Below are positions 1 through 64,000 of a DNA stretch of 64,000 nt, one piece after another. This DNA is from Mycolicibacterium chubuense NBB4. Its GTDB lineage: Bacteria > Actinomycetota > Actinomycetes > Mycobacteriales > Mycobacteriaceae. Numbering within the stretch: position 1 is the first letter of the stretch; each line of letters begins with the position of its first letter. The stretch spans positions 5,332,001-5,396,000 of the forward strand of contig NC_018027.1 of NCBI RefSeq assembly GCF_000266905.1, given 5' to 3'. The position numbers and the translations under genes were made by a program. The notes beneath the pieces were generated by a model that saw only the letters and a list, made by a program, of their open reading frames with translations, was not told the origin of the DNA and did not search any database.

Positions 1-1
1 C

Positions 2-298
2 GGCGCGGCCTACTCCGACGCCGAACCGGACCCGGTGGCACCGCACGCGGCGCGCGCCGTGGCACACCTGAACGCCGACCACGCCGAGTCGCTGGCGGCG
101 ATGGCCCGCGCGCTCGGCGGCTATCCGGACACCACGGCCGCGACATGCACCGGCGCCGATCGGTACGGCCTGGATCTGCGGCTGACCACCGAGCGGGGGC
201 TGGCCTACACCCGCATCGGCTATCCGACGCCGATCAACGTGATCGACGAATTGCGTTCGGCCGCGGTCGAGTTGACGCGTCGGGCCCGGATGCGCTGA
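2..298 (+). CDS. DUF2470 domain protein, C-terminal part (5' truncated by window edge)
   Basis: The frame is open from the first bases of the window, so the true start lies outside it. The visible 98 residues look like a DUF2470 domain, the C-terminal module often found after a split-barrel (PPOX/HugZ-like) flavin or haem-binding domain. Visible cues are the AHLNADHAESLAAMARALGG helix near the start and the GLAYTRIGYPTPIN strand near the end. The role is probably haem-related or redox, but that is family inference only. The gene ends 15 bp before pyrE on the same strand. A GTG at 35 is in frame but need not be the start. Confidence 0.7.
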   Translation, partial: GAAYSDAEPDPVAPHAARAVAHLNADHAESLAAMARALGGYPDTTAATCTGADRYGLDLRLTTERGLAYTRIGYPTPINVIDELRSAAVELTRRARMR

Positions 299-300
299 AT

Positions 301-306
301 TACCAT
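301..306 (+). promoter_or_regulatory. -10 box (TACCAT) for a leaderless pyrE mRNA
   Basis: TACCAT fits the mycobacterial TAnnnT -10 motif and lies exactly 7 nt before the pyrE ATG, so transcription would start at or next to the A of the start codon. There is no Shine-Dalgarno sequence before this ATG, consistent with leaderless translation. Confidence 0.5.
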
Positions 307-313
307 CTCGCTC

Positions 314-886
314 ATGTCCTCCCGACGCCCGGAAACCTGGCAGGCCGCCTTCGATCTGATCCGCACCCGCGGTCACGAACGGCGCGAAGAGCCCTTCAAG
401 CTCGCCAGCGGCCAGCTCAGCCACGACTACATCGACGGCAAGTACGCGGTCGACACCGGGGAGCGGTTGACGATCGTGTCCCGGGCGGTGGCGGACCTCG
501 CCGCCGAACACGGCATCGAGTTCGACGCGGTGGGCGGGCTCACCATGGGCGCCGACCCGCTGGCGCACGGTGTGGCCATGGTGACGGGCAAGGCGTGGTT
601 CTCGGTGCGCAAGGAGCAGAAGCAGCGAGGCCGCGAGCAGTGGGTCGAGGGCACCCGGCTGAAGGCGGGCGATCGGGTGCTGCTCGTCGACGACGTGATC
701 AGCACCGGCGGGTCGACGGAGCTGGCATTCGACCGGATCGCCCCGCTGGGGGTGGTCGTGACCGGGGTGATCCCGATGGTGGATCGCGGGGACGTCGCCG
801 CCGGACGCTTCGCTAAGCGCGGCGTGCCGTTCCATCCGCTGGTGACCTACCGCGACCTCGGCATCGAGCCGGTCAAGGACGTGTGA
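314..886 (+). CDS. pyrE: Orotate phosphoribosyltransferase
   Basis: A 190-residue type I phosphoribosyltransferase that converts orotate and PRPP to orotidine 5'-phosphate in de novo pyrimidine synthesis (cytoplasm). The PRPP-binding loop VLLVDDVISTGGS is at residues 122-134. The substrate region FKLASGQLSHDYIDGKYA is near residue 28-45, and the flexible catalytic loop with VRKEQKQRGREQ is at 98-109. Length is normal for the actinobacterial form. The ATG start is supported by a -10 box 7 nt upstream. The stop codon lies inside an inverted repeat shared with the convergent ABC operon. Confidence 0.95.
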   Translation: MSSRRPETWQAAFDLIRTRGHERREEPFKLASGQLSHDYIDGKYAVDTGERLTIVSRAVADLAAEHGIEFDAVGGLTMGADPLAHGVAMVTGKAWFSVRKEQKQRGREQWVEGTRLKAGDRVLLVDDVISTGGSTELAFDRIAPLGVVVTGVIPMVDRGDVAAGRFAKRGVPFHPLVTYRDLGIEPVKDV

Positions 887-931
887 ATCCGGCGCGCAAA
901 CGCACCGTGAGCGTGCTCGGGCGCGCCAGAT

Positions 932-934
<3 letters not shown>
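884..934. terminator. Inverted repeat between convergent pyrE and ABC operon
   Basis: Two 14-nt arms (884-897 and 921-934) are complementary with one mismatch, around a 23-nt loop. In minus-strand RNA the mismatch becomes a G-U pair. The TGA of pyrE (884-886) and the TGA of the ABC ATPase gene (932-934) are the outer ends of the two arms, so one hairpin could end transcription from both sides. No U-tract is present, which is usual in mycobacteria. Confidence 0.5.
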
Positions 935-1971
<1,037 letters not shown>

Positions 1972-1975
<4 letters not shown>

Positions 1976-2793
1976 AGGGTCACCCCTGCGTCGTGCGGTG
2001 CACGGTGCCGTCGCCCGCGCGTGACCAGCGACAGCGCGAGCAGCAGCACGAACCCGAACAGCAGCGTGGCCAGCGACGCGGCCACCGAGGTGGGGCCGTT
2101 GCTCTTGCCGATCAGCACGATCTGGACCTGAAGGGTCTCGTAGCCCGACAGCGACGCGATCGTGTACTCGCCGAGCACCACCGCGATCGAGATGAATGCC
2201 GCCGACAGGATCCCCGACCAGATGTTCGGCACGACCACGCGCAGGATCGTGGTGGTCCATCCGGCGCCCAGCGACCGCGCCGCTTCCGACAGCGTCTGCA
2301 GATCGATCGCCGACAGCGCGGCGTCGAGGGCCCGGTACGCGAACGGCAGCACGATGACCACGTACACGAACGTCAGCGTCAGCGGCGACTCGCCCAGGAA
2401 GTAGACGACCCACAGGTAGACGTTGCGCAGTCCGACCACGATCACCAGCGCCGGGATCGTCAGCGGGAGCAGACACAAGAACTCGACCATGCCCCTGGCC
2501 CACGGAGCCCGCAGCCGCACCCAGATCATCGTCGGCACCAGCAGCACCAGCATCGCCGCCACCGTGAACACCGCGAGCAGCAGCGACACCACGATCGCCC
2601 GGTACAGCGCCTCATCGGTGACCAGGTTGGCCCACGCCTGCCCCGTCCGCCCGCTGCCGAGCAGGTTGCGGGTGGAGAAGTCCGCCATCGCGTACAGCGG
2701 GAAACCGAAGAACAGGCCGAAGATCACCCACAGCGCGCCCCGCACCACTACCTGGGGGCCTCTGGCGGGTTTGGCGGCCGTCACGACAGCCAC
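1972..2793 (-). CDS. ABC importer permease (PotC/FbpB-like)
   Basis: A 273-residue inner-membrane permease with about six hydrophobic segments. The cytoplasmic EAA loop EAARSLGAGWTTTILRVVVP, which contacts the ATPase, is in the second half. It belongs to the binding-protein-dependent permease family used for polyamines, iron or phosphonates. It overlaps the preceding permease gene by 13 bp and the ATPase gene by 4 bp, so it is the middle of a tightly coupled operon and would pair with the upstream permease as a heterodimer. Confidence 0.9.
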
Positions 2794-3644
2794 CGCGAGC
2801 TACGGCGCACCAACAGGTTGTAGGCGACCATGACCACCGCGACGACGACGATCATCTCCAGCGCCAGCGCATAGGCGAAGCCCGCCTGACCGAGCACCAC
2901 CTCGCTGACCAGGGACGCGCGGATGAGCAGCGGAAGGATCGGGCTGCCCTGGCTGACGAGTGCCGCGGCGGTGGCATAGGCGGCGAATGCGTTGGCGAAC
3001 AACAACAGTGCCGAGCCGAGGAACGCCGGCGTGAGCAACGGCAGGGCGACCTCGCGCCAGTAGCCCCACGTCGAGGCGCCGAGGCTGACCGCTGCCTCGC
3101 GCCACTGATCGCGCAACCCCTCGAGTGCGGGGACGAAGACGATGACCATCAGCGGGATCTGGAAGTAGGTGTAGACCAGCGTCAAGCCGGCCAGGCCGTA
3201 CAGCCAGCCGGATCCGGCGAGGTTCCACCCGGTCACCTGCTGGACCCACAGGGTCAGCACCCCGTTGAGCCCCACCGTCGCGAGGAACGCGAACGCCAGT
3301 GCCACACCGCCGAATTGGGCGAGCACGCTGCACAGCGACAGCACCGCACGGCGCACCATCGACGCCGGCGGGCTGCTGACGATCAGCCATGCCAGCACCG
3401 CACCGAAGACCGCGCCGAGCAGCGCGGTCGCCGCCGACAGCAGCACGCTGTTGCGCAACGCCGACAACGCGGTGCCGGTGAACAGCGCGGCGATGCGATC
3501 CAGCGAGAACACGCCGTCGACGTAGACCGAACCGACCACGACGGTGACCGTCGGCACGATCAGGAAGATCGCGACGACGGTCAGGAACGGCAGCAGCGGC
3601 AGTGCCGCGGAGACGCGGCTGCGCGCACCCCGCATGTCAGCCAA
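2781..3644 (-). CDS. ABC importer permease (PotB-like)
   Basis: A 287-residue membrane protein with six predicted spans and an EAA loop (REAAVSLGASTWGYWREVALP). It is the partner permease of the next gene in the operon. The short N-terminus before the first span (residues ~13-38) is normal for the family. Its start region overlaps the end of the solute-binding protein gene by 8 bp. The order binding protein, permease, permease, ATPase is that of classical spermidine/putrescine and Fe3+ importers. Confidence 0.9.
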   Translation of the reverse strand: MADMRGARSRVSAALPLLPFLTVVAIFLIVPTVTVVVGSVYVDGVFSLDRIAALFTGTALSALRNSVLLSAATALLGAVFGAVLAWLIVSSPPASMVRRAVLSLCSVLAQFGGVALAFAFLATVGLNGVLTLWVQQVTGWNLAGSGWLYGLAGLTLVYTYFQIPLMVIVFVPALEGLRDQWREAAVSLGASTWGYWREVALPLLTPAFLGSALLLFANAFAAYATAAALVSQGSPILPLLIRASLVSEVVLGQAGFAYALALEMIVVVAVVMVAYNLLVRRSSRWLS

Positions 3645-4773
3645 TCGCGGCGGCCCAGTTCTCCGACAGGTACTTCGAGGCGGCGTTGGTCTGGGCGGGG
3701 GTCGGGACCGTCACCGGGCCGTCCACCACCGGCAACGCGGCAGCCACCGCGGCGTCGAGCGCGCCGCTCGCCTGCATGGTGTCGGCGCGCACCGGCCGCA
3801 CCCCGCCCTGCGCGTAGAGGTTCTGGCCCTCGTCGCTGTAGAGGAACTCCTGCCAGAGCCGGGCGGCCGCAGGATGCGGCGCCTCCTTGTTCACGGCCTG
3901 GTAGTAATAGCCGGCCACCGCGTGCTGCGGGGGCACGAACACCGTCCACGACGGCAGCTTCTTGGTCTCGGCGGAGTTGGTGTAGTTCCAGTCGATCACC
4001 ACCGGCGTCTGACCGGACTCGATGGTCGCCGGAGTCGGGTCGACCGGCAGGAAGTTGCCCGCGGCCTTGAGCTTGCGGAAGAACTCGACGCCGGGAGCGA
4101 TGTCGTCGGCCGAACCGCCTTGCGACAGCGCGACCATCAGCACGCCCGAGAACGCCGCCCCGGCCTGGGTCGGGTCGCCGTTGAGCGCGACCTTGCCCTT
4201 GTACTCGGGCTTGAGGAGGTCGTTGACGTTGGCGACGGGCGGCACCTTGGCGGAATCGAAGCCGATCGACATGTAGCCGCCGTAGTCGTTGACCCAGGTG
4301 CCGTTCGGATCCTTGTACGCGGCCGGGATGTCGTCGAACTTGTCGACCTTGTACGGCGCGAACATCGACGTGTTCGCCAGCGCCACGGACTGGCCCAGGT
4401 CGAACACGTCGGGCGCGCTGCTGCGGCCCTTCTGCTGGTTGGCCGCGTTGATCTCATCCTGGCTCGACGCGTCGGGCTGCGCGGAGTTGACCTTGATGCC
4501 GTACTTGTCCGAGAACGCCTTGATGATCGCCCCGTAGTTGGCCCAATCCGGCGGCAGCGCAATGACATTCAGCTCGCCCTCGCCCTTGGCCGCCTTGACC
4601 AGGCCGTCCATGCCGCCGAAGTCGGCCGCGGAGGTGGCCTCGGCGGCCTTGACGCCGGACTCCGTCTTCGCGCCGGAGTCCCCCTTCTGCGGCGGCGCGC
4701 ACGCGACCGCACCCGTGATCAGGACGGCGGATGCGGCGCAGGCGAGGAATCGGGACAGCATCGAGACGGTCAT
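3637..4773 (-). CDS. ABC importer extracellular solute-binding lipoprotein
   Basis: A 378-residue receptor for the importer. The start ATG at 4773 is preceded by a GGAAGG ribosome site. It gives a basic/hydrophobic signal peptide ending in a relaxed lipobox (ITGAVAC, Cys near residue 24), so the protein should be lipid-anchored outside the membrane. The mature part is a periplasmic-binding-protein type II fold related to PotD and Fe3+/phosphonate receptors: LNVIALPPDWANYG at the start of the fold, PDVFDLGQ, and a Trp/Tyr-rich ligand region (VIDWNYTNSA, GYYYQAVN). First gene of the four-gene operon. The ligand is not identifiable by eye. Confidence 0.88.
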   Translation of the reverse strand: MTVSMLSRFLACAASAVLITGAVACAPPQKGDSGAKTESGVKAAEATSAADFGGMDGLVKAAKGEGELNVIALPPDWANYGAIIKAFSDKYGIKVNSAQPDASSQDEINAANQQKGRSSAPDVFDLGQSVALANTSMFAPYKVDKFDDIPAAYKDPNGTWVNDYGGYMSIGFDSAKVPPVANVNDLLKPEYKGKVALNGDPTQAGAAFSGVLMVALSQGGSADDIAPGVEFFRKLKAAGNFLPVDPTPATIESGQTPVVIDWNYTNSAETKKLPSWTVFVPPQHAVAGYYYQAVNKEAPHPAAARLWQEFLYSDEGQNLYAQGGVRPVRADTMQASGALDAAVAAALPVVDGPVTVPTPAQTNAASKYLSENWAAAIG

Positions 4774-4857
4774 TGCCGAACCTTCCGATGAGCAGGAGTC
4801 TGCGCGGTGGCGCAGCTGTGGCCGTGCTGTGTCATCGCGGTGAACCATATCGGACTC

Positions 4858-4863
4858 TAAGCT
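4858..4863 (+). promoter_or_regulatory. -10 box (TAAGCT) for a leaderless mRNA
   Basis: TAAGCT matches TAnnnT and is exactly 7 nt upstream of the GTG at 4871. No Shine-Dalgarno sequence precedes that GTG. The region also carries the divergent promoter of the ABC operon. Confidence 0.5.
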
Positions 4864-4870
4864 GGTCCGG

Positions 4871-5299
4871 GTGCCACACTTCGAGACCGACGCCGCGGTC
4901 GCGGCGTTCCGGCAAGCGCCGGTGGCGATGCTGGCCACCGTGCGCCCGGACGGCTCCCCCCACGTGGTTCCGGTGGTGTTCGCCGTGCACGAATCCCGCG
5001 TCGACGTCGTCTACACCGCCGTCGACGCGAAGCCGAAGTCGACCCAGCGGCTGGCCCGGCTGGTCAACATCGAGGCCAATCCGGCGGTCAGCCTGCTGTG
5101 CGACCACTACGACGACGACTGGACGCAGCTGTGGTGGGTGCGCGCCGACGGTGTCGCGGCGGTGCACTACAGCGGGCTCGAGATGGCCACCGGGTACACG
5201 TTGCTGCGGCGTAAGTACCGGCAGTACGAGAGGGTCGCGCTGGACGGACCGGTCGTCACCGTCGCGGTGAACCGGTGGGCGTCCTGGTCCGGGGGCTAA
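4871..5299 (+). CDS. PPOX-class F420-dependent enzyme (Rv0121-like)
   Basis: A 142-residue single-domain split-barrel protein of the pyridoxamine 5'-phosphate oxidase-like superfamily. It resembles the Rv0121 group of probable F420-binding reductases by [20 protein letters not shown] at residues 20-40, the [14 protein letters not shown] segment and [12 protein letters not shown]. The probable cofactor is F420 or a flavin, and the physiological substrate is unknown. The GTG start is chosen because a -10 box lies 7 nt upstream and the conserved N-terminus begins here. It converges on the transporter gene downstream with a 4-bp overlap in which CTAA supplies both stops. Confidence 0.85.
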
Positions 5300-6213
5300 C
5301 TGCGGTTCGCGGCGTTGTGGCCGGCGGGCACCAGCAGCTCCTCGTAGGCGCCTTCGTCGCGGCCCAGCGCGATGGTGCCCGCCGCCATCGCGGCGGTGGC
5401 GATCGCGATCGCGACCGCGTCCCAGCGGCTGACGTCGAGGTGTTCGCCGAGCACGACCGCGCCGAGCAGCACGGCGATCAAAGGCTCCAGCACCAGCATC
5501 GTCGGCACCGAGGTCTGCAGCGACCCGGCGTGGAAGGCGGACTGCTGCAGCAGCGTGGCCACCACCCCCAGCATCGCCAGCAGGTAGAGCACCGGTGTGG
5601 TCAGCACGGCGCCGGCGCCCTCGTGGACGAGCACGTGCATGACGAGCTTGGTCAGCACCGCGACGACCCCGAACAGCACACCGACGGCGACCGCCAGCAT
5701 CACCGCGCGCCGCCATCCGGGGTTGCGGACCGCGATGATCACGCAGCCGGCCACCGCGGCCGTGCAGACGACGGCCACGACCGCCGACGTCGACAGCGAG
5801 GCCTCGTAGTCGCCGGGCTTGGTCTTCGCCAGGACCAGGAACACCGCGAGCGCGGCCGTTAGCAGCAGCGCCCACATCCACTCGCGGCGGGTGACGCGCC
5901 GGTGGGCCAGCCGCGCGCTCAGCGGCAGCGCGAACAGCAGCGCCGACACCAGGATCGGCTGGACCAGCAGCAGGGATCCGTTGGCCAGGGCCAGCGCCTG
6001 GAACACGTAGCCCGCCACCGCCGCGCCCGTCCCGGCCCACCACAGGGGCCGCCGCACCAGCGTCAGGAACATGACGGTGCTGACGCCCTGCTCTTCGGGG
6101 ACGTCGAGCGTGGCGCGCTGCCGGACCACGATGCCGATGGCGAGGAACACCGCGGCCAGGAGAGCCAGCAGCACCGTCAGTCCATGGCCGATCACCCGAC
6201 TAGGACAGCACAT
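5296..6213 (-). CDS. DMT-superfamily transporter (EamA-like)
   Basis: A 305-residue integral membrane protein with about nine to ten hydrophobic segments arranged as two repeats, as in EamA/DMT exporters. The first repeat ends in a short acidic loop ([10 protein letters not shown]). The second contains the typical [25 protein letters not shown] strand-turn near residue 245-270. The substrate is unknown. Start choice is uncertain: the ATG at 6213 opens the frame, and an in-frame GTG at 6195 just before the first membrane segment is an alternative. It is convergent with the PPOX gene and has no co-directional partner. Confidence 0.85.
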
Positions 6214-6298
6214 TCAGACCCCGGACGCCCACTCCGGTCCGGTCTCGACTGATGATCGATCTTGTTTCGCCGCCGGGGAACTGGGCATTATCCAAGCC

Positions 6299-6637
6299 AT
6301 GAATCTGCGACGTCTGCTCATGATCGTCGGGGCGGTGGCTTTGCTGGTGGGTGTGATCGCGCTGCTGGTCCCCGTGTCGGTGTCCGGGCCCGACGGCGAC
6401 ATCGGGTGCGGCAACGGCATCGTCTCGGATCTGTCGCAGGCGCGCGACGCCGACAGCCGCAATCTCGCCAACCTGCCGGTGATCAACCAGATCGTGCCGC
6501 ACCGCGACTTCACCGCCGAGTGCCAGTCGGCGCTGTCGTCGCGGCGGTCGTGGTCGATTCCGGTCGCCGTGATCGGGCTGGTGGTGCTGGCCGGCTCCTT
6601 CTTCGTGGGCGGCCGGGCCGGCCGGGCGTCTCCCTAG
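6299..6637 (+). CDS. Small two-span membrane protein with an exposed cysteine loop
   Basis: A 112-residue protein with a transmembrane segment at residues ~6-28, a ~50-residue loop with two cysteines (DIGCGNGIV and TAECQSAL) and a second span at ~83-103. Mycobacteria carry many such proteins of unknown role, and the two cysteines could form an extracytoplasmic disulfide. The ATG at 6299 is chosen because the membrane helix follows it at once. A CATTAT element 7 nt upstream could serve as a -10 box. No function is proposed. Confidence 0.65.
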   Translation: MNLRRLLMIVGAVALLVGVIALLVPVSVSGPDGDIGCGNGIVSDLSQARDADSRNLANLPVINQIVPHRDFTAECQSALSSRRSWSIPVAVIGLVVLAGSFFVGGRAGRASP

Positions 6638-6641
6638 CGGC

Positions 6642-6929
6642 TCAGGAGGCTTCGCGCCCGTCGACCACCCGCAGGTGCGGACCGGCCGGCGGTTCGGGCG
6701 CGATCTTGTCGTTGACGGTCGCGACCACCGAGTCGAACCGGTTGACCGCGCGGTCGCACAGGCCGCGGACCCGGTCGCCGGCGGTGTCCACCGCGACGTC
6801 GACGTCGTCCGCCGCGCTGAGCAGATGGGCGCGCACGTTGAGCCGGAGCCGCTCGACCGCGCGGCGCATCCGGCGCCGGAGCCGGTCGTCGACCTCGACG
6901 GTGACGTAGGGCAACACCTGAAGCTTCAT
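6642..6929 (-). CDS. Conserved small hypothetical protein (95 aa)
   Basis: A charged protein with an Arg-rich stretch (RLRRRMRRAVERLRLNVRAH, residues 16-36) followed by helical sequence. There is no signal peptide or membrane span. The start is well supported by an AAGGGGAG ribosome site about 7 nt before the ATG. I do not recognise a family. It stands alone between a convergent membrane protein and the co-directional MHS transporter gene. Confidence 0.6.
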   Translation of the reverse strand: MKLQVLPYVTVEVDDRLRRRMRRAVERLRLNVRAHLLSAADDVDVAVDTAGDRVRGLCDRAVNRFDSVVATVNDKIAPEPPAGPHLRVVDGREAS

Positions 6930-6993
6930 CTCGCGTCTCCCCTTCGTGGATACCTGAGCGTTCGCGGATGCCTGGCCCCAGCGTAGCGGCGGG

Positions 6994-8268
6994 TCACGGC
7001 ACCAAAGCCAACGAGCGTCCCGCGGTCTCGCGCATCGCCAGCACCGTCAGCAGCGAGACCACCGCGGCTGCGACCAGATACCAGGCCGGAGCGACGGCGT
7101 TGCCGGTGGTCGCGGTCAGCCACGTGACCACATACGGGGTGGTCCCGCCGAACAGCGCGACGCAGACGTTGTAGCCGACCGAGAAGCCGCTGAACCGCAG
7201 CCGGGTGGCGAACAGTTCCACGCCCGCGGTCACCGCCGCCGACACGTACACCGACTCGATCGCCGCCAGCAGGCAGTGCGCGAGGATCGCGGCGGGCAGC
7301 GATCCGGAGCCGAGCAGCAGGAACAGCGGGTAGCCGAGAACGGCGAACGCGGCGGCCCCGCCGACCAGCAGCGGCCGGCGGCCGATCCGGTCGGACAGCG
7401 CCGCCAGCGGCAGGATCAGCACCAGTGCCACCAGGCAGGCCAGCGTGATCGACAGGAACGCCTCGGACTTGCCGAACTTCAGCGTCTTGATGAAATACGT
7501 TGGCAGGAAGGTGAACACCACGTAGTAGCCGATGTTGAACACGATGAACAGGCCCACCACCGACAGGATCTGCCGCCACGCGGTCGTGACGGCCTCCCGC
7601 AGCGGCGATTCCGCGGTCTGGTCGGCGTCGCTCAACTCGGCGAACTGCGGCGTGTCGCCGAGTCGCAGCCTGATGTAGAGGCCGACCAGGCCCAGCGGGC
7701 CGGCGATCAGGAACGGGATGCGCCAACCGAAGCTCTCCATCGCCGCGGCGGGAAGCAGCGCCTGCAGCAGCGTCACCGTGACCGAGCCGATCAGAAAGCC
7801 CAGCACTCCGGACCACGCCATGAACGTCACGGTGAGTCCGCGTCGCGCGTCGTCGGCGAACTCGGCGAGATACACGGCGCCGCCGCCGTACTCGCCACCG
7901 GCCGAGAAACCCTGCAGACACCTGAGCAGGAGCAGCAGCACGGGCGCGGCCACACCGATGGTGCCGTACGTCGGCAGCACACCGATGCCCAGCGTGGCCG
8001 CCGACATCAGCAGGATCACGATCGCCAGCACCTTCTGGCGGCCGATTCGGTCGCCGAGGGGACCGAACACGAACCCGCCCAGCGGACGCATGAAGAACGC
8101 CGCGGCGAAGATCGCGAACGTGTTGAGCAACGCGGCGGTCTCGTCGCCCTGCGGGAAGAAGTGCGCGGCGATGAACGTCGCGAGGAACCCGTAGATCGCG
8201 AAGTCGAACCACTCGACCGCGTTGCCGATGGACGCGCCGGTCACCACGGCGCGAAGGTCGGACCGCAT
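6994..8268 (-). CDS. MFS metabolite:H+ symporter (MHS family)
   Basis: A 424-residue twelve-span transporter of the metabolite:H+ symporter branch that includes ProP, KgtP and ShiA. Diagnostic are [23 protein letters not shown] at residues 16-38, [22 protein letters not shown] (the loop 2-3 motif) and [23 protein letters not shown]. The likely substrate is a carboxylate, betaine or amino acid, and sequence alone does not decide. An upstream CGGGAGGC gives a good ribosome site for the ATG at 8268. The gene is monocistronic, with no neighbouring catabolic enzyme. Confidence 0.9.
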
Positions 8269-8314
8269 CGGATGCCTCCCGAATTTAAGCGGGGCGCTGA
8301 GTATTTCGCTTACC

Positions 8315-8334
8315 GGGCCGCGGTGTCACGGCCC
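8315..8334 (-). terminator. Short GC hairpin downstream of the coiled-coil gene
   Basis: Six-base arms (8315-8320 and 8329-8334) around an 8-nt loop lie 35 bp beyond the stop codon of the gene ending at 8369. No U-tract. The position fits a weak terminator between two co-directional genes. Confidence 0.3.
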
Positions 8335-8368
8335 TTCGGGAACATATCGCGCAGCGCGTCGTCGGCGC

Positions 8369-9205
8369 TCAGCCGCCCGCCTCCGCCAGACGTGTCCTGG
8401 CCGCCTTCACCGCGCCCGCGGCGTCGTGGCCGGTCCGTTTGGCGGCGTCGTAGGCGTCCTCGGCGGCGGTGAGCGCGGCCTCGGCGTCGGCGAGTCGGCG
8501 GCGGGCGTCCTGGTGGCGCAGCCGGGCGGTGGCGAGGTCGGCCTGCAGCTCCCTGATCGCGCCGTCGGCCTCGGCTTTGGCGCGCTCGGCCGCCGCCAGC
8601 GCCGCACGGGCCTCCCGCCGGCGCCGGTCCGCTTCACCCGTCCGCTCGGGCGGGGGCCTGCGGCCGGGCTCGGGGGCGGTCTTGGGGGCGGCCTTGGCCT
8701 TCTTCTCGGCGGAAACCGCTGCAGTGAAACCGAATTCGCCGAACCCCGACCACTGTTCGGCCTTGGTGAGTCGTCCGAGCCGGCCGGCCACCGCCGGATC
8801 GGCGATCGCGGCCTGCAGGGTGGCGGTGACGTCATCGCGCAGCGCGGCGGACGGCTCGGCGAGCCCCGCGGTGCGGAAACCGCTGCGCGCCAGGTCGTCG
8901 ACGAGCTTGCGCTGCTGCGCGGTCAGGGCGCGGATCGCCTCCCCGTCCATCGCGGCGTGCGCGTCCCGCAGCTGCGACCCCAGCTCGCCGAGCGCCGAGC
9001 GGGCATCACCGCGCAGCGCGAGGAGGTTGACGACCCACGCCGCCGTCGTCGGTTTCCGGCTGGCGCCGATGCGCTTGGCCGCCTCGGCGTCGCCGGCCTT
9101 CCTCGCCGTGCGGGCCAACTCGGTGCGCAGCGCGGTGAAATCCTCCGGACGCGCCGAATACAACTCGTCGAGCTTTTCCTCGATCCCGAACCCGGTGTCA
9201 GCCAC
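8369..9205 (-). CDS. Hypothetical protein with C-terminal coiled coil
   Basis: A 278-residue protein without signal peptide or membrane span. Residues ~1-150 are helical and mixed-charge (IEEKLDELYSARPEDFTALRTELART). A Pro-rich linker (PEPGRRPPPERTGEADRRRR) separates this from a long Ala/Arg/Glu-rich coiled coil at ~185-278. Similar proteins are annotated as conserved hypothetical in mycobacteria and I do not know a function. The GTG at 9205 is the only start that keeps the conserved N-terminus. It is 1 bp from the divergent kup start, and a GATAGT element 7 nt upstream (9213-9218) could make the message leaderless. Confidence 0.7.
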   Translation of the reverse strand: MADTGFGIEEKLDELYSARPEDFTALRTELARTARKAGDAEAAKRIGASRKPTTAAWVVNLLALRGDARSALGELGSQLRDAHAAMDGEAIRALTAQQRKLVDDLARSGFRTAGLAEPSAALRDDVTATLQAAIADPAVAGRLGRLTKAEQWSGFGEFGFTAAVSAEKKAKAAPKTAPEPGRRPPPERTGEADRRRREARAALAAAERAKAEADGAIRELQADLATARLRHQDARRRLADAEAALTAAEDAYDAAKRTGHDAAGAVKAARTRLAEAGG

Positions 9206-9206
9206 A

Positions 9207-11132
9207 ATGACCACTATCGCCAACGACACCAGTGTGCAGAACCACCCTCTTCGGCCCGCCATCGTGGTGGGTGCACTCGGCGTGGTCTTCGGGGACATCG
9301 GGACCAGCCCGATCTACACGCTCGCGACCGTGTTCAACCCGAGAGACCCGCATCCGGTGCCCGTGGCACCGCAGAACGTCTACGGCGTGGTGTCGCTGAT
9401 CTTCTGGTCGGTGATGACGATCGTGACGCTGACCTATGTCTCGCTGGTCATGCGCGCCGACAACCACGGCGAGGGCGGCATCATGGCGCTGATCACCCTG
9501 GTGCGGAAGTGGGCCGCGCCCAAGACCCGGCGCACCGCGCTGGCACTGGCCGCTCTCGGCGTGTTCGGCGCCGCCCTGTTCTTCGGCGACAGCATGATCA
9601 CCCCGGCGATCTCCGTGCTGTCGGCGGTCGAAGGTCTCGAGGTGGTCGACCCGGGGTTCGCGAGGTTCGTCGTCCCCGTGACGGCGGTGATCATCCTGGC
9701 GCTCTTCGCGGTTCAGCGGCGCGGCACCGCGGCGGTCGGCCGGTTCTTCGGGCCCGTCATGATCGTCTGGTTCGCCGCGATCGGCGCCTGCGGCATCGCG
9801 GGCATCGCGCACAATCCCGACATCCTGTGGGCGCTGTCGCCGACCCACGCGCTGTCGTTCATCGCGGGCCACTTCCCCATCGCGTTCTTCGCGCTGGCCG
9901 CGGTCGTGCTCGCGGTCACGGGCGCCGAGGCGCTCTACGCCGACATGGGCCACTTCGGCCGCAAAGCCATCACGGTCGGCTGGCTGGGCCTGGTGCTGCC
10001 GGCGCTCACGCTGAACTATTTCGGGCAGGGTGCGCTGGTGCTGCGCGACGAGAGCACCGTGCACGCACCGTTCTTCCTCCTCACCCCGGAATGGGCCCGC
10101 GTCCCGATGGTGCTGCTGGCGACCGCGGCGACCGTCATCGCGTCGCAGGCCGTGATCACCGGCGCCTTCTCGGTCGCCTCGCAGGCCGCCCAGCTGGGAT
10201 ACCTGCCGCGGCTGAGGATTCAGCACACGTCCGCCGCGACGATGGGCCAGATCTACGTCCCGTGGATCAACGGCATGCTGATGGTCGCCGTGCTGATCCT
10301 GGTGTTCGCGTTCCGCAGCTCGGCGGCGCTGGGCTACGCCTACGGCATGGCGGTCACCGGGACCATCACGATCACCACGCTGCTGTTCCTGTACCTGGCC
10401 CGCACCAGGGCCGGTGCGCCGCTGTGGCTGGTTCTCGGCGGCGGCGGCGCCCTGCTGGCCGTCGACCTGATGTTCTTCGCCGCCAACCTCACCAAACTCG
10501 TGCACGGAGCCTGGCTGCCGCTGCTGATCGCGATCACGGCGTTCACCGTGATGACGACGTGGCAGCGCGGGCGCGAGATCGTCACCGCGCAGCGCGGACA
10601 GGCCGAGGGACCGATGCTCGAGTTCATCGACGGCCTCCGGACCAAGGAGCCGCCGCTGGTCCGGCTGCCGGGCACCGCGGTGTTCCTCAACCGGGGCAGT
10701 GAGACCGCGCCACTGTCGATGCGGGCCAACGTCGAACACAACCACGTGCTGGCCGAACACGTCGTGATCCTGTCGCTGACCACCGAGCCGGTGCCCCGCA
10801 TCGCCGATTCCGAACGGGTCACCGTCGACGATCTCGGCGCCACCGACGACGGGATCATCCATGTCGTCGCGCGCTACGGGTACATGGAGCGGGCCGATGT
10901 GCCGAACGCGCTGCGGCTGCTGACACCCGAGCAGACCGAAGGGCGCCTCGACGTCGACGGCGCCACCTACTTCTTGTCGAAACTCGAACTCTGCCAGGGC
11001 GATGCGCCCACGATGGCGCCGTGGCGCAAGCGGCTGTTCATCGCGACGTCCTACGTCGCCGCCGACGCGGCCGCCTACTTCGGCCTGCCGCTGGACCGGA
11101 CGGTGATCATCGGTTCCCGGCTGGAGGTGTGA
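9207..11132 (+). CDS. kup: Kup-family potassium uptake permease
   Basis: A 641-residue K+:H+ symporter (HAK/KUP/KT family). The diagnostic first-span motif GVVFGDIGTSPIYTL is near residue 25-40, followed by twelve predicted membrane helices (residues ~20-440) and a C-terminal cytoplasmic domain of ~190 residues. GEGGIMALITLVRKW and FFGDSMITPAISVLSAVEGLEV are family hallmarks. The ATG at 9207 has no ribosome site and no obvious -10 just upstream, so the start is only probable. The 3' end overlaps the convergent GH65 gene by 58 bp. Confidence 0.93.
   Translation: MTTIANDTSVQNHPLRPAIVVGALGVVFGDIGTSPIYTLATVFNPRDPHPVPVAPQNVYGVVSLIFWSVMTIVTLTYVSLVMRADNHGEGGIMALITLVRKWAAPKTRRTALALAALGVFGAALFFGDSMITPAISVLSAVEGLEVVDPGFARFVVPVTAVIILALFAVQRRGTAAVGRFFGPVMIVWFAAIGACGIAGIAHNPDILWALSPTHALSFIAGHFPIAFFALAAVVLAVTGAEALYADMGHFGRKAITVGWLGLVLPALTLNYFGQGALVLRDESTVHAPFFLLTPEWARVPMVLLATAATVIASQAVITGAFSVASQAAQLGYLPRLRIQHTSAATMGQIYVPWINGMLMVAVLILVFAFRSSAALGYAYGMAVTGTITITTLLFLYLARTRAGAPLWLVLGGGGALLAVDLMFFAANLTKLVHGAWLPLLIAITAFTVMTTWQRGREIVTAQRGQAEGPMLEFIDGLRTKEPPLVRLPGTAVFLNRGSETAPLSMRANVEHNHVLAEHVVILSLTTEPVPRIADSERVTVDDLGATDDGIIHVVARYGYMERADVPNALRLLTPEQTEGRLDVDGATYFLSKLELCQGDAPTMAPWRKRLFIATSYVAADAAAYFGLPLDRTVIIGSRLEV
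9213..9218 (-). promoter_or_regulatory. Possible -10 box (GATAGT) inside the kup coding start
   Basis: Read on the minus strand, GATAGT (an nAnnnT-type -10) is 7 nt before the GTG at 9205. It lies within codons 3-4 of kup, so the promoter of one gene would be embedded in the coding start of the other. Confidence 0.35.
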
Positions 11133-13489
11133 CCCTGCACGTGTCTGCGCAGCGGTTCGCGACCGGCCGGCTGCGGCGGCGGTGGCAGCAGCGGGGTGCG
11201 CGGGCGCACCGGCGCCCGCGTCGGCGAGTCGGTGGTGATCTCCAGTGGTTCGCCCGCGTGGCGGATGGTCAAGGTCGTGTGGGGCCCGTCGCGCAACGTG
11301 TAGGTGACCGAGGTGTGGGTGGCCTCGACCGTGACGCGGAAATCGCGCCAGCGCAGGCGGAATCGCAGGCGCGAGATGCCGCTAGGCAGGTGGGGGTCCA
11401 GTGCCAGCACGCCCTCGTCGTCGCGCAGTCCGCCGAACCCGGCGACCAGCGCGGTCCAGCTGCCGGCCAGTGAGGCCAGGTGCAGGCCGTCGCCGGTGTT
11501 GTGGTGCAGGTTGCGCAGATCGATCAGCGCCGCCTCGTAGGCGTAGTCGTGCGCGAGCTCCAGATGGCCGACCTCGGCGCACATCACCGCCTGCGTGCAC
11601 GCCGACAGCGACGAGTCGCGCGTGGTGCGGCGCTCGTAGTAGTCGACGTTGCGGGCCTTCTGCTCGGCGGTGAACGCGTGGCTCTGCCAGTGCATCGCGA
11701 GCACCAGGTCGGCCTGCTTGATGACCTGGGCCGGGTAGAGCCGCACGTACGGTTCGTGCAGCAGCAGTGGATATTCGGTGTTCGCGGTGAAGTCCCACTC
11801 GCGCAGCGTGGTAAACCCCTCGCACTGCGGGTGCACGCCGAGTTCGTGGTCATAGGGGATGTGCACGGCGTCGGCGGCGTCGCGCCAGGCCGCGGTCTCC
11901 TCGGTACCCACGCCGAGCTCGCATGCGAGGTCGGGATGGCGCGTGCAGGCGTCGGCGGCGGTGCGCAGATTCGCCGCGGCCATCAGATTGGTGAACACGT
12001 TGTCCCGCACCACCGCGGTGTACTCGTCGGGGCCGGTCACCCCGTCGATGCGCCAGGCGCCGTGGCGGTCGTGATGTCCCAGCGACAGCCACAGCCGGGC
12101 GGTGTCGACGAGAACGGCCAGCCCGCAACTCTTTTCCAGCGAGTCGTCGCCGGTGACCACCCGGTAGCGCTCGAACGCCATCGCGATGTCGGCGTTGACG
12201 TGGAACGCGGCCGTGCCCGCCGGCCAGTACGCCGAGCACTCCTCGCCGGCGATCGTGCGCCACGGGAAGCTCGCGCCGGCGAGATCCAGTTCGCGGGCGC
12301 GGGAGCGAGCCAGGTCCAGGGTCGAGGCGCGCCACCGCAGCGCGTCGGCGGCCGCGTGGGGCGCGGTGTACGTCAGCACGGGCAACACGTAACCCTCGCT
12401 GTCCCAGAAGGTGTGGCCGTCGTACCCGGTCCCGGTGAGTCCCTTGCCCGCGATCGCGCGGCGCTCGGCGCGCGCGCTGGCCTGCATCACATGGAAGAGC
12501 CCGAAGCGCACCGCCTGCTGGCAATCGGCGTCGCCGTCGACCTCGACGTCGGCGCAGTCCCAGAACGCGTCGAGGTAGGCGCGCTGTTCGTCGAGCAACC
12601 CCTGCCAGCCGGTGTATCGGGCCGCGGCGATCGCGGCGGCGGCCTGATCGCGCAGCGCCGGGCGCGAACGCAGACTCGACCAGCCGTAGGCCAGGTATTT
12701 GACGATGCGAAGCCGCTCACCGGATTTCAGGCCGCACACCACGGTGGTGCGGGCCCAGTCCGCACCGGCATCCCCGTCGAAGTCGACACGCCCGGGCGCG
12801 TCGACCGCGTGGTCCATCGCGGCGGCCAGCATCAACCCGCTGGAGCGGGTGCGGTGGATCAGCAGCGCACCGCGGTCGCTGACCTCGTGCTGAATCGGCT
12901 CGAGCGGGTTCACCAGTACCGCAGCCACTCTGGGATCGCCGGAGGTCGCGGGTTGATCCTCGTTGGCCACGAGTTCGGACTGCAGGGTGACGCGCACGTC
13001 GTCGCCGACCGCCTCGACCACGTACTCGATGGCGGCCAGCCCCCGCTGCGCCAGCGACACCAGCCGCACCGAGGTCACCTTCACCCGCTTGCCGGCCGGC
13101 GAGCACCACTCCGCTGTGCGGGTGAGCGTGCCGGCCCGCATGTCGAGAATCCGCTCGTGGGAAAGCAGGTCGCCGTAGCGCACGTCGAAGGGCTCGTCCT
13201 CGACCAGCAACCGGATCAGCTTCCCGTTGGTGACGTCGACGATGGACTGGCCGTCCTCGGGATAGCCGAAGCCGGCTTCGGCGTAGGGCAGCGGGCGGAT
13301 CTCGTAGAACCCGTTGAGGTAGGTGCCGGGCAGCCCGTAGGGTTCGCCCTCGTCGAGATTGCCGCGCAGCCCGATGTGGCCGTTGGACAGCGCGAACAGC
13401 GACTCGGTCTGCGGCAGCAGGTCGAGACAGAGTTCGGTCTCGCGCACCAGCCACGGCTCGACGGGGAACGCGTCGTCGACGATCATCAT
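11075..13489 (-). CDS. Glycoside hydrolase family 65 protein (trehalose/kojibiose phosphorylase type)
   Basis: An 804-residue GH65 enzyme, the length of maltose, trehalose and kojibiose phosphorylases. The N-terminal beta-sandwich includes the [20 protein letters not shown] strand. The (alpha/alpha)6 barrel holds [22 protein letters not shown] and the general-acid segment [15 protein letters not shown], in which the Glu of GPDEY is catalytic in the family. It ends with a basic, Pro-rich tail. Family reaction: phosphorolysis of an alpha-linked disaccharide to beta-glucose 1-phosphate and glucose, though hydrolases also occur. It is coupled by an ATGA overlap to a beta-phosphoglucomutase-like gene, the same pairing as Rv3400/Rv3401. 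The order fits disaccharide to beta-G1P to G6P. Confidence 0.9.
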
Positions 13490-14196
13490 GGTGTGAGCAG
13501 CTCCCCGAGGTCGGTGACGACGACGTCGGCGCCGTGGTCGCGCAGCGCTTCGGCCTGCCCGACGCGGTCGACGCCGACGACGAGGCCGAACTCCCCCGCG
13601 CGGCCTGCGGCTACTCCGGCCAGCGCGTCCTCGAAAACCGCTGCGGCACTGGGCGGAACGTCTAGCATCTGGGCGGCGCGCAGGAAGGTGTCCGGCGCCG
13701 GTTTGCCCCGCAGCTGTTCGTCCCGCAGGGTGACGCCGTCCACCCGCGCCTCGATGTAGGTGTCCAGCCCGGTGATCTCGAGGACCTCGCGGGTGTTGGC
13801 GCTCGACGACACCACCGCTCGCCGCAGCCCCGCCTCGGCGGCGGCCTTCAGGTAGCGCCGGGACCCCTCGAACACCGTCACCCCGTCGGCGTGCAGCGTC
13901 TGCAGGAACAACTCGTTCTTGCGGCTGCCGAGATCGCGGACCGCGTCGTCGTCGGCGTCGATGTGCCGGCTGGCCAGAAACGAGCGGATGCCGTCGTCGC
14001 GCGGCTTCCCGTCGACGTACTCCTCGTAGTCGGCGCCCGCGTCGAACGGCACGAACCCGCCCGCATCACGGCCGGCCAGAAACTCGTCGAACATCTTCTT
14101 CCAGGCCCGCCGGTGCACGCCGGCCGTATCGGTGAGGACACCGTCGAGGTCGAACAGGCATGCGCGGATCCGATCGGGTAAGCCCAGCACCCACAC
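13486..14196 (-). CDS. HAD-family beta-phosphoglucomutase-like protein (Rv3400-like)
   Basis: About 236 residues from the GTG at 14196; the frame is open to 14250, but that would overlap the divergent gene start. The nucleophile motif [10 protein letters not shown] is near the N-terminus, followed by the cap-domain sequence [24 protein letters not shown] (motif II), [10 protein letters not shown] (motif III Lys) and [15 protein letters not shown] (motif IV acid pair). This is the pattern of beta-PGM, which interconverts beta-glucose 1-phosphate and glucose 6-phosphate. It is translationally coupled to the GH65 gene. A GTG at 14190 is an alternative start. A sugar-phosphatase role cannot be excluded. 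Confidence 0.85.
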
Positions 14197-14248
14197 TTCA
14201 TACCCCGTTGCGCGGAAGAATCCCCGCACTGTCATCGTTGCGTGCACC

Positions 14249-15121
14249 ATGCGGACCGGAATGCGGATCGGAACGGTGTTCCCCCAGACCGAGCTCGGCG
14301 GCGACCCGGGGGCCCTGCGGGCCTACGGCGAGCGCGTCGAAGAGCTCGGCTACGCCCACGTGCTGGCCTACGACCACGTGCTGGGCGCCGACCCCGCGAC
14401 GCACCGGGGCTGGGCCGGTCCCTACGACATCGACACGACGTTCCACGAACCCCTCGTGATGTTCGGCTACCTCGCCGCCGTCACGACCACGCTGGAGCTC
14501 GTCACCGGGGTGGTCATCCTGCCGCAGCGGCAGACGGCGCTGGTCGCCAAGCAGGCCGCGGAGGTCGACCTGCTCAGCGGGGGCCGCCTCCGCTTCGGCG
14601 TCGGCCTGGGCTGGAACGCCGTGGAGTACGAGGCGCTCGGCGAGGATTTCACCAACCGCGGCAGGCGCTCCGAGGAGCAGATCGAGCTGCTGCGGCGACT
14701 GTGGACGCAACGCTCGGTCACCCTCGACGGTCGCTACCACCGCGTCACCGGCGCGGGCATCGCACCGCTTCCGGTGCAGCGGCCCATCCCGGTGTGGATC
14801 GGCGCCGCCTCCGCGCGCGCCTACGCGAGGGTGGGACGGCTGGCCGACGGCTGGTTCCCCATGATCGGGCCGGGCCCCGCCCTCGACGAGGCGAGGGCCG
14901 CCGTAGCTGCGGCGGCGCGCGACGCGGGCCGCGATCCCGCCACGATCGGGATGGAGGGACGCGTGAGCTGGCAGCACGACGACGATCGCGCGCTCGCCGG
15001 GATCCGCGACTGGGCCGACCTCGGCGCGACACACCTGTCGATCAACACCATGGGCGCGGGCCTGCGCAGCGTCGACGACCACCTCGCGGTCCTGGAGACG
15101 CTCGCGGCGGGATTGTCCTAG
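14249..15121 (+). CDS. LLM-class F420-dependent oxidoreductase
   Basis: A 290-residue luciferase-like TIM-barrel protein. Family cues are [23 protein letters not shown] at the start, [46 protein letters not shown] around residues 75-120, and [22 protein letters not shown] near 190. In mycobacteria, proteins of this subgroup mostly use F420. The substrate is unknown. The gene is divergent from the HAD/GH65 pair, and the ATG at 14249 is the probable start. Its TAG stop lies in a CCTAGG palindrome that also supplies the stop of the convergent rhomboid gene. Confidence 0.88.
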
Positions 15122-15990
15122 GACAGCCCGAACATCGAGCGCAGCTCGGCGGTGCGCCACCAGATCAGCACCGCGAACAGCACGAGCACCGCGGCGCTGG
15201 CGCCGGCCTGCACCAGCAGGCGCTGCGCGCGCGGGGCATACGCGTAGGCCGCGGCCACGACGGCGCCGGTGACCAGGCCGCCGATGTGGCCCTGCCAGCT
15301 GATGTTCTGTGAGCTGACCAGCGGGATGATGAACGTGAACGCGAGGTTCAGCACGATGATCACCACCACGCCGCGCACGTCCATGTTCAACTTTCTGCCC
15401 ACCACGAACAGCGCCCCGAACAGGCCGAACACCGCTCCGGAGGCGCCCGCCGTCGCCGAGTTCAGCGGCGAGAGCAGATAGGCGAGCACCGAGCCGCCCA
15501 GCGCGCTGAGCAGGTACAGCGCGCCGTAGCGCAGCCGTCCGAGCGCCGCCTCCAGAGGCGCGCCCACCACGTAGAGGGCCCACATGTTGAACAGGATGTG
15601 GGTGAACCCGTAGTGCAGGAACGCCGCGGTCAGCAGCCGGTACAGATCGCCGCCGGCCACCGCGGGCGGCCACAGCACCAGAGCGCGTTCGACGTCCGGC
15701 GACAGACTCTGCAGCACGAACATCAGCACGTTGAGGCCGATCAGCGCGTAGGTGACGACGGGCGCCGCCGAGCGCCGCCGCTGCCCGCCGAGCGCCGTCC
15801 TGGCCGGCGGCACCGTGCGCGCGGCCGCGCCGATGCAGTCGGCGCACTGGTGGCCGACCGCCGCGTCGTGCATGCACTCCGGGCAGATGAACCGGTTGCA
15901 GCGGGTGCAGCGGACGTACGTCGGCCGGTCCGGGTGGCGGTAGCAGGTCGGGACCTGCGCCGGGCTGCCCGGCATGTTCGGGTAGCTCAC
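15118..15990 (-). CDS. Rhomboid intramembrane serine protease with N-terminal B-box zinc finger
   Basis: A 290-residue integral membrane protease. Residues 16-52 form a Cys/His zinc finger (CYRHPDRPTYVRCTRCNRF, CPEC, HQCADC). Six membrane spans follow. The catalytic Ser184 is in GASGAVFG and the catalytic His235 in GHIGGLV, with the conserved HILFN segment at 131-135. Substrates are unknown. The GTG start overlaps the downstream end of the VOC gene by 4 bp (GTGA), so the two are co-transcribed. The opposite end converges on the LLM gene with a 4-bp overlap. Confidence 0.92.
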   Translation of the reverse strand: MSYPNMPGSPAQVPTCYRHPDRPTYVRCTRCNRFICPECMHDAAVGHQCADCIGAAARTVPPARTALGGQRRRSAAPVVTYALIGLNVLMFVLQSLSPDVERALVLWPPAVAGGDLYRLLTAAFLHYGFTHILFNMWALYVVGAPLEAALGRLRYGALYLLSALGGSVLAYLLSPLNSATAGASGAVFGLFGALFVVGRKLNMDVRGVVVIIVLNLAFTFIIPLVSSQNISWQGHIGGLVTGAVVAAAYAYAPRAQRLLVQAGASAAVLVLFAVLIWWRTAELRSMFGLS

Positions 15991-16394
15991 AGGACCCCGA
16001 ACAGCTCGATCCAGTTGCCGTCCGGGTCGGCGACGAACATCCAGCCCATTCCGGGCACCGGCGCGAACTCGGTGAGCGGCTCCACGATCTCGTGGTCGGA
16101 GGCCTCGAACGACTCCGCGACGGCGCGCAGGCCGTTCACCCCGATCGTGAAGTACCGCAGCCCGGCCTGGGCGCGGCCACCGCCCGGCGCCGGCGGTGCC
16201 TGCGGTGGGTCGGTGTAGGTGACGAGCTTGAGCACGCTGCCGCCCAGCGAGTAGCGCCGCTGCGAGCCGCCCTCGAAGTCGATCTCGCCCTGCGGCTCGA
16301 GTTCCAGGAAACCCTCGTAGAACGCCACCATGGCGTCGAGGCGGGTGGTCACGAGGCCCACCTCGATGCCGGGGGTGAGCAAATCCAGCTTCAC
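15987..16394 (-). CDS. VOC/glyoxalase-superfamily protein
   Basis: A 135-residue protein made of two beta-alpha-beta-beta-beta modules. IEVGLVTTRLDAMVAFYEGFLELEP opens the first, and WMFVADPDGNWIELFGVL closes the second with the usual metal-site Glu. It could be a lyase, isomerase or dioxygenase-like protein; no specific reaction can be assigned. The GTG at 16394 is favoured because it starts just before the first strand, although the frame is open to 16481. First gene of a two-gene operon with the rhomboid protease. Confidence 0.8.
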   Translation of the reverse strand: MKLDLLTPGIEVGLVTTRLDAMVAFYEGFLELEPQGEIDFEGGSQRRYSLGGSVLKLVTYTDPPQAPPAPGGGRAQAGLRYFTIGVNGLRAVAESFEASDHEIVEPLTEFAPVPGMGWMFVADPDGNWIELFGVL

Positions 16395-16746
16395 GGAGAC
16401 CAAACTAGCCGTCGAGCGGATCGTGTCCCACACGTCAGGGCTCGGCGCGCAGGAACGGGGCCTCCGCGCGTCGGGCGACATAACGATTCGGCCACAACGC
16501 AGATCACGATCAATTAAGGGTCTACGGCAAATCCTGAGAACTCACAGCGTTTCACCAGCCGCGTGGCGTCCGGAACGCCGTTATCGCCCCCGTTTGAGGC
16601 CGAGATCACGCCCGGAAACCGTAACGCGCGCGGCAGCGTCCGCGTGCGGGCCGCGAGCCGCGTTTGGCCAGTTTTCCACACGGTTACTTTGGATTTCGGG
16701 CGGGGAAGCAGTAACCGAATCACGATCTCGAAGGACCAGGACCAAC
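16395..16746. other. 352-bp divergent intergenic region
   Basis: No coding frame with mycobacterial codon pattern is visible. It is less GC-rich than its surroundings in two patches (near 16480-16520 and 16670-16700). It must hold the promoters of the VOC/rhomboid operon (leftward) and the MHB gene (rightward). A candidate rightward promoter is TTGGCC (16664-16669) and TACTTT (16685-16690) with 15-bp spacing. I see no RNA gene. Confidence 0.5.
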
Positions 16747-17151
16747 ATGAATCTCAGTGGTAACTCCATGCGCCGCAAGCTCGCGGGTGTCGGGGCGGCA
16801 TGTCTGTTCGGGGGCCTGGCCGCAGCAACGGTGGCCGCCCCGGCGGCCATCGCCGCGCCGGCCGACCAGTGCAGTGCCAGCGCCGTGGCCGGCACCGTCG
16901 GCTCGGTCACGACCGCGGCCCGCCAGTACCTCGACACCCACCCGGGCGCCAACCAGGCCGTCACCGCGGCGATGAGCCAGCCGCGCCCCGCGGCGGAGGC
17001 CAACCTGCGTGGCTATTTCACCGCCAACCCGTCGGAGTACTACGACCTGCGCGGCATCCTGACGCCGATCGGCGACACGCAGCGCGCGTGCAACGTCTCG
17101 GTGCTGCCGGGTGACCTGCAGTCGGCGTACGACACCTTCATGGCCGGCTGA
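16747..17151 (+). CDS. Secreted haemophore-like haem-binding protein (MHB)
   Basis: A 134-residue exported protein with a signal peptide (residues 1-~40; charged N-terminus MRRK, hydrophobic GAACLFGGLAAATVAAPAA, cleavage near AIAAPADQ). The mature ~95 residues form the mycobacterial haemophore-like domain seen in Rv0203: two cysteines (DQCSA and RACNV) for a disulfide, TTAARQYLDTHPGANQAVTAA, and the YF/YY aromatic cluster (GYFTANPSEYYDLRG). Mycobacterial homologues bind haem outside the cell. A GAAGGA sequence precedes the ATG. A strong hairpin follows the gene, separating it from the next. Confidence 0.87.
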   Translation: MNLSGNSMRRKLAGVGAACLFGGLAAATVAAPAAIAAPADQCSASAVAGTVGSVTTAARQYLDTHPGANQAVTAAMSQPRPAAEANLRGYFTANPSEYYDLRGILTPIGDTQRACNVSVLPGDLQSAYDTFMAG

Positions 17152-17162
17152 TTCCTCCTGGT

Positions 17163-17193
17163 CGCGGCGGCGGGGTTCTGCCCCGCCGCCGCG
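17163..17193 (+). terminator. Perfect 13-bp GC hairpin after the MHB gene
   Basis: Arms 17163-17175 and 17181-17193 are perfectly complementary around a TTCTG loop, starting 12 bp after the MHB stop codon. There is no T-run; U-less hairpins are a proposed mycobacterial terminator form. Confidence 0.6.
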
Positions 17194-17198
17194 GCACT

Positions 17199-17204
17199 TA
17201 GACT
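17199..17204 (+). promoter_or_regulatory. -10 box (TAGACT) for a leaderless or short-leader mRNA
   Basis: TAGACT fits TAnnnT and ends 8 nt before the ATG at 17213, directly after the upstream terminator hairpin. No Shine-Dalgarno sequence is present. Confidence 0.45.
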
Positions 17205-17212
17205 GGCTCGCT

Positions 17213-17689
17213 ATGAGGCTCACGACGACGGCCGCCCTCGCCGCGGCGGTGGTGATCGGCTGCGGCGCCGGCCCGCTGACCGCATCGCCGGCAGCTCTGG
17301 CGCAGCCCGCTCCCCCGGCGCCCGCACCCGCACCCGGGCCGGCGCCGGCACCCGGCCCCGCCGAGGGGCTCAAGACCACGATCGACGCCAACGGTTCCTA
17401 CACCGTCGGCAAGGACATCGCACCGGGGGTCTACCAGTCCGCCGGCCCGGTGCCCGACGGCGCCTGCTACTGGAAGCGCAGCGCCGGCGACAAACTCGTC
17501 GACAACGCGATGACGAAGAAGCCGGCGTTCGTCCAGATCGACCCGACCGACACCACGTTCACCACCAGCGACTGCCAGCCCTGGCAGCTCACCAACGCGC
17601 CGATGCCACCGCAACCCGGCCCCGGTGAGCTGCTCGGCCAGCTGACCCAGGCGATCGGCAGCGGCATGTTCAACGGCGGTCCGCGCTGA
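17213..17689 (+). CDS. Secreted Pro-rich hypothetical protein
   Basis: A 158-residue protein with a signal peptide (MRLTTTAALAAAVVIGCGAG, cleavage near ALAQP). A Pro/Ala/Gly linker (QPAPPAPAPAPGPAPAPGPA, residues ~31-50) leads to a small globular domain whose segment GSYTVGKDIAPGVYQSAGP is common in actinobacterial cell-surface proteins. Two cysteines (ACYWKR, SDCQPW) may pair. Function is unknown. Its TGA overlaps a possible CTG start of the downstream serine hydrolase. Confidence 0.75.
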   Translation: MRLTTTAALAAAVVIGCGAGPLTASPAALAQPAPPAPAPAPGPAPAPGPAEGLKTTIDANGSYTVGKDIAPGVYQSAGPVPDGACYWKRSAGDKLVDNAMTKKPAFVQIDPTDTTFTTSDCQPWQLTNAPMPPQPGPGELLGQLTQAIGSGMFNGGPR

Positions 17690-17808
17690 GCGTCGCCGCC
17701 AGCGACCGCGACGGCAGGATCGCCGTTCCCGACGACCTGGACGCGATCGCCTCGACCGGCGCCGAGGACCACTCCGGCATCGACTCCGCTGCCGTCGACC
17801 GCATCTGG

Positions 17809-18936
17809 GTGGCGGCGCAGCACTGGTATGCCGCCGGCATGCATCCCGCGATCCAGGTGTGCCTGCGCCGCGACGGCCGGGTGATCCTCGACCGCGCGAT
17901 CGGCCACGCATGGGGAAACGGCCCTTCGGACCCCTCCGATGCGGAGAAGGTGCCGGTGCGCACCGACACCCCGTTCTGCGTGTACTCCACCGCCAAGGCG
18001 ATCACCACCACCGTGGCGCACATGCTCGTCGAGCGCGGCCACTTCTCGCTCGACGACCGGGTGTGCGAATACCTGCCCAGCTACACCAGTCACGGCAAGG
18101 ACCGCACCACGATCCGGCACGTGATGACGCACAGCGCGGGCATTCCCTTCGCGACCGGCCCGCGGCCGGATCTCAAGCGCATGGACGACAGCGAGTATGC
18201 GCGGGAGATGCTGGGCAGGATGAAGCCGGTGTACCCACCGGGAATGCTGCACATGTACCACGGCGTCACGTGGGGACCGCTGATGCGCGAGATCATCTCC
18301 GCCGCAACCGGTCGCAACATCCGCGACATCCTGAACGACGAGATCCTGGCGCCCCTGAACTTCCGATGGACCAATTACGGCGTGGCGCCGCAGGACGTTC
18401 CGCTGGTCGCACCCAGTCACGTCACCGGCAAGCCGCTGCCCGCGCCGATCGCCAAGGCGTTCAAAACCGCGGTGGGCGGCACCCCGCAGCAGATCATCCC
18501 GTTCTCCAACACGCCGCAATTCCTGACGAGCGTGATCCCGTCGTCGAGTACCGTCTCCAACGCGAACGAACTGTCCCGCTTCGCCGAGATCCTCTGCCGC
18601 GGAGGCGAACTCGACGGCGTGCGGGTGATGTCCGCGGAGACGCTGCGGGCCGCGACCACCCAGTGCCGGCGGCTGCGGCCGGACATCGCGACGGGGCTGA
18701 TGCCGATGCGGTGGGGCACCGGATACATGCTGGGCTCCAAGCACTTCGGGCCGTTCGGCCGCGACGCGGCGGGCGCCTTCGGCCACACCGGGCTGACCGA
18801 CATCGCGATGTGGGCCGACCCCGACCGTGCACTGTCGGTCGCGGTGGTCAGCAGCGGGAAACCCGGCGGCCACCGCGAAGCCAAGCGCTATCCGCAGCTG
18901 CTCGACCGGATCAACGCCGAGATACCTCGGATCTGA
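17809..18936 (+). CDS. Beta-lactamase-family serine hydrolase (class C/esterase-like)
   Basis: At least 375 residues. The SxxK motif of the penicillin-binding/beta-lactamase fold is STAK in FCVYSTAKAITTTVAHML (about residues 62-74), and the second motif region is MYHGVTWGPL. HTGLTD near the C-terminus stands where the KTG-like third motif is expected. In mycobacteria such proteins are mostly esterases or D-aminopeptidase-like enzymes rather than resistance enzymes. GTG 17809 is the first canonical start, but the same frame stays open and looks coding back to a CTG at 17686 overlapping the previous stop. The protein is therefore probably longer. Confidence 0.82.
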   Translation: MAAQHWYAAGMHPAIQVCLRRDGRVILDRAIGHAWGNGPSDPSDAEKVPVRTDTPFCVYSTAKAITTTVAHMLVERGHFSLDDRVCEYLPSYTSHGKDRTTIRHVMTHSAGIPFATGPRPDLKRMDDSEYAREMLGRMKPVYPPGMLHMYHGVTWGPLMREIISAATGRNIRDILNDEILAPLNFRWTNYGVAPQDVPLVAPSHVTGKPLPAPIAKAFKTAVGGTPQQIIPFSNTPQFLTSVIPSSSTVSNANELSRFAEILCRGGELDGVRVMSAETLRAATTQCRRLRPDIATGLMPMRWGTGYMLGSKHFGPFGRDAAGAFGHTGLTDIAMWADPDRALSVAVVSSGKPGGHREAKRYPQLLDRINAEIPRI

Positions 18937-19048
18937 TCGCCGGACTCCTCAACGCGGCTCGTACCTCACCGCTCGATCGTCGTCCGGCAGTGTTCATCGC
19001 CGGACTCCTCAACGCGGCTCGTACCTCACCGCTCGATCGTCGTCCGGC
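18936..19048. repeat. Tandem duplication: two 53-bp identical copies, 60-bp period
   Basis: The segments 18936-18988 and 18996-19048 are identical over 53 bp and are separated by 7 bp (AGTGTTC). The right copy encodes the last 13 residues and stop of the FAD oxidoreductase on the minus strand. The left copy is a non-coding extra copy between that gene and the convergent serine hydrolase stop. Confidence 0.9.
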
Positions 19049-20157
19049 CCGGATCTGATTCCCCGGTAGATACCCCACCGCACGATCCACGGCATCAGCA
19101 CCCGCTCGAACGACCAGGCCGGGAACCGGAACGCGCGGCCGTTGGGCGCGAACACCTCGAGACCATCGGGCTGGATCCCCAGCACCGAACCCCAGCGCCG
19201 GCTCGGTGCGCGGTAGGCCCTCAGCGTCCCGCCCGCGAGGAACGCGCGCACATTGCGGGCCAGCAGCCCGTCGGCCCGGTTGCGTGCCGAACTGCGCAGC
19301 GGATCGGTGGCCGCGACGTCGCCGATCGCGAACACCTCCGGACGTCCGGGCACCTGCAGCGTGGGCGCGACCCGGACGAAGCCGTTGTCGTCGAGCAGCT
19401 CCGGCGGCAACCAACCGGTGTTGGGCCACACCCGCCCGATCGCCCACAGCACCGCGTCGGCAGAGGCCGGTGGCTGGCCGGTGCTCCACTGCACCGGCTC
19501 GTCCGTCAGCTCACCGCCGGAAAAGCCGTCGCCAAGCACCGCGCGATGGCCGGGATGCAGCCGCACCCCGGCGTCAAGGAGCCTGCGCTGCACGGTTTTC
19601 CACGTGCGGGGGTGATGACCGGCGAGTGCCCGTTCGCCGGGGAAGTACAGATCCACGGGCGTGCCCGGCCAGGTGGTCGCGATCTGCGCGGCGCTGCTGA
19701 CCGCGGCGGCGCCCCCGCCGACCACGATCACCGACCGGGCCGCGGCCAGCCGGCCGTGGGCGGCGCGCAGGTCGCCGTCGACCTCGGCGGCGGTCTGCAG
19801 CGTCGGCCGGCGCCAGAAGCCGTTCGTCACCCCGGTGGCGATGACCAGCACGTCGTAGCCCAGATCGCTCGTCGAGCCGTCCGGCAGCCGCACCGCGACC
19901 GTCCGTGCGCCGAGGTCGAGTCCGGTCAGTGTGCCCTGCTCGGTGCGCACCCGATCGAGACCGCGGAACCGGTGGAACGGAATCCAGTTGTGCCGCGCCC
20001 ATTCGTCGGGACGGGCCAGCCGCCAGCCGAGTTCCTGCCCGCTGACCAATCCCGGCTTGGCCGAGACCCCGACGACGTCGGCATGTCCGGCCAACTTGAT
20101 CGCCGTGAGCACGCCGGTGTCGCCCATGCCGGCGACGACCACGCGCGGCCGCGTCAC
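19009..20157 (-). CDS. FAD-dependent NAD(P)H oxidoreductase (NDH-2/AIF-like)
   Basis: A 382-residue two-dinucleotide-binding-domain flavoprotein. An N-terminal FAD-binding strand (RVVVAGMGDTGVLTAIKLAG, a GxGxxG-type motif with variation) opens it. SVIVVGGGAAAVSSAAQIA near residue 145-165 is the NAD(P) site, and EVFAIGDVAATD near 285 is the C-terminal FAD-phosphate motif. There is no CxxC redox pair. The GTG at 20157 overlaps the DUF1295 gene end by 4 bp (GTGA). The enzyme could be an NADH:quinone-type or ferredoxin-type reductase, and its partner is unknown. The last codons lie in a 60-bp tandem duplication. Confidence 0.85.
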   Translation of the reverse strand: MTRPRVVVAGMGDTGVLTAIKLAGHADVVGVSAKPGLVSGQELGWRLARPDEWARHNWIPFHRFRGLDRVRTEQGTLTGLDLGARTVAVRLPDGSTSDLGYDVLVIATGVTNGFWRRPTLQTAAEVDGDLRAAHGRLAAARSVIVVGGGAAAVSSAAQIATTWPGTPVDLYFPGERALAGHHPRTWKTVQRRLLDAGVRLHPGHRAVLGDGFSGGELTDEPVQWSTGQPPASADAVLWAIGRVWPNTGWLPPELLDDNGFVRVAPTLQVPGRPEVFAIGDVAATDPLRSSARNRADGLLARNVRAFLAGGTLRAYRAPSRRWGSVLGIQPDGLEVFAPNGRAFRFPAWSFERVLMPWIVRWGIYRGIRSGPDDDRAVRYEPR

Positions 20158-21044
20158 GTCCGGGCCTCGGCCTGCGGCTTGGGTCTGACGGGCACGAAGC
20201 GCGACACCCGGTCGATGACGGCCTGATAGCCCGGCCGCCGCTCCAGGCTGCGGGTCTCCATCATCGGGATGCTGGCGCCGAGGAACATCGCAAGCATCGC
20301 GGCCGCGCCGAGGAACAGCCACCACCACCACGTCGGCGCGGCTGCCAGTCCGAAAAGTGCTACCGCGAACCAGAATCCGAACTCGCCGAAGTAATTGGGG
20401 TGCCGCGACCAGCTCCACAGGCCGCGGTCCATCACCTCCCCCGGCCGCTTGGTCTTCACGAACCGGTGCATCTGCAGGTCAGCCGCGAATTCGAGTGCGA
20501 CGGCGGCCATCCCGACAGCGAACGCGACCAGCGTCAGCCACGTCGCGGTGGAGGTGGTGGTCACCGCGACGTAGGCGGGCACCATCGCGAGGAACACCTG
20601 CAGCGTCGGGATCAGATGAATGGCCACCAGGTCCGCGGCGAACTCCCACCGGCCGGCCCGGTCGCGGAACATCGGGTAGCGCCAATCCTCGTGGTGCAGA
20701 CCGGGAAACGCGTACACCCAGTTGCCGGTCAGGCGCACCGCCCAGGTGGTCACCAGCCCCGCCAGCAGCCAGGTGCTCAGCGTGGTGACCCCACTGTCGA
20801 ACCACCAGTAGAACAGCAGCAGCGGCGGGATGACGCTCCAGTAGGCGTCGTAGAAACTCGAGTTGCCGAACGCGCGGCTGAACGCGAACACCACCAGCGT
20901 GGCGAGGATGTCGGCGACCAGCGTGTCCAGCCACAGCCGCCCGGTCGCCGGGCCCCACACCAGCCAGGCCCAGGCGACGCCGATCGCGACGACGTAGGCC
21001 CCGGCGACGACCGTCAACGAGCGCGCCTTGCCCACCGCCGTCAC
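20154..21044 (-). CDS. DUF1295 membrane protein (steroid 5-alpha-reductase-like fold)
   Basis: A 296-residue polytopic membrane protein with seven to eight hydrophobic segments. The C-terminal half has the family signature GLWSWSRHPNYFGEFGFWF, with the RHPNY segment that binds NADPH in related reductases and methyltransferases. Together with the adjacent FAD oxidoreductase this suggests a membrane lipid- or sterol-modifying redox step, but that is context inference. It overlaps both neighbours by 4 bp and is the middle gene of a three-gene operon. Confidence 0.87.
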   Translation of the reverse strand: MTAVGKARSLTVVAGAYVVAIGVAWAWLVWGPATGRLWLDTLVADILATLVVFAFSRAFGNSSFYDAYWSVIPPLLLFYWWFDSGVTTLSTWLLAGLVTTWAVRLTGNWVYAFPGLHHEDWRYPMFRDRAGRWEFAADLVAIHLIPTLQVFLAMVPAYVAVTTTSTATWLTLVAFAVGMAAVALEFAADLQMHRFVKTKRPGEVMDRGLWSWSRHPNYFGEFGFWFAVALFGLAAAPTWWWWLFLGAAAMLAMFLGASIPMMETRSLERRPGYQAVIDRVSRFVPVRPKPQAEART

Positions 21045-21814
21045 CCCAGCCGGACGCGGAAGGTCTTCGGCCAGTCCTTGCCGGTGAGCAGATACTCGTC
21101 ACCGCTGACATGGGCGATGCCGTTGAGCACCTCCGCGGTGGGCGGGATTCCGCGACGGCGCAGCCCGCCCGCGTCGACGACGAGGTTCACCTTGCCCGAG
21201 TACGGATCGATGCGCACGATCGTGTCGGTGGGCCACACGTTGGCCCAGACCTGCCCGTCGACGCACTCGAGCTCGTTGAGCCCGGTCACCGGGTGGCCGT
21301 CGCGGGTGACGTCGACCGCGCCGGTCTCGGTCAGGTCTTTCGGTTCCTGGAAGCGCAGCCTGCTGGTGCCGTCACTGCGAATCAACCGCTCACCGTCGCG
21401 GCACAGGCCCCAGCCCTGCGGCGTCAACGGCACGGTGCGCAGGGGCCGCAGCGTCGCCTTGTCCCACTCGACCGCCACCCCGTCTTCGTACGTGAGCTGC
21501 CAGATGCGGTCGCCGACCACGGTGACGCCCTCGCCGAAGTAGCCGCCCGGCATGTCGACCGCGCGGCGCAGCGCCCCGGTGACCGGGTCGAGCTCGCGCA
21601 ACTGGGATCCGCCCGCCAGCCCGGTCCCCTCGTAGAGGGTCTTGCCGTCGATCTCGAACCCCTCGGTGAAGGCGGCCGGGTCGTGGGTGAGTTCGCCCAG
21701 CACCACGGGCTCGACGACGGGCACCCCCGAGTCGGCCTGTGCCGGGGGCGACAGCACGGTCCCCACACCGACGGCGAGCACGGCCCCGATCCATTTCCGC
21801 CACATGATCACCAA
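21041..21814 (-). CDS. Secreted glutaminyl-peptide cyclotransferase (plant-type glutamine cyclotransferase)
   Basis: A 257-residue exported protein. The signal peptide covers residues 1-~27 (cleavage near AQADSGVPVV), followed by a five-bladed beta-propeller of the plant/bacterial glutamine cyclotransferase family. Typical segments are DPAAFTEGFEIDGKTLYEGTGLAGGSQLRELDP, GYFGEGVTVVGDRIWQLTY, GLNELECVDGQVWANVW and EVLNGIAHV. It converts N-terminal glutamine of exported peptides to pyroglutamate. First gene of the operon with DUF1295 and the FAD oxidoreductase (4-bp overlaps). The start could be ATG 21814 or the nearby ATG three codons later. Confidence 0.88.
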   Translation of the reverse strand: MVIMWRKWIGAVLAVGVGTVLSPPAQADSGVPVVEPVVLGELTHDPAAFTEGFEIDGKTLYEGTGLAGGSQLRELDPVTGALRRAVDMPGGYFGEGVTVVGDRIWQLTYEDGVAVEWDKATLRPLRTVPLTPQGWGLCRDGERLIRSDGTSRLRFQEPKDLTETGAVDVTRDGHPVTGLNELECVDGQVWANVWPTDTIVRIDPYSGKVNLVVDAGGLRRRGIPPTAEVLNGIAHVSGDEYLLTGKDWPKTFRVRLG

Positions 21815-21841
21815 GCCGTTCTACCGTGCGACGATGGCGGA

Positions 21842-23002
21842 ATGAAAGCGGTCAGTTGCGCGCACGGTGTTCTCGAGGTCGTCGACCTGCCCGATCCCCG
21901 CCCGGCCGAGGGTCAGCTCGTGCTCGAGGTGCTGCGGTGCGGGATCTGCGGATCGGACCTGCACGCCAAGGACCACGCCGACGAACTCACCGAGGTGATG
22001 GCCGAGGGCGGCTACTCCGACTTCATGCGCAGTGACACCCCGGTGGTGATGGGCCACGAGTTCTGCGGCGTGGTCGCCGAGCGCGGCCGCAAGACCGGGC
22101 AGGAGCTCAAGGAGGGTACGACGGTCGTGTCGTTCCCGCTGCTGCGGGCCGCCGGCGGCGTTCACCTGACCGGGCTGTCGCCGCTGGCGCCGGGGGCGTA
22201 CGCCGAGCGGGTGCTGGCCGAGGCGTCGATGACGTTCGCGGTCCCCAACGGTCTCGACCCCGCCACCGCGTCGCTGACCGAACCCATGGCGGTGGCCTAT
22301 CACGCGGTGCAGCGCAGCGAGATCGCCGCCAAGGACGTCGCGATCGTGCTGGGCTGCGGTCCGGTCGGGCTGGCCGTGATCTGTCATCTGAAGGCCCGCG
22401 GTGTGCGCACCATCGTCGCCAGCGACTTCTCCCCCGGCCGGCGCGCGCTGGCCACCCGGTGCGGCGCCGACGTCGTCGTCGATCCCGCGGTCGAGAGTCC
22501 GTATGAGGCCGTGCCCCGCAAGCAGGCGGGGCTGACCGAGCTGCCCAAGCTCTACGAGCTCGGCGTCGGCTCGATGGAGAAGCTGCGCAAGCTGCCCGGG
22601 TGGTCGCACGTGTACCGGCTGGCGGACCGCCTGGGCGGCACCGCGCCGAAGCGCCCGGTCATCTTCGAGTGCGTGGGCGTGCCTGGCATGATCGACGGCG
22701 TCATCGGCGCCGCTCCGCTGGCGTCCCGCATCATCGTCGTCGGGGTGTGCATGGGCGACGACAAGATCCGTCCCGCGATGGCGATCGGCAAGGAGGTCGA
22801 CATCCGGTTCGTCTTCGGTTACACACCGCTGGAGTTCCGCGACACGCTGCACATGCTGGCCGACGGCAAGCTCGATGCGTCGGCTCTGGTGACGGGCACC
22901 GTGGGACTGGACGGGGTGGCGGCCGCGTTCGGCGCGCTGGGCGATCCCGAGACGCACGCCAAGATCCTCATCGACCCCGCCAGCGCTGCGGTGGCGCCTT
23001 AG
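21842..23002 (+). CDS. Zinc-type alcohol dehydrogenase-like protein without structural zinc cysteines
   Basis: A 386-residue MDR-superfamily protein. Catalytic-zinc ligands are present in CGICGSDLH (residue ~35-43) and GHEFCG (~72-77). The four-cysteine structural-zinc loop of ordinary ADHs is absent. The Rossmann motif is GCGPVGLAVICHLKA near 175. A ~45-residue insertion (VPRKQAGLTELPKLYELGVGSMEKLRKL) sits between the cofactor domain strands. The substrate is unknown. The gene is convergent with a TetR gene (4-bp overlap), which is a plausible but unproven regulator. Confidence 0.85.
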   Translation: MKAVSCAHGVLEVVDLPDPRPAEGQLVLEVLRCGICGSDLHAKDHADELTEVMAEGGYSDFMRSDTPVVMGHEFCGVVAERGRKTGQELKEGTTVVSFPLLRAAGGVHLTGLSPLAPGAYAERVLAEASMTFAVPNGLDPATASLTEPMAVAYHAVQRSEIAAKDVAIVLGCGPVGLAVICHLKARGVRTIVASDFSPGRRALATRCGADVVVDPAVESPYEAVPRKQAGLTELPKLYELGVGSMEKLRKLPGWSHVYRLADRLGGTAPKRPVIFECVGVPGMIDGVIGAAPLASRIIVVGVCMGDDKIRPAMAIGKEVDIRFVFGYTPLEFRDTLHMLADGKLDASALVTGTVGLDGVAAAFGALGDPETHAKILIDPASAAVAP

Positions 23003-23583
23003 CGGCGCACCAGCGCGCGCCAGGCCAGGTCCGCCACGGACAGGCAGTACGCCTCGTCGATGGGATCATCGGTGTAGAGCCCGCGAATGTTGATGGGCGC
23101 CAACAGGATCTGCACACCGGTGACCGGATGGACGCCCTCCCGCAGTTCTCCGCGCAGCGCAGCCCTGTCGAGAATGGTGCGGACCGTCTCGAAGCGGCGC
23201 CGCCAGTAGATCATCCGGGTGTCGTCGGGGACGTGCACGTGGGTGTCCTTGACCACCGCCCGCAGCAGCCGCCGCCCCACCTCGGTGTTGAGGTAGGCCG
23301 CGACCGACAGCGCCATGGCCTCGAGATCGCCGCGCAGCGACCCGGTGTCGGGTGCGGCCATGACGCCCTCGGACCGGAAGAACATCACGTCGAGCACCAG
23401 GCGCTGGCCGCTGCCCCAGTACCGGTGGACGTCGGCTTCCTCGATCCCGTGCCTGGCGGCCAGCGCGGCGACGCTGAAGCGCTCGATGCCCCACCGGGTC
23501 AGCTCGTCCAGGGCAGCGAGCAGCACGCGCTCCCGCACGTCCTGCGGCACTGCGCTGTCCACGAACTCCCAGGAATGAGGCAT
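22999..23583 (-). CDS. TetR-family transcriptional regulator
   Basis: A 194-residue repressor-type protein. The N-terminal helix-turn-helix spans residues ~17-60 (ERVLLAALDELTRWGIERFSVAALAARHGIEEADVHRYWG). The remaining helical domain should bind an unknown ligand. A TAAGGT -10-like box lies 12 nt upstream of the ATG. Its 3' end overlaps the zinc dehydrogenase gene. The targets are not apparent from the sequence. Confidence 0.87.
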   Translation of the reverse strand: MPHSWEFVDSAVPQDVRERVLLAALDELTRWGIERFSVAALAARHGIEEADVHRYWGSGQRLVLDVMFFRSEGVMAAPDTGSLRGDLEAMALSVAAYLNTEVGRRLLRAVVKDTHVHVPDDTRMIYWRRRFETVRTILDRAALRGELREGVHPVTGVQILLAPINIRGLYTDDPIDEAYCLSVADLAWRALVRR

Positions 23584-23598
23584 GTCGGCGAATCGACC

Positions 23599-26500
23599 TT
23601 AGCCGTGGATCTTGTCCAGTGCCCGGTGAATTCGTTGTTCGCTGACCGGCCTCGGTGTCCCGAGCTGCTGGGCCCACAGACTGACGCGGAGCTCCTCGAT
23701 CATCCGGGCGATGTCGGCGACGTCCGGTGCCGCCGCGCGGGCCGGTGACAGCGCGGCACGCAGGTCGTCGTAGGCGCGCTGGACGGAGGCGACCCGCGCC
23801 ATCCGCTCGCGATCGGCGCCCGGAGCCTGCGGGAGCCGCTCGAGGCGCCGGACGATGGCACGCAGATACCGGGTGAGGTCGCCCAGATGCGCCGCGCCCG
23901 TGGCGGCGACGAAACCGGACGGCAGGAGCCGCGCGAGCTGAGCCCGGATGTCGGCCACGGCCTCGGCCTGGCCCGGCGCCGGCGCGTCGGGCAACGCGAG
24001 CTCCACCTCGTGCAGCGCCGCGAGCACACCCTCGACCCGGCGCACGACGCCGAGGGTGGCCTCGGCCAGTCCCGCGCTCAGCCGGTCGCGCGCCGCGGCG
24101 AACTCGGCCCTCGTCCACACCGGCGACGGCACCAGAGTCTGGACGGCCGCATCCGCGCAGTCGTCGAGCAGTGCGGCCAGTGAGCCGTCGGGGTTGGTAC
24201 CCAGGACCAGCCTCGTCCGCAGATCCAGCGCCCGCTCAACGGCTTTGGTGGTCGCCGGGCCCGCGAGCCGCACCAGCCGACGGCTGCCGGCCGGCATCGC
24301 CGCGTCCCGTTCGGCCGTGGTGGCGAACACCCGCAGGTCGACCGCCTTGCGGTTGTCGACGAGGGCCGGGTAGCCGCGCACGGCGTGCCCACTGGCGGCG
24401 GTGCGTTCCACCACGCGCGGTATCTCGTCGAGGTCGCCCGGCCAGTCCCGCAGCCCCGACCGCTCAAGGTCGCCGGCGACGGTGTCGGCGACGGCCTGCC
24501 GCGCGGGTGCGGCGAGCCGGTTCTGCAGCTCGCCGAGGTCCTTGCCCCGTGAGACGACGGCGCCGTCGGCGGCTTCCACCGCGAACGTCACGCGCAGATG
24601 TGCCGGAACCTTCGCCAGGTCGAACGCGTCGATGGGAACGAGAATCCCTGTGCGGCGGCGCAGTTCGCGTTGCACCGCGTCCAGCAGCGGCCCGCTTCCC
24701 GGATCGATGGTCGCCAGCAGCGCCCGGGCGGTGTCGGGTGCGGGCACGAAGTTGCGCCGCAGGTCCTTGGGCAGCGACTTGATCAACGCGGTGAGCAGCT
24801 CCTCCCGCAAAGCGGGTACCTGCCAGGCGAATTCGTCACCGCCGAGCCGGGCGAGCACGTCGACCGGGACGTGCACGGTCACGCCGTCGTCGGCGGCGCC
24901 CGGTTCGTAGCGGTAGCTCAGCGGCAGCGACAGGTCACCGGCCCGCCAGGCGTCCGGCTGTTCCTCGCCGGCCTCGCTGCGCAGGAGGTCCTCCCGGCGC
25001 AGCGTCAGCAGGTCCGGCGTCTTGTGCCGCTGCTTGCGCCACCAGCCGTCGAAGTGGCGGCCCGAGACGACATCGGCCGGGATCCGCGCGTCGTAGAACG
25101 CGAAGATCTCGTCGTCGCCGACGAGCAGGTCCCGGCGCCGGGCCCGGTCCTCCAGTTCGGTGAGTTCCTCACGCAGCCGGGCGTTATCGCGGAAGAAATG
25201 GTGCCGGGGATTCCACTCGCCATCGACCAAAGCGTGCCGGATGAACAGCTCCCGTGCCACCGCCGGGTCGACCTGTGCGTAGCCGACCCGGCGGCGCGCC
25301 ACCAGCGGCAGACCGTAGAGCGTCACCCGCTCGTAGGCCATCACCGCGCCACGCTCGGCGTCCCAGTGCGGTTCGCTGTAGGTCCGTTGCACCAGGTGGC
25401 CCGCCACGCGCTCGAGCCCCTCGGGGTCGATGCGGGCTGCGATGCGCCCGTAGAGCCTGCTGGTCTCGACGAGATCTGCGACGACCACCCAGCGCGGCGG
25501 CCGCTTGCTCAGCACCGAACCCGGCGCCAGCACGAACTTCGCGTTGCGGGCGCCCAGGTAGGTGCGCCCGTCCGTCTCACGCATGCCGACGTGCGACAGC
25601 AGGCCCGCGGTCAGCGCCGCGTGTACGCGCGCGGCGTCGGCCGGAGCGTCTTGTTCGGTGACGCCGAGCTCGCGGCAGATGCCGCGCAGCTGACCGACCA
25701 GGTCCTGCCACTCGCGGATCCGCAGGTAGTGCAGGAACTCCTCGCGACACATCCGGCGAAAGGAATTGCCGGACCGCTCTTTTCGCTGCTCACCGAGGTA
25801 GCGCCACAGGTTGAGGAACGACGTGAAGTCGGAGTGCTCGTCGGCGAAGCGGGCGTGCTTGCCGCGCGCGGCCTCCTCGCGGTCGGTGGGCCGTTCCCGC
25901 GGGTCGGGGATCGACAGCGCGGCGGCCAGCACCAGTACCTCGCGGACACAGCCCTCGGTGTCGGCCTGCAGGATCATCCGGCCCAGCCGCGGGTCGACCG
26001 GGATCCGCGCGAGCCGGCGCCCCAGGTCGGTGAGCGCAGCTTCGCCGTCGAACGCACCGAGTTCCTGCAGCAGCGCGATCCCGTCGCGGATGCTGCGCGC
26101 GTCGGGCGGATCGAGGAAACCGAAGTTGTCGATATCGCCGAACCCGAGGGCGGCCATCTGCAGGATCACGGCAGCGAGGTTGGTACGGAGGATCTCCGGG
26201 TCGGTGTAGCGCGGTCGCGCCGCGAAGTCCTCTTCGGAGTACAGCCGGATGCACACGCCCGGCGCGGTCCGTCCCGACCGCCCGGCTCGCTGGGCGGCCG
26301 ACGCCTGCGAGATCGGTTCGATCGGCAGCCGCTGCACCTTGGTGCGGCGGCTGTAGCGCGAGATCCGCGCGGTGCCGGGGTCGACGACGTAGCGGATGCC
26401 CGGCACCGTCAGCGATGTCTCGGCGACGTTGGTGGACAGCACGATTCGTCGGCCCTGATGCGGCGAGAACACCTTCTGTTGCTCGGCGGTGGGCAGCCGC

Positions 26501-27588
26501 GCATAGAGCGGCAGGACCTCCGTGCGGGTGTCCACGACGCCACGCAGCGCCTCTGCGGTGTCCCGGATCTCGCGCTCACCGGACAGGAACACCAGCACGT
26601 CGCCGGGCGGCTCGGCCTCCAGTTCGCGGACCGCGTCGATGATCGCGTCGGTGGGGTCGCGGATCTCGGTCCGCACGACTTCGTGATCCGGGTCGTCGGG
26701 GTCGTCGGAATCGGTCGCGGGAACCACGACTTCCAATGGCCGGTAACGGATCTCGACCGGATACGTGCGGCCTGACACCTCGACGATCGGCGCGGGCCCA
26801 TGTTCGGCTCCGCCGCTCCATCCGTGTTCGGCTCCGCCGCTCCATCCGTGTTCGGCTCCGCCGCTCCATCCGTGTTCGGCTCCGCCGAAGTGCGCCGCGA
26901 AGCGTTCCGGCTCGATCGTCGCCGACGTGACGATCACCTTGAGGTCGCGCCGCCGCGGCAACAGCTCCCGCAGGTAGCCGAGCAGGAAGTCGATGTTGAG
27001 GCTGCGTTCGTGCGCCTCGTCGATGATCAGGGTGTCGTAGCGCAGCAGCCGGCGGTCGCGCTGGATCTCGGCCAGCAGGATGCCGTCGGTCATGAGCTTG
27101 ACCAGGGTGCGGTCACTGGCCTGGTCGGTGAACCGCACGGTGTAGCCGACCGCCTCCCCCAGCGGCGTGTTCAGCTCGTCGGCGATGCGCTGAGCCACCG
27201 TGCGGGCGGCGAGCCGCCGCGGTTGGGTGTGGCCGATGGTGCCGCGGATTCCGCGACCGAGCTCCAGGCAGATCTTCGGCAGCTGGGTCGTCTTGCCCGA
27301 ACCCGTCTCACCCGCCACGATCACGACCTGGTTCGCGGCGATGGCGGCGGCCAGGTCGTCGCGCCGCTCGCTGACGGGCAGATCGGGGTAGCTGATCGCC
27401 GGGACGGCCGCTGCGCGCGCCGCGACCAGCGCCTCGGCCGCGGCGAACTGCTGCGCCAATTTCTCGAGCTGACCCGGGCTGGGCGAGCGCAGTTGTCTGA
27501 GCCGGCGGCCCAGCCGCGCGGCGTCGCGGATCGTCAGGCCGTCGAGCCGCGCGCGCAACGCACGGACGTCGGCACCAGACTCGGACAC
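23599..27588 (-). CDS. hrpA: ATP-dependent RNA helicase HrpA with an in-frame repeat insertion
   Basis: A 1329-residue DEAH-box helicase of the HrpA type. Walker A GETGSGKT is at 93-100, DEAH at 190-193 and the SAT motif in VTSATIEPERF near 220-230. NVAETSLTVPGIRYVVD and [12 protein letters not shown] form the second RecA domain, followed by the HA2/OB region and the long HrpA-specific C-terminus. Between SAT and the conserved APIVEVSGRTYPVE stretch lies a (GGAEHGWS)n insert at about residues 235-264, encoded by 24-bp repeats. HrpA acts in mRNA processing and rescue of collided ribosomes in E. coli. The GTG start is supported by a -10 box 7 nt upstream. Confidence 0.95.
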   Translation of the reverse strand: MSESGADVRALRARLDGLTIRDAARLGRRLRQLRSPSPGQLEKLAQQFAAAEALVAARAAAVPAISYPDLPVSERRDDLAAAIAANQVVIVAGETGSGKTTQLPKICLELGRGIRGTIGHTQPRRLAARTVAQRIADELNTPLGEAVGYTVRFTDQASDRTLVKLMTDGILLAEIQRDRRLLRYDTLIIDEAHERSLNIDFLLGYLRELLPRRRDLKVIVTSATIEPERFAAHFGGAEHGWSGGAEHGWSGGAEHGWSGGAEHGPAPIVEVSGRTYPVEIRYRPLEVVVPATDSDDPDDPDHEVVRTEIRDPTDAIIDAVRELEAEPPGDVLVFLSGEREIRDTAEALRGVVDTRTEVLPLYARLPTAEQQKVFSPHQGRRIVLSTNVAETSLTVPGIRYVVDPGTARISRYSRRTKVQRLPIEPISQASAAQRAGRSGRTAPGVCIRLYSEEDFAARPRYTDPEILRTNLAAVILQMAALGFGDIDNFGFLDPPDARSIRDGIALLQELGAFDGEAALTDLGRRLARIPVDPRLGRMILQADTEGCVREVLVLAAALSIPDPRERPTDREEAARGKHARFADEHSDFTSFLNLWRYLGEQRKERSGNSFRRMCREEFLHYLRIREWQDLVGQLRGICRELGVTEQDAPADAARVHAALTAGLLSHVGMRETDGRTYLGARNAKFVLAPGSVLSKRPPRWVVVADLVETSRLYGRIAARIDPEGLERVAGHLVQRTYSEPHWDAERGAVMAYERVTLYGLPLVARRRVGYAQVDPAVARELFIRHALVDGEWNPRHHFFRDNARLREELTELEDRARRRDLLVGDDEIFAFYDARIPADVVSGRHFDGWWRKQRHKTPDLLTLRREDLLRSEAGEEQPDAWRAGDLSLPLSYRYEPGAADDGVTVHVPVDVLARLGGDEFAWQVPALREELLTALIKSLPKDLRRNFVPAPDTARALLATIDPGSGPLLDAVQRELRRRTGILVPIDAFDLAKVPAHLRVTFAVEAADGAVVSRGKDLGELQNRLAAPARQAVADTVAGDLERSGLRDWPGDLDEIPRVVERTAASGHAVRGYPALVDNRKAVDLRVFATTAERDAAMPAGSRRLVRLAGPATTKAVERALDLRTRLVLGTNPDGSLAALLDDCADAAVQTLVPSPVWTRAEFAAARDRLSAGLAEATLGVVRRVEGVLAALHEVELALPDAPAPGQAEAVADIRAQLARLLPSGFVAATGAAHLGDLTRYLRAIVRRLERLPQAPGADRERMARVASVQRAYDDLRAALSPARAAAPDVADIARMIEELRVSLWAQQLGTPRPVSEQRIHRALDKIHG
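26801..26888. repeat. 24-bp tandem repeat (3 full copies plus partial) inside hrpA
   Basis: Three identical 24-bp units (26801-26824, 26825-26848, 26849-26872) and a partial fourth copy run to about 26888. They read GGAEHGWS per unit in the hrpA frame on the minus strand. As a multiple of three, the array changes length without breaking the frame. Confidence 0.95.
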
Positions 27589-27595
27589 CCCGGCA

Positions 27596-27601
27596 ACAAT
27601 A
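27596..27601 (-). promoter_or_regulatory. -10 box (TATTGT) for a leaderless hrpA mRNA
   Basis: On the minus strand TATTGT is exactly 7 nt before the hrpA GTG at 27588, and no Shine-Dalgarno sequence intervenes. Confidence 0.55.
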
Positions 27602-27625
27602 GGCGGCCGCCGGCGGGCGCCCCCG

Positions 27626-28009
27626 TCAGCGGGGCGCGACCCTGCGGCTCCGGACGAACAGCACTGCCGCCGCGAGGATCACCTCGGCCAGCGCCACCAC
27701 GGTCGCCAGCTCCATAGCCACGGGCAGGCCCGCCGCGGTGCCGACGGCACCGCCGTGGTGGTGGCCCCCGGTCATCGGCATGTGCACGCCGATCATCGCC
27801 AGGTTCATCACCGCGACGAGCACCCAACTGCGCGTGGTGTCGAACCGCCACAGCTCGTAGGCGCAGTACAGGCAGCCGGCCAGCATCACCGTCATCACGC
27901 CGGCAGCCCATGCGCTGCCGCTACCGGGCAGCGAACCGCCGTGCAGCGCAGCCGAACACACGGCGAGCAGCGCCCCGAGCCGGCCGACGGGCGATGTGGT
28001 CATACCCAA
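27626..28009 (-). CDS. Small multi-span membrane protein with His-rich loop
   Basis: About 125-127 residues with four hydrophobic segments. The loop between segments 3 and 4 carries MTGGHHHGGAVG, a possible metal-binding stretch. It begins with TTG at 28009 or more probably the ATG two codons later at 28003. I do not recognise a family. It lies alone between hrpA and the MetF-like gene, in the same orientation as both. Confidence 0.65.
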   Translation of the reverse strand: MGMTTSPVGRLGALLAVCSAALHGGSLPGSGSAWAAGVMTVMLAGCLYCAYELWRFDTTRSWVLVAVMNLAMIGVHMPMTGGHHHGGAVGTAAGLPVAMELATVVALAEVILAAAVLFVRSRRVAPR

Positions 28010-28045
28010 GTAGACCGCGGACCGGCCAGAACTTCATCGGGAACG

Positions 28046-28939
28046 TCAGGGTTTGTCGGGAGCCCAGTACTCGAGCATCTCGGCGAACGTCTCGAACGCG
28101 GCGGTGTTGATGCCGTAGGCCGCCTCGAAGTGCACCGACATCGGGAAGCCGAGGCTGCCGACACCGTCGACGACGCGCTTGTACAGATCCACCATCAGGG
28201 CCCGGCGCCCGGCGGGTTCGGTGTCGGAGAGCTTCCGGACGAACTCCTGCTCGGCGGCGACGGCCTCGTTGCCCGGGTCCTGGATCAGCCAGTTGATCAG
28301 ACGGACGCGGTTCTCCACCTTCGGGACGAAACCGAACGAGAGCAGGATCTCCGGCCGGTGCTCGGTGGTGGCGGCGAAGTCGGTGAGGAAGCCGACGATC
28401 GCGTCGGAGTACAGCAGCTGCGTCATCCCGTAGGTCGCGCCGCGGTCGCACTTGAAGTTGAACCGGCCGTGTTCGCCCTCGCGGGTCGGGATCAGGATGA
28501 CGCCGCGGTTCTCGACGACATCGTCGAACAGCGAGAGCGCATCGGTCGGCGCCACCCCGGACCCCTCGCCGTCGCTGAGCGTGCGCGGCACGCCGACGAA
28601 CGCGATGCCCTCGAAGCCGCTGTCGCGCAGCCGGGTCAGCCGGGCGCGCAGCGCGGCCTCGTCGGTGAACGCGGTGACCTGCGTGCACAGCCCCTTGATG
28701 CCGGGCAGCTCGGGCTTGATGATCGTCCAGAAGTCCAGAACGTCGAGCTTGGGCTTCATCTCGATGGGACGGTCGCTGTCCTCCTCGATCATCCCGGGGA
28801 TCATCACGTGCCGGACGCGTCCGGCGACCCCGGCCTCGGCCGAACAGCGCAGCACCTTCTCGGCGTCCTCCAGTGCCTGCTCCCTGCCGCGTTCGGCGTT
28901 CGGAGGCACCAGCTCCAAGGCGATGGTGTTCAGGCTCAC
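28046..28939 (-). CDS. Mycobacterial methylenetetrahydrofolate reductase-like protein (short MetF)
   Basis: About 297 residues with a TIM-barrel resembling MetF: LNTIALELVPPNAERGREQALEDAEKVL at the start, RVRHVMIPGMIEEDSDRP, and NRGVILIPTREGEHGRFNFKCDRGATYGMTQLLYS. Family role: reduction of 5,10-methylene- to 5-methyl-tetrahydrofolate for methionine synthesis. Short mycobacterial enzymes of this kind have been reported to be monomeric, NADH-dependent and flavin-free. The GTG at 28939 is chosen because GGAG precedes it at proper spacing and the conserved sequence starts there; the frame is open to 29017. Assignment rests on overall resemblance. Confidence 0.7.
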   Translation of the reverse strand: MSLNTIALELVPPNAERGREQALEDAEKVLRCSAEAGVAGRVRHVMIPGMIEEDSDRPIEMKPKLDVLDFWTIIKPELPGIKGLCTQVTAFTDEAALRARLTRLRDSGFEGIAFVGVPRTLSDGEGSGVAPTDALSLFDDVVENRGVILIPTREGEHGRFNFKCDRGATYGMTQLLYSDAIVGFLTDFAATTEHRPEILLSFGFVPKVENRVRLINWLIQDPGNEAVAAEQEFVRKLSDTEPAGRRALMVDLYKRVVDGVGSLGFPMSVHFEAAYGINTAAFETFAEMLEYWAPDKP

Positions 28940-29121
28940 AACATTGCTCCACATCGTCGGCACGAGTTCCCGGCGGCCGATCGACACCTGCTGGTCGACC
29001 CGGCATTCCCCCGCCACCGGCGGTGAATCACCATACCGATTCGTGCGTCGGCGGGCTCGGCGCGGAGCGCCCCCGGCCCGCAGCCCCGGCGCGGGTGAGC
29101 TTTCATGGGAGGGGAGTCCCC

Positions 29122-30273
29122 ATGAGCATCCAGACCTCGACGACGCGCACCCCGGTCCGTGTCCTGCTTCTGACGCTGGCCGCGATCGCGACTGTCCTCG
29201 CGGCCTGCACCGGCGTCCAGCCCGGGCCGACGGGCGCCTCGGGCTCCGGCCCGAAACCGAGCTCGCCGTTCGATCCGACCACCCAGCCCGCTGTGACCGG
29301 ACCGCTGCTGGCTTACCGCGCGTCCGACGAGATCGGCCTGGTCGACGGTACGAAGGTCGTCGCCAAGGCGGCGGGCGAGTTCCCCCCGGCCAACGACCTC
29401 ATCGCCACCGAGGACGACCGCTTCGTGTTCGCCCGCACCGCCGACGGCCGGCTGGCGGTCATCGACGTCGCGAATCGCCGCGGCACCACCCGCCCGATCC
29501 CGGTGGGACCGGTGCTCGGCACCGCCGGCCAGAGCACGATCGTGTGGTGGGAGCAGCCCGACCGGCTGATGCGACTGGACCTCGCCGACCCGAATTCGCA
29601 GCCGGTACTGGCTCAGGCCGTCGCTCTGCCTCCGGTCGCCGGCGGCCAGTCCGGCGAGCCGCGCCTGCTGGTGGCGCGAGGCGGCACGGCCGTCCTCGCC
29701 CGCGTCGAAGGACCGCCGTCACCGTTCGGCGGACCCGACACGCTCTACGCGGTGCGCGGGCCCGGTGCGCCGTCACCGCTCGGCCAGGTGGACGCGAACA
29801 GCCCGGTGTCCGTGGCCCGGCTCAGCCCGGACGGGGCGTCGCTGGCGTACGCGGTCTATCGCGCGACCGACGCCGGGTGCGGTGCGGCGGCGGTGGTGCA
29901 GTCCAATGCGAACGGCGCGCAGCAGACGTTCGAGGTGGCCGGTTCGGACGCGGCCGCGGGATCGCGGGTGACCAAGCTGTGGTGGCCGAGCGAGGGAGCG
30001 CCGAAACTCAGCCTGACCACGTGGCGGTGCGGCCGGCCCGCGACGGACCCGCCGGTGGTGTGGCAGCTGGCCGGCGACCACATCGAGCAGACCGCACCGC
30101 CGACGGCCGCGCTGCAGACCGCGGAGTTGGAGCCGGGCCGGCGCGCGCTGATCCTGCCGAAGACGGCGTCCTACGGCGAGCCGGTCGGGACGCTCGTGTA
30201 CGAGGAGAGCTCGCGGCGCTTCCCGATCAAGGACGGCGTCGACGCGATCGCGGTCATCCAGCCGTCTCCGTAG
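29122..30273 (+). CDS. Lipoprotein with beta-propeller-like domain
   Basis: A 383-residue exported protein. A very strong ribosome site (GGGAGGGGAG) precedes the ATG. The signal peptide ends in a lipobox (VLAAC, Cys near residue 29), then a Gly/Pro/Ser linker. The rest has repeated short strands with [32 protein letters not shown] and [17 protein letters not shown], resembling TolB/WD40-like blades. Function is unknown. Its TAG overlaps the selO -10 box, so the two genes are adjacent but probably have separate promoters. Confidence 0.75.
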
Positions 30274-30276
30274 GCT
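30271..30276 (+). promoter_or_regulatory. -10 box (TAGGCT) for a leaderless selO mRNA
   Basis: TAGGCT overlaps the upstream gene's TAG stop and lies exactly 7 nt before the selO GTG at 30284. A GATGAG stretch in between is too close to act as a ribosome site. Confidence 0.5.
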
Positions 30277-30283
30277 GGATGAG

Positions 30284-31744
30284 GTGAACATCGCGCTAGA
30301 GAGCCGCTTCGCCGCCGAACTCCCGGAGCTCGCGGTGCGCTGGAAAGCCGAAGACGCACCCGACCCGCGATTGCTGGTACTCAACGAACCGCTGGCCCGC
30401 GACCTCGGGCTGGACCCCTCCTGGCTGAGCAGCCCCGAGGGTCTGGCACTGCTGGTGGGCACGGCCGTCCCGGCCGACGCCACACCGGTCGCCCAGGGCT
30501 ACGCCGGACACCAGTTCGGCAATCTGGTCCCCCGGCTGGGCGACGGCCGGGCCCTGCTGCTCGGCGAGCTCCTCGACGTCTCGGGCGGCGTGCGGGACCT
30601 GCACCTGAAGGGCTCGGGCCGCACGCCGTTCGCCCGGGGTGGTGACGGGCTGGCGGCCGTCGGGCCGATGCTGCGCGAATACGTCATCAGCGAGGCGATG
30701 CACGCGCTGCACATCCCCACGACACGGGCGCTGGCCGTGGTGTCCACCGGCCGTCCCGTGCGCCGGGAGACGGTCCTGCCCGGTGCGGTGCTGGCCCGGG
30801 TGGCCGCGAGCCACGTGCGGGTCGGCAGCTTCCAGTACGCGGCGATGATCGCGCAGGCGCCCGGGGGCGACCCCGATCTGCTGCGCCGGCTCGCCGACCA
30901 CGCGATCGCCCGGCACCATCCGGCGGCCGCCGAGGCCGATCACCGCTATCTGGCGTTGTTCAACGCGGTCATCGCCGCGCAGGCGGACCTGGTCGCCCGG
31001 TGGATGCTGGTCGGCTTCATCCACGGCGTGATGAACACCGACAACATGACGATCTCCGGCGAGACCATCGACTACGGGCCGTGCGCGTTCATGGAGGCCT
31101 TCGATCCCGCGACGGTGTACAGCTCGATCGACAGCTGGGGCCGGTACGCCTACGGCAATCAGCCCGCGATCGCACTGTGGAACCTCGCCCGGTTCGCCGA
31201 GGCGCTGCTCCCTCTGTTCGACGAGGACACCGAGAAGGCGGTCGCGCTGGCCGAGGCGTCGCTGGGTGCGTTCCAGGGGCGCTACGAGTCGGCCTGGTCG
31301 CAGGGCATGCGGGCGAAACTCGGTGTGCCCGACGCGCCGGCCGAGGTCGTGGATCCGCTCGTCGGCGAGCTGCTCGAGCAGATGAAGCAGAGCCGCGTCG
31401 ACCACACGTCGTTCTACCGGCGGCTCGGGCAGGCAGCCCGCGGGGACGCCGGGCCGGTCCGTGGCGAGTTCGTCGACCTGGCGGCGTTCGACGCCTGGGC
31501 CGGGCGATGGCGCGCGCTGAGGCCGCGAGCCGACGTCATGGAGCGCGTGAACCCGGTGTACATCCCGCGCAACCACCTCGTTGAGGAGGCGCTGACGGCA
31601 GCCACCGACGGTGACCTCGGGCCGGTCGAGCGACTGCTGGAGGCCGTCCGGTCGCCGTTCACCGAGCGGCCCGGCTTCGAGCGCTACGCCGAGCCGGGAG
31701 CGCAGGAGTTCGCTGCGTCGTTCCGAACGTTCTGTGGAACCTGA
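30284..31744 (+). CDS. selO: SelO/YdiU-family protein adenylyltransferase
   Basis: A 486-residue pseudokinase-fold enzyme that in studied homologues transfers AMP from ATP to Ser/Thr/Tyr of target proteins under oxidative stress. Family cues are [53 protein letters not shown] (nucleotide-binding loop), [31 protein letters not shown] (the metal-binding Asn/Asp residues of the inverted active site) and [15 protein letters not shown] near the C-terminus. Length is typical. The mycobacterial targets are unknown. A separate downstream promoter serves the WS/DGAT gene. Confidence 0.94.
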
Positions 31745-31755
31745 CGAGACGGGCG

Positions 31756-31761
31756 TACCGT
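31756..31761 (+). promoter_or_regulatory. -10 box (TACCGT) for the WS/DGAT gene
   Basis: TACCGT is 6 nt before the GTG at 31768 in the 23-bp gap after selO, and no ribosome site is seen. It fits a leaderless start. Confidence 0.45.
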
Positions 31762-31767
31762 TGCGCC

Positions 31768-33192
31768 GTGAGCGCCATCACCAAGAGGCTTGGTCTGCAG
31801 GATCTGCTGTTCATCTACGGCGAGACGCCGAGTTCCAAGATGCACGTCGCCGGGTTGTTGCCGTTCACGCCGCCCGCCGACGCCTCGAGTGACTACCTGC
31901 GGGAGATGATCGCCGACGCGCGCCGGCAGGAGGTGATGGCGCCGTGGAACCTGAAGCTGGCGCATCCGCGGTTGCAGTTCAGCCCGCTGCACAGCTGGGT
32001 CACCGATGACGACTTCGACTTCGACTACCACGTGCGGCGGTCCGCGCTGGCCAGCCCGGGAGACGAACGCGAGCTCGGCATCCTGGTGTCGCGGTTGCAC
32101 AGCAACCATCTCGATCTGACCCGTCCGCCGTGGGAACTGCACGTCATCGAGGGACTCGAGGGCGGGCGCTTTGCGCTGTACCTGAAGATCCACCACGCGC
32201 TCGTCGACGGGTACACCGCGATGCGGATGCTCAGCCGCAGCCTGTCGACCGACCCGCGGTCGAAGGACACCCGGATGTTCTTCAACACCCCGCTGCCGAA
32301 GAAGTCGCGCCCGCCGCAGCAGGCCGGCCCGTCGAATCCGCTGACCTCGGCGCTGCGGGCGGTCGGCGGCATAGGGGCCACGGTGGCCGGCGGGGTGAGT
32401 TCGGCGCTCGACCTGACACAGGCCGTCGTCAACACCCAGATCCGCCGCGACGGCGAGTATTCGCAGATCGCCGGATCGGCGTCGGCGCCGCACAGCATCC
32501 TGAACGCCCGGATCAGCCGCAACCGGCGGTTCGCCACCCAGCAGTACGAGTTCGACCGGCTGAAGAAGCTCAGTGCGCAGCATGGCGCGACGATCAACGA
32601 CGTGGCGCTGGCGATCATCGGCGGCGGGCTGCGCTCGTTCCTCAGCGACTTCGACAAGCTGCCCGATCGCTCGCTGATCGCGTTCCTTCCGGTCAACGTC
32701 CGCCCCAAGGGGGACGAGGGCGGCGGCAACGCGGTGGGCGCCATCCTCGCGCCGATGGGCACCGACATCGAGGACCCGGTCGATCGACTCGAGGCGATCA
32801 CCGCGGCGACGCACGCGGCGAAGGCGCAGCTGCAGACGATGTCGCCGGCGGCCATCATCGCCTACAGCGCGGCACTGCTGGCACCGGCCGGCGGGCAGAT
32901 CGCCGGTGCTCTGACCGGCGTGCAACCGCCGTGGCCCTATACGTTCAACCTGTGCGTGTCGAATGTGCCCGGCCCGCGGGAACCGTTGTACTTCAACGGC
33001 TCTCGACTGGAAGCCACCTATCCGGTGTCGATCCCGATCCACGGCATGGCGTTGAACATCACGCTGCAGAGTTACGCCGACACCATGAATCTCGGCTTCG
33101 TCGGATGTCGCGACCGCCTGCCGCACCTGCAGCGGCTGGCCGTGTACACCGGTGATGCGCTCGCCGACCTGGAGAAGGCGTCGGCGAGTTGA
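31768..33192 (+). CDS. Wax ester synthase/diacylglycerol acyltransferase (WS/DGAT)
   Basis: A 474-residue bifunctional acyltransferase that makes storage triacylglycerol or wax esters from acyl-CoA. The condensation-type active-site motif HHxxxDG is present as IHHALVDGYT near residue 148-157. NDVALAIIGGGLRSFL and FNLCVSNVPGPREPLYFNGSRL (the conserved PLW/NVPGP region) are further family marks. Mycobacteria carry many paralogues; this one starts with VSAITKRLGLQDLLF. It acts at the membrane/lipid-droplet surface. A 22-bp inverted repeat follows its stop codon. Confidence 0.93.
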   Translation: MSAITKRLGLQDLLFIYGETPSSKMHVAGLLPFTPPADASSDYLREMIADARRQEVMAPWNLKLAHPRLQFSPLHSWVTDDDFDFDYHVRRSALASPGDERELGILVSRLHSNHLDLTRPPWELHVIEGLEGGRFALYLKIHHALVDGYTAMRMLSRSLSTDPRSKDTRMFFNTPLPKKSRPPQQAGPSNPLTSALRAVGGIGATVAGGVSSALDLTQAVVNTQIRRDGEYSQIAGSASAPHSILNARISRNRRFATQQYEFDRLKKLSAQHGATINDVALAIIGGGLRSFLSDFDKLPDRSLIAFLPVNVRPKGDEGGGNAVGAILAPMGTDIEDPVDRLEAITAATHAAKAQLQTMSPAAIIAYSAALLAPAGGQIAGALTGVQPPWPYTFNLCVSNVPGPREPLYFNGSRLEATYPVSIPIHGMALNITLQSYADTMNLGFVGCRDRLPHLQRLAVYTGDALADLEKASAS

Positions 33193-33200
33193 CCCCGATC

Positions 33201-33261
33201 GCCGAGCGCACGGTTGTTGCGCAGAATTGCCGGGATTTCGCGCAACAACCGTACGCTCGGC
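33201..33261. repeat. 22-bp inverted repeat downstream of WS/DGAT
   Basis: Arms 33201-33222 and 33240-33261 are complementary at 21 of 22 positions around a 17-nt AT-richer loop. It starts 8 bp after the WS/DGAT stop and ends 28 bp before the aminotransferase start. It may be a terminator, a regulator site or a small dispersed palindromic element. Confidence 0.8.
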
Positions 33262-33289
33262 GCGCGTCCAGACCAGTGAAAGAACTGAC

Positions 33290-34675
33290 ATGACCCTGAC
33301 CGACGACACCGCCACTCTCCCCAACGGCCTCACGGTCGACGCCGCCCGCGCCGAGGCGGCCCGCGCCTACGAACTCGACCGCACCCACGTGTTCCATTCG
33401 TGGTCGGCGCAGGCCGAGATCAGCCCGATGACGATCACGGCCTCCGAGGGCTGTTACATCTGGGACGGCGACGGCAATCGTCTGCTGGACTTCTCCTCGA
33501 TGCTGGTGAACACCAACATCGGCCATCAGCACCCCAAAGTCGTTGCCGCCATTGCTGATCAGGCCGCCAAACTGTGCACGGTGGCGCCGCAGCACGCCAA
33601 CGCGGCCCGGTCGGAGGCGGCCCGGCTGATCGCCGAGCGCACGCCCGGTCAGCTGAACAAGATCTTCTTCACCAACGGCGGCGCCGACGCCGTCGAGCAC
33701 GCGGTGCGGATGGCCCGGTTGCACACCGGCCGCTACAAGGTGCTCTCCCGGTACCGCTCCTACCACGGCGGCACCGAGACCGCGATCAACCTGACCGGTG
33801 ACCCGCGGCGCTGGCCCAACGACCACGGCAACGCGGGGATCGTCCACTTCTTCGGCCCCTTCCTGTACCGATCGCAGTTCCACGCCACCACCGAGGCCGA
33901 GGAGACCGAGCGGGCCCTGGCACACCTGCACGACCTGATCCGCATGGAGGGTCCGTCGACCATCGCCGCGATCATCCTCGAGTCGATTCCCGGCACCGCC
34001 GGCATCATGGTGCCCCCGCCGGGATATCTCGCCGGTGTGCGCGCCCTGTGCGACGAGTACGGCATCGTCTACATCGCCGACGAGGTGATGGCGGGTTTCG
34101 GTCGCTCCGGAAAGTGGTTCGCCATCGACCATTTCGGTGTGACACCGGATCTGCTCACCTTCGCCAAGGGTGTCAACTCCGGCTACGTCCCGCTCGGCGG
34201 GGTGGCGATCAGCCCGCAGATCTACGAGACGTTCGCCCACCGCGCCTACCCGGGCGGGCTGACCTACTCCGGGCATCCGCTGGCGACGGCCGCGGCGGTC
34301 GCGACCATCACCGCGATGGCGCAGGAGGGCATCGTCGAGAACGCCGCGCGCATCGGCAGCGAGGTCCTCGGCCCCGCGCTGCAGGAGCTGGCGTCCAGGC
34401 ACCGCTGTGTCGGCGAGGTGCGCGGCACGGGTGTGTTCTGGGCGGTCGAGCTGGTGGCCGACCAGGCGACGCGCGAGCCGCTCGCCCCCTACGGAAGCTC
34501 CAGTGCGGCAATGAATTCCGTGATCGCCGACTGCAAGAAGGCCGGCATGCTGCCGTTCGCCAACTACAACCGCATCCACATGGTGCCGCCCTGCATCGTC
34601 ACCGAGGAGCAGGTGCGCGAAGGCGTGGCGATACTCGACAAGGCGCTCGAGGCGGCCGACGCGGCGCTGGCCTGA
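33290..34675 (+). CDS. Class III PLP-dependent aminotransferase
   Basis: A 461-residue omega-aminotransferase of the subgroup-II type. GCYIWDGDGNRLLDFSSMLVNTNIGH is at residues ~55-80, KIFFTNGGADAVEHAVRMAR near 124-143 (PLP phosphate loop), and GIVYIADEVMAGFGRSGKWFA near 257-277 (Asp pairing with PLP). The PLP lysine lies in LLTFAKGVNSGYVPLGG near 288-304. Family substrates include beta-alanine, taurine, GABA and polyamines with pyruvate as acceptor; the substrate here is not decided. The ATG at 33290 follows an AAAGAA purine stretch, and an open frame further upstream runs through the palindrome and is not likely used. Confidence 0.9.
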   Translation: MTLTDDTATLPNGLTVDAARAEAARAYELDRTHVFHSWSAQAEISPMTITASEGCYIWDGDGNRLLDFSSMLVNTNIGHQHPKVVAAIADQAAKLCTVAPQHANAARSEAARLIAERTPGQLNKIFFTNGGADAVEHAVRMARLHTGRYKVLSRYRSYHGGTETAINLTGDPRRWPNDHGNAGIVHFFGPFLYRSQFHATTEAEETERALAHLHDLIRMEGPSTIAAIILESIPGTAGIMVPPPGYLAGVRALCDEYGIVYIADEVMAGFGRSGKWFAIDHFGVTPDLLTFAKGVNSGYVPLGGVAISPQIYETFAHRAYPGGLTYSGHPLATAAAVATITAMAQEGIVENAARIGSEVLGPALQELASRHRCVGEVRGTGVFWAVELVADQATREPLAPYGSSSAAMNSVIADCKKAGMLPFANYNRIHMVPPCIVTEEQVREGVAILDKALEAADAALA

Positions 34676-34678
34676 GTC

Positions 34679-35317
34679 CTAGTCGCCGAGTTCTCCGCTG
34701 ATGCCCCGTTCGAGCGCCACCCGCGCCCGCTCGGGCAGCACGACCAAACCGTCGAGTTCCCGCCGCGCGAGCCGGTAGGCCCGGTCGCGCTCCTGCGGGG
34801 TCGCGGCGGTGTCGGCAGCCACCCGCAGCAGCCGCTGCGCGCGGGTGAGGCGGTCCTGCTCCTCCCGGGAGAAGGCGGCCCGCCGCCGGCGGATCGCCTC
34901 GGCTTCGGCGACGTCGAACGCGGTGACGTACTCCTGGACCGCTTCGAGGTACTCCCGCATCGCGTGGCGATCGTCGAGGAGGTCGGCGGGGTCCGCGGGC
35001 CGCAGGAAGTCGGCCCGCAGCTTGGCCCGGTGGAACCGCTCCGTGAGCGGGTCGCGCATATCGGTCATCAGCGGATAGTCCAGCAGCTTCGCCACGTCGA
35101 TCTCGTAGTCCAGCCACCGGGTGTCGGTGCGGTCGTGCTCCTCGACGGTGCGCAGGATCGCTCGCCGCGACGCCGCCGCCGCAGTACCGGTCGCGGGCGG
35201 CAGTTCCGGTTCGGCACGGCCGCGCGCGGACATGACGGCCCGGTACGTCGCGTAGCCCGCACCGACGAGCGGCACCAGCACGAGCAGTAGTTCGATCAGT
35301 CGGATGACCAGGCCCAC
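34679..35317 (-). CDS. Membrane-anchored helical hypothetical protein
   Basis: A 212-residue protein with one N-terminal membrane segment (residues ~3-25, IRLIELLLVLVPLVGAGYATY). A long charged helical region follows, rich in Arg/Glu/Ala (VAEAEAIRRRRAAFSREEQDRLTRAQRLL), with coiled-coil character. Similar single-pass proteins are conserved in mycobacteria without known role. It is convergent with the aminotransferase gene, with only 3 bp between stops. GTG start. Confidence 0.75.
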   Translation of the reverse strand: MGLVIRLIELLLVLVPLVGAGYATYRAVMSARGRAEPELPPATGTAAAASRRAILRTVEEHDRTDTRWLDYEIDVAKLLDYPLMTDMRDPLTERFHRAKLRADFLRPADPADLLDDRHAMREYLEAVQEYVTAFDVAEAEAIRRRRAAFSREEQDRLTRAQRLLRVAADTAATPQERDRAYRLARRELDGLVVLPERARVALERGISGELGD

Positions 35318-35383
35318 ACGGCCAGGATGCCACCGGTTGGATTTGGTGGTTTTGATCGCTCATCGCCTGGCAACAGCTTTCTT

Positions 35384-35815
35384 ATGCGAAACAAGACATC
35401 AGTTCTCGGAGTCCTCGGACCTATGTTCTTTGCGGGCGCCGCGGCGACTGCTATCGCAACCGCGCCCCTGACCCTCGCGCAGCCGGCTCCGCCGCCGTGC
35501 TTCAACGCCGACGGCACCCCGTGCGCCACCGCCGGCACCGCCGGGCCGGGCGGCGCGGCGGGTGCCATCCCCGGCGGTCCCGCGGGCACGGCCGGACCCG
35601 GCGGCGCCAGCGGCAGCACCAACCCGGGCGGCGTCAGCGGCGCTGCGGGACCCGGCGGTGCCACCGGCGCGATTCCCGGCGGCCCCGCGGGCACGGCCGG
35701 ACCCGGTGGCGCCAGCGGCAGCACCAACCCGGGCGGTGTCGGCGGTTCGGCCGGACCCGGCGGCGTCTCGGGCTGCATCCCGAACGTCGGCTGCGCGTCG
35801 ATCCCGGTCCCCTGA
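35384..35815 (+). CDS. Secreted Gly/Ala/Pro-rich repeat protein
   Basis: A 143-residue exported protein. The signal peptide (MRNKTSVLGVLGPMFFAGAA, cleavage near LTLAQPAPP) is followed by a CFNADGTPCATAG cysteine pair. Two nearly identical 35-residue repeats built from GPGG, GAIPGGPAGTAGPGG and SGSTNPGG units come next, then a C-terminal GCIPNVGCASIPVP with two more cysteines. The composition recalls collagen- or PGRS-like surface proteins. Function is unknown. The ATG is chosen because the signal peptide starts there. A hairpin follows the gene. Confidence 0.8.
   Translation: MRNKTSVLGVLGPMFFAGAAATAIATAPLTLAQPAPPPCFNADGTPCATAGTAGPGGAAGAIPGGPAGTAGPGGASGSTNPGGVSGAAGPGGATGAIPGGPAGTAGPGGASGSTNPGGVGGSAGPGGVSGCIPNVGCASIPVP
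35543..35752 (+). repeat. Two 105-bp in-frame repeats in the Gly-rich secreted protein gene
   Basis: Units 35543-35647 and 35648-35752 encode 35-residue copies that differ at a few residues only (AAG versus ATG; VSGAA versus VGGSA). The nucleotide identity is high, consistent with a recent duplication. Confidence 0.85.
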
Positions 35816-35842
35816 CCCGACGACCACACCCGACACGGCGCG

Positions 35843-35875
35843 CGAGGGTCGGGCTCCGACGGAGCTCGGCCCTCG
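35843..35875 (+). terminator. Hairpin terminator after the Gly-rich protein gene
   Basis: A 15-bp stem (35843-35857 with 35861-35875, two G-U pairs) around a 3-nt loop, located 28 bp after the stop and 52 bp before the amidohydrolase start. No T-run. Confidence 0.55.
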
Positions 35876-35926
35876 GGCGCTCTCGTGCCTCCCGGCTACC
35901 GTGTAGGGCGACACCGGGAGGTCGCC

Positions 35927-37204
35927 ATGGTTGCCAGCAGTCCAGCGGAACGCCGCCTTCTGATCAAGAACGTGCGGATCTTCGACGGCATCTCCGGCCG
36001 GCTGACCGACGGCCACGTCCTCATCGAGGGACGCACCATCGCAGCGGTCGACGCCTCCCCCATCGCTGAGACTCCCGGCACCACCGTCCTCGACGGGGCC
36101 GGCCGCACGCTGATGCCCGGAATGACCGACGCGCACGTGCATCTCGTCGGTATGGCCAACACCCTGCTCGATCTCGCGATGGGTTCCCAGACGCAGCTGG
36201 CCGCCGCCACGCTGGCCAAAGCCAGGGACACGCTGCTTCGCGGGTTCACCACCGTGCGCGACATGGCCGGCGACACCGCGGGGATCCGGCACGTCATCGA
36301 CGGCCGGCCCGAACTGGGTCCGCGCATCTATCCCAGTCAGGCGGCCATCTCGCAAACAGGCGGCCACGGCGACTTCGGATTCGTGTACGAACTGCCGACG
36401 GCGTTGGGCGGCAGCGAATCCCGCGTCGAACAGATCGGCTTCATGCGCGTGGCCGACGGACCCGATCGGGTGCTGGCGGCGGTGCGCGAGCAGCTCAAGC
36501 TCGGCGCGTCACAGATCAAGCTGATGGTGGGCGGCGGGGCGGCCTCGCTGTACGACCCGCTCTACACCGTGCAGTTTCTCGAGCCCGAGTTGCGTGCCGC
36601 CGTCCAGGCCGCCGAGGACTCCGGCACCTACGTCGCGACCCACGTGTACAACGTCACCGGCATCCGGCGCGCCGTCGAAGCCGGCGTCAAGTCCATCGAG
36701 CACGGACACCTGGCCGACGAGGCCACGATCGCGCTCCTCGCCGAGCGCGGCGTCTGGCTGTCCACCCAGCCGTTCGTCGAGCACGACCACAGCTTCCTCA
36801 ACGCCGACAGCGCCGCGAAGAACCGGGAGATCTGCGCCGGCACGGACCAGCTCTACCGGTGGGCCGCCAAGCACGGCGTGAAGACGGCGTGGGGCACCGA
36901 CCTGCTGTTCGAACCGGACAGAGACGACGTGCAGAGCGCGATGATGGTCCGGCTGGGCGACCACATGTCCAACGTCGAGGCCCTCAAGATGGTCACCTCG
37001 GGCAACGCCGAGTTGTTCCGGCTGGCCGGCGAGCGCGATCCGTACCGGTCGGCGCGGCTGGGTGAGATCACCCCGGGGGCGTGGGCCGACGTGCTGCTCG
37101 TCGACGGGGACCCGACCGCCGATCTGACGGTGCTCGGCAACCCCTCGGAGAACCTGACGGCCATCGTCAAAGACGGAGTGATCGTGAAGGGACAGCCGGC
37201 ATGA
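35927..37204 (+). CDS. Amidohydrolase-superfamily metal-dependent hydrolase
   Basis: A 425-residue TIM-barrel hydrolase of the imidazolonepropionase/prolidase-like branch. The HxH metal motif is DAHVHL in MPGMTDAHVHLVG near residue 64-70. Further ligands are expected in KLMVGGG (possible carbamylated Lys region), ATHVYN, SIEHGH and the Asp of AWGTDLLFEPD. The substrate is probably a cyclic amide or peptide-like molecule but cannot be specified. The ATG at 35927 has a GGGAGGT ribosome site. It overlaps the SDR start by 4 bp (ATGA), so the two act in one operon and perhaps one pathway. Confidence 0.87.
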   Translation: MVASSPAERRLLIKNVRIFDGISGRLTDGHVLIEGRTIAAVDASPIAETPGTTVLDGAGRTLMPGMTDAHVHLVGMANTLLDLAMGSQTQLAAATLAKARDTLLRGFTTVRDMAGDTAGIRHVIDGRPELGPRIYPSQAAISQTGGHGDFGFVYELPTALGGSESRVEQIGFMRVADGPDRVLAAVREQLKLGASQIKLMVGGGAASLYDPLYTVQFLEPELRAAVQAAEDSGTYVATHVYNVTGIRRAVEAGVKSIEHGHLADEATIALLAERGVWLSTQPFVEHDHSFLNADSAAKNREICAGTDQLYRWAAKHGVKTAWGTDLLFEPDRDDVQSAMMVRLGDHMSNVEALKMVTSGNAELFRLAGERDPYRSARLGEITPGAWADVLLVDGDPTADLTVLGNPSENLTAIVKDGVIVKGQPA

Positions 37205-37962
37205 CCCTGCTCGACGGCCGCGCGGTCATCGTCACCGGCGCCGCGCGCGGCGTCGGCAAGGGCATCGCCTCGGCCCTGACCGAACGCGGAGCCTCGGTGC
37301 TGCTCGTCGACCGCGACGAGGCCCTGCTCACCGAGACCGCCGACGCGCTGCGGGCGGCGGGTCGCACGGCGGTCCCGCTGCCGGCCGATCTGCGCGACGA
37401 GGACGCGGCCGGACGCATCGTCGGCGCGGCGATCGACGCGTTCGGCAGTCTGCACGGACTGGTCAACAACGCGATCGCCACCAATGAGCCCAAGCGGTTC
37501 TGCGAGATCACCCGCGAGGACTACGACCTCGTGTTCGACGTCGGTCCGCGCGCGACGTTCGAGCTGATGCAGGCGGTGTATCCGGTGTTCTGCGACAACG
37601 GCGGCGGAAGCATCGTCAACCTCGGTTCGGGCTCGGGCACCCTCGGCAAGGCGAAGTTCGGCGCCTACGCCGGAGCCAAGGAGGCCATCCGCGGCATCTC
37701 GAAAGTCGCTGCGCTGGAATGGGGTCGGCACAACATCCGGGTGAACGTGGTGTGCCCGTTCGCCGAGTCCGACGGCATCCGGCTGTGGCGCGAGATGGCG
37801 CCCGAGGCCTACGAGCGGGCGGCGCGCGCCGTTCCGCTGGGCCGTCTCGGAGACGTCGCGACCGACATCGGCCCCGTGGTGGCTTTCCTGCTCAGCGACG
37901 ACGCCGCGTTCGTCACCGCCCAGACCATCATGGTCGACGGCGGGACGGCCGGCTTCCGCTGA
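37201..37962 (+). CDS. Short-chain dehydrogenase/reductase
   Basis: A 253-residue classical SDR. The cofactor motif is TGAARGVGKGIA (residues 12-23) and the Asp in LLVDRDE indicates an NAD(H) preference. NNA is in LVNNAIATN. The catalytic residues are the Ser of NLGSGSGT and YAGAK (Tyr-xxx-Lys). VNVVCPFAESDG and MVDGGTAGFR are typical C-terminal parts. The substrate is unknown. It is translationally coupled to the upstream amidohydrolase, so it may oxidise or reduce its product. Confidence 0.88.
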   Translation: MTLLDGRAVIVTGAARGVGKGIASALTERGASVLLVDRDEALLTETADALRAAGRTAVPLPADLRDEDAAGRIVGAAIDAFGSLHGLVNNAIATNEPKRFCEITREDYDLVFDVGPRATFELMQAVYPVFCDNGGGSIVNLGSGSGTLGKAKFGAYAGAKEAIRGISKVAALEWGRHNIRVNVVCPFAESDGIRLWREMAPEAYERAARAVPLGRLGDVATDIGPVVAFLLSDDAAFVTAQTIMVDGGTAGFR

Positions 37963-37968
37963 GCCCGG

Positions 37969-37974
37969 TAGCCT
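37969..37974 (+). promoter_or_regulatory. -10 box (TAGCCT) for the CobW-family gene
   Basis: TAGCCT is 8 nt before the GTG at 37983, in the 20-bp gap after the SDR gene; no ribosome site is visible. Confidence 0.4.
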
Positions 37975-37982
37975 GCCCGGTT

Positions 37983-39014
37983 GTGCAGACGATTCCCGTC
38001 ATCGCGCTGACCGGCTATCTCGGCGCCGGCAAGACGACCCTGCTCAACCACGTGCTGCGCAGCCCGGCCGCGCGGATCGGGGTGGTGATCAACGACTTCG
38101 GTGAACTCAACGTCGACGCGGGCCTGGTCACCGGCCAGGTCGACGAACCCGCGTCGATCGCGGGCGGATGCATCTGCTGCCTTCCCGACGACGGAGGCCT
38201 CGACGTCGCGCTGGCCCGGCTGGCCGACCCGAAACTGCGTCTGGACGCCATCATCGTCGAGGCCAGCGGCCTGGCCGACCCCGTGGCGATCTCCCGCATC
38301 ATCCGGTTCAGCGGGGTCGACGGCGTGCGCCCGGGTGGCGTGATCGACGTGCTCGACGCGGCACGGCATTTCGACACCGTCGACCGCGACGTGACCCCAC
38401 CGGCCCGCTACGCCGCGGCCACGCTCGTGGTGGTCAACAAGCTCGACCAGGTGCCCGACCACGAACGCGCCTGTGTCCTGCGGCGTTTCGAGGACAGAGT
38501 GCGCGAGGGCAATCCGCACGCACAGGTGGTCGGCGCCACCGCCGGACGCATCGACCCCGCGCTGCTCTACGACGTCTCGGCTGCCGACGACGAGACGGGC
38601 CAGCTCTCCCTGCGCGAGTTGCTCTTCGAGTCCGAGAGATTCGCCGCGCACGCTGACGACCACGACCATGTGCACGCCGACGCGGTGACGGTGCGCGACG
38701 AGGGCTGCGTCGACCCCGGCGCCGTCCTCGACCTGCTGGAGACACCGCCGCCGGGGGTGTACCGGATGAAGGGGACGGTGGCGGTCCGTTACCGCTCCTC
38801 CACGCGGCGCTACACGGTCAACGTCGTCGGCCCGTCCATCCACGTCGCCGTCGCACCGCCGCAGGCGGAGGCGAACAACCTCGTGGCCATCGGCATGGGG
38901 CTCGACGCCGACGCCGTCCGCGACCGGTTGCGTCTCGCCCTGGCCCGCCACGACGGCGCGGCACCCGCCCAGGGCATCCGGCGGCTGCAGCGCTACCGCC
39001 GGCTCAGTATCTGA
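37983..39014 (+). CDS. CobW/COG0523-family GTP-dependent metallochaperone
   Basis: A 343-residue G3E GTPase. Walker A GYLGAGKTTLLNHVL is at residues 10-24. The metal-binding CxCC motif is GGCICCLP near residue 60-67, the Walker B-like segment is IIVEASGLADP, and NKLD is the guanine-specificity motif. A His/Asp stretch (HADDHDHVHAD, near 222-232) precedes the C-terminal CobW_C domain. Family members deliver Zn2+ or Co2+ to enzymes. No Zur site was recognised, so the metal is uncertain. GTG start. Confidence 0.9.
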   Translation: MQTIPVIALTGYLGAGKTTLLNHVLRSPAARIGVVINDFGELNVDAGLVTGQVDEPASIAGGCICCLPDDGGLDVALARLADPKLRLDAIIVEASGLADPVAISRIIRFSGVDGVRPGGVIDVLDAARHFDTVDRDVTPPARYAAATLVVVNKLDQVPDHERACVLRRFEDRVREGNPHAQVVGATAGRIDPALLYDVSAADDETGQLSLRELLFESERFAAHADDHDHVHADAVTVRDEGCVDPGAVLDLLETPPPGVYRMKGTVAVRYRSSTRRYTVNVVGPSIHVAVAPPQAEANNLVAIGMGLDADAVRDRLRLALARHDGAAPAQGIRRLQRYRRLSI

Positions 39015-39038
39015 GACGCGGTGTCTGATACTGGGGCG

Positions 39039-39425
39039 ATGGCGGATCGAAACGTTCTCGGTGGGCCGCTGGACCCGTGCGGCACCGAGCCCCTGACCGG
39101 GTTCTACCGCGACGGCTGCTGCAGCACCGGACCGCAGGATCTCGGACGGCACACGATCTGCGGGGTGGTGACCGCGGAGTTCCTCGCCCATCAGCGTTCG
39201 ATCGGCAACGACCTGTCCACGCCGATGCCCGCGTACCGGTTTCCCGGACTGGTTCCCGGGGACCGCTGGTGCGTCACCGCGCTGAACTGGCTGCGCGCCC
39301 ACGAGGACGGCCACGCGTGCCCGGTCGTGCTCGCGTCCACGCACGAAGCCACGCTGGAGAGCGTTCCGCTCGAGGTGTTGCGCCAGTACGCCGTTGACGT
39401 TCCCGACGATCTGACGGATCTGTGA
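39039..39425 (+). CDS. DUF2237 family protein
   Basis: About 128 residues with the DUF2237 pattern: RNVLGGPLDPCGTEPLTGFYRDGCC at the start, HTICGVVTAEFLAHQRSIGNDLSTP, and GDRWCVTALNWLRAHEDGHACPVVLASTHEATLE. The Cys and His residues suggest metal binding, but no function is established. The ATG at 39039 is preferred because the family begins at this point; an in-frame GTG at 39021 is possible. It follows the CobW gene closely and could share its message. Its end overlaps the open frame of the MOSC gene. Confidence 0.8.
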   Translation: MADRNVLGGPLDPCGTEPLTGFYRDGCCSTGPQDLGRHTICGVVTAEFLAHQRSIGNDLSTPMPAYRFPGLVPGDRWCVTALNWLRAHEDGHACPVVLASTHEATLESVPLEVLRQYAVDVPDDLTDL

Positions 39426-39449
39426 TTGGCGCCGCACCGCACCACCGGT

Positions 39450-39455
39450 TAGCTT
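39450..39455 (+). promoter_or_regulatory. -10 box (TAGCTT) before the MOSC gene
   Basis: TAGCTT fits TAnnnT and ends 5 nt before the ATG at 39461; spacing is slightly short for a leaderless start. It supports 39461 rather than the upstream frame opening. Confidence 0.35.
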
Positions 39456-39460
39456 CGGGC

Positions 39461-40117
39461 ATGGCCTCGGTGTTGACGGTGAACGCGGCGGCAGCGCCGA
39501 TCGCGCTCGGCGAACTGCGTACGGGAATCGGCAAGCGCCCCGTCGACGACGCGCTGCCGGTGCGCGCCCCCGGCCCCCGGCGCGGCGGGCTGGGCAGCGG
39601 TGTGGTGGGTGACTCGGTCTGCAACGCGCGGTATCACGGGGGCGACGACCAGGCCGTGTACGCCTACGCCCGCGAGGATCTGGACCGCTGGGAGCTCGAG
39701 TTGGGCCGCCAGATCGGCAACGGCACGTTCGGCGAGAACCTCACGACGACCGGTGTCGACGTGACCGAATGCCTGATCGGCGAACGCTGGGCGGTCGGCG
39801 CCGACGGGCTGGTGCTGGAGGTGACCAGCCCGCGCACGCCGTGCCGGACGTTCACCAGGTGGATGGACATCGCGGGCTGGATGAAGACGTTCACCGCCGC
39901 GGTGGTGCCGGGCGCGTACTTCCGCGTCCTCGAACCGGGTTCGGTGCGCGCGGGCGACGCGATCGAGGTGATCGCGCGCCCGGATCACACCGTGACGATC
40001 GGGATGGTGTTCCGCGCGATGATGCTCGACCCGGGGTTGATGCCGGCACTGGCCGTCGCTGACGCACTGCCGGAGAAGATCATGAGGAAGGTCGCCAAAC
40101 ACGTCGCTGTGAGTTGA
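39461..40117 (+). CDS. MOSC-domain protein (YiiM-like)
   Basis: A 218-residue MOSC protein related to YiiM. SVCNARYHGGDDQAVYAYAREDLDRWE contains the conserved His-Gly-Gly segment. GTFGENLTTTGVDVTECLIGERW precedes the conserved Cys in LEVTSPRTPCRTFTRWMD, which in MOSC enzymes coordinates molybdenum cofactor or carries sulfur. It may detoxify N-hydroxylated compounds or transfer sulfur. The ATG at 39461 is supported by the start of the first strand and by the -10 box just upstream. Confidence 0.87.
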   Translation: MASVLTVNAAAAPIALGELRTGIGKRPVDDALPVRAPGPRRGGLGSGVVGDSVCNARYHGGDDQAVYAYAREDLDRWELELGRQIGNGTFGENLTTTGVDVTECLIGERWAVGADGLVLEVTSPRTPCRTFTRWMDIAGWMKTFTAAVVPGAYFRVLEPGSVRAGDAIEVIARPDHTVTIGMVFRAMMLDPGLMPALAVADALPEKIMRKVAKHVAVS

Positions 40118-40261
40118 GTCGCATTTGGTCTCATTGCGGCTGAAGCTGTTTGGCCCCCCGCGGGCGACGGGAACGCTGCCTGTGCGCGACGTCGCCGGCT
40201 GAACCGGACGTATTCGACGCTTCGCCACACCCGCACCCGATCCCAGGAGCTTCGTTCTTCC

Positions 40262-41449
40262 ATGGACCATGCGATCGAGATCAGCTACGCCACCCAGGTC
40301 GCCACCACCGCCGCGTGGGTGGCCGGCACCGTCACCGCCGCCTACGCGGTGGGATGGGCCGCGTCGTGGTCACTGCAGCGGCTCGGCCGGCGCAGCGGCC
40401 TTCTCCACGACATCGCCCACCTGACCCGGATGCCGCTGCGCGCGACGCTGGTGGTCATCGCCGCCACGGCGGCCGTCCAGCACACCACCGACACCCGGTC
40501 CGGCTGGCGCGGCTGGGTCGACCACGCGCTCGTCATCGCGCTCATCGGCACCTTCACCTGGCTGGTGGCGAGCCTGGTCTTCGTCGCCGAACGGCAGGCG
40601 ATCACCCGATTCGCCGGCGGTGACACCGGGCTCACCGATGCGGACCGGCACCGCCGCAAGATCCGGACCCAGGTCACGACTCTGCGCCGCATCGTGGTGG
40701 CGATCGTCGTGGTGCTCGGTGCCGCGGCGGCCCTGATGACGTTCCCGGCGTTCAGCGACATCGGCAAGACGTTGTTCGCGTCGGCCGGAGTACTGACCGT
40801 CGTCGCCGGACTGGCGGCGCAGACCTCGCTCGGCGCGGCGTTCGCGGGGATCCAGATCGCGTTCTCCGACGCCATTCGCGTCGGCGACATCGTCGTCCTC
40901 GAGGAGGAGTGGGGCCGCATCGAGGAGATCACGCTGACCTACGTCGTCGTGCATCTGTGGGACGAACGTCGCCTGGTGCTGCCGTGCACCTACTTCACCA
41001 CCACGCCGTTCCAGAACTGGACCCGGAACGCCACCGAGCTGCTGGGCACCGTCGAGCTGGACGTCGACTTCACCGTTCCGTTCGACGCCATGCGGGCGGA
41101 GCTGGACCGGCTGCTGCGGACCAACGAGAAATGGGACGCGCGCGTCGGCGTGCTGCAGGTGACGGATGCGGTCGAGGGGCTCGTACGGGTGCGGATGCTG
41201 GTCAGCGCGTCGAATGCAGGCCAGCTGTTCGATCTGCGCTGCGACGTCCGTGAGGGCATGGTGGCCTGGCTGCAACGCACGAACCCCGGCGCACTCCCCC
41301 GCCGACGCATCGAGCACCAGACCGAGGGCGAGCGCGAGCTCGAGAGCGCGATCGCCTACATCGGCCGCCCGCAGGCGGATTCGGGCCTGTTCAGCGGCAG
41401 CGCCGACGCCGAGCGGCGCAGCCGCACGTTCGACAGCGCCGACGCCTGA
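40262..41449 (+). CDS. MscS-family mechanosensitive channel
   Basis: A 395-residue membrane channel. Four hydrophobic segments lie in residues ~15-190. The pore-lining helix is TLFASAGVLTVVAGLAAQTSLGAAFAGIQIAF (Gly/Ala-rich, ~165-200), followed by the beta domain DAIRVGDIVVLEEEWGRIEEITLTYVVVHLWDERRLVLPCTYFTTTPFQNWTR. A C-terminal alpha/beta part completes the cytoplasmic cage. It releases solutes on hypo-osmotic shock. An AGGAG ribosome site precedes the ATG. Confidence 0.92.
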   Translation: MDHAIEISYATQVATTAAWVAGTVTAAYAVGWAASWSLQRLGRRSGLLHDIAHLTRMPLRATLVVIAATAAVQHTTDTRSGWRGWVDHALVIALIGTFTWLVASLVFVAERQAITRFAGGDTGLTDADRHRRKIRTQVTTLRRIVVAIVVVLGAAAALMTFPAFSDIGKTLFASAGVLTVVAGLAAQTSLGAAFAGIQIAFSDAIRVGDIVVLEEEWGRIEEITLTYVVVHLWDERRLVLPCTYFTTTPFQNWTRNATELLGTVELDVDFTVPFDAMRAELDRLLRTNEKWDARVGVLQVTDAVEGLVRVRMLVSASNAGQLFDLRCDVREGMVAWLQRTNPGALPRRRIEHQTEGERELESAIAYIGRPQADSGLFSGSADAERRSRTFDSADA

Positions 41450-41556
41450 CCGCGCAGCTGCGCAGGCCCGCGCCGCCGTTGCTGCCAAACGCCTGTCAGG
41501 GCCCTGCGGTCGGCGTTACTGTGCACTCACCGTGCCCAGCGATGGTCGGAGGTCGG

Positions 41557-42000
41557 ATGGGGGCATACCGCACAGTGGTCGTCGGAACCGACGGCTCGGA
41601 GCCGTCGCTGCGGGCAGTCGAGCGGGCCGCGAAACTGGCCGCCGAGTCCGACGCGAAGCTGATCATCGCCACGGGGTACTTCCACCACGCCGAGGATCGC
41701 CGGGCGGCGGACACGCTGCGCGACGAGGACTACAAGGTGCGGGGCAACGCGCCGGTCTACGACCTGCTGCACGACGCCCACGACAGGGCGAGAGCAGCGG
41801 GGGCCAAGACCATCGAGGAGAAAGCCGTCGAGGCCGCGCCGGTGCACGCCCTCGTCGAGGTCGCCGAGACGTCGAAGGCCGACCTGCTCGTGGTCGGCAA
41901 CGCCGGACTCAACGCGGTCATCGGCCGGTTCTTCTCCGTCCCCGGCGGCGTGGCCACCAGGGCCAAGACCGACGTGCTGATCGTGCACACCACCGACTGA
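41557..42000 (+). CDS. Universal stress protein (UspA family, ATP-binding type)
   Basis: A 147-residue single Usp domain. VVVGTDGSEPS is at the start (residues 7-17), and the ATP motif GNAGLNAVIGRFFSVPGGVA is near 113-132 (a G-x2-G-x9-G-type pattern), ending TDVLIVHTTD. The ATG at 41557 has a perfect GGAGGTCGG ribosome site, better than the upstream in-frame ATG at 41542. Related mycobacterial Usp proteins bind ATP or cAMP and respond to hypoxia or stress; no specific DosR site was identified here. Confidence 0.9.
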   Translation: MGAYRTVVVGTDGSEPSLRAVERAAKLAAESDAKLIIATGYFHHAEDRRAADTLRDEDYKVRGNAPVYDLLHDAHDRARAAGAKTIEEKAVEAAPVHALVEVAETSKADLLVVGNAGLNAVIGRFFSVPGGVATRAKTDVLIVHTTD

Positions 42001-42007
42001 GAACCTT

Positions 42008-42772
42008 CTACTTGATCGTGTATCCGCCGTCGATAAGCAGGTCCGCGCCGGTGATCATCGCGGCGGCGTCGGAGGCGAGGAAGACCGCGGCTGCGGCGAT
42101 CTCGTTCGGATAGGCGAAACGGCCGACGGGGATGAGCTGTTTGAGCGCCTCACCGCGGGGACCGTCCCAGGCCTTGTGACCGAGTTCGGTCAGCACCACG
42201 GTCGGGGAGATGGTGTTGACCCGCACTCCGCGGCCGCCCCACTCGGCCGCCAGCACCTTCGACACTCCGACGACCCCGAACTTCGACGCACAGTAGGCGA
42301 CGTGCTGGTCCAGGGCCACGGTCGCGGCCTGCGAGGCCATGTTGACGATGGCGCCGTGGCCGGCTGCCAGCATGTGGCGCCCCACCACCTGGCACACCAG
42401 GAACGTGCCCTTGAGGTTCACGTCGACGGTCTTGTCCCAGGCCTCGAGGGAGAGGTCCTCGGCGGGCGCGAGCATGACGATCCCCGCGCTGTTGACCAGG
42501 ATGTCGATCCCTCCGAACGCCGCGAGGACGTCGTCGACCGTCGCCGTCACCGATGCGGGATCGGCGACGTCGCAGGCGAACCCGCGGCTGTCGTTGCCGA
42601 CCGCCGCCGCCGTGCCCGTCGCGGCGTCCCCGTTGAGGTCGACGACCGCCACCCGTGCGCCCTTGACGGCGAACGCGGACACGATCGCGGCGCCGATGCC
42701 CGACCCGCCACCGGTCACCATGGCCGTCTTGCCGTTCAGCGGGAAGTCCAGATCGACTGTGGGTTCGGTCAT
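42008..42772 (-). CDS. Polyol dehydrogenase, SDR family (threitol/arabitol type)
   Basis: A 254-residue SDR. The cofactor motif is TGGGSGIGAA near residue 20-29, with VVDLNGD (NAD-type acid). NSAG, NMASQAAT and YCASKFGV provide the catalytic Asn/Ser/Tyr/Lys. The C-terminal stretch SPTVVLTELGHKAWDGPRGEALKQLIPVGRFAYPNEIAAA, ending LLIDGGYTIK, is very like that of D-threitol dehydrogenase (DthD) and Listeria GolD-type polyol dehydrogenases. It should oxidise a sugar alcohol to a ketose with NAD+. A GAAAGGA ribosome site precedes it, and the gene follows the SorC gene by 36 bp, so the two are probably one operon. Confidence 0.85.
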   Translation of the reverse strand: MTEPTVDLDFPLNGKTAMVTGGGSGIGAAIVSAFAVKGARVAVVDLNGDAATGTAAAVGNDSRGFACDVADPASVTATVDDVLAAFGGIDILVNSAGIVMLAPAEDLSLEAWDKTVDVNLKGTFLVCQVVGRHMLAAGHGAIVNMASQAATVALDQHVAYCASKFGVVGVSKVLAAEWGGRGVRVNTISPTVVLTELGHKAWDGPRGEALKQLIPVGRFAYPNEIAAAAVFLASDAAAMITGADLLIDGGYTIK

Positions 42773-42809
42773 GTCAAGTGGTGTCCTTTCACTCGTCGGG
42801 GTGGAGCGC

Positions 42810-43733
42810 TCAATCGAGCACTGCGGCGGCGACCTCGGTGTCGGTCACCACACCGGACACCAGACCGGACCGCAGCACCGCGCGGGTCGCGGCGATCTTC
42901 TCGGCGCCGGCGCAGATCGCGACGACGGTGGGGATGGCCCGCAGGCCGGCCTCGGTGATTCCCATGCGGCGTTCGTCGAGCCCGGCCACTCGATTACCGT
43001 CCGCGTCCAGCAGCAGGCCGCATGTCTCGGCACGTACTCCGGCGCCGTACAGCGCTGCCGCTTCCTCCTCGGGCACCGACGTGTAGACCTGCGACGCCTC
43101 GGCGGTCCAGCCGCCCACGGACACGAGCGCACAGGTCACCCGGGCGTGGTTGGCGAAGGCGGCCTCGATGGGCGGGGTGCTCTTCAGACTGGCGGCGGTG
43201 CGCGCATCGGCGACGACGTACGGCGCATACAGCGGCCACGAGCGGCCCCCGGTGACCTCGCTGATGCGCCGGGTCAGGTCCGCGCCGTTGGACGTCAGGC
43301 CACCCGCCAGACCGGTCAGCTGGACGACGTCGCACTGGGGCAGCGCGTGCACATAGGGCGCGATCCGGGTCATGGTGCGGCCGCAGTCGATGCCGATCAC
43401 GTCGCCCTCGCGCAGGATCGACTGCAGCAGGTCGGCCATCGCCTTCGCGACGGCCTCCACGCGGTCGGCGGTGTTCTTCGATTCCGCCGCAACGGCATAC
43501 GCGTGCTGCAGCGAGTAGCGCTTCTGCAGCGCGGTCGACAGCTCCACGTCGATCGAGCCGGGATCGTGGATCGTGATCTCGACCATGCCGGATTCGAGGG
43601 CCTCCTCGAGGATGCGGGCCACCTTGAACCTCGACAACCCGAACTCTTCGGCGATCTCGACGCGGGTCCGCCCCTCGAGGTAGTAGCGGCGGGCGATCAC
43701 GGCGCGCTGGAACAAACCGTCGGGTCCCATCAC
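42810..43733 (-). CDS. SorC/DeoR-type sugar-binding transcriptional regulator
   Basis: A 307-residue SorC-family regulator. The N-terminal helix-turn-helix is RAVIARRYYLEGRTRVEIAEEFGLSRFKVARILEEALESGMVEI (residues ~8-52). The C-terminal sugar-phosphate-binding domain includes VIGIDCGRTMTRIAPYV, GGLTSNGADLTRRI, VSVGGWTAEA and the GVRAETCGLLLDADG segment. Family members sense phosphorylated sugar intermediates. It is divergent from the SIS/kinase/ABC operon, with several GCTCA/TGAGC half-sites between them, which suggests control of both directions. Confidence 0.9.
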   Translation of the reverse strand: MMGPDGLFQRAVIARRYYLEGRTRVEIAEEFGLSRFKVARILEEALESGMVEITIHDPGSIDVELSTALQKRYSLQHAYAVAAESKNTADRVEAVAKAMADLLQSILREGDVIGIDCGRTMTRIAPYVHALPQCDVVQLTGLAGGLTSNGADLTRRISEVTGGRSWPLYAPYVVADARTAASLKSTPPIEAAFANHARVTCALVSVGGWTAEASQVYTSVPEEEAAALYGAGVRAETCGLLLDADGNRVAGLDERRMGITEAGLRAIPTVVAICAGAEKIAATRAVLRSGLVSGVVTDTEVAAAVLD

Positions 43734-43762
43734 GCCCTCCCTCTCCCGTGGTTTCGAACTGC

Positions 43763-43802
43763 GCTCATATGAGCAGATCGGCTTGACATATGAGCATAGC
43801 TC
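43763..43802. promoter_or_regulatory. Candidate SorC operator array (GCTCATATGAGC and half-sites)
   Basis: The divergent gap holds a perfect 12-bp palindrome GCTCATATGAGC (43763-43774), a second CATATGAGC (43787-43795) and GAGC-ATA-GCTC (43792-43802). Two CATATGAGC sequences are thus spaced about two helical turns apart. The array lies 30-70 bp upstream of the SorC start and 85-125 bp before the SIS gene, where a bidirectional operator is expected. Confidence 0.6.
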
Positions 43803-43886
43803 AGAGAATGATCCACATCACAAGCAATCAAACGAGCGCCTCGTCACACAGACGAGCGCCACCGACCCGGAAGCGGAAGGCGACCG

Positions 43887-44525
43887 ATGCAGCGTCAGGA
43901 CGTCGAGTTGGCGACGCTCGCCGGCTCCGTCCTGTCCCGCGAGTCGGCCGCGGTCGCAGCGCTCGCCGGAACCGCGGAGGCGGGCATCGTCGAGGTCGCG
44001 CACCGCGTCCTGGCGATCCCGGGCAAGGTGGTGACGACGGGATCGGGGACCTCGGGCATCATGGCCGAGCGGCTCGCCCACCTGCTGTCGGTCTGCGGGA
44101 CCCCCGCGGTGTACCTCCCGGCGATGGACGCCCTGCACGGCGCCATGGGCGCCATCACCGCATCCGATCTGGTGATCGCGATCAGCAAGACCGGCCGGTC
44201 GAGCGAGATGACGGACCTGGTGCACCGGCTGGTCGCGCGCGGTGTGGACGTCGTCGCGGTCACCGAGTGTCCGGGCTCCCCCTTCGCCGCGGCGGCCACG
44301 ACGGTGACCGCGTTGCCGGCGACGGCGCGCGAGGCCGACCCCGGGGACATGATCGCGCTGGCCAGTACGTTGGCGGTCGGCGCGTGGGGAGACGCCCTCG
44401 CCGTGGTCGCGATGGCGTTGCGCGGGCACACACTGCACGACGTGGTCGACAGCCATCCCGCGGGCGGCGTCGGTCACCGCGGTCACCGGCCCGGCGACGA
44501 ATCAGCCCCGGTGGTGCGGGTATGA
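43887..44525 (+). CDS. SIS-domain sugar-phosphate isomerase (KdsD/GutQ-like, no CBS domains)
   Basis: A 212-residue single SIS domain. GKVVTTGSGTSGIMAERLAHLLS is at residues ~47-70 and the sugar-phosphate Ser motif lies in VIAISKTGRSSEMTDLV near 97-113. PAMDALHGAMGAI resembles the conserved AEALHGDLG segment of arabinose-5-phosphate isomerases. GutQ, a member of that family, sits in the E. coli glucitol operon, so a ketose/aldose-phosphate isomerase role in polyol use is plausible; phosphohexuloisomerase is an alternative. The ATG at 43887 has a GGAAGG ribosome site. It overlaps the kinase start by 4 bp (ATGA). Confidence 0.82.
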   Translation: MQRQDVELATLAGSVLSRESAAVAALAGTAEAGIVEVAHRVLAIPGKVVTTGSGTSGIMAERLAHLLSVCGTPAVYLPAMDALHGAMGAITASDLVIAISKTGRSSEMTDLVHRLVARGVDVVAVTECPGSPFAAAATTVTALPATAREADPGDMIALASTLAVGAWGDALAVVAMALRGHTLHDVVDSHPAGGVGHRGHRPGDESAPVVRV

Positions 44526-46015
44526 CTGCGAATCCTGTTGTGCTGGGGGTGGATTCGTCCACGCAGTCGTGCAAGGTGGAGGTTCGCGAACTGGCCACCG
44601 GACGGTTGCTGGCCCGCGCCGCCGCCCCGCACCCCGAGGCCTATCCGCCGGTCAGCGAGCAACATCCGCGCGCGTGGGTGGCCGCGTTCGTCACCGCAGC
44701 GCGCGAGGCGCTGGCCCGCTGTGCCGATCCGGTCGGAGTCCGCGCGATCGCCGTCGCCGCGCAGTGTCACGGGCTGGTGCTGCTCGACGAGCTGGGCGAG
44801 CCGGTGCGGCCCGCGAAGCTGTGGAACGACACCACCGGCGCGGGTGAACTGGCCCGGCTGGCGCAGTGGATCGGGTGGGACACCTGGCTGCACCGCATCG
44901 GGTCGACCCCCACGGCCGCGTTCACCATCGCGAAACTGGCCTGGATCGCCGAGCACGAACCCGCAGTGCTCGACCGTGCGGCCGCCGTCCTGCTGCCGCA
45001 CGACTTCCTCACGTACTGGCTGACCGGAGAGGCGGTCACCGACCGCTCCGACGCCTCCGGCACCGGGTACTTCGATTCGGTTGCCGCAGAATGGATTCCG
45101 CAGTACCTGGACCTCGCGGCCGGGCCCAGGGACTGGGCGGCCCTGCTTCCCACGGTGCTGGAGCCGACCGAGCCGGCCGGCACCGTGCGGTCCGGCGCCC
45201 TCACCGAGCTCGGACTCGAGGGCGCCGACATCGTCGTCGCGCCCGGCGGCGGAGATCAGCACGCCGCGTATCTCGGCCTCGGCCTCGACGACGGTGACCA
45301 GTACTTCGGCATCGGCACCTCCGGCGTCATCGCCACCTCGTCCCGCGAACCCGTGTACGACCCGGCCGGGATGGTCGACGGGGTTTGCGATCTGACGGGT
45401 GGGTATCTCCCTCTCGTCAGCACACTCAACGCCGCGCGGGTCGGCGACATCGCGGCACGACTGCTCGGCACCGACCTCGCCGGGCTCGCGGATCTCGCGC
45501 TGTCCGCGGCCGGCACCGTCGGGCCGGTGCTGGTGCCGTTCCTCGACGGCGAACGCAAGCCGGACCGTCCGCACGCCCGCGGTGCGCTGGCCGACATCAC
45601 CTCGCACACCACCCGCGCAGAGCTCGCCCGCGCCTTCGTCGAGGGCCCGCTGCTGTCCCTGATGACCGGCCGCGACCGGCTGGCGGACTGCGGGGTCCGG
45701 CTCGACGGCGCCGCGGTCGCCGTCGGCGGCGGCGCCAAATCTCCTGCGACCCTTGCGCTGCTGGCCGATCTCCTCGACGACGAGGTGCTCGTCCTCGACG
45801 CCGAGGAGGCGACGGCACGAGGGGTGTGTGTACAAGCGGCCGCGGTCGCGGGTGGCGCCGATGTCGCCGGGCTCGTCGACCTCGCCAAGGCGTGGCGGCC
45901 CGACGTGCGCCTGCGGGTCGGTCCGCGCGATCACGGCCGGGACCTCTCGGCGCTTCGGGGCCGGTGGGCCGAACTCGCCGCGTCACCCGTCCTGGATTCG
46001 GCGGTGCCGAGGTGA
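44522..46015 (+). CDS. FGGY-family carbohydrate kinase (xylulokinase-like)
   Basis: A 497-residue kinase of two RNase-H-like domains. The N-terminal phosphate loop is GVDSSTQSCKVEV (residues ~8-20). QCHGLVLLDELGEPVRPAKLWNDTTGAGE matches the substrate/ATP region of XylB. VAPGGGDQHAAYLGLG, YFGIGTSGVIATSS and VAVGGGAKSPATLALLADLLD form the C-terminal ATPase motifs. It should phosphorylate a ketose produced from the imported polyol, with D-xylulose or a close analogue as the most obvious guess. It is coupled to the SIS gene, and its TGA overlaps the next small ORF start by one base. Confidence 0.9.
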   Translation: MTANPVVLGVDSSTQSCKVEVRELATGRLLARAAAPHPEAYPPVSEQHPRAWVAAFVTAAREALARCADPVGVRAIAVAAQCHGLVLLDELGEPVRPAKLWNDTTGAGELARLAQWIGWDTWLHRIGSTPTAAFTIAKLAWIAEHEPAVLDRAAAVLLPHDFLTYWLTGEAVTDRSDASGTGYFDSVAAEWIPQYLDLAAGPRDWAALLPTVLEPTEPAGTVRSGALTELGLEGADIVVAPGGGDQHAAYLGLGLDDGDQYFGIGTSGVIATSSREPVYDPAGMVDGVCDLTGGYLPLVSTLNAARVGDIAARLLGTDLAGLADLALSAAGTVGPVLVPFLDGERKPDRPHARGALADITSHTTRAELARAFVEGPLLSLMTGRDRLADCGVRLDGAAVAVGGGAKSPATLALLADLLDDEVLVLDAEEATARGVCVQAAAVAGGADVAGLVDLAKAWRPDVRLRVGPRDHGRDLSALRGRWAELAASPVLDSAVPR

Positions 46016-46131
46016 TGCGCATCGAAGACGTTGCGCCGCTGCTCATCACGGCAGGGGCCGAATCGATGGTCGTGGGGCGGGCGCTGCTGACACCGGAGCA
46101 GGCTCGCCCATTGGAAAGGAGTGCCCTATGA
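46015..46131 (+). CDS. Small ORF (38 aa) embedded in the polyol operon
   Basis: The ATG shares its A with the kinase stop (TGATG), and the TGA overlaps the dehydrogenase ATG (ATGA). The frame is therefore coupled on both sides. The peptide begins MRIEDVAPLLITAGAES and continues with VVGRALLTPEQARP. Third-position GC is high until the 3' part, which contains the downstream GGAAAGGAG ribosome site. AGAESMVVGRALL resembles the phosphate-binding end of TIM-barrel epimerases or hexulose-phosphate synthases, so it may be a remnant of such a gene, or only a translation-coupling spacer. There is no independent evidence of function. Confidence 0.45.
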   Translation: MRIEDVAPLLITAGAESMVVGRALLTPEQARPLERSAL

Positions 46132-47165
46132 CGGCAACAGCCCAACCCACACCCGCCACCATGCGGGCCAGCGTGATGACGGGCGTCGGTGAGCTCCGGA
46201 TCGAGGACCGACCGGTGCCGGCGCCCGGGGAGCACCAGGTGCTCGTGGAGGTCGCCGCCGTCGGCGTGTGCGGATCGGACGTGCACTACTACCGGCACGG
46301 GCGCATCGGTGACTTCGTCGTCGACGCACCGATGATCCTCGGGCACGAGATGTCCGGACGCATCGCCGCCGTCGGGCCGGGCGTGGACCCGCAACGGGTG
46401 GGCCAGCGGGTGGCGGTGGAACCGCAGCATCCGTGCCGGCGCTGCCCGCAATGCAAGGCGGGCCGGTACAACCTGTGCCCGCACATGGAGTTCTACGCCA
46501 CCCCGCCCGTCGACGGCGCGTTCTGCCGGTACGTGCTGATCGACGACGACATGGCACACCCGGTGCCCGACTCGATCTCCGACGACGCCGCCGCTCTTCT
46601 CGAGCCGCTCTCGGTGGCGATCGCCACGATGCGCAAGGCGAACGTGCGGCCCGGCTCGTCCATCCTGATCGCGGGCGCGGGGCCGATCGGCGTGATCTGC
46701 GCGCAAGCGGCGCGCGCGTTCGGCGCGGCCCGGATCGTGGTCACCGACCTCGTTCCCTCGCGCCGCGACATGGCCCTGCGATTCGGTGCCACCGACGTGC
46801 TCGACCCGACGGCCGTCGACGTCTCGGCGATCGAGCCGGTCGACGCGTTCGTCGACGCCACCGGCGTGCCCGCGGCCGTGGTCAGCGGAATCAAGGCCGT
46901 CGGCCCCGCCGGACATGTCGTGCTCGTCGGCATGGGCGCCGACGAATACGCGTTGCCGGTCAGCCACATCGCGAACTTCGAGATCACCGTGACCGGCGTG
47001 TTCCGGTACACCGACACCTGGCCCGCCGCAATCCATCTGGTGGCCAGCGGCGCCGTCGACCTCGACGGGATGGTCACCGGTCGCTACGACCTCGAACACG
47101 TCGGCGAGGCGCTCGACAGCGATTCGGACCCGGCCAGCCTCAAGTCGATCGTGATGCCCTCATGA
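46128..47165 (+). CDS. Zinc-dependent polyol dehydrogenase (sorbitol/xylitol dehydrogenase-like)
   Basis: A 345-residue MDR enzyme. CGSDVHYYRHGRIGDFVVDAPMILGHEMSG (residues ~45-74) is the sorbitol/xylitol dehydrogenase pattern with catalytic-zinc Cys, His and Glu. QHPCRRCPQCKAGRYNLCPHM contains the four structural-zinc cysteines, and GAGPIGVICAQAARAFGA is the NAD site near 170. It should oxidise a polyol at C2 to a ketose. The start is set by the GGAAAGGAG ribosome site and the ATGA overlap with the preceding small ORF. It overlaps the ABC ATPase start by 4 bp. Confidence 0.9.
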   Translation: MTATAQPTPATMRASVMTGVGELRIEDRPVPAPGEHQVLVEVAAVGVCGSDVHYYRHGRIGDFVVDAPMILGHEMSGRIAAVGPGVDPQRVGQRVAVEPQHPCRRCPQCKAGRYNLCPHMEFYATPPVDGAFCRYVLIDDDMAHPVPDSISDDAAALLEPLSVAIATMRKANVRPGSSILIAGAGPIGVICAQAARAFGAARIVVTDLVPSRRDMALRFGATDVLDPTAVDVSAIEPVDAFVDATGVPAAVVSGIKAVGPAGHVVLVGMGADEYALPVSHIANFEITVTGVFRYTDTWPAAIHLVASGAVDLDGMVTGRYDLEHVGEALDSDSDPASLKSIVMPS

Positions 47166-48703
47166 CCGCACCGAAAGAAAAGCTGCTGCGGTGCAGCGAC
47201 ATTCACAAGAGCTTCGGCGGGGTGCCCGTGCTCGAGGGGATCAGCCTCGAGCTCGAACCCGGCACCGTCACCGCGCTGGCGGGCGAGAACGGGGCGGGCA
47301 AGTCGACGCTGATGAAGATCATCAGCGGGCAGTACAGCGCCGACCGCGGCACCGTCGCCGTCGGCGGCACCGCGCTCACCCACGGCAGCACCAGGGATGC
47401 GGTCAGGCACGGCGTCGCGATCGTGCCGCAGGAACTGGCCTCCATCGAGGACATGACGGTCTACGAGAACCTGTTCGTCGGGCGGGAACTCACGTTCGGG
47501 CCGTTCCTGAACCGGCGCGCGATGATCGACGAGGCGCGGGACGCGCTCGCCGTGTTCGGGGTCGACATCAACCCCTCGGCCAAGATGAGCAGCCTTCCGG
47601 TGGGCCTGCGCCAGATCGTGGAGATCGTCAAGGCCGCCCGCACCGGCGCACGGGTGGTGATGCTCGACGAGCCCACCTCCGCGATCTCCGAACGTGAGGT
47701 GGAGGGTCTCTACAAGGTGGTGCGCCAACTGCGCGAGCACGGCGTCGCGATGGTCTACACCACCCACAAGATGGCGGAGATCCGGGCCATCGCCGACCGG
47801 GTCGTCGTGCTGCGCGACGGCGGGCTGATCCTCGACAAGCCGATCGCCGACGTCTCCGACGACGACATCGTCACCGCGATGATCGGCCGGGAACTCGACG
47901 CGCTGTTCCCCGACCGTCCGACACCGGGCACCGAACCGGTGCTGACTGTGCGCAACCTGCAGGTCGAGGGCGCCTCGGGGCCGGTGTCGTTCACGGTCAA
48001 TGCCGGCGAGATCGTCGGCCTGGCCGGGCTGGTCGGTGCCGGGCGCACCGAGTTGCTCGAGGCGATCTTCGGCGCCCGGACCACGACGTCGGGCGACGTC
48101 ACGGTGCGCGGCAAGGTCGTCAAACGCAACAACCCCGCCGCGGCGATCAGTGCGGGTATGGCGATGGTGCCCGAGGACCGCAAGCTGTCGGGGGTGGTGC
48201 TGTCGATGAGCGTGCTGGACAACGGATCACTGCCGCGGCTGTCGTCGTTCTCGATCGCCGGCTGGCTGCGCGGGAAGGCCAGGAACAAGGCGGTGTCGGA
48301 CGTGATGTCCTCGGTGCGCCTGAAGACGCGCGGGCTGAGTCAGGAAGTGGGCACGCTGTCGGGCGGCAACCAGCAGAAGGTGGTGCTGGCGCGCTGGCTC
48401 ACCGGTGACGTCAACGTGCTGCTGCTCGATGAGCCGACGCGCGGCGTCGACGTCGGCGCCCGCAGCGAGATCTACCGCATCGTCACCGAATTCGCCGCGG
48501 GCGGCATGGCGGTGCTGATGGCGTCGTCGGACATGCCCGAGATCGTCGGACTGTCGCACCGCGCCTTCGTCATGCGCGGCGGCACGTTCGTCGGAGAACT
48601 CGACCGCGACGCGCTCGACCATCCCGAGGTCCAGGAATCGGTGTTCCGTCTGGCCACCGCGCTCGACGAGAAGCCAACGACCAAGCAGCAGGAGGCATCA
48701 TGA
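47162..48703 (+). CDS. Sugar ABC importer ATP-binding protein (RbsA/XylG type, two NBDs)
   Basis: A 513-residue fused ATPase. In the N-terminal domain, Walker A GENGAGKST is at ~41-49, the signature is relaxed (SSLPVGLRQIVEI) and Walker B is VVMLDEPTSAI. In the C-terminal domain, the P-loop is degenerate (GLVGAGRTEL), with the usual signature LSGGNQQKVVLARWL and Walker B VLLLDEPTRGVDVG. The asymmetry is normal for CUT2 sugar importers. It overlaps both neighbours by 4 bp (ATGA) in the operon dehydrogenase, ATPase, permease, receptor. The expected substrate is a polyol or monosaccharide. Confidence 0.93.
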   Translation: MTAPKEKLLRCSDIHKSFGGVPVLEGISLELEPGTVTALAGENGAGKSTLMKIISGQYSADRGTVAVGGTALTHGSTRDAVRHGVAIVPQELASIEDMTVYENLFVGRELTFGPFLNRRAMIDEARDALAVFGVDINPSAKMSSLPVGLRQIVEIVKAARTGARVVMLDEPTSAISEREVEGLYKVVRQLREHGVAMVYTTHKMAEIRAIADRVVVLRDGGLILDKPIADVSDDDIVTAMIGRELDALFPDRPTPGTEPVLTVRNLQVEGASGPVSFTVNAGEIVGLAGLVGAGRTELLEAIFGARTTTSGDVTVRGKVVKRNNPAAAISAGMAMVPEDRKLSGVVLSMSVLDNGSLPRLSSFSIAGWLRGKARNKAVSDVMSSVRLKTRGLSQEVGTLSGGNQQKVVLARWLTGDVNVLLLDEPTRGVDVGARSEIYRIVTEFAAGGMAVLMASSDMPEIVGLSHRAFVMRGGTFVGELDRDALDHPEVQESVFRLATALDEKPTTKQQEAS

Positions 48704-49740
48704 CCACCGACGTCGACACCAGCGCGCAGCCGCCCGGCCCGTCGGCTGCCCCGACCGTCGCCTCGCCGATCACCGGCGGGCCGGTGAAACTGTTTTCCCG
48801 GCAGTGGTTCTCGGGAATCCTGCTGCGCTACTCGATGGTGATCGTGGTCCTGCTGGTGATCGCGTACTTCAGCTATCGCAGCGCGCGCTTCTCCACCCCC
48901 GACAACCTGGTCACGATCCTCGTCGCCGCGGCCCCCTTCGCGCTCATCGCGCTGGGCCAGACGCTGGTCATCCTCACCGGGGGCATCGACCTGTCCGTCG
49001 GCAGCGTGATCGCGGTGTCGGCGATGGCGGCGGCGGCGACCGCCAAGGCCAATCCCGGCCAGGTCTGGATGACCGTGCTGGTCGCCATGGTGGTCGGGCT
49101 CGCGGTCGGCTGCCTGAACGGAATCCTGGTGTCGCGCATCAACGTTCCACCGTTCATCGCGACGTTGGGCACGCTGACGGCCGGCTCCGGCGCGGCCTAC
49201 GTGATCGGCGGCGGCGCGCCCATCAACGGGCTGCCGCCCGAATTCGGCTCGATCGCCAACACGAAGATCCTGGGCCTGCAGATCCCGGTGCTGCTGATGA
49301 TCGTGGGCATCATCGGGCTGGCCATCGTCATGAAGCGCACCACCTACGGCATGCGCGTCTACGCGGTGGGCGGCAACCGCAACGCCGCCGAGATCGCGGG
49401 CATCAACGCCAAGAACGTGTTGTTCAGCGTGTACGCGATCTCCGGTCTGCTCGCCGGGCTGTCGGGCGTCATGCTCGCCTCGCGCGTGATCTCGGGTCCG
49501 CCGAACCTGGGGCAGGGGTACGAACTCGACGCCATCGCCGCGGTCGTGATCGGCGGCGCGAGCCTGATGGGCGGGCGCGGCAGCATCTGGGGCACGGCCC
49601 TGGGCCTGTTCATGATCATGACGCTCAACAACGGCCTGGACATCCTCGTCGTGCCGGCCTACTGGCAGGACGTCATCAAGGGTGTCCTGATCGTCGCCGC
49701 GGTCGCGGTCGACGTGTGGTCCACCAGGAGGCGCACCTGA
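48700..49740 (+). CDS. Sugar ABC importer permease (RbsC type)
   Basis: A 346-residue inner-membrane permease with about ten hydrophobic segments and a ~40-residue hydrophilic N-terminus. CUT2 family signatures are [29 protein letters not shown] (residues ~82-110), the [24 protein letters not shown] loop, and [22 protein letters not shown] near 280-301. It forms a homodimeric pore with the ATPase encoded just upstream, and the ATGA overlap shows coupling. Confidence 0.93.
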
Positions 49741-49813
49741 CCTCAACCGGAGACGAGTCGTCGCAGCACCTTTCACCGTCGAAGCACGGCAACCGAAAAG
49801 AGAGAGAGAACCC

Positions 49814-50863
49814 ATGAGATTGATGACCAAGATCGCGGCGATGGCCTCGGTGGGCGTGGTCGGGGTCGCGCTGACCGCGTGCGGTGCGGGCGACACCTCG
49901 GCCAACAAGGACACCAAGCGCATCGGTGTGTCGGTGTACGACATGAGCTCGTTCATCACCGCGGGCAAGGAGGGCATGGAGGCCTACGCCAAGGACAACA
50001 ACATCGAACTTGTGTGGAACTCCGCCAATCTCGACGTGTCCACCCAGGCCAACCAGGTCGACTCGATGGTCAACCAGGGCGTCGACGCCATCATCGTGGT
50101 TCCCATCCAGGCGGATTCGCTCGGCCCGCAGGTCGCGACCGCCAAGTCGAAGGGCATCCCGCTGGTCGCGGTGAACGCGGCGCTGAACAATCCCGACGTG
50201 GCCGCCAGCGTGCAGCCCGACGACGTGGCCGCCGGCGAGCAGGAGATGCAGATGATGGCCGACCGCCTCGGCGGCAAGGGCAACATCGTCATCCTGCAGG
50301 GCCCCCTCGGGCAGTCCGGTGAGCTCGACCGCACCAAGGGCATCAACAACGTGCTGGCGAAGTACCCCGACATCAAGGTGCTGGCCAAGGACACGGCGAA
50401 CTGGAAGCGCGACGAGGCCGTGAACAAGATGAAGAACTGGATCTCCGGCTTCGGGCCGCAGATCAACGCCGTCGTCTCCGAGAACGACGACATGGGCCTC
50501 GGTGCGCTGCAGGCGCTCAAGGAGTCCGGCCGCAACGACGTGCCGATCGTCGGCATCGACGGCATCGAGGACGGTCTGAACGCGGTGAAGAGCGGCGAGT
50601 TCATCGGCACCTCACTGCAGAACGGCACCGTCGAACTGTCCGCAGGTCTCGCCGTGGCGAACGCGCTCGCCAAGAAGGAGCAGGTGAACACGAAGCCGGT
50701 CTACGTCATGCCGGCGATCACCAAGGACAACGTCGACGTCGCGATCCAGCATGTGGTGACCGAGCGTAAGAAGTTCCTCGACGGGCTGTCCCAGCTGACC
50801 GCGCAGAACCTCAAGACGGGCGACATCGCCTACGAGGGGATCCCCGGCCAGAAGCAGCCCTGA
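49814..50863 (+). CDS. Sugar/polyol-binding lipoprotein of the CUT2 importer
   Basis: A 349-residue receptor. The signal peptide with lipobox VALTAC (Cys near residue 23) makes it an exported lipoprotein. The mature domain is RbsB-like (periplasmic binding protein type I): [54 protein letters not shown], and [20 protein letters not shown]. This is the family to which the M. smegmatis threitol receptor belongs, but the ligand cannot be read here. It is separated from the permease by 73 bp with an AGAGAGAGAG purine ribosome site, perhaps allowing higher expression. A terminator hairpin follows. Confidence 0.9.
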
Positions 50864-50877
50864 CGCAGCACCCCGCA

Positions 50878-50910
50878 CGAAGGCCGGTCGCATCCCGCGG
50901 CCGGCCTTCG
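50878..50910 (+). terminator. Hairpin terminator of the polyol uptake operon
   Basis: Perfect 10-bp arms (50878-50887 and 50901-50910) around a 13-nt loop, starting 15 bp after the receptor stop codon. A short T-run (TTTTTG) follows about 20 bp further on. Confidence 0.6.
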
Positions 50911-50961
50911 CCGTGTCGGAGGGGGCGGATTTTTGTCGGACCCCTCTGCGAGGATGGTGGC

Positions 50962-52251
50962 ATGTCCTCGCCCGCAACATCTTTGGCTCACTGCGAGCGT
51001 CTCGAGGTGTTGTTCGGGGAGTTGGCCGAGCTGACCGGCCAGCGCAATGCGATCGACGGCCGCGTCGTGGAGATCGTGGCCGAGATCGACCGGGACGAAC
51101 TGTGGGCCGCTGCGGGTGCACGGTCGGTGGCGGGGTTGGTCGCGTGGAAGGCCGGGATGTCACCGGCCAACGCGGAGGTGATCGCCACCGTGGCGCACCG
51201 GTCCGAGGAGTTCCCCCGCTGCACCGAAGGCCTTCGCGAGGGCCGGCTCTCCCTCGACCAGGTCGGCGCGATCGCCAAACGGGCCGCCGACGGCTCCGAC
51301 GAGCACTACGCCGAGTTGGCCGCCTCGGCCACGGTGACCCAGCTGCGGTTCGCCCTCAAACTCGCCCCCAAGCCGAAACCCGAACCCAGGCCCGAACCCG
51401 AGGTGGAGCCGGAGCCTGACCACACACCGGAGCCGGTGCCGGCGCCGGAGCCCTCGATCAGCAAGTCCACCGACGGCGAGTGCACCACGTGGCGGATCAC
51501 CCTGCCCGCACTGGAGGCCGCCAAGTTCGAGGCCGCGCTGGCCTCGCACCAGGACGCGCTGATCACCGACTGGAAGCGCGACCACGACACCGAGGCCGCC
51601 GACGGCTCGGGGCAGCGGCCACCCATGCCGAGCACCGCGGATGCGTTCCTGGCGCTGGTCGAGGCGAGCTGGGACGCCGAGGCCAGCCGCCGCCCGCACG
51701 GGCAGCACACCACCGTGGTCGCGCACCTCGACCTCGACAAGCCGGTGGCCGCCCTGCACCTGGGTCCGCTGCTCTCCGACGCCGACCGGCGATACCTGAC
51801 CTGCGACGCCACCTGCGAGGTCTGGTTCGAACGCCACGGCCAGCCGATCGGCGCGGGCCGCACCACCCGCACCGTCAGCCGGCGGCTGCGCCGCGCCCTC
51901 GAACACCGCGACCGCACCTGCGCCGTGCCCGGCTGCGGGGCCACCCGCGGGCTGCACGCCCACCACATCCGGCACTGGGAAGACGGCGGCCCCACCGAGA
52001 TGTCCAACCTGGTGCTGCTCTGCCCGTACCACCACCGGGCCCACCACCGCGGCCTGATCACCATCACCGGGCCCGCCGACAGCCTCGTCGTCACCGACGG
52101 CGCCGGCCGCGCCCTGAGCAGCGCATCGCTGGCCCGCACCCCGACCACACCGCCACCCGCGGTGGCACCCTACAAAGGCCCCACCGGCGAACGCGCCGAC
52201 TGGTGGTGGTACGAACCCTTCCAACCCCCACCACCACCAAGCGCCAACTAG
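50962..52251 (+). CDS. 13E12-repeat-type DUF222/HNH endonuclease-like protein
   Basis: A 429-residue member of the large actinobacterial 13E12/REP family. The DUF222 domain covers residues ~10-300 and is interrupted by a Pro/Glu linker (PKPKPEPRPEPEVEPEPDHT) near 135-160. The C-terminal HNH motif is CAVPGCGATRGLHAHHIRHWEDGG followed by NLVLLCPYHHRAHH, with both zinc-type Cys pairs and the catalytic His pair intact. Function is unproven; the family is multicopy and related to mobile or self-splicing-type nucleases. It sits alone between two convergent polyol operons, and no flanking inverted repeats are seen. Confidence 0.9.
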   Translation: MSSPATSLAHCERLEVLFGELAELTGQRNAIDGRVVEIVAEIDRDELWAAAGARSVAGLVAWKAGMSPANAEVIATVAHRSEEFPRCTEGLREGRLSLDQVGAIAKRAADGSDEHYAELAASATVTQLRFALKLAPKPKPEPRPEPEVEPEPDHTPEPVPAPEPSISKSTDGECTTWRITLPALEAAKFEAALASHQDALITDWKRDHDTEAADGSGQRPPMPSTADAFLALVEASWDAEASRRPHGQHTTVVAHLDLDKPVAALHLGPLLSDADRRYLTCDATCEVWFERHGQPIGAGRTTRTVSRRLRRALEHRDRTCAVPGCGATRGLHAHHIRHWEDGGPTEMSNLVLLCPYHHRAHHRGLITITGPADSLVVTDGAGRALSSASLARTPTTPPPAVAPYKGPTGERADWWWYEPFQPPPPPSAN

Positions 52252-52898
52252 CGGCCTCCGGTCGCTTGCTGGCCGTACCCGGCGAGCAGGCGTCCGACGG
52301 CGGCGATCTCCTCGTCGTCCAGCACGCGCACGGGTGCCCCGCTGGCCATCGCCCGCAGCTGCACGTCACACACGTACTCGAGGTAGGGCACCAGGTTCAG
52401 CACCTTCGGCAGCGCCGTGCCGGCGAGCACCGCACCGTGGTTGCCCATCAGCGCTGCGGACCGATCGCGCAGGGCTGCGGTCACGTTGTCGGCCAGCTGC
52501 TGCGTGCCGAAGGTGGCGTACGGCGCGACCCGGATGCCGCCGCCGAACAACGCGGTGTAGTAGTGCGACGCCGGAACCTCGTCGACGACCGTCGACAGCG
52601 CGGTGGACGCCGGCGCGTGGGTGTGCACGACGGCCGAATGCTCCGACGACCGGTAGACCGCAAGGTGCAGCGCCAGCTCGCTGGACGGTGCCAGCGCGGC
52701 GTCGACGACGTTCCCGTCGAGATCGTGAATGCCGACGTCGGCCGCCGACATCGCCTCGTAGTCAACGCCGCTCGGTGAGATGACGACGACGTCGTCGACG
52801 CGGATCGACACGTTGCCCGCGGTGCCCACGACAAGGCCGGAGCGGCTGAGGAACCGGCAGGCGTCGACGACCTGCTGGCGTTCGGTGTGCAGTCTCAT
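52248..52898 (-). CDS. Class II aldolase/adducin-family protein (fuculose/ribulose-phosphate aldolase-like)
   Basis: A 216-residue zinc aldolase. GLVVGTAGNVSIRVDDVVVISPSGVDYEAM binds phosphate. SSELALHLAVYRSSEHSAVVHTHAPASTALS supplies the acid and the two zinc His (HTH), and LMGNHGAVLAG supplies the third His. It resembles FucA/AraD-like enzymes: either aldol cleavage of a ketose 1-phosphate to dihydroxyacetone phosphate and an aldehyde, or 4-epimerisation. The retro-aldol Tyr is not certain. The ATG at 52898 overlaps the dehydrogenase stop by 4 bp. Last gene of the DeoR-kinase-dehydrogenase-aldolase operon. Confidence 0.87.
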   Translation of the reverse strand: MRLHTERQQVVDACRFLSRSGLVVGTAGNVSIRVDDVVVISPSGVDYEAMSAADVGIHDLDGNVVDAALAPSSELALHLAVYRSSEHSAVVHTHAPASTALSTVVDEVPASHYYTALFGGGIRVAPYATFGTQQLADNVTAALRDRSAALMGNHGAVLAGTALPKVLNLVPYLEYVCDVQLRAMASGAPVRVLDDEEIAAVGRLLAGYGQQATGGR

Positions 52899-53932
52899 GG
52901 CTCGAGGATGTACTTCGACCCGCGGCCTGCGGCCATGTCCTCCAGGCTGGGCACCAGCGCCTCCAGCGGCCTGCGCTCGGTCACCAGCATCGACCCGTCG
53001 ACCTTCCTGCTGGACAACAACTCCACCGCGGTGCGGACGTAGTTGGGGGTGTGGTGGAAGACGCCCTTGAGGGTGTACTCCTCGTAGTGCATCGCGCTCG
53101 AGTCGACGGAGAACGGGGCGCCCTTCGGCGTCCCGCCGAACAGCACCGCCGTCGCCCCGGGCCGCAGGGTGCGCACGGTCTGCTCCCACACCTGCGGCAG
53201 GCCGACCGCCTCGATACCGACGTCGGCGCCGCGGCCGTGCGGCGTGCGCCGCTTGATCACCGCCACGCGGTTCTCGAAGTCCGAGACCTCCGACAGGTCA
53301 ACGGTTTCCACGGCGCCGGCCAGCAGCGCCTGCTGCAGCCGCCACGGCGACTGGTCGACGGAGATGACGTTCGCGCCGCGCAGCGTGGCGAGCCGCACGA
53401 ACATCAGACCGATGGGGCCGGCCCCGTGCACCACGACGGTGTCGCCGAGTTCGATGCCGGTCTCGGCCATGCCGTGCACCACCGTCGCCAGCGGCTCGAG
53501 CGGTGCGGCGTCGGCGAAGTCGAGGTCGTCGGGCAGTTGGTAGGTGTTCCGCGCGACGATAGCGGCCGGAATGACGACCTCTTCGGCGAACGCTCCGTTG
53601 AGGAATTCGAGGTTCTCGCAGAGGCTTTCGCGGTTGCGGATGCACGCCCAGCAGTGCCCGCACGGCACCGTGTTGGCGGCGGTGACGCGGTCGCCGACGG
53701 CGAACCGGTCCACGCCGTCCCCGACGGCGGTGACCACGCCCGCGAACTCGTGACCGAAGCGCGAAGGCAGGGTCGGGAAGAGTTTCGGGTGGCCGCGGCG
53801 GAACGACTTGAGGTCCGTGCCGCACGTCGCGGCCGCGCGGACCTCGACCAGCACCTCCCCGGGTGCCGGCTCGGTCGATCTGACGTCCTCCAGCCGTAAT
53901 TCGCCGGGGCCGTAGAACATCGCCGCTCTCAT
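52895..53932 (-). CDS. Zinc-dependent alcohol/polyol dehydrogenase
   Basis: A 345-residue MDR enzyme. Catalytic zinc ligands lie in ATCGTDLKSFRRGHP and RFGHEFAG, and the structural-zinc loop is TVPCGHCWACIRNRESLCENLEF with four cysteines. The NAD(P) site is VVHGAGPIGLMFVRLATLRGA near residue 168. It resembles threonine/butanediol/polyol dehydrogenases and is distinct from the paralogue in arm 1. It overlaps the kinase and aldolase genes by 4 bp each, so it should act on a substrate or product shared with them. Confidence 0.9.
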   Translation of the reverse strand: MRAAMFYGPGELRLEDVRSTEPAPGEVLVEVRAAATCGTDLKSFRRGHPKLFPTLPSRFGHEFAGVVTAVGDGVDRFAVGDRVTAANTVPCGHCWACIRNRESLCENLEFLNGAFAEEVVIPAAIVARNTYQLPDDLDFADAAPLEPLATVVHGMAETGIELGDTVVVHGAGPIGLMFVRLATLRGANVISVDQSPWRLQQALLAGAVETVDLSEVSDFENRVAVIKRRTPHGRGADVGIEAVGLPQVWEQTVRTLRPGATAVLFGGTPKGAPFSVDSSAMHYEEYTLKGVFHHTPNYVRTAVELLSSRKVDGSMLVTERRPLEALVPSLEDMAAGRGSKYILEP

Positions 53933-55452
53933 CGTTCTCCTCGCTTCTCGTCATTCAGTGGCAGGTCGTGCAGCGTGTGCAGCAGGTCGCGGGTCTGGGC
54001 GTAGACGCGCTCGTACACCGACCTCATTTGCCGGTAGGTGGCGGCGGCGTCCGGGTGCGGCGTCACAACGGTGTCCGTCCTGTTCACCGCCGATGCCGCG
54101 GCGGGCAGCGTGTCGTGTGCGCCTATCGCGGTCAAGGCGATCGCGGCCGCGCCGAGCGCGCTGACCTCCCCGGACGCGCACACTTCCAGCGGCCGGTCGA
54201 AGACGTCGGCGAGAATCTGTGTCCAGAGCGGACTTCGGGCGCCGCCGCCCATCGCACGGATCACCTCCACGCGGCCCCCGCGGGCACCCTCCAACCCGTC
54301 GAGTTGCAGGCGCAGTTCCAGCGCGATGCCCTCGAGGAGGGATCGGTAGAAGTGGGCCCGGGTGTGGCAGCCCTGCCAGCCCAGCGTCACGCCGGAGGCC
54401 TGGCCGTCCCAGTGCGGCGTCTGGGCGGCGTTCCAGTACGGCAGCGTGATCAGCTTCTCGGCGCCGGCAGGAAGCGCCGCGGCCTCGCGCTCGAGCCTCG
54501 GGTCGGGCGCCCCCGCGAGTTCGGGGTCGCCGAACTCCTGACGGAACCACGTCGACAGATAGGTGCCCGACGAGCTGAACGTCTCCACGGTGGACTGGCC
54601 GGGCATGGCCGAGATCATCGACCGGTACGCGCGCGCCGGAACATAGGACAGCGTCTCGCTGCCGATCACCACGGCGGTGCCGAGCACCAGGTAGGCGGCT
54701 CCCGGGTCGGTCACGTTCAGCCCGATGCCCGCGGCCTGACCGTCGCCGGTACCCGCGATCACGACGACGTCGCGACTCACACGCCAGTCGTCGGCGATCT
54801 CGGGGCGCAGCGGGCCGAGCGAGGCGCCGCTGGGCACGAGGTCGGGGAGTTGACGCCGCTGCAGGCCGGCGAGCTCGAGCAACTCGTCGCTGTAGTCGCC
54901 GGTGGTCTGGTCGATCAGGGCCAGCGGATCGACCGAGGCGGTGCTCGAGATCCAGCGCCCGGTCATGGCGTGCACCAGATACGAGTGCACATCGGCGATG
55001 CGGCGGCACCGGGCCATGGTGTCGGGCTCGCGATCGCGCAGCCAGAGCAGCTTGTACAGCCCGGGGGTGATGTCGGCGGGCTTGCCCGACAGCAGTTCGA
55101 CGCGCTCGGTGCCGTAGGTCCGCACCTCGGAGGCGGCCCGGCCGTCCATCCACAGGATCGCCGGCCGGATCGGGGTCCCGCCCTCGTCGAGGCAGACGAA
55201 GCTCTCGCGCTGATGGGTGACGCAGACCGCGGCGACGGCGCGCGGGTCGGGAATCTCGTTGAGCGCGTTGCGGATCGCGGTATCGGTTGCGGTCCACCAC
55301 TGGGATCCGTCCTGTTCGAACCAGTGCGGGGCCGGGCTGCGGGTCTCCAGTGCCCGGGTTCCGGTCCCGACCACCTTGCCGTCGGCGTCGACGACGATCG
55401 CCTTGGCGGCGGTCGTCGAGCAGTCGACCGCGATGACGAGAGGCGAAGTCAC
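53929..55452 (-). CDS. FGGY-family carbohydrate kinase
   Basis: A 507-residue two-domain sugar kinase. IAVDCSTTAAKAIVVDADG is the N-terminal phosphate loop. VCVTHQRESFVCLDEGGTPIRPAILWMDGRAASEV, VIAGTGDGQAAGIGLN, LGTAVVIGSETL and IRAMGGGARSPLWTQILADVFD are FGGY motifs. It groups by eye with glycerol/erythritol/fuculose-type kinases rather than with the XylB-like kinase of arm 1. The GTG at 55452 overlaps the DeoR stop by 4 bp and has GGAGG about 8 nt upstream. It probably phosphorylates the ketose or polyol later cleaved by the aldolase. Confidence 0.9.
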   Translation of the reverse strand: MTSPLVIAVDCSTTAAKAIVVDADGKVVGTGTRALETRSPAPHWFEQDGSQWWTATDTAIRNALNEIPDPRAVAAVCVTHQRESFVCLDEGGTPIRPAILWMDGRAASEVRTYGTERVELLSGKPADITPGLYKLLWLRDREPDTMARCRRIADVHSYLVHAMTGRWISSTASVDPLALIDQTTGDYSDELLELAGLQRRQLPDLVPSGASLGPLRPEIADDWRVSRDVVVIAGTGDGQAAGIGLNVTDPGAAYLVLGTAVVIGSETLSYVPARAYRSMISAMPGQSTVETFSSSGTYLSTWFRQEFGDPELAGAPDPRLEREAAALPAGAEKLITLPYWNAAQTPHWDGQASGVTLGWQGCHTRAHFYRSLLEGIALELRLQLDGLEGARGGRVEVIRAMGGGARSPLWTQILADVFDRPLEVCASGEVSALGAAAIALTAIGAHDTLPAAASAVNRTDTVVTPHPDAAATYRQMRSVYERVYAQTRDLLHTLHDLPLNDEKRGER

Positions 55453-56282
55453 GGGCGCGGGCCTCCTTCGGATTCTGTTGCGCGCGCGGGTAGATCGGCG
55501 ATGACGACGTTGGCTCCGCCGTCTTCGAGGCGTTGCCGCTCCTCGGGGTCGATGCCGGCGTCCACGACGACGGCGTCGAAGACCACCACGTCGCAGATTC
55601 GGTGGATGGCGCGGCGCGCGACCTTGGTGTGGTCGATGAGCAGTACGCACAACTCCGCGCTCTCCATGAACGCGCGCTTGAGTTCGGCGGCGGCACTGGA
55701 GGGATGGAAACACATGCCGCGCGACACGGCGGGCACGGACATGAACAGCACGTCGTAGTGCATGTCACGCAGCGCCCGCGTGGACTGCGGTCCGACGAAC
55801 GAGGAGAACTCGGGCACGAAGTCCCCGCCGATGGCGTTGAGCCGCACCCGCGGATCCGCCGACAACTCGTTGATGGCGGGCAGGAAGTTGGTCACCACCG
55901 TCAGCGGTGCGTGCTGCAGCAGCCTCGGCAGCACGTGCAGGGCGGTGGTGCTGTCGTCGAGGGCGACGGCTGTCATGTCGACCCGGCCTGCCGCCCAGGC
56001 GAAGCCGGTGTTCGCCACCGCCTGCTTCTCGGCGAGGTTCAGGGCCTTGCGCAGCTCGATGTTGCGTTCGAACGCCTCGCTCGGCGGCGCCTCGGCACCG
56101 GAGCGCACCTTGCGCAGCATGCCCTTCTCGTGGAGATGGTCCAAATCGCGGTGGATCGTCATCACGCTCACCCCGAACTGATCGGCGAGTTCGTCGATGC
56201 GGGCCGTGCCCCTGGCTTTGACGAACTCGGCGATCTCGGCGCGACGATGCGCGTGCCCACTGGCCCGCTGCGGTGCCGACAC
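55449..56282 (-). CDS. DeoR/GlpR-family transcriptional repressor
   Basis: About 277 residues. The N-terminal winged helix-turn-helix is RRAEIAEFVKARGTARIDELADQFGVSVMTIHRDLDHLHEKGMLRKVRSGA, the DeoR-family signature. The C-terminal DeoRC sensor has AVALDDSTTALHVLPRLL, LTVVTNFLPAINEL and VLLIDHTKVARRAIHRICD. The effector is usually a phosphorylated sugar made by the operon kinase. The GTG at 56282 is chosen because GAAGGAGG lies 7 nt upstream; the frame is open to 56315. It is the first gene of the operon, with a palindrome 52 bp upstream suggesting autoregulation. Confidence 0.9.
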   Translation of the reverse strand: MSAPQRASGHAHRRAEIAEFVKARGTARIDELADQFGVSVMTIHRDLDHLHEKGMLRKVRSGAEAPPSEAFERNIELRKALNLAEKQAVANTGFAWAAGRVDMTAVALDDSTTALHVLPRLLQHAPLTVVTNFLPAINELSADPRVRLNAIGGDFVPEFSSFVGPQSTRALRDMHYDVLFMSVPAVSRGMCFHPSSAAAELKRAFMESAELCVLLIDHTKVARRAIHRICDVVVFDAVVVDAGIDPEERQRLEDGGANVVIADLPARATESEGGPRP

Positions 56283-56333
56283 TGACCGGCCTCCTTCGTT
56301 CGAGGCCCCGAACATATCACCGAAGATCGCAAA

Positions 56334-56352
56334 ATAACACTAAACGTGTTAT
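56334..56352. promoter_or_regulatory. Candidate DeoR operator (ATAACAC-N5-GTGTTAT)
   Basis: A perfect 7-bp inverted repeat with a 5-bp spacer in an AT-rich island, 52 bp upstream of the DeoR GTG and 18 bp beyond the stop of the convergently read membrane protein gene. AT-rich TGTTA-type palindromes are typical of DeoR-family operators. Confidence 0.65.
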
Positions 56353-56370
56353 CTCGCGGTGGTCAGTCGC

Positions 56371-56856
56371 TCAGGTCGGCAGTCCGTAATCCATCGGCGC
56401 GCCGCGGCCCGCGGTCACGTGCTGGTCGGCGATGGCGGTCGCCACCGGGGTGCCGTCGCGGACGACGCCGACCACGACGACGTTCTGCCTGGGCGCGAAA
56501 GACGTTGCGGCATAAGGTGTTGCGACGGTACCCGGCCCGGTGATCTGCGTTGTGTCCGAGGTGATGCGGAACGTCATCACCTGGCCGTCGGCGCTCGCGG
56601 TGGTCAGCGAGTCCCGCGACACCGCGACCACCTGGCCCTGCCGCTGGATTTGCTGCACCGCGGGCGCCGGCGCCGAAGCCGCGGCGGAGTGCGGTTGCAC
56701 GGACGCCGTGTGCGGCGCTCCGCCGCTCACCGCGAGGGCCCAGCCCGCGGCCGCGGCCGCGGCGAACATGGACACCGTCACCAGGCCGCGCCCGGTGGGT
56801 GCCACGCGGCCGGGGAGGCGGTGCCTGCCTGCGTGAGTCGTTGTCATGGTGGACAA
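56371..56856 (-). CDS. Membrane-anchored exported hypothetical protein
   Basis: A 161-residue protein with one N-terminal hydrophobic segment (residues ~24-44, GLVTVSMFAAAAAAGWALAV). An Ala/Pro-rich linker and a small domain follow, where GQVVAVSRDSLTTASADGQVMTFRITSDTTQI resembles the DUF5666-like beta-barrel pattern. The tail has NVVVVGVVRDGTPVATAIADQ. Function is unknown. It lies between the DeoR promoter and the NUDIX gene, co-directional with both, in a GC-rich context unlike the AT-rich operator next to it. Confidence 0.7.
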   Translation of the reverse strand: MSTMTTTHAGRHRLPGRVAPTGRGLVTVSMFAAAAAAGWALAVSGGAPHTASVQPHSAAASAPAPAVQQIQRQGQVVAVSRDSLTTASADGQVMTFRITSDTTQITGPGTVATPYAATSFAPRQNVVVVGVVRDGTPVATAIADQHVTAGRGAPMDYGLPT

Positions 56857-56886
56857 CGTCTACCCCTGTGCCGGGACCAGGAAACG

Positions 56887-57603
56887 TCAGCGCCAGGCGA
56901 ACACCGGTTGCTCGAGTCCGTCCACGGCGTCGTGGCGCCCCTCCAGACCCAGCCACCTCAGCTGCAGCAGCACCGCCCCGGTCGGGGCGTGGATGAGGTC
57001 GTGTCCGAGCGGGAGCTGCACGACCGGGCGCGGACTCTCCGGGATGGAGATGAACCGGGGCGAGTCGTCGCGCTGGAGTTGGTGCAGCCCCACGCGGTAC
57101 ACCGCCACCACCTCCTCGGGTGCGGGCCGGGGGTCCAACCGTCCCCCTCCCCAGACCACCACCGGTGTGATGACGTAGCCCGATCGGGTCGGATAGTCGT
57201 CGAGCAGGCCCAGCACGGCCGACTCCGGAAGGTCGACGCCCACCTCTTCGTCGAGTTCGCGCAGCGCGGCGTCGACGGCCGTCTCGCCGGGATCCAGCCG
57301 CCCTCCGGGCAAGGCCCACTGCGCCGAGTGAGTGGACAGCCGAGACGCCCTGCGGCACAACAGGAACGCGGCACCGCCGGAGACGTTGACCATGCGGCCG
57401 TCGAGATCCTCGGGCATCGGGCGTCCCGCGATCCAGTCGTCGACGGGCGCCGGGTCCACCCGGTCCTCGCCCACCACGGAGTCGACGAGCACGACGGCGA
57501 CGGCCGCGTGGCGCTTCGTCGGATCACTCACCGTGCGGCGGTCGTGACCGGCCAGGTGCTCCTGGACGCGGGCCCGCAGGCCGTCGTCGTACGGGATCGT
57601 CAC
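56887..57603 (-). CDS. NUDIX hydrolase
   Basis: A 238-residue nucleotide-diphosphate-linked hydrolase. The NUDIX box is complete: GGRLDPGETAVDAALRELDEEVGVDL near residue 100-125, with the REL-EE metal ligands. The N-terminal extension (~90 residues) and the C-terminal HDLIHAPTGAVLLQLRWL segment are typical of CoA pyrophosphatase-like mycobacterial members, but the substrate is not certain. The GTG start has a TACGCT -10 box 6 nt upstream. Confidence 0.9.
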   Translation of the reverse strand: MTIPYDDGLRARVQEHLAGHDRRTVSDPTKRHAAVAVVLVDSVVGEDRVDPAPVDDWIAGRPMPEDLDGRMVNVSGGAAFLLCRRASRLSTHSAQWALPGGRLDPGETAVDAALRELDEEVGVDLPESAVLGLLDDYPTRSGYVITPVVVWGGGRLDPRPAPEEVVAVYRVGLHQLQRDDSPRFISIPESPRPVVQLPLGHDLIHAPTGAVLLQLRWLGLEGRHDAVDGLEQPVFAWR

Positions 57604-57609
57604 CGCTCG

Positions 57610-57615
57610 AGCGTA
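57610..57615 (-). promoter_or_regulatory. -10 box (TACGCT) for a leaderless NUDIX mRNA
   Basis: On the minus strand TACGCT ends 6 nt before the GTG at 57603, inside the 17-bp gap after the synthase gene. There is no ribosome site. Confidence 0.45.
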
Positions 57616-57620
57616 TGCGG

Positions 57621-58868
57621 TCAGTATTTGCCGATGACCAGCGCGACGTTGTGCCCGCCGAAACCCATGGTGTTCGACACCGCGTAGCGGTAGTCGCCGC
57701 GGCGGGCCTCACCGGTCACGACGTCGAGGTCGATCTCGGGATCGAGGTGGCGCAGGTTCAGCGTCGGCGGCACGACACCGTCCCGGACCGTCTGCACGGT
57801 GACCACGGCCTCGACGGCGCCGGAGGCGCCCATCGTGTGGCCGAGGGCGGCCTTGGGTGCGGTGACGGCGGGCTGGTGCGTGCCGAACGCCTTGCGGATG
57901 GCGCACGCTTCTGCGGCATCGCCGATGATCGTCCCCGCCGCGTGGGCGTTGATGTGGTCGACGTCCGGCGGCGTCAGGCCGGCGAGGTCGAGCGCGCGGG
58001 TGATCGCGGAGGCCGCCATCTCGCCGCTCGGGTCGGGCTCGATCAGATCGTGCGCATCGGCGTTGGTGGCCACGCCCATCAACCGCGCGAGGATCGTGGC
58101 GCCCCGCGCCGTGGCGTGCTCCTCGGACTCCACCAGCAGCAGCGCGCCGCCCTCCCCGAACACCATGCCGTCGCGATCCCTGTCGAAGGGCCGACAGGCT
58201 CCCTCCGGGTCGGCGTCGTTGGTCGACAGCAGGCCCATGTTGTTGAACGCGACGATGGGCAGCGGTTCGATCCTCGATTCCACCCCGCCACAGATCGCGA
58301 CGTCGGCCTCCCCGAGAGCGATCAGCCGCCACGCCTCGGCGATCGCCGAGGCGCCGGACGCGTCGGCGGTGGTCGGTGCGATGACGCCGGCCTTCGCCTT
58401 CCGTTCCAGGCCGACCGCGGCGGCGGGCGCGTTGGGCATGTGCATCTGCACCGCGAGCGGCGATATCGCGCGCAGACCCCGGGCCTTGAACTCCTCATAC
58501 CCCGTCCACAGGTCGAGGGTGCTGCCGAAGGCGTGGCTGACCGACACGAGCAGACGCCTGGTGTCGACCTCGGGGGCGCCCGCGGCGTCCCACAGCCGCC
58601 GGCTGAGCACCAGGGCCATTTTCTGCATGTAGGACAACCGGCGGATCTCGACACGGCTCAACTGGGCGTCGAAGTCCTCCTTGACCCGCCCGCCGATGTG
58701 CGCCGGCAGGTCGAACCGGTCGCCCAGGTAGTCGCCGAGCGACTCGATCCCGCTCTCACCCGCGCGCAGCGCCGACCACGTCCCTTCGGCGTCGGTCGCC
58801 AACGCAGTGGTGGAAGCCACCGCGGTCACCACGACCGCCGGCCGCTGAACAGCCCCCGATGTCGCCAC
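57621..58868 (-). CDS. KasA/FabF-like beta-ketoacyl synthase with Cys-to-Asp active site
   Basis: A 415-residue thiolase-fold protein close in length and numbering to KasA. The two catalytic histidines are kept: H309 in HINAHAAGT and H344 in ALGHTMGASG, along with the Lys of PKAALGH and the C-terminal NTMGFGGHN loop. The nucleophile position, Cys in TAC-SG of active enzymes, is Asp169 in PTTADASGAS (codon GAC at 58362-58364). It therefore cannot condense by the normal cysteine route and may decarboxylate, bind acyl chains or act as a partner subunit. GTG start with a GAGGGGGA ribosome site. Confidence 0.88.
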   Translation of the reverse strand: MATSGAVQRPAVVVTAVASTTALATDAEGTWSALRAGESGIESLGDYLGDRFDLPAHIGGRVKEDFDAQLSRVEIRRLSYMQKMALVLSRRLWDAAGAPEVDTRRLLVSVSHAFGSTLDLWTGYEEFKARGLRAISPLAVQMHMPNAPAAAVGLERKAKAGVIAPTTADASGASAIAEAWRLIALGEADVAICGGVESRIEPLPIVAFNNMGLLSTNDADPEGACRPFDRDRDGMVFGEGGALLLVESEEHATARGATILARLMGVATNADAHDLIEPDPSGEMAASAITRALDLAGLTPPDVDHINAHAAGTIIGDAAEACAIRKAFGTHQPAVTAPKAALGHTMGASGAVEAVVTVQTVRDGVVPPTLNLRHLDPEIDLDVVTGEARRGDYRYAVSNTMGFGGHNVALVIGKY

Positions 58869-59032
58869 GTCCGATCCCCCTCGTTCCCTTCTCGAGATCC
58901 TGCACCGTGTACAGAAAGTCTGTATCCGGCACCTCGGTCATCGTCAAGATAGAACGTCCCGAAAGCTCGCGAGACGACGAACCCCCACGGGGGGCCTCCG
59001 GTACCCCGGCGTCGTCCCGACAAACGCGCCGA

Positions 59033-59062
59033 GCCGGCGCGGGAACTCTGTCCCACGCCGGC
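59033..59062 (-). terminator. Terminator hairpin of the ferritin-like gene
   Basis: Arms 59033-59044 and 59051-59062 form a 12-bp stem around a 6-nt loop, 15 bp beyond the stop at 59078. The one mismatch is a G-U pair in minus-strand RNA, which supports action on that strand. There is no U-run. Confidence 0.5.
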
Positions 59063-59077
59063 CCGGTGAACGATGTG

Positions 59078-60052
59078 TCAGCTGATGCCGACGACCTCCT
59101 GCGCGATGGCGGCCAGCCGCGTCTGCGCGGCCGAGACCACGCGCTGGCGGTTCTTGTGCGCCTCCTCGTAGGCGATGATCACGCGGATGTCCGCCGGATC
59201 CGTCAGGTCCTTGGCCGCGGCCGCGGCCTCGTTGACGTTCAGCTCGTCGTAGTCGGCGATCGGCAGCTCGCCCGCCTCCAGGACGCCGGTGGCGCCGCGA
59301 GCAGCGTGGATCGCGTCGGCGGCATCCTCGGCGCCCTGTTCCCGCGTGATGCGCTCGGCGGTCTCCAGCGCGGAGTTGCGTGCCCCCGCCAGCGCCTTGC
59401 CGGCGATCTCGCCGGTACGCGAGCCGCGCTCGGCCAGGTCGCTCAGGGTGGGCCGCACCGACCGGACCGCCTCCGCGGCGCGCTCGACGCCGCGGGTCGA
59501 CCAGGTGAACGGCAGATTCATCAGCTTGACGGCCAGCCCGGCGGCAGCCTGCACCGGCGTGCGGCGCAGCGCTGCGGGACCGCCGAGAGCGTCCTCGGCG
59601 AGCACGGTCGTCAGCCACTCGACCGTGGCGGTGTGCGCGGTGATCAGCCGGGTGGCGAGGTCCTCGACGTCGCGCTCCTTGGCGGCGACCGCCAGAGCCT
59701 TGATGTAGCGCGCGCGGTCCAGCAGTTGGCCCTCGAGGGCGAGGTCCCCGAGCAGGGCCTCGTCGAACGGTTCGGCCTGCTCGGTGAGCGCCTTGACCGC
59801 GGCGGCGGCGCGACCCAGGAAGGGTCCGATGACGTCCGGGAAGCCTCCGAGGTCTCGGATGGCCTTCTCGATCGCGATGGCACGCGTGCGGGCGTTCTCG
59901 GCGTTCTCGGTCAGCTCGCGCCGCACGGCGTCGGTGCGGGCCTGCGTGATGCGGGTCTCCGCTACCTGGATCTCGGTGTGGGTGAGGTCCAGAACCGTGC
60001 GAAGCTGCGCGATCAGGGTCGTGGTGTCGTTGGTGGTAGCCGCTGTGGCCAT
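59078..60052 (-). CDS. Ferritin-like helical-bundle protein (mycobacterial, uncharacterised)
   Basis: A 324-residue, almost entirely helical protein without signal peptide. Residues ~10-165 resemble a ferritin-like four-helix bundle, with repeated Glu and His positions (LTHTEIQVAETRI, ALEGQLLDRARYIKALAVAAKE, LITAHTATVEWL). A second helical half follows (~190-324), ending IIAYEEAHKNRQRVVSAAQTRLAAIAQEV. Iron binding is inferred only from the helix pattern. It is divergent from an iron-containing redox enzyme gene, which supports an iron/oxidant theme. GGAGTG before the ATG is the ribosome site. Confidence 0.65.
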   Translation of the reverse strand: MATAATTNDTTTLIAQLRTVLDLTHTEIQVAETRITQARTDAVRRELTENAENARTRAIAIEKAIRDLGGFPDVIGPFLGRAAAAVKALTEQAEPFDEALLGDLALEGQLLDRARYIKALAVAAKERDVEDLATRLITAHTATVEWLTTVLAEDALGGPAALRRTPVQAAAGLAVKLMNLPFTWSTRGVERAAEAVRSVRPTLSDLAERGSRTGEIAGKALAGARNSALETAERITREQGAEDAADAIHAARGATGVLEAGELPIADYDELNVNEAAAAAKDLTDPADIRVIIAYEEAHKNRQRVVSAAQTRLAAIAQEVVGIS

Positions 60053-60191
60053 GGGTGATTCACTCCTTCGAATGAGACTCGGCGTAAGTACTGAGCGGCA
60101 CTTCTTGCGCCTGACGGTCGGTTACCCGTTGGGCCGCGATGCGATGGGCGGAATACCGCGATGTGAGAAAGGCGGCAATCGACGGCGATCG

Positions 60192-60219
60192 GGTGTAGTA
60201 ACCCGCGGTCAGTGGGTAC
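60192..60219 (+). promoter_or_regulatory. SigF-like promoter (GGTGT-N17-GGGTAC)
   Basis: GGTGT at 60192-60196 and GGGTAC at 60214-60219, spaced by 17 bp, match the mycobacterial SigF pattern GGWWT-N16/17-GGGTAY with one -35 mismatch. It lies 71 bp before the iron-containing redox enzyme start. Confidence 0.4.
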
Positions 60220-60289
60220 CGGCCTGCGCCGGTGGACCGCTCGATGGGCCCGTTTGGCCAGGCGGGAGCGGGGTATTGAAGCGCTCGTG

Positions 60290-61300
60290 ATGCCGACGCT
60301 CGTCCAACCCGCGCTGCCCGAACCCCGAGGCCCCATCTCGCTGTCGGTGGTGGAACTGCTGGCCGAGCGTGCGCAGCTGCGGTACGTGACCCGGGTGGAG
60401 ACGTCCCTTGGTGACGCCGATCCGGCGGGACTGGACCTGCAGCTGGCTCTCTACCTGTGCTACGAACTGCACTACCGCGGGTTCGCCGATGTCGACGCGG
60501 GCTGGGAGTGGAATCCCGGGCTGCTCTACCTGCGCGGACGCCTGGAGGACCTGTTCCTGCAGGACGTGCGTCGCGAAGTCGGCGAGATCGAGCCCGACGC
60601 CAGCGCCCTCGACGAACTCGACAAGCTCTGCATCGAACCCGTCGACGGCGCCGGGCCGTCGTATTTCCTGCGCGACGAGGGCACGTGGGAGCAGATGCGG
60701 GAGTACTTCGCGCACCGATCCCTCTACCACCTCAAGGAGGGTGATCCCCACGCGTGGGCGATCCCGCGCCTGACCGGGCAGGCGAAGGCGTCGTTCGTCG
60801 CCGTCGAGTTCGACGAGTTCGGCGGGGGCAAGGGTGCGCGGCTGCACCAGCAGCTGTTCGCCGATCTGATGGCCGCCGCCGGCCTGGACACCACCTACCT
60901 CGGCTATCTGGCCGACGCGACCGCCGAGTCGCTGGCGGTCGTCAACCTGATGTCGATGTTCGGGCTGCACCGCCGACTGCGCGGCTCGGCCGTCGGCCAC
61001 TTCGCCGCCACCGAGGTCACGTCCCCGCCCGGCTCACGCCGGATGGTGCAGGCCCTCGAGCGCCTCGGTGCGCCCGAGGAGTGCTGCGCCTTCTATCGGG
61101 AGCACATCGTGGCGGATGCGGTCCACGAACAGGTGGTGCGCACCGACGTCGTCGGTGATCTGGTGGCGCGCGAACCCGATCTCGATCGCGACGTGGTCTT
61201 CGGCATCCGCGCCTTCGACGCGGTGGAGAACCGGCTGGCCGATCACCTCATGGCGTGCTGGCGCGCCGGCGTGCCGTCACTGCGACGCGCTCTGAACTGA
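60290..61300 (+). CDS. Iron-containing redox enzyme family protein (haem-oxygenase-like di-iron fold)
   Basis: A 336-residue helical protein. The C-terminal ~230 residues resemble the TenA/CADD/haem-oxygenase-like di-iron fold, with candidate metal ligands spread over helices (EQMREYFAHRSLYHLKEGDPH, FVAVEFDEFGGGKGARLHQQLFADL, FREH-type segment in CCAFYREHIVADAVHEQVV). The reaction is unknown; studied relatives are oxygenases or decarboxylases using iron and O2. The ATG at 60290 directly follows an in-frame GTG at 60287. A SigF-like promoter lies upstream. It converges on the CDGSH/methyltransferase operon with 24 bp overlapping at the 3' end. Confidence 0.8.
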   Translation: MPTLVQPALPEPRGPISLSVVELLAERAQLRYVTRVETSLGDADPAGLDLQLALYLCYELHYRGFADVDAGWEWNPGLLYLRGRLEDLFLQDVRREVGEIEPDASALDELDKLCIEPVDGAGPSYFLRDEGTWEQMREYFAHRSLYHLKEGDPHAWAIPRLTGQAKASFVAVEFDEFGGGKGARLHQQLFADLMAAAGLDTTYLGYLADATAESLAVVNLMSMFGLHRRLRGSAVGHFAATEVTSPPGSRRMVQALERLGAPEECCAFYREHIVADAVHEQVVRTDVVGDLVAREPDLDRDVVFGIRAFDAVENRLADHLMACWRAGVPSLRRALN

Positions 61301-61501
61301 CCCCTGGTCGGTCCGGACGCGGCGCCGATGGCTGGTGTCGCACAGCGGATAGGCCTTGGACCGGCGGCAGGCGCAGACGGCGACCATGAACCGGTCCGAC
61401 TCGACCGTGCTGCCGTCGGGGAGCTCGATACACACCGGTCCCTCCACCATCACGGGCCCGCCGGGAACGACGCGCACCAGGCGTGGCGGTTGGTCGCTCA
61501 T
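61277..61501 (-). CDS. CDGSH-type [2Fe-2S] iron-sulfur protein
   Basis: A 74-residue protein. The complete cluster motif CACRRSKAYPLCDTSH (C-x-C-x2-S-x3-P-x-C-D-x2-H, near residue 45-60) is that of CDGSH/mitoNEET-type proteins, with three Cys and one His ligating a redox-active, labile [2Fe-2S] cluster. It has no membrane anchor, so it is cytoplasmic. It overlaps the methyltransferase gene by 4 bp (ATGA) and is the second gene of that operon. Its 3' end overlaps the convergent iron redox enzyme gene by 24 bp. Confidence 0.9.
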   Translation of the reverse strand: MSDQPPRLVRVVPGGPVMVEGPVCIELPDGSTVESDRFMVAVCACRRSKAYPLCDTSHRRRVRTDQGSVQSASQ

Positions 61502-62190
61502 GGGGCGTCCGCACGCACCACGATGAGCCGCTCCACCCGGCTGCCGGGTGCCAGCAGACCGGCCTGCATCAGCCACCTGGCGCGGGCAGACATCACCGGC
61601 CCGAACGGAATGAGCTGCTGCGCGATCACTTCCGCGCGCATACCGTTGGCGCGCAGGGCGCTCAAGGTGCGCTTGACGTCGGAACACTCCGAGTGCACGA
61701 CCAACATGGTCCCCCCCTCGTCCAGCAGAAGCGGCGCCGCCGCGCACAGCGGATCGAGCACCAGCCGTCCGTCGGCGCCGGCGTTCCACGCCTGAGCGGG
61801 ACCCGCACCGATCGGGATCGACCCGGTGTCGTCGACCGGAGCCTGAGGGACGTAGGGAGGATTGGCCACGACCAGGTCGAACGGCGCGAATTCGATTGCC
61901 CTGGCCCAGGATCCGCGATGGACGGACACCTCGACGCCGGCGGCGAGTGCGCTCTCCCGCGCGTGGTTGACGGCCTTGGGGCAGATGTCGAAGGCGGTGA
62001 CTTCGGCCGCGCCGGCGGCGGCTGCTGCGACCGCGACGACACCGCTGCCGGTGCACAGATCGGCGACCCGCGCGCCGGGCACCAGCCCGGCTTCGGTCAT
62101 CGCACTGATGAGCAGGTGCGAGTCCTCCTGTGGCGGGTAGACATCGACCGGACGCACAGGCGCGCCGAAATCGGTGTATGCGGTCGTCAC
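61498..62190 (-). CDS. HemK2/MTQ2-like class I methyltransferase
   Basis: A 230-residue SAM-dependent methyltransferase. DVYPPQEDSHLLISAM is at the N-terminus (the HemK2/MTQ2 pattern PxEDT/SxLL), followed by ARVADLCTGSGVVAVAAA (SAM motif I) and AFDICPKAVNHARESAL. The catalytic NPPY is in DLVVANPPYVPQAP near residue 120-134, which indicates methylation of a glutamine or other amide/amine nitrogen. The target is unknown; release factors are methylated by relatives. The GTG at 62190 has a GAGGAG ribosome site, and the long upstream open frame is not needed. Operon with the CDGSH gene. Confidence 0.88.
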   Translation of the reverse strand: MTTAYTDFGAPVRPVDVYPPQEDSHLLISAMTEAGLVPGARVADLCTGSGVVAVAAAAAGAAEVTAFDICPKAVNHARESALAAGVEVSVHRGSWARAIEFAPFDLVVANPPYVPQAPVDDTGSIPIGAGPAQAWNAGADGRLVLDPLCAAAPLLLDEGGTMLVVHSECSDVKRTLSALRANGMRAEVIAQQLIPFGPVMSARARWLMQAGLLAPGSRVERLIVVRADAP

Positions 62191-62383
62191 ATGTGCTCCT
62201 CGTCGAGAGAATGCGCGACGCGGGTTCGACGTCGCCTCCCCTTGATGCCCCCTACACCGGGGGCCAAACCACCGAAACCGGCCGGACGTGCGACTCTGCG
62301 CTTCGGCACCGGCCGGTTTGTGCGCCTCCACGGCGGGAACCCGACCCCGGAACCGAACCGACATCGAGGAAGAGGTACTCGTC

Positions 62384-62638
62384 ATGGCGATCTGCGCCAC
62401 CTGCGGTAACGACTACGACAAGGCCTTCACGGTCACCTGGCCGGACGGCCGGTCGGCGACGTTCGACAGCGTGGAGTGCGCGGCGATGCAGCTGGCGCCG
62501 GAGTGCGGGCACTGCGGGTGCCGCATCCTCGGGCACGGTATCGAGACCGACGACGGCATGTTCTGCTGCGCACACTGTGCCCGCAAGGACACCAACGCCG
62601 ACGTCAACGACCGCTATCCGGTGCCCGCCGGGGCCTGA
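62384..62638 (+). CDS. Small Cys-rich metal-binding protein (metallothionein-like)
   Basis: An 84-residue cytoplasmic protein with eleven cysteines. CATCGNDY is near residue 4, SVECAA near 30, then PECGHCGCRILGHGIETDDG and FCCAHCARK. The spacing CGHCGCRI...CCAHCAR resembles bacterial SmtA-type metallothioneins and treble-clef fingers, so it probably binds zinc or copper. A GAGGAAGAGG ribosome site supports the ATG at 62384. It follows the divergent methyltransferase start by 193 bp, and that gap should carry both promoters. Confidence 0.75.
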   Translation: MAICATCGNDYDKAFTVTWPDGRSATFDSVECAAMQLAPECGHCGCRILGHGIETDDGMFCCAHCARKDTNADVNDRYPVPAGA

Positions 62639-62647
62639 GGGCCGACC

Positions 62648-63367
62648 TCAGAGCCGGCCGACGGCGTACGCCGCCCCCTGGTTGGTCAGCCCGTCGACCG
62701 CGTAGAGGGCGTGCGCCAGATTCGGTCCGCCGTCCGCGCCCCCCGAACAGACGCCGTCGCCGGGGACGCAGAGCTGCAGCGTCTTGTCCGCGAACCGGGG
62801 GCCGATGGTGATCGCCGGCGCGCCGTACTTGCTCAGCAGCGGGCCCGACGGCGTCCCGAAGAGCACGACGGCCGCCACGTGATCGGTGGCCTGCGCCGGC
62901 AACGGCGGCGGCACGTCGAGCGCCGCGTACCCATTGGGCACCGAACCCGACGTGACGAAACCCGACACGGCCGCACCCTGCGAGTAACCGCCGAGCACGA
63001 GCTTGGTGTCGGGACAGTTGGCCGCCATCGCCTCGACGTGGTTCGCCTCGTCTCGGATCCCGTCGACGACGGTCCTCGCGAATGCCGCGCCGCCGCCGAA
63101 ATCGTTGGACGCCGGGTAGTTCACCGCGTAGACGCCGACCGAGCGCGGGGCGGCCTGGGCCCGGACCGCGTCGACGAACGCCTGCCCCGTCGCGCCGACC
63201 CCGGGCGGTTCGCTGGTGCCGCGCGCGAACACCACCTCGACGTCGGGACACGGCTGCGCCGACGCCCGGGGAGGTGCACCGAGTGCACCCGCCACTGCCA
63301 TTCCGCCGACGGCGGCCGACACGGCCACCGCCGCCGCACCCGCCCGGACCGTGCGTCGAATCCTCAT
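62648..63367 (-). CDS. Secreted cutinase-family serine esterase
   Basis: A 239-residue exported alpha/beta hydrolase. The Ala-rich signal peptide covers residues 1-~38 (cleavage near ASAQP). The mature enzyme begins CPDVEVVFARGTSEPPGVG. The nucleophile elbow is LVLGGYSQGAAV (Ser of GYSQG), the acid is in LCVPGDGVC and the His in LAHALYAV, completing the triad. Mycobacterial cutinase-like proteins hydrolyse lipid esters or phospholipids at the envelope. An AGGGGA-like site precedes the ATG. Confidence 0.92.
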   Translation of the reverse strand: MRIRRTVRAGAAAVAVSAAVGGMAVAGALGAPPRASAQPCPDVEVVFARGTSEPPGVGATGQAFVDAVRAQAAPRSVGVYAVNYPASNDFGGGAAFARTVVDGIRDEANHVEAMAANCPDTKLVLGGYSQGAAVSGFVTSGSVPNGYAALDVPPPLPAQATDHVAAVVLFGTPSGPLLSKYGAPAITIGPRFADKTLQLCVPGDGVCSGGADGGPNLAHALYAVDGLTNQGAAYAVGRL

Positions 63368-63487
63368 GCTGCAATCCCCTTCTCGCGCGACGTGCCGCGG
63401 AAGCGGCTCAGCCGAGCGATACCCGGGGACTCGGTAGCCGAATCATGGGTCACGAGCCCCTGCCCGAAACACGCTGCGGCATCGGGA

Positions 63488-63847
63488 TCACTCGGTGATT
63501 CCGGCCGCCCGGTCGAGTTGCTGCAACAGGTCATGCGCCGCGAGCTCGATGGCCTTGTGCCGCCACTCCGACGCCCGGTAGACGCAGGCGATCAGACCCG
63601 TGCGGTGCACGCGACGGAAATCGCCGTAGACGAAGGCGTACCGCGCCTTGGTCTGGTCCTTCGCGCCGGCGGTCAGTCCGAGATGCCAGCGGGCGTAGTC
63701 CTCCCACCCGTGATTCTCGAGATAGGCGTTCTGCGCTTCGGCGCGGGGTTGCACCTCTCCCCAGTCGCTGTCGAGCACGTACTGGCGCGTCTCGATGAGC
63801 TCGCGCGCCCGGGCGACGGCCTCGTCGTTGAGCTCGTACTTCGCCAT
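63488..63847 (-). CDS. Conserved hypothetical protein (119 aa)
   Basis: A soluble alpha/beta-looking protein rich in aromatic residues: YELNDEAVARARELIETRQYVLDSDWGEVQPRAEAQNAYLENHGWEDYARWHLGL, then ARYAFVYGDFRRVHRTGLIACVYRASEWRHKAIELAAHDLLQQLD. Such proteins are widespread in actinobacteria without known function. A GATAAT -10-like box (63854-63859) lies 6 nt before the ATG, suggesting a leaderless message. It is divergent from the partial gene at the window end. Confidence 0.78.
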   Translation of the reverse strand: MAKYELNDEAVARARELIETRQYVLDSDWGEVQPRAEAQNAYLENHGWEDYARWHLGLTAGAKDQTKARYAFVYGDFRRVHRTGLIACVYRASEWRHKAIELAAHDLLQQLDRAAGITE

Positions 63848-63900
63848 CGCCTCATTATCGTCGCCGCCACGCCCGATCCGGCCTGGGCGGGCGTGTCCGT

Positions 63901-63906
63901 TACGGT
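63901..63906 (+). promoter_or_regulatory. -10 box (TACGGT) for the last gene
   Basis: TACGGT fits TAnnnT and is 6 nt before the ATG at 63913, with no ribosome site between. Confidence 0.45.
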
Positions 63907-63912
63907 CGAGCG

Positions 63913-64000
63913 ATGTCCAACGTTTCCCCCAACGACCCCGTCTCCGACATCGCCCCCGGCGACATCGTCGTGATCGATCGCGGCGCCGGCGACCGCCCGT
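63913..64000 (+). CDS. Start of an unidentified gene (3' truncated by window edge)
   Basis: Only 29 codons are visible, beginning MSNVSPNDPVSDIAPGDIVV. The open frame has mycobacterial codon use and is preceded by a good -10 box at leaderless spacing. The fragment is too short to assign a family. Confidence 0.55.
   Translation, partial: MSNVSPNDPVSDIAPGDIVVIDRGAGDRP

Follow-up and report, generated by a model that had tools for sequence, protein, structure and literature searches.

A mycobacterial polyol-import locus with two putatively alternative catabolic modules

We have analyzed a stretch of 64,000 nucleotides (the window) from Mycolicibacterium chubuense NBB4 (GCF_000266905.1; NC_018027.1, positions 5,332,001-5,396,000 of the forward strand); all coordinates below are positions in the window. 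It contains a locus that, on balance, is best explained as a polyol importer and dehydrogenase core joined to two separable, separately regulated catabolic modules, which would be alternative routes and not one pathway. Comparison of sequences makes the modular architecture, and the loss of an epimerase from the first module, highly probable. The substrates of the locus we infer from sequence, and they are discussed conditionally.

Gene layout and regulation

The first arm begins on the minus strand with an SDR of the GolD/DthD family of D-threitol-type dehydrogenases (42008-42772; 391.2 bits with NCBIfam NF005309, cut-off 286) and a SorC-type regulator (42810-43733; PF04198, 161.9 bits). Divergent from these, on the plus strand, are the SIS-only sugar-phosphate isomerase (43887-44525; PF01380, 61.7 bits) and XylB-like FGGY kinase (kinase 1, 44522-46015) of module 1, an open reading frame of 38 codons (46015-46131), and a zinc polyol dehydrogenase DH1 (46128-47165), for which the nearest solved structures are sorbitol dehydrogenase, ketose reductase, L-arabinitol 4-dehydrogenase and xylitol dehydrogenase. 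There follow the ATPase (47162-48703; 516.2 bits with the AraG model, cut-off 689, plus related sugar-ATPase models), the permease (48700-49740; 218 bits with the ribose permease model, cut-off 398, plus related models) and a receptor of the polyol-binding family (49814-50863), and by these profile matches the CUT2 importer is complete, with receptor, double ATPase and permease side by side. The second arm is encoded on the minus strand and comprises module 2, a four-gene operon of a DeoR-family regulator (55449-56315; PF00455 and PF08220), a second XylB-like FGGY kinase (kinase 2, 53929-55452), a zinc-dependent dehydrogenase DH2 (52895-53932; profile matches) and a class II aldolase of the FucA/ribulose-1-phosphate-aldolase type (52248-52898; PF00596). 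Between the arms lies a DUF222-HNH (13E12-type) open reading frame (50962-52251). Overlaps of 4 bases join the isomerase to kinase 1, DH1 to the ATPase and the ATPase to the permease, and likewise link each gene of arm 2 to the next.

Every named gene of both arms is an uninterrupted open reading frame. An earlier note on this DNA had listed these genes correctly, and had overlooked the 38-codon and DUF222-HNH reading frames. Its proposal that the locus takes up polyols is supported by the receptor, which is about 86% identical to both MSMEG_3599 and MSMEG_3598. Since the identity is the same (85.5%) to each of these two solved kinds, it is uninformative on the ligand, and we have dropped it as a guide.

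A palindrome, GCTCATATGAGC, is located between the divergent genes of arm 1 (43763-43774), and is a candidate SorC operator. This is the sole exact copy in the 6.34-Mb genome; a genome-wide search found two further sites with one mismatch, and neither these nor an exact copy at arm 2. This supports the separate control of the two arms that had been proposed, and we have rejected shared regulation. The palindrome is present in all 10 members of the clade around the window, and in none of 28 other SorC-bearing loci, 19 of which have GCACATATGTGC instead. Upstream of the DeoR gene there is an inverted repeat, ATAACAC-n5-GTGTTAT (56334-56352), that may serve as an operator. The motif at this position varies among relatives.

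The isomerase, kinase and lost epimerase of module 1

In related loci module 1 consists of the SIS isomerase, the XylB-like FGGY kinase and a divergent ribulose-phosphate-3-epimerase, which we call X. The 38-codon reading frame of the window appears to be the C-terminal remnant of X, and the gene had been overlooked because its last codons alone survive there. It aligns to codons 192-217 of X in the relative locus L013 with a score of 92 (300 shuffles gave at most 34), and to two other X genes with scores of 66 and 60 (shuffle maxima 38 and 34). A tblastn search with X13 matched the same reading frame over residues 194-226 of X13 at 67%, and searching the genome of the window at E 1e-10 revealed no intact X elsewhere. 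The intact X genes of relatives retain the metal-ligand motifs and fold of the Rpe family; those of L013 and L012 score above the Pfam cut-off for PF00834 and that of L062 slightly below (20.9 versus 21.1), and none of the three reaches the NCBIfam rpe cut-offs.

Module 1 has been eroded repeatedly around the window. Within the 10-member clade X is intact in one member and the isomerase and kinase are present in three, with fragments remaining in several. Four of seven Dollo losses of X fall in the clade, which holds 0.673 of 4.467 of the branch length, a modest excess (nominal p 0.012); the corresponding figure for the isomerase is three of seven (p 0.075). Counting by fewest changes permits loss and regain, and an independent-pairs test had two pairs only. 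The isomerase and kinase sequences of the window are still constrained, and thus simple decay of module 1 is ruled out for these two genes and retained for the epimerase.

The imported polyols would be oxidized to ketoses by the SDR or DH1. In module 1 the kinase would then phosphorylate a ketotetrose at C4, and the isomerase would convert D-erythrulose-4-phosphate into erythrose-4-phosphate, the lost epimerase formerly having brought in the L-series. We regard this C4 assignment as doubtful. Our estimate, tentative at the outset, was lowered slightly by growth data for Curtobacterium: in PMC12780249 one isolate, with or without the triad of kinase, isomerase and epimerase, used D-erythrose and not L-erythrulose, so that growth on L-erythrulose was dropped as support, and another isolate came from an L-erythrulose enrichment.

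A rival reading, which we likewise regard as doubtful, is that arm 1 is a pentitol route, taking xylitol or arabitol through D-xylulose to xylulose-5-phosphate, with the isomerase (acting on arabinose-5-phosphate) and the lost Rpe merely balancing pentose phosphates. The best model for kinase 1 is indeed that for xylulokinase, which goes against the C4 reading, although neither kinase 1 (367.6 bits) nor kinase 2 (301.4 bits) reaches the cut-off of 380.25 for this model (TIGR01312, XylB). The sorbitol, xylitol and arabinitol dehydrogenases nearest to DH1 also point to pentitols, and 4RS3, a close receptor, supplied coordinates for ribitol or xylitol in PMC10935332. Yet the isomerase and X would be superfluous for xylulose-5-phosphate, whereas 19 of the 22 surveyed genomes of the genus that carry either one carry both. 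Moreover the window isomerase has GTSG where KdsD-type enzymes have GKSG, and this replacement of lysine by threonine is found also in 25 other aligned family members and in 3fxa, the nearest solved structure. The lysine of GxGKSG is catalytic in the arabinose-5-phosphate isomerases KdsD and GutQ.

Distribution and likely chemistry of module 2

We compared the window with 198 genomes of the genus, with the 10-member clade, and with a set of 42 genomes. The constant core of related loci comprises the DthD-type dehydrogenase, the SorC regulator, DH1 and the CUT2 importer. DH1 is present in 33 of the 198 genomes and the aldolase in 12, each of which has DH1; arm 2 is thus tied non-randomly to the core, which supports the earlier note in part. 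Module 2 is also found away from the core in related genomes, and no core importer gene was present in the stretch retrieved around any of the nine distant copies examined. This, together with the possession of its own DeoR regulator, would be expected if arm 2 were an unrelated neighbor that landed beside the importer by chance and used a ketose made elsewhere. We consider this unlikely, given the presence of DH1 in all 12 aldolase genomes, the fact that arm 2 adjoins the importer in 8 of the 10 clade members, and a homologous module that accompanies an importer of the same family in Kineococcus.

One observation weighs against the preferred reading, of alternative modules on a common core. 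In the 42-genome set the aldolase lies away from the core in 10 of 18 genomes that have it, and all ten keep the isomerase and X; the presence of module 2 is thus not in itself enough to drive out module 1, and we have rejected displacement wherever arm 2 is present. Wider surveys gave DH2 in 3 of 393 genomes of the class, all of the same genus and too small a sample to use, and the aldolase in 6 of 397 genomes of the order, one being outside the genus and without the rest of module 2. Homologue lists, comprising the best 120 of 802 and the best 120 of 4600, gave breadth and carry no gene context.

In module 2 a ketose-1-phosphate, most likely that of a pentulose, would be formed and cleaved by the aldolase into DHAP and glycolaldehyde. 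The window aldolase scores below cut-off with the NCBIfam models listed (171.8 bits with RU1PAldHalo, cut-off 300; 171.3 bits with PRK06833; and 147.3 of 400.25 bits with the FucA equivalog), and it retains the FucA motifs GTAGN (25), PSSE (71), HTHA (92) and NHG (153), which we take to be the phosphate, Glu and Zn-ligand sites. For two related aldolases the model of ribulose-1-phosphate aldolase gives better scores than the best of those for fuculose-phosphate aldolase (189.2 versus 181.5 bits for L077; 168.6 versus 144.5 for L053). We therefore lean to a C5 substrate, and tentatively favor a pentulose-1-phosphate.

The C5 lean argues against a C4 route in which erythrulose-1-phosphate is cleaved into DHAP and formaldehyde, as does the score of DH2 with the model for mycothiol-dependent formaldehyde dehydrogenase, just 107.1 of 512.9 bits. 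Such a route would suit an SDR of the DthD family and a receptor close to MSMEG_3599, for which the ligand is presumably D-threitol. PMC10733421 describes formation of D-erythrulose-1-phosphate from DHAP and formaldehyde by E. coli FucA in vivo, and a proposal of the cleavage in two erythritol users. We nevertheless think this route quite improbable. Its fuller form would take a D-threitol-type polyol to D-erythrulose, phosphorylated at C1 by kinase 2 and cleaved by the FucA-type aldolase, and would make module 1 of relatives a further tetritol route with an FGGY kinase, SIS isomerase and Rpe-like tetrulose-phosphate 3-epimerase; this is very unlikely, but if true it would provide a dedicated gene for erythrulose-1-phosphate formaldehyde-lyase (EC 4.1.2.2), an activity described in the 1950s.

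The suggestion of the earlier note that isomerase and aldolase act in succession in one undescribed route is extremely improbable. Both genes are intact and less than 10 kb apart in the window and in L013, but of the 8 among 198 genomes that carry the two only 2 have them at this distance, the other 6 having them farther apart or on other contigs. The isomerase is missing from 7 clade members, of which 5 retain arm 2; arm 2 is remote from the core in 6 of its 12 survey genomes; and in the window arm 1 has lost its third enzyme.

Significance and comparison with known systems

The locus suggests that mycobacteria place exchangeable downstream routes behind one polyol importer, with deletion remnants recording repeated loss. 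It defines a specific triad of FGGY kinase, SIS isomerase and Rpe-like epimerase with reactions that are directly testable, and it offers a concrete pairing of a tetritol-type cluster with an aldolase, of the kind for which PMC10733421 urges a search. Should the proposed reactions hold, genes of these genomes annotated as xylulokinase, arabinose-5-phosphate isomerase or fuculose aldolase would have to be relabelled.

The window isomerase shares the SIS fold and general family of KdsD and GutQ, but has no detected CBS domain, carries the altered motif, and scores below the cut-offs of the models in the GutQ/KpsF/KdsD group, with matches of 99.7 of 481, 98.5 of 203.7 and 95.5 of 505 bits. The X proteins of relatives share fold and metal-ligand motifs with ribulose-phosphate 3-epimerase and AlsE, at 15-23% identity among the epimerase matches listed by Foldseek. 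The aldolase has the domain and motifs of L-fuculose-1-phosphate and ribulose-1-phosphate aldolases but, unlike them, is linked to a kinase and a zinc dehydrogenase under a DeoR regulator. The window has a single receptor, in contrast to the MSMEG_3598/MSMEG_3599 receptors (5hko and 4rs3; 4rsm); at 18 loci with tandem receptors the second is nearer to 5hko in all 18, and the first is nearer to 4rsm, or equal, in 17.

Another close known system is the M. smegmatis pathway for D-threitol, L-threitol and erythritol, which Huang et al. reportedly described in 2015 as using a DhaK-type kinase and an RpiB-type isomerase. PMC5445326 and PMC8938411 mention that study in their reference lists alone. 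The earlier note held that such genes are absent. This is true of the locus, in which both kinases are FGGY and the isomerase is of the SIS type, but not of the genome, where both are present some 2.2 Mb away, near 3.151 Mb of the contig (G000:C3; the RpiB-type gene is L107:9909-10391), so that a further route for tetritols would be superfluous, a point against the C4 reading of module 1. The M. smegmatis pathway reportedly has in common with the window the CUT2 receptor family, the DthD-type SDR and the order of ketose kinase followed by isomerase. An FGGY kinase and a SIS isomerase replace the DhaK-type and RpiB-type enzymes in the window, and relatives of the window have an Rpe-like epimerase in addition.

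The importer core and gene X

The window spans C3:5332001-5396000 of the genome. Every gene that the earlier note had placed in the locus is present in the window, uninterrupted and correctly located; the short ORF at 46015-46131 and the intergenic features described here are additional to that list. Relatives were collected by a receptor scan, in which the best 80 of 125 candidates were retained, corresponding to 78 distinct loci. Gene-order comparison reveals a recurrent core in many of these, comprising a DthD-type SDR, the SorC regulator, a polyol dehydrogenase (DH1), and the ATPase, permease and receptor of the CUT2 importer. In a tree of 37 rows, calculated by a quick method from DH1, ATPase, permease and receptor, the window and nine loci form a single clade with support of 100. 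Nineteen of the 25 mycobacterial rows outside this clade carry a SIS isomerase, a XylB-like kinase and a further gene, X, between SorC and DH1; X occurs without the other two in two rows (L004 and L006), the kinase alone in two (L044 and L046), and all three are missing from two (L016 and L038).

In relatives, X encodes a divergent protein of the ribulose-phosphate 3-epimerase family. With PF00834, X of locus L013 and X of L012 pass the cut-off and that of L062 narrowly misses it; scores with the NCBIfam rpe models are far below the cut-offs. The predicted structure is confident (pLDDT 90.6), with ribulose-phosphate 3-epimerases as the top solved matches. Of 26 sequences, 24 keep the motifs HxD, VH and DGG without change; the exceptions, L004:5677-6303 and L006:5574-6188, are both altered at the metal-ligand motifs, and both lack SIS and kinase. 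Small SIS and kinase matches lie upstream of X in L004.

The window has a single receptor, and 18 loci (L009, L011, L012 and 15 others) have two in tandem. Compared with 5hko and 4rsm, solved structures of MSMEG_3598 and MSMEG_3599, the second receptor is closer to 5hko in 18/18 and the first is closer to 4rsm, or equal, in 17/18, which suggests that the ligand range may be split between the two copies.

Loss of X in the clade of the window

All that is left of X in the window is the 38-codon ORF at 46015-46131, which overlaps the stop codon of the kinase gene and the start of DH1. This remnant aligns with codons 192-217 of L013 X, scoring 92 against a maximum of 34 in 300 shuffles, and a genome search found no copy of X elsewhere in M. 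chubuense NBB4. Locus L002 has SIS residues 1-21 fused to X codons 204-218 (score 44, shuffle maximum 36), and pieces of SIS, kinase and X remain in L008. L007 is a weaker case: its fragment matches L013 X codons 76-91 (44 against 38), the alignment falls at a different place with L036 X, and the score is not in excess with L012 X. A further fragment of the arm 1 kinase (residues 288-318) lies between SorC and DH1 at L123:14901, in genome G088.

X is intact in one of the ten clade members (L013), and SIS and kinase in three (the window, L007 and L013). Eight members have the second arm, made up of DeoR regulator, FGGY kinase, dehydrogenase DH2 and class II aldolase, alongside the importer; both this module and module 1 (SIS, kinase and X) are missing from L010 and L015. 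By Dollo counting, X was lost seven times on the tree, and four of these losses (nominal p 0.012) fall inside this clade, whose branches account for 0.673 of a total length of 4.467; for SIS the count is three of seven (p 0.075). An independent-pairs test had two pairs only. Fewest-changes counting gives five changes for X, so that loss followed by regain is formally possible; losses are nevertheless favoured, because remnants remain.

The SIS and kinase of the window are constrained despite the loss of the epimerase. Compared with L007, dN is 0.088 at pS 0.34 for SIS and 0.085 at pS 0.38 for the kinase, and the window differs at just 1/104 and 1/217, respectively, of the positions invariant among the other rows.

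The palindrome GCTCATATGAGC at 43763-43774, a candidate operator, is the sole exact copy in the genome. Among 38 SorC loci it is present in the SorC-module 1 intergenic region of 10/10 clade members and 0/28 others, 19 of which have GCACATATGTGC in its place. With the two forms so divided, it is as if operator and SorC regulator had changed together.

Distribution of the aldolase arm

Among the 42 genomes reached via the loci, the aldolase is found at ≥81% identity in 18, beside the importer in eight and elsewhere in ten. The surroundings of distant copies were inspected in seven of those ten and two further genomes. The order DeoR-kinase-DH2-aldolase is kept in 9/9, and the core ATPase, permease and receptor are absent from the stretch examined in 9/9; in L100 and L102 another xylulokinase-like gene adjoins.

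A genus survey covered 198 genomes at least 95% complete, scoring only the best candidates per genome. DH1 is present at ≥76% identity in 33, and 17 further genomes match at 56-61% only. The aldolase (12), X (21) and SIS (20) all fall within the 33; that 12/12 aldolase genomes have DH1 has a chance of 6.6e-11 assuming independent genomes, which they are not. Arm 2 lies ≤10 kb from DH1 in 6/12. X is present in 1/6 of these, in 6/6 with distant arm 2 and in 14/21 without arm 2. The two genome sets are not independent, 10/12 aldolase genomes being shared by coordinates.

Outside the genus, Kineococcus locus L077 pairs an importer of the same family with an arm 2 (aldolase 50%, DH2 70%, DeoR 45%, kinase 45%), and L053, a 6-kb Micrococcales contig, reads importer-SDR-aldolase. 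Within the genus, G152 has a diverged copy (aldolase 46%, DH2 68%) in a stretch from which core genes are absent. A lone aldolase (67%) occurs at L121:9196, in a different family of the order, with the other module-2 genes absent from the stretch. A DUF222-HNH (13E12-type) ORF lies between the arms at 50962-52251, with a 4-base overlap with the aldolase stop; a match between the arms is present in L002 and L123, and none was found in L003, L005, L007, L008, L013 or L047.

Possible substrates and the known tetritol genes

Enzymes of the RpiB and SIS types interconvert aldoses and ketoses, those of the Rpe type catalyse inversion at C3 of 2-keto sugar phosphates, and aldolases of the FucA type cleave ketose-1-phosphates with release of DHAP. 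Arm 1 might make xylulose-5-phosphate from xylitol or arabitol, a real possibility that falls short of an even chance; SIS would be superfluous for xylulose or ribulose. From the known chemistry, kinase and SIS could instead be a non-homologous counterpart of DhaK and RpiB, converting D-erythrulose into D-erythrose-4-phosphate. X would then admit L-series substrates, and its loss with SIS and kinase kept would narrow the substrate range. This conversion of tetruloses to erythrose-4-phosphate by module 1 is put forward tentatively, at less than even odds and about as likely as the pentitol alternative.

For arm 2 a pentulose-1-phosphate is favoured as the candidate substrate, because the aldolase retains the FucA motifs and its model scores are split between ribulose-1-phosphate and fuculose-1-phosphate aldolase; the L077 and L053 enzymes lean towards the former. 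Erythrulose-1-phosphate is chemically possible, according to a passage of PMC10733421. An excerpt of PMC12780249 reports two Curtobacterium isolates, one from L-erythrulose and the other from D-erythrose enrichment; growth of the one isolate tested was seen with D-erythrose but not with L-erythrulose, and their transporters and kinases are there described as unknown. A different Curtobacterium (L062) carries the kinase-SIS-X triad. These observations speak neither for nor against the tetrulose reading of module 1, which is now rated slightly lower than before, and the pentitol alternative slightly higher.

The earlier note had set the locus apart from the DhaK/RpiB tetritol pathway. The contrast holds at the locus but not for the genome, since a DhaK gene lies with an RpiB-type gene at C3:3151400-3153145; DhaK is found at ≥78% identity in 38/42 genomes, two of these being partial or split matches. 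At locus L020 a DhaK-family kinase and an isomerase resembling RpiB/DerI accompany the same importer, together with an SDR of the DthD family.
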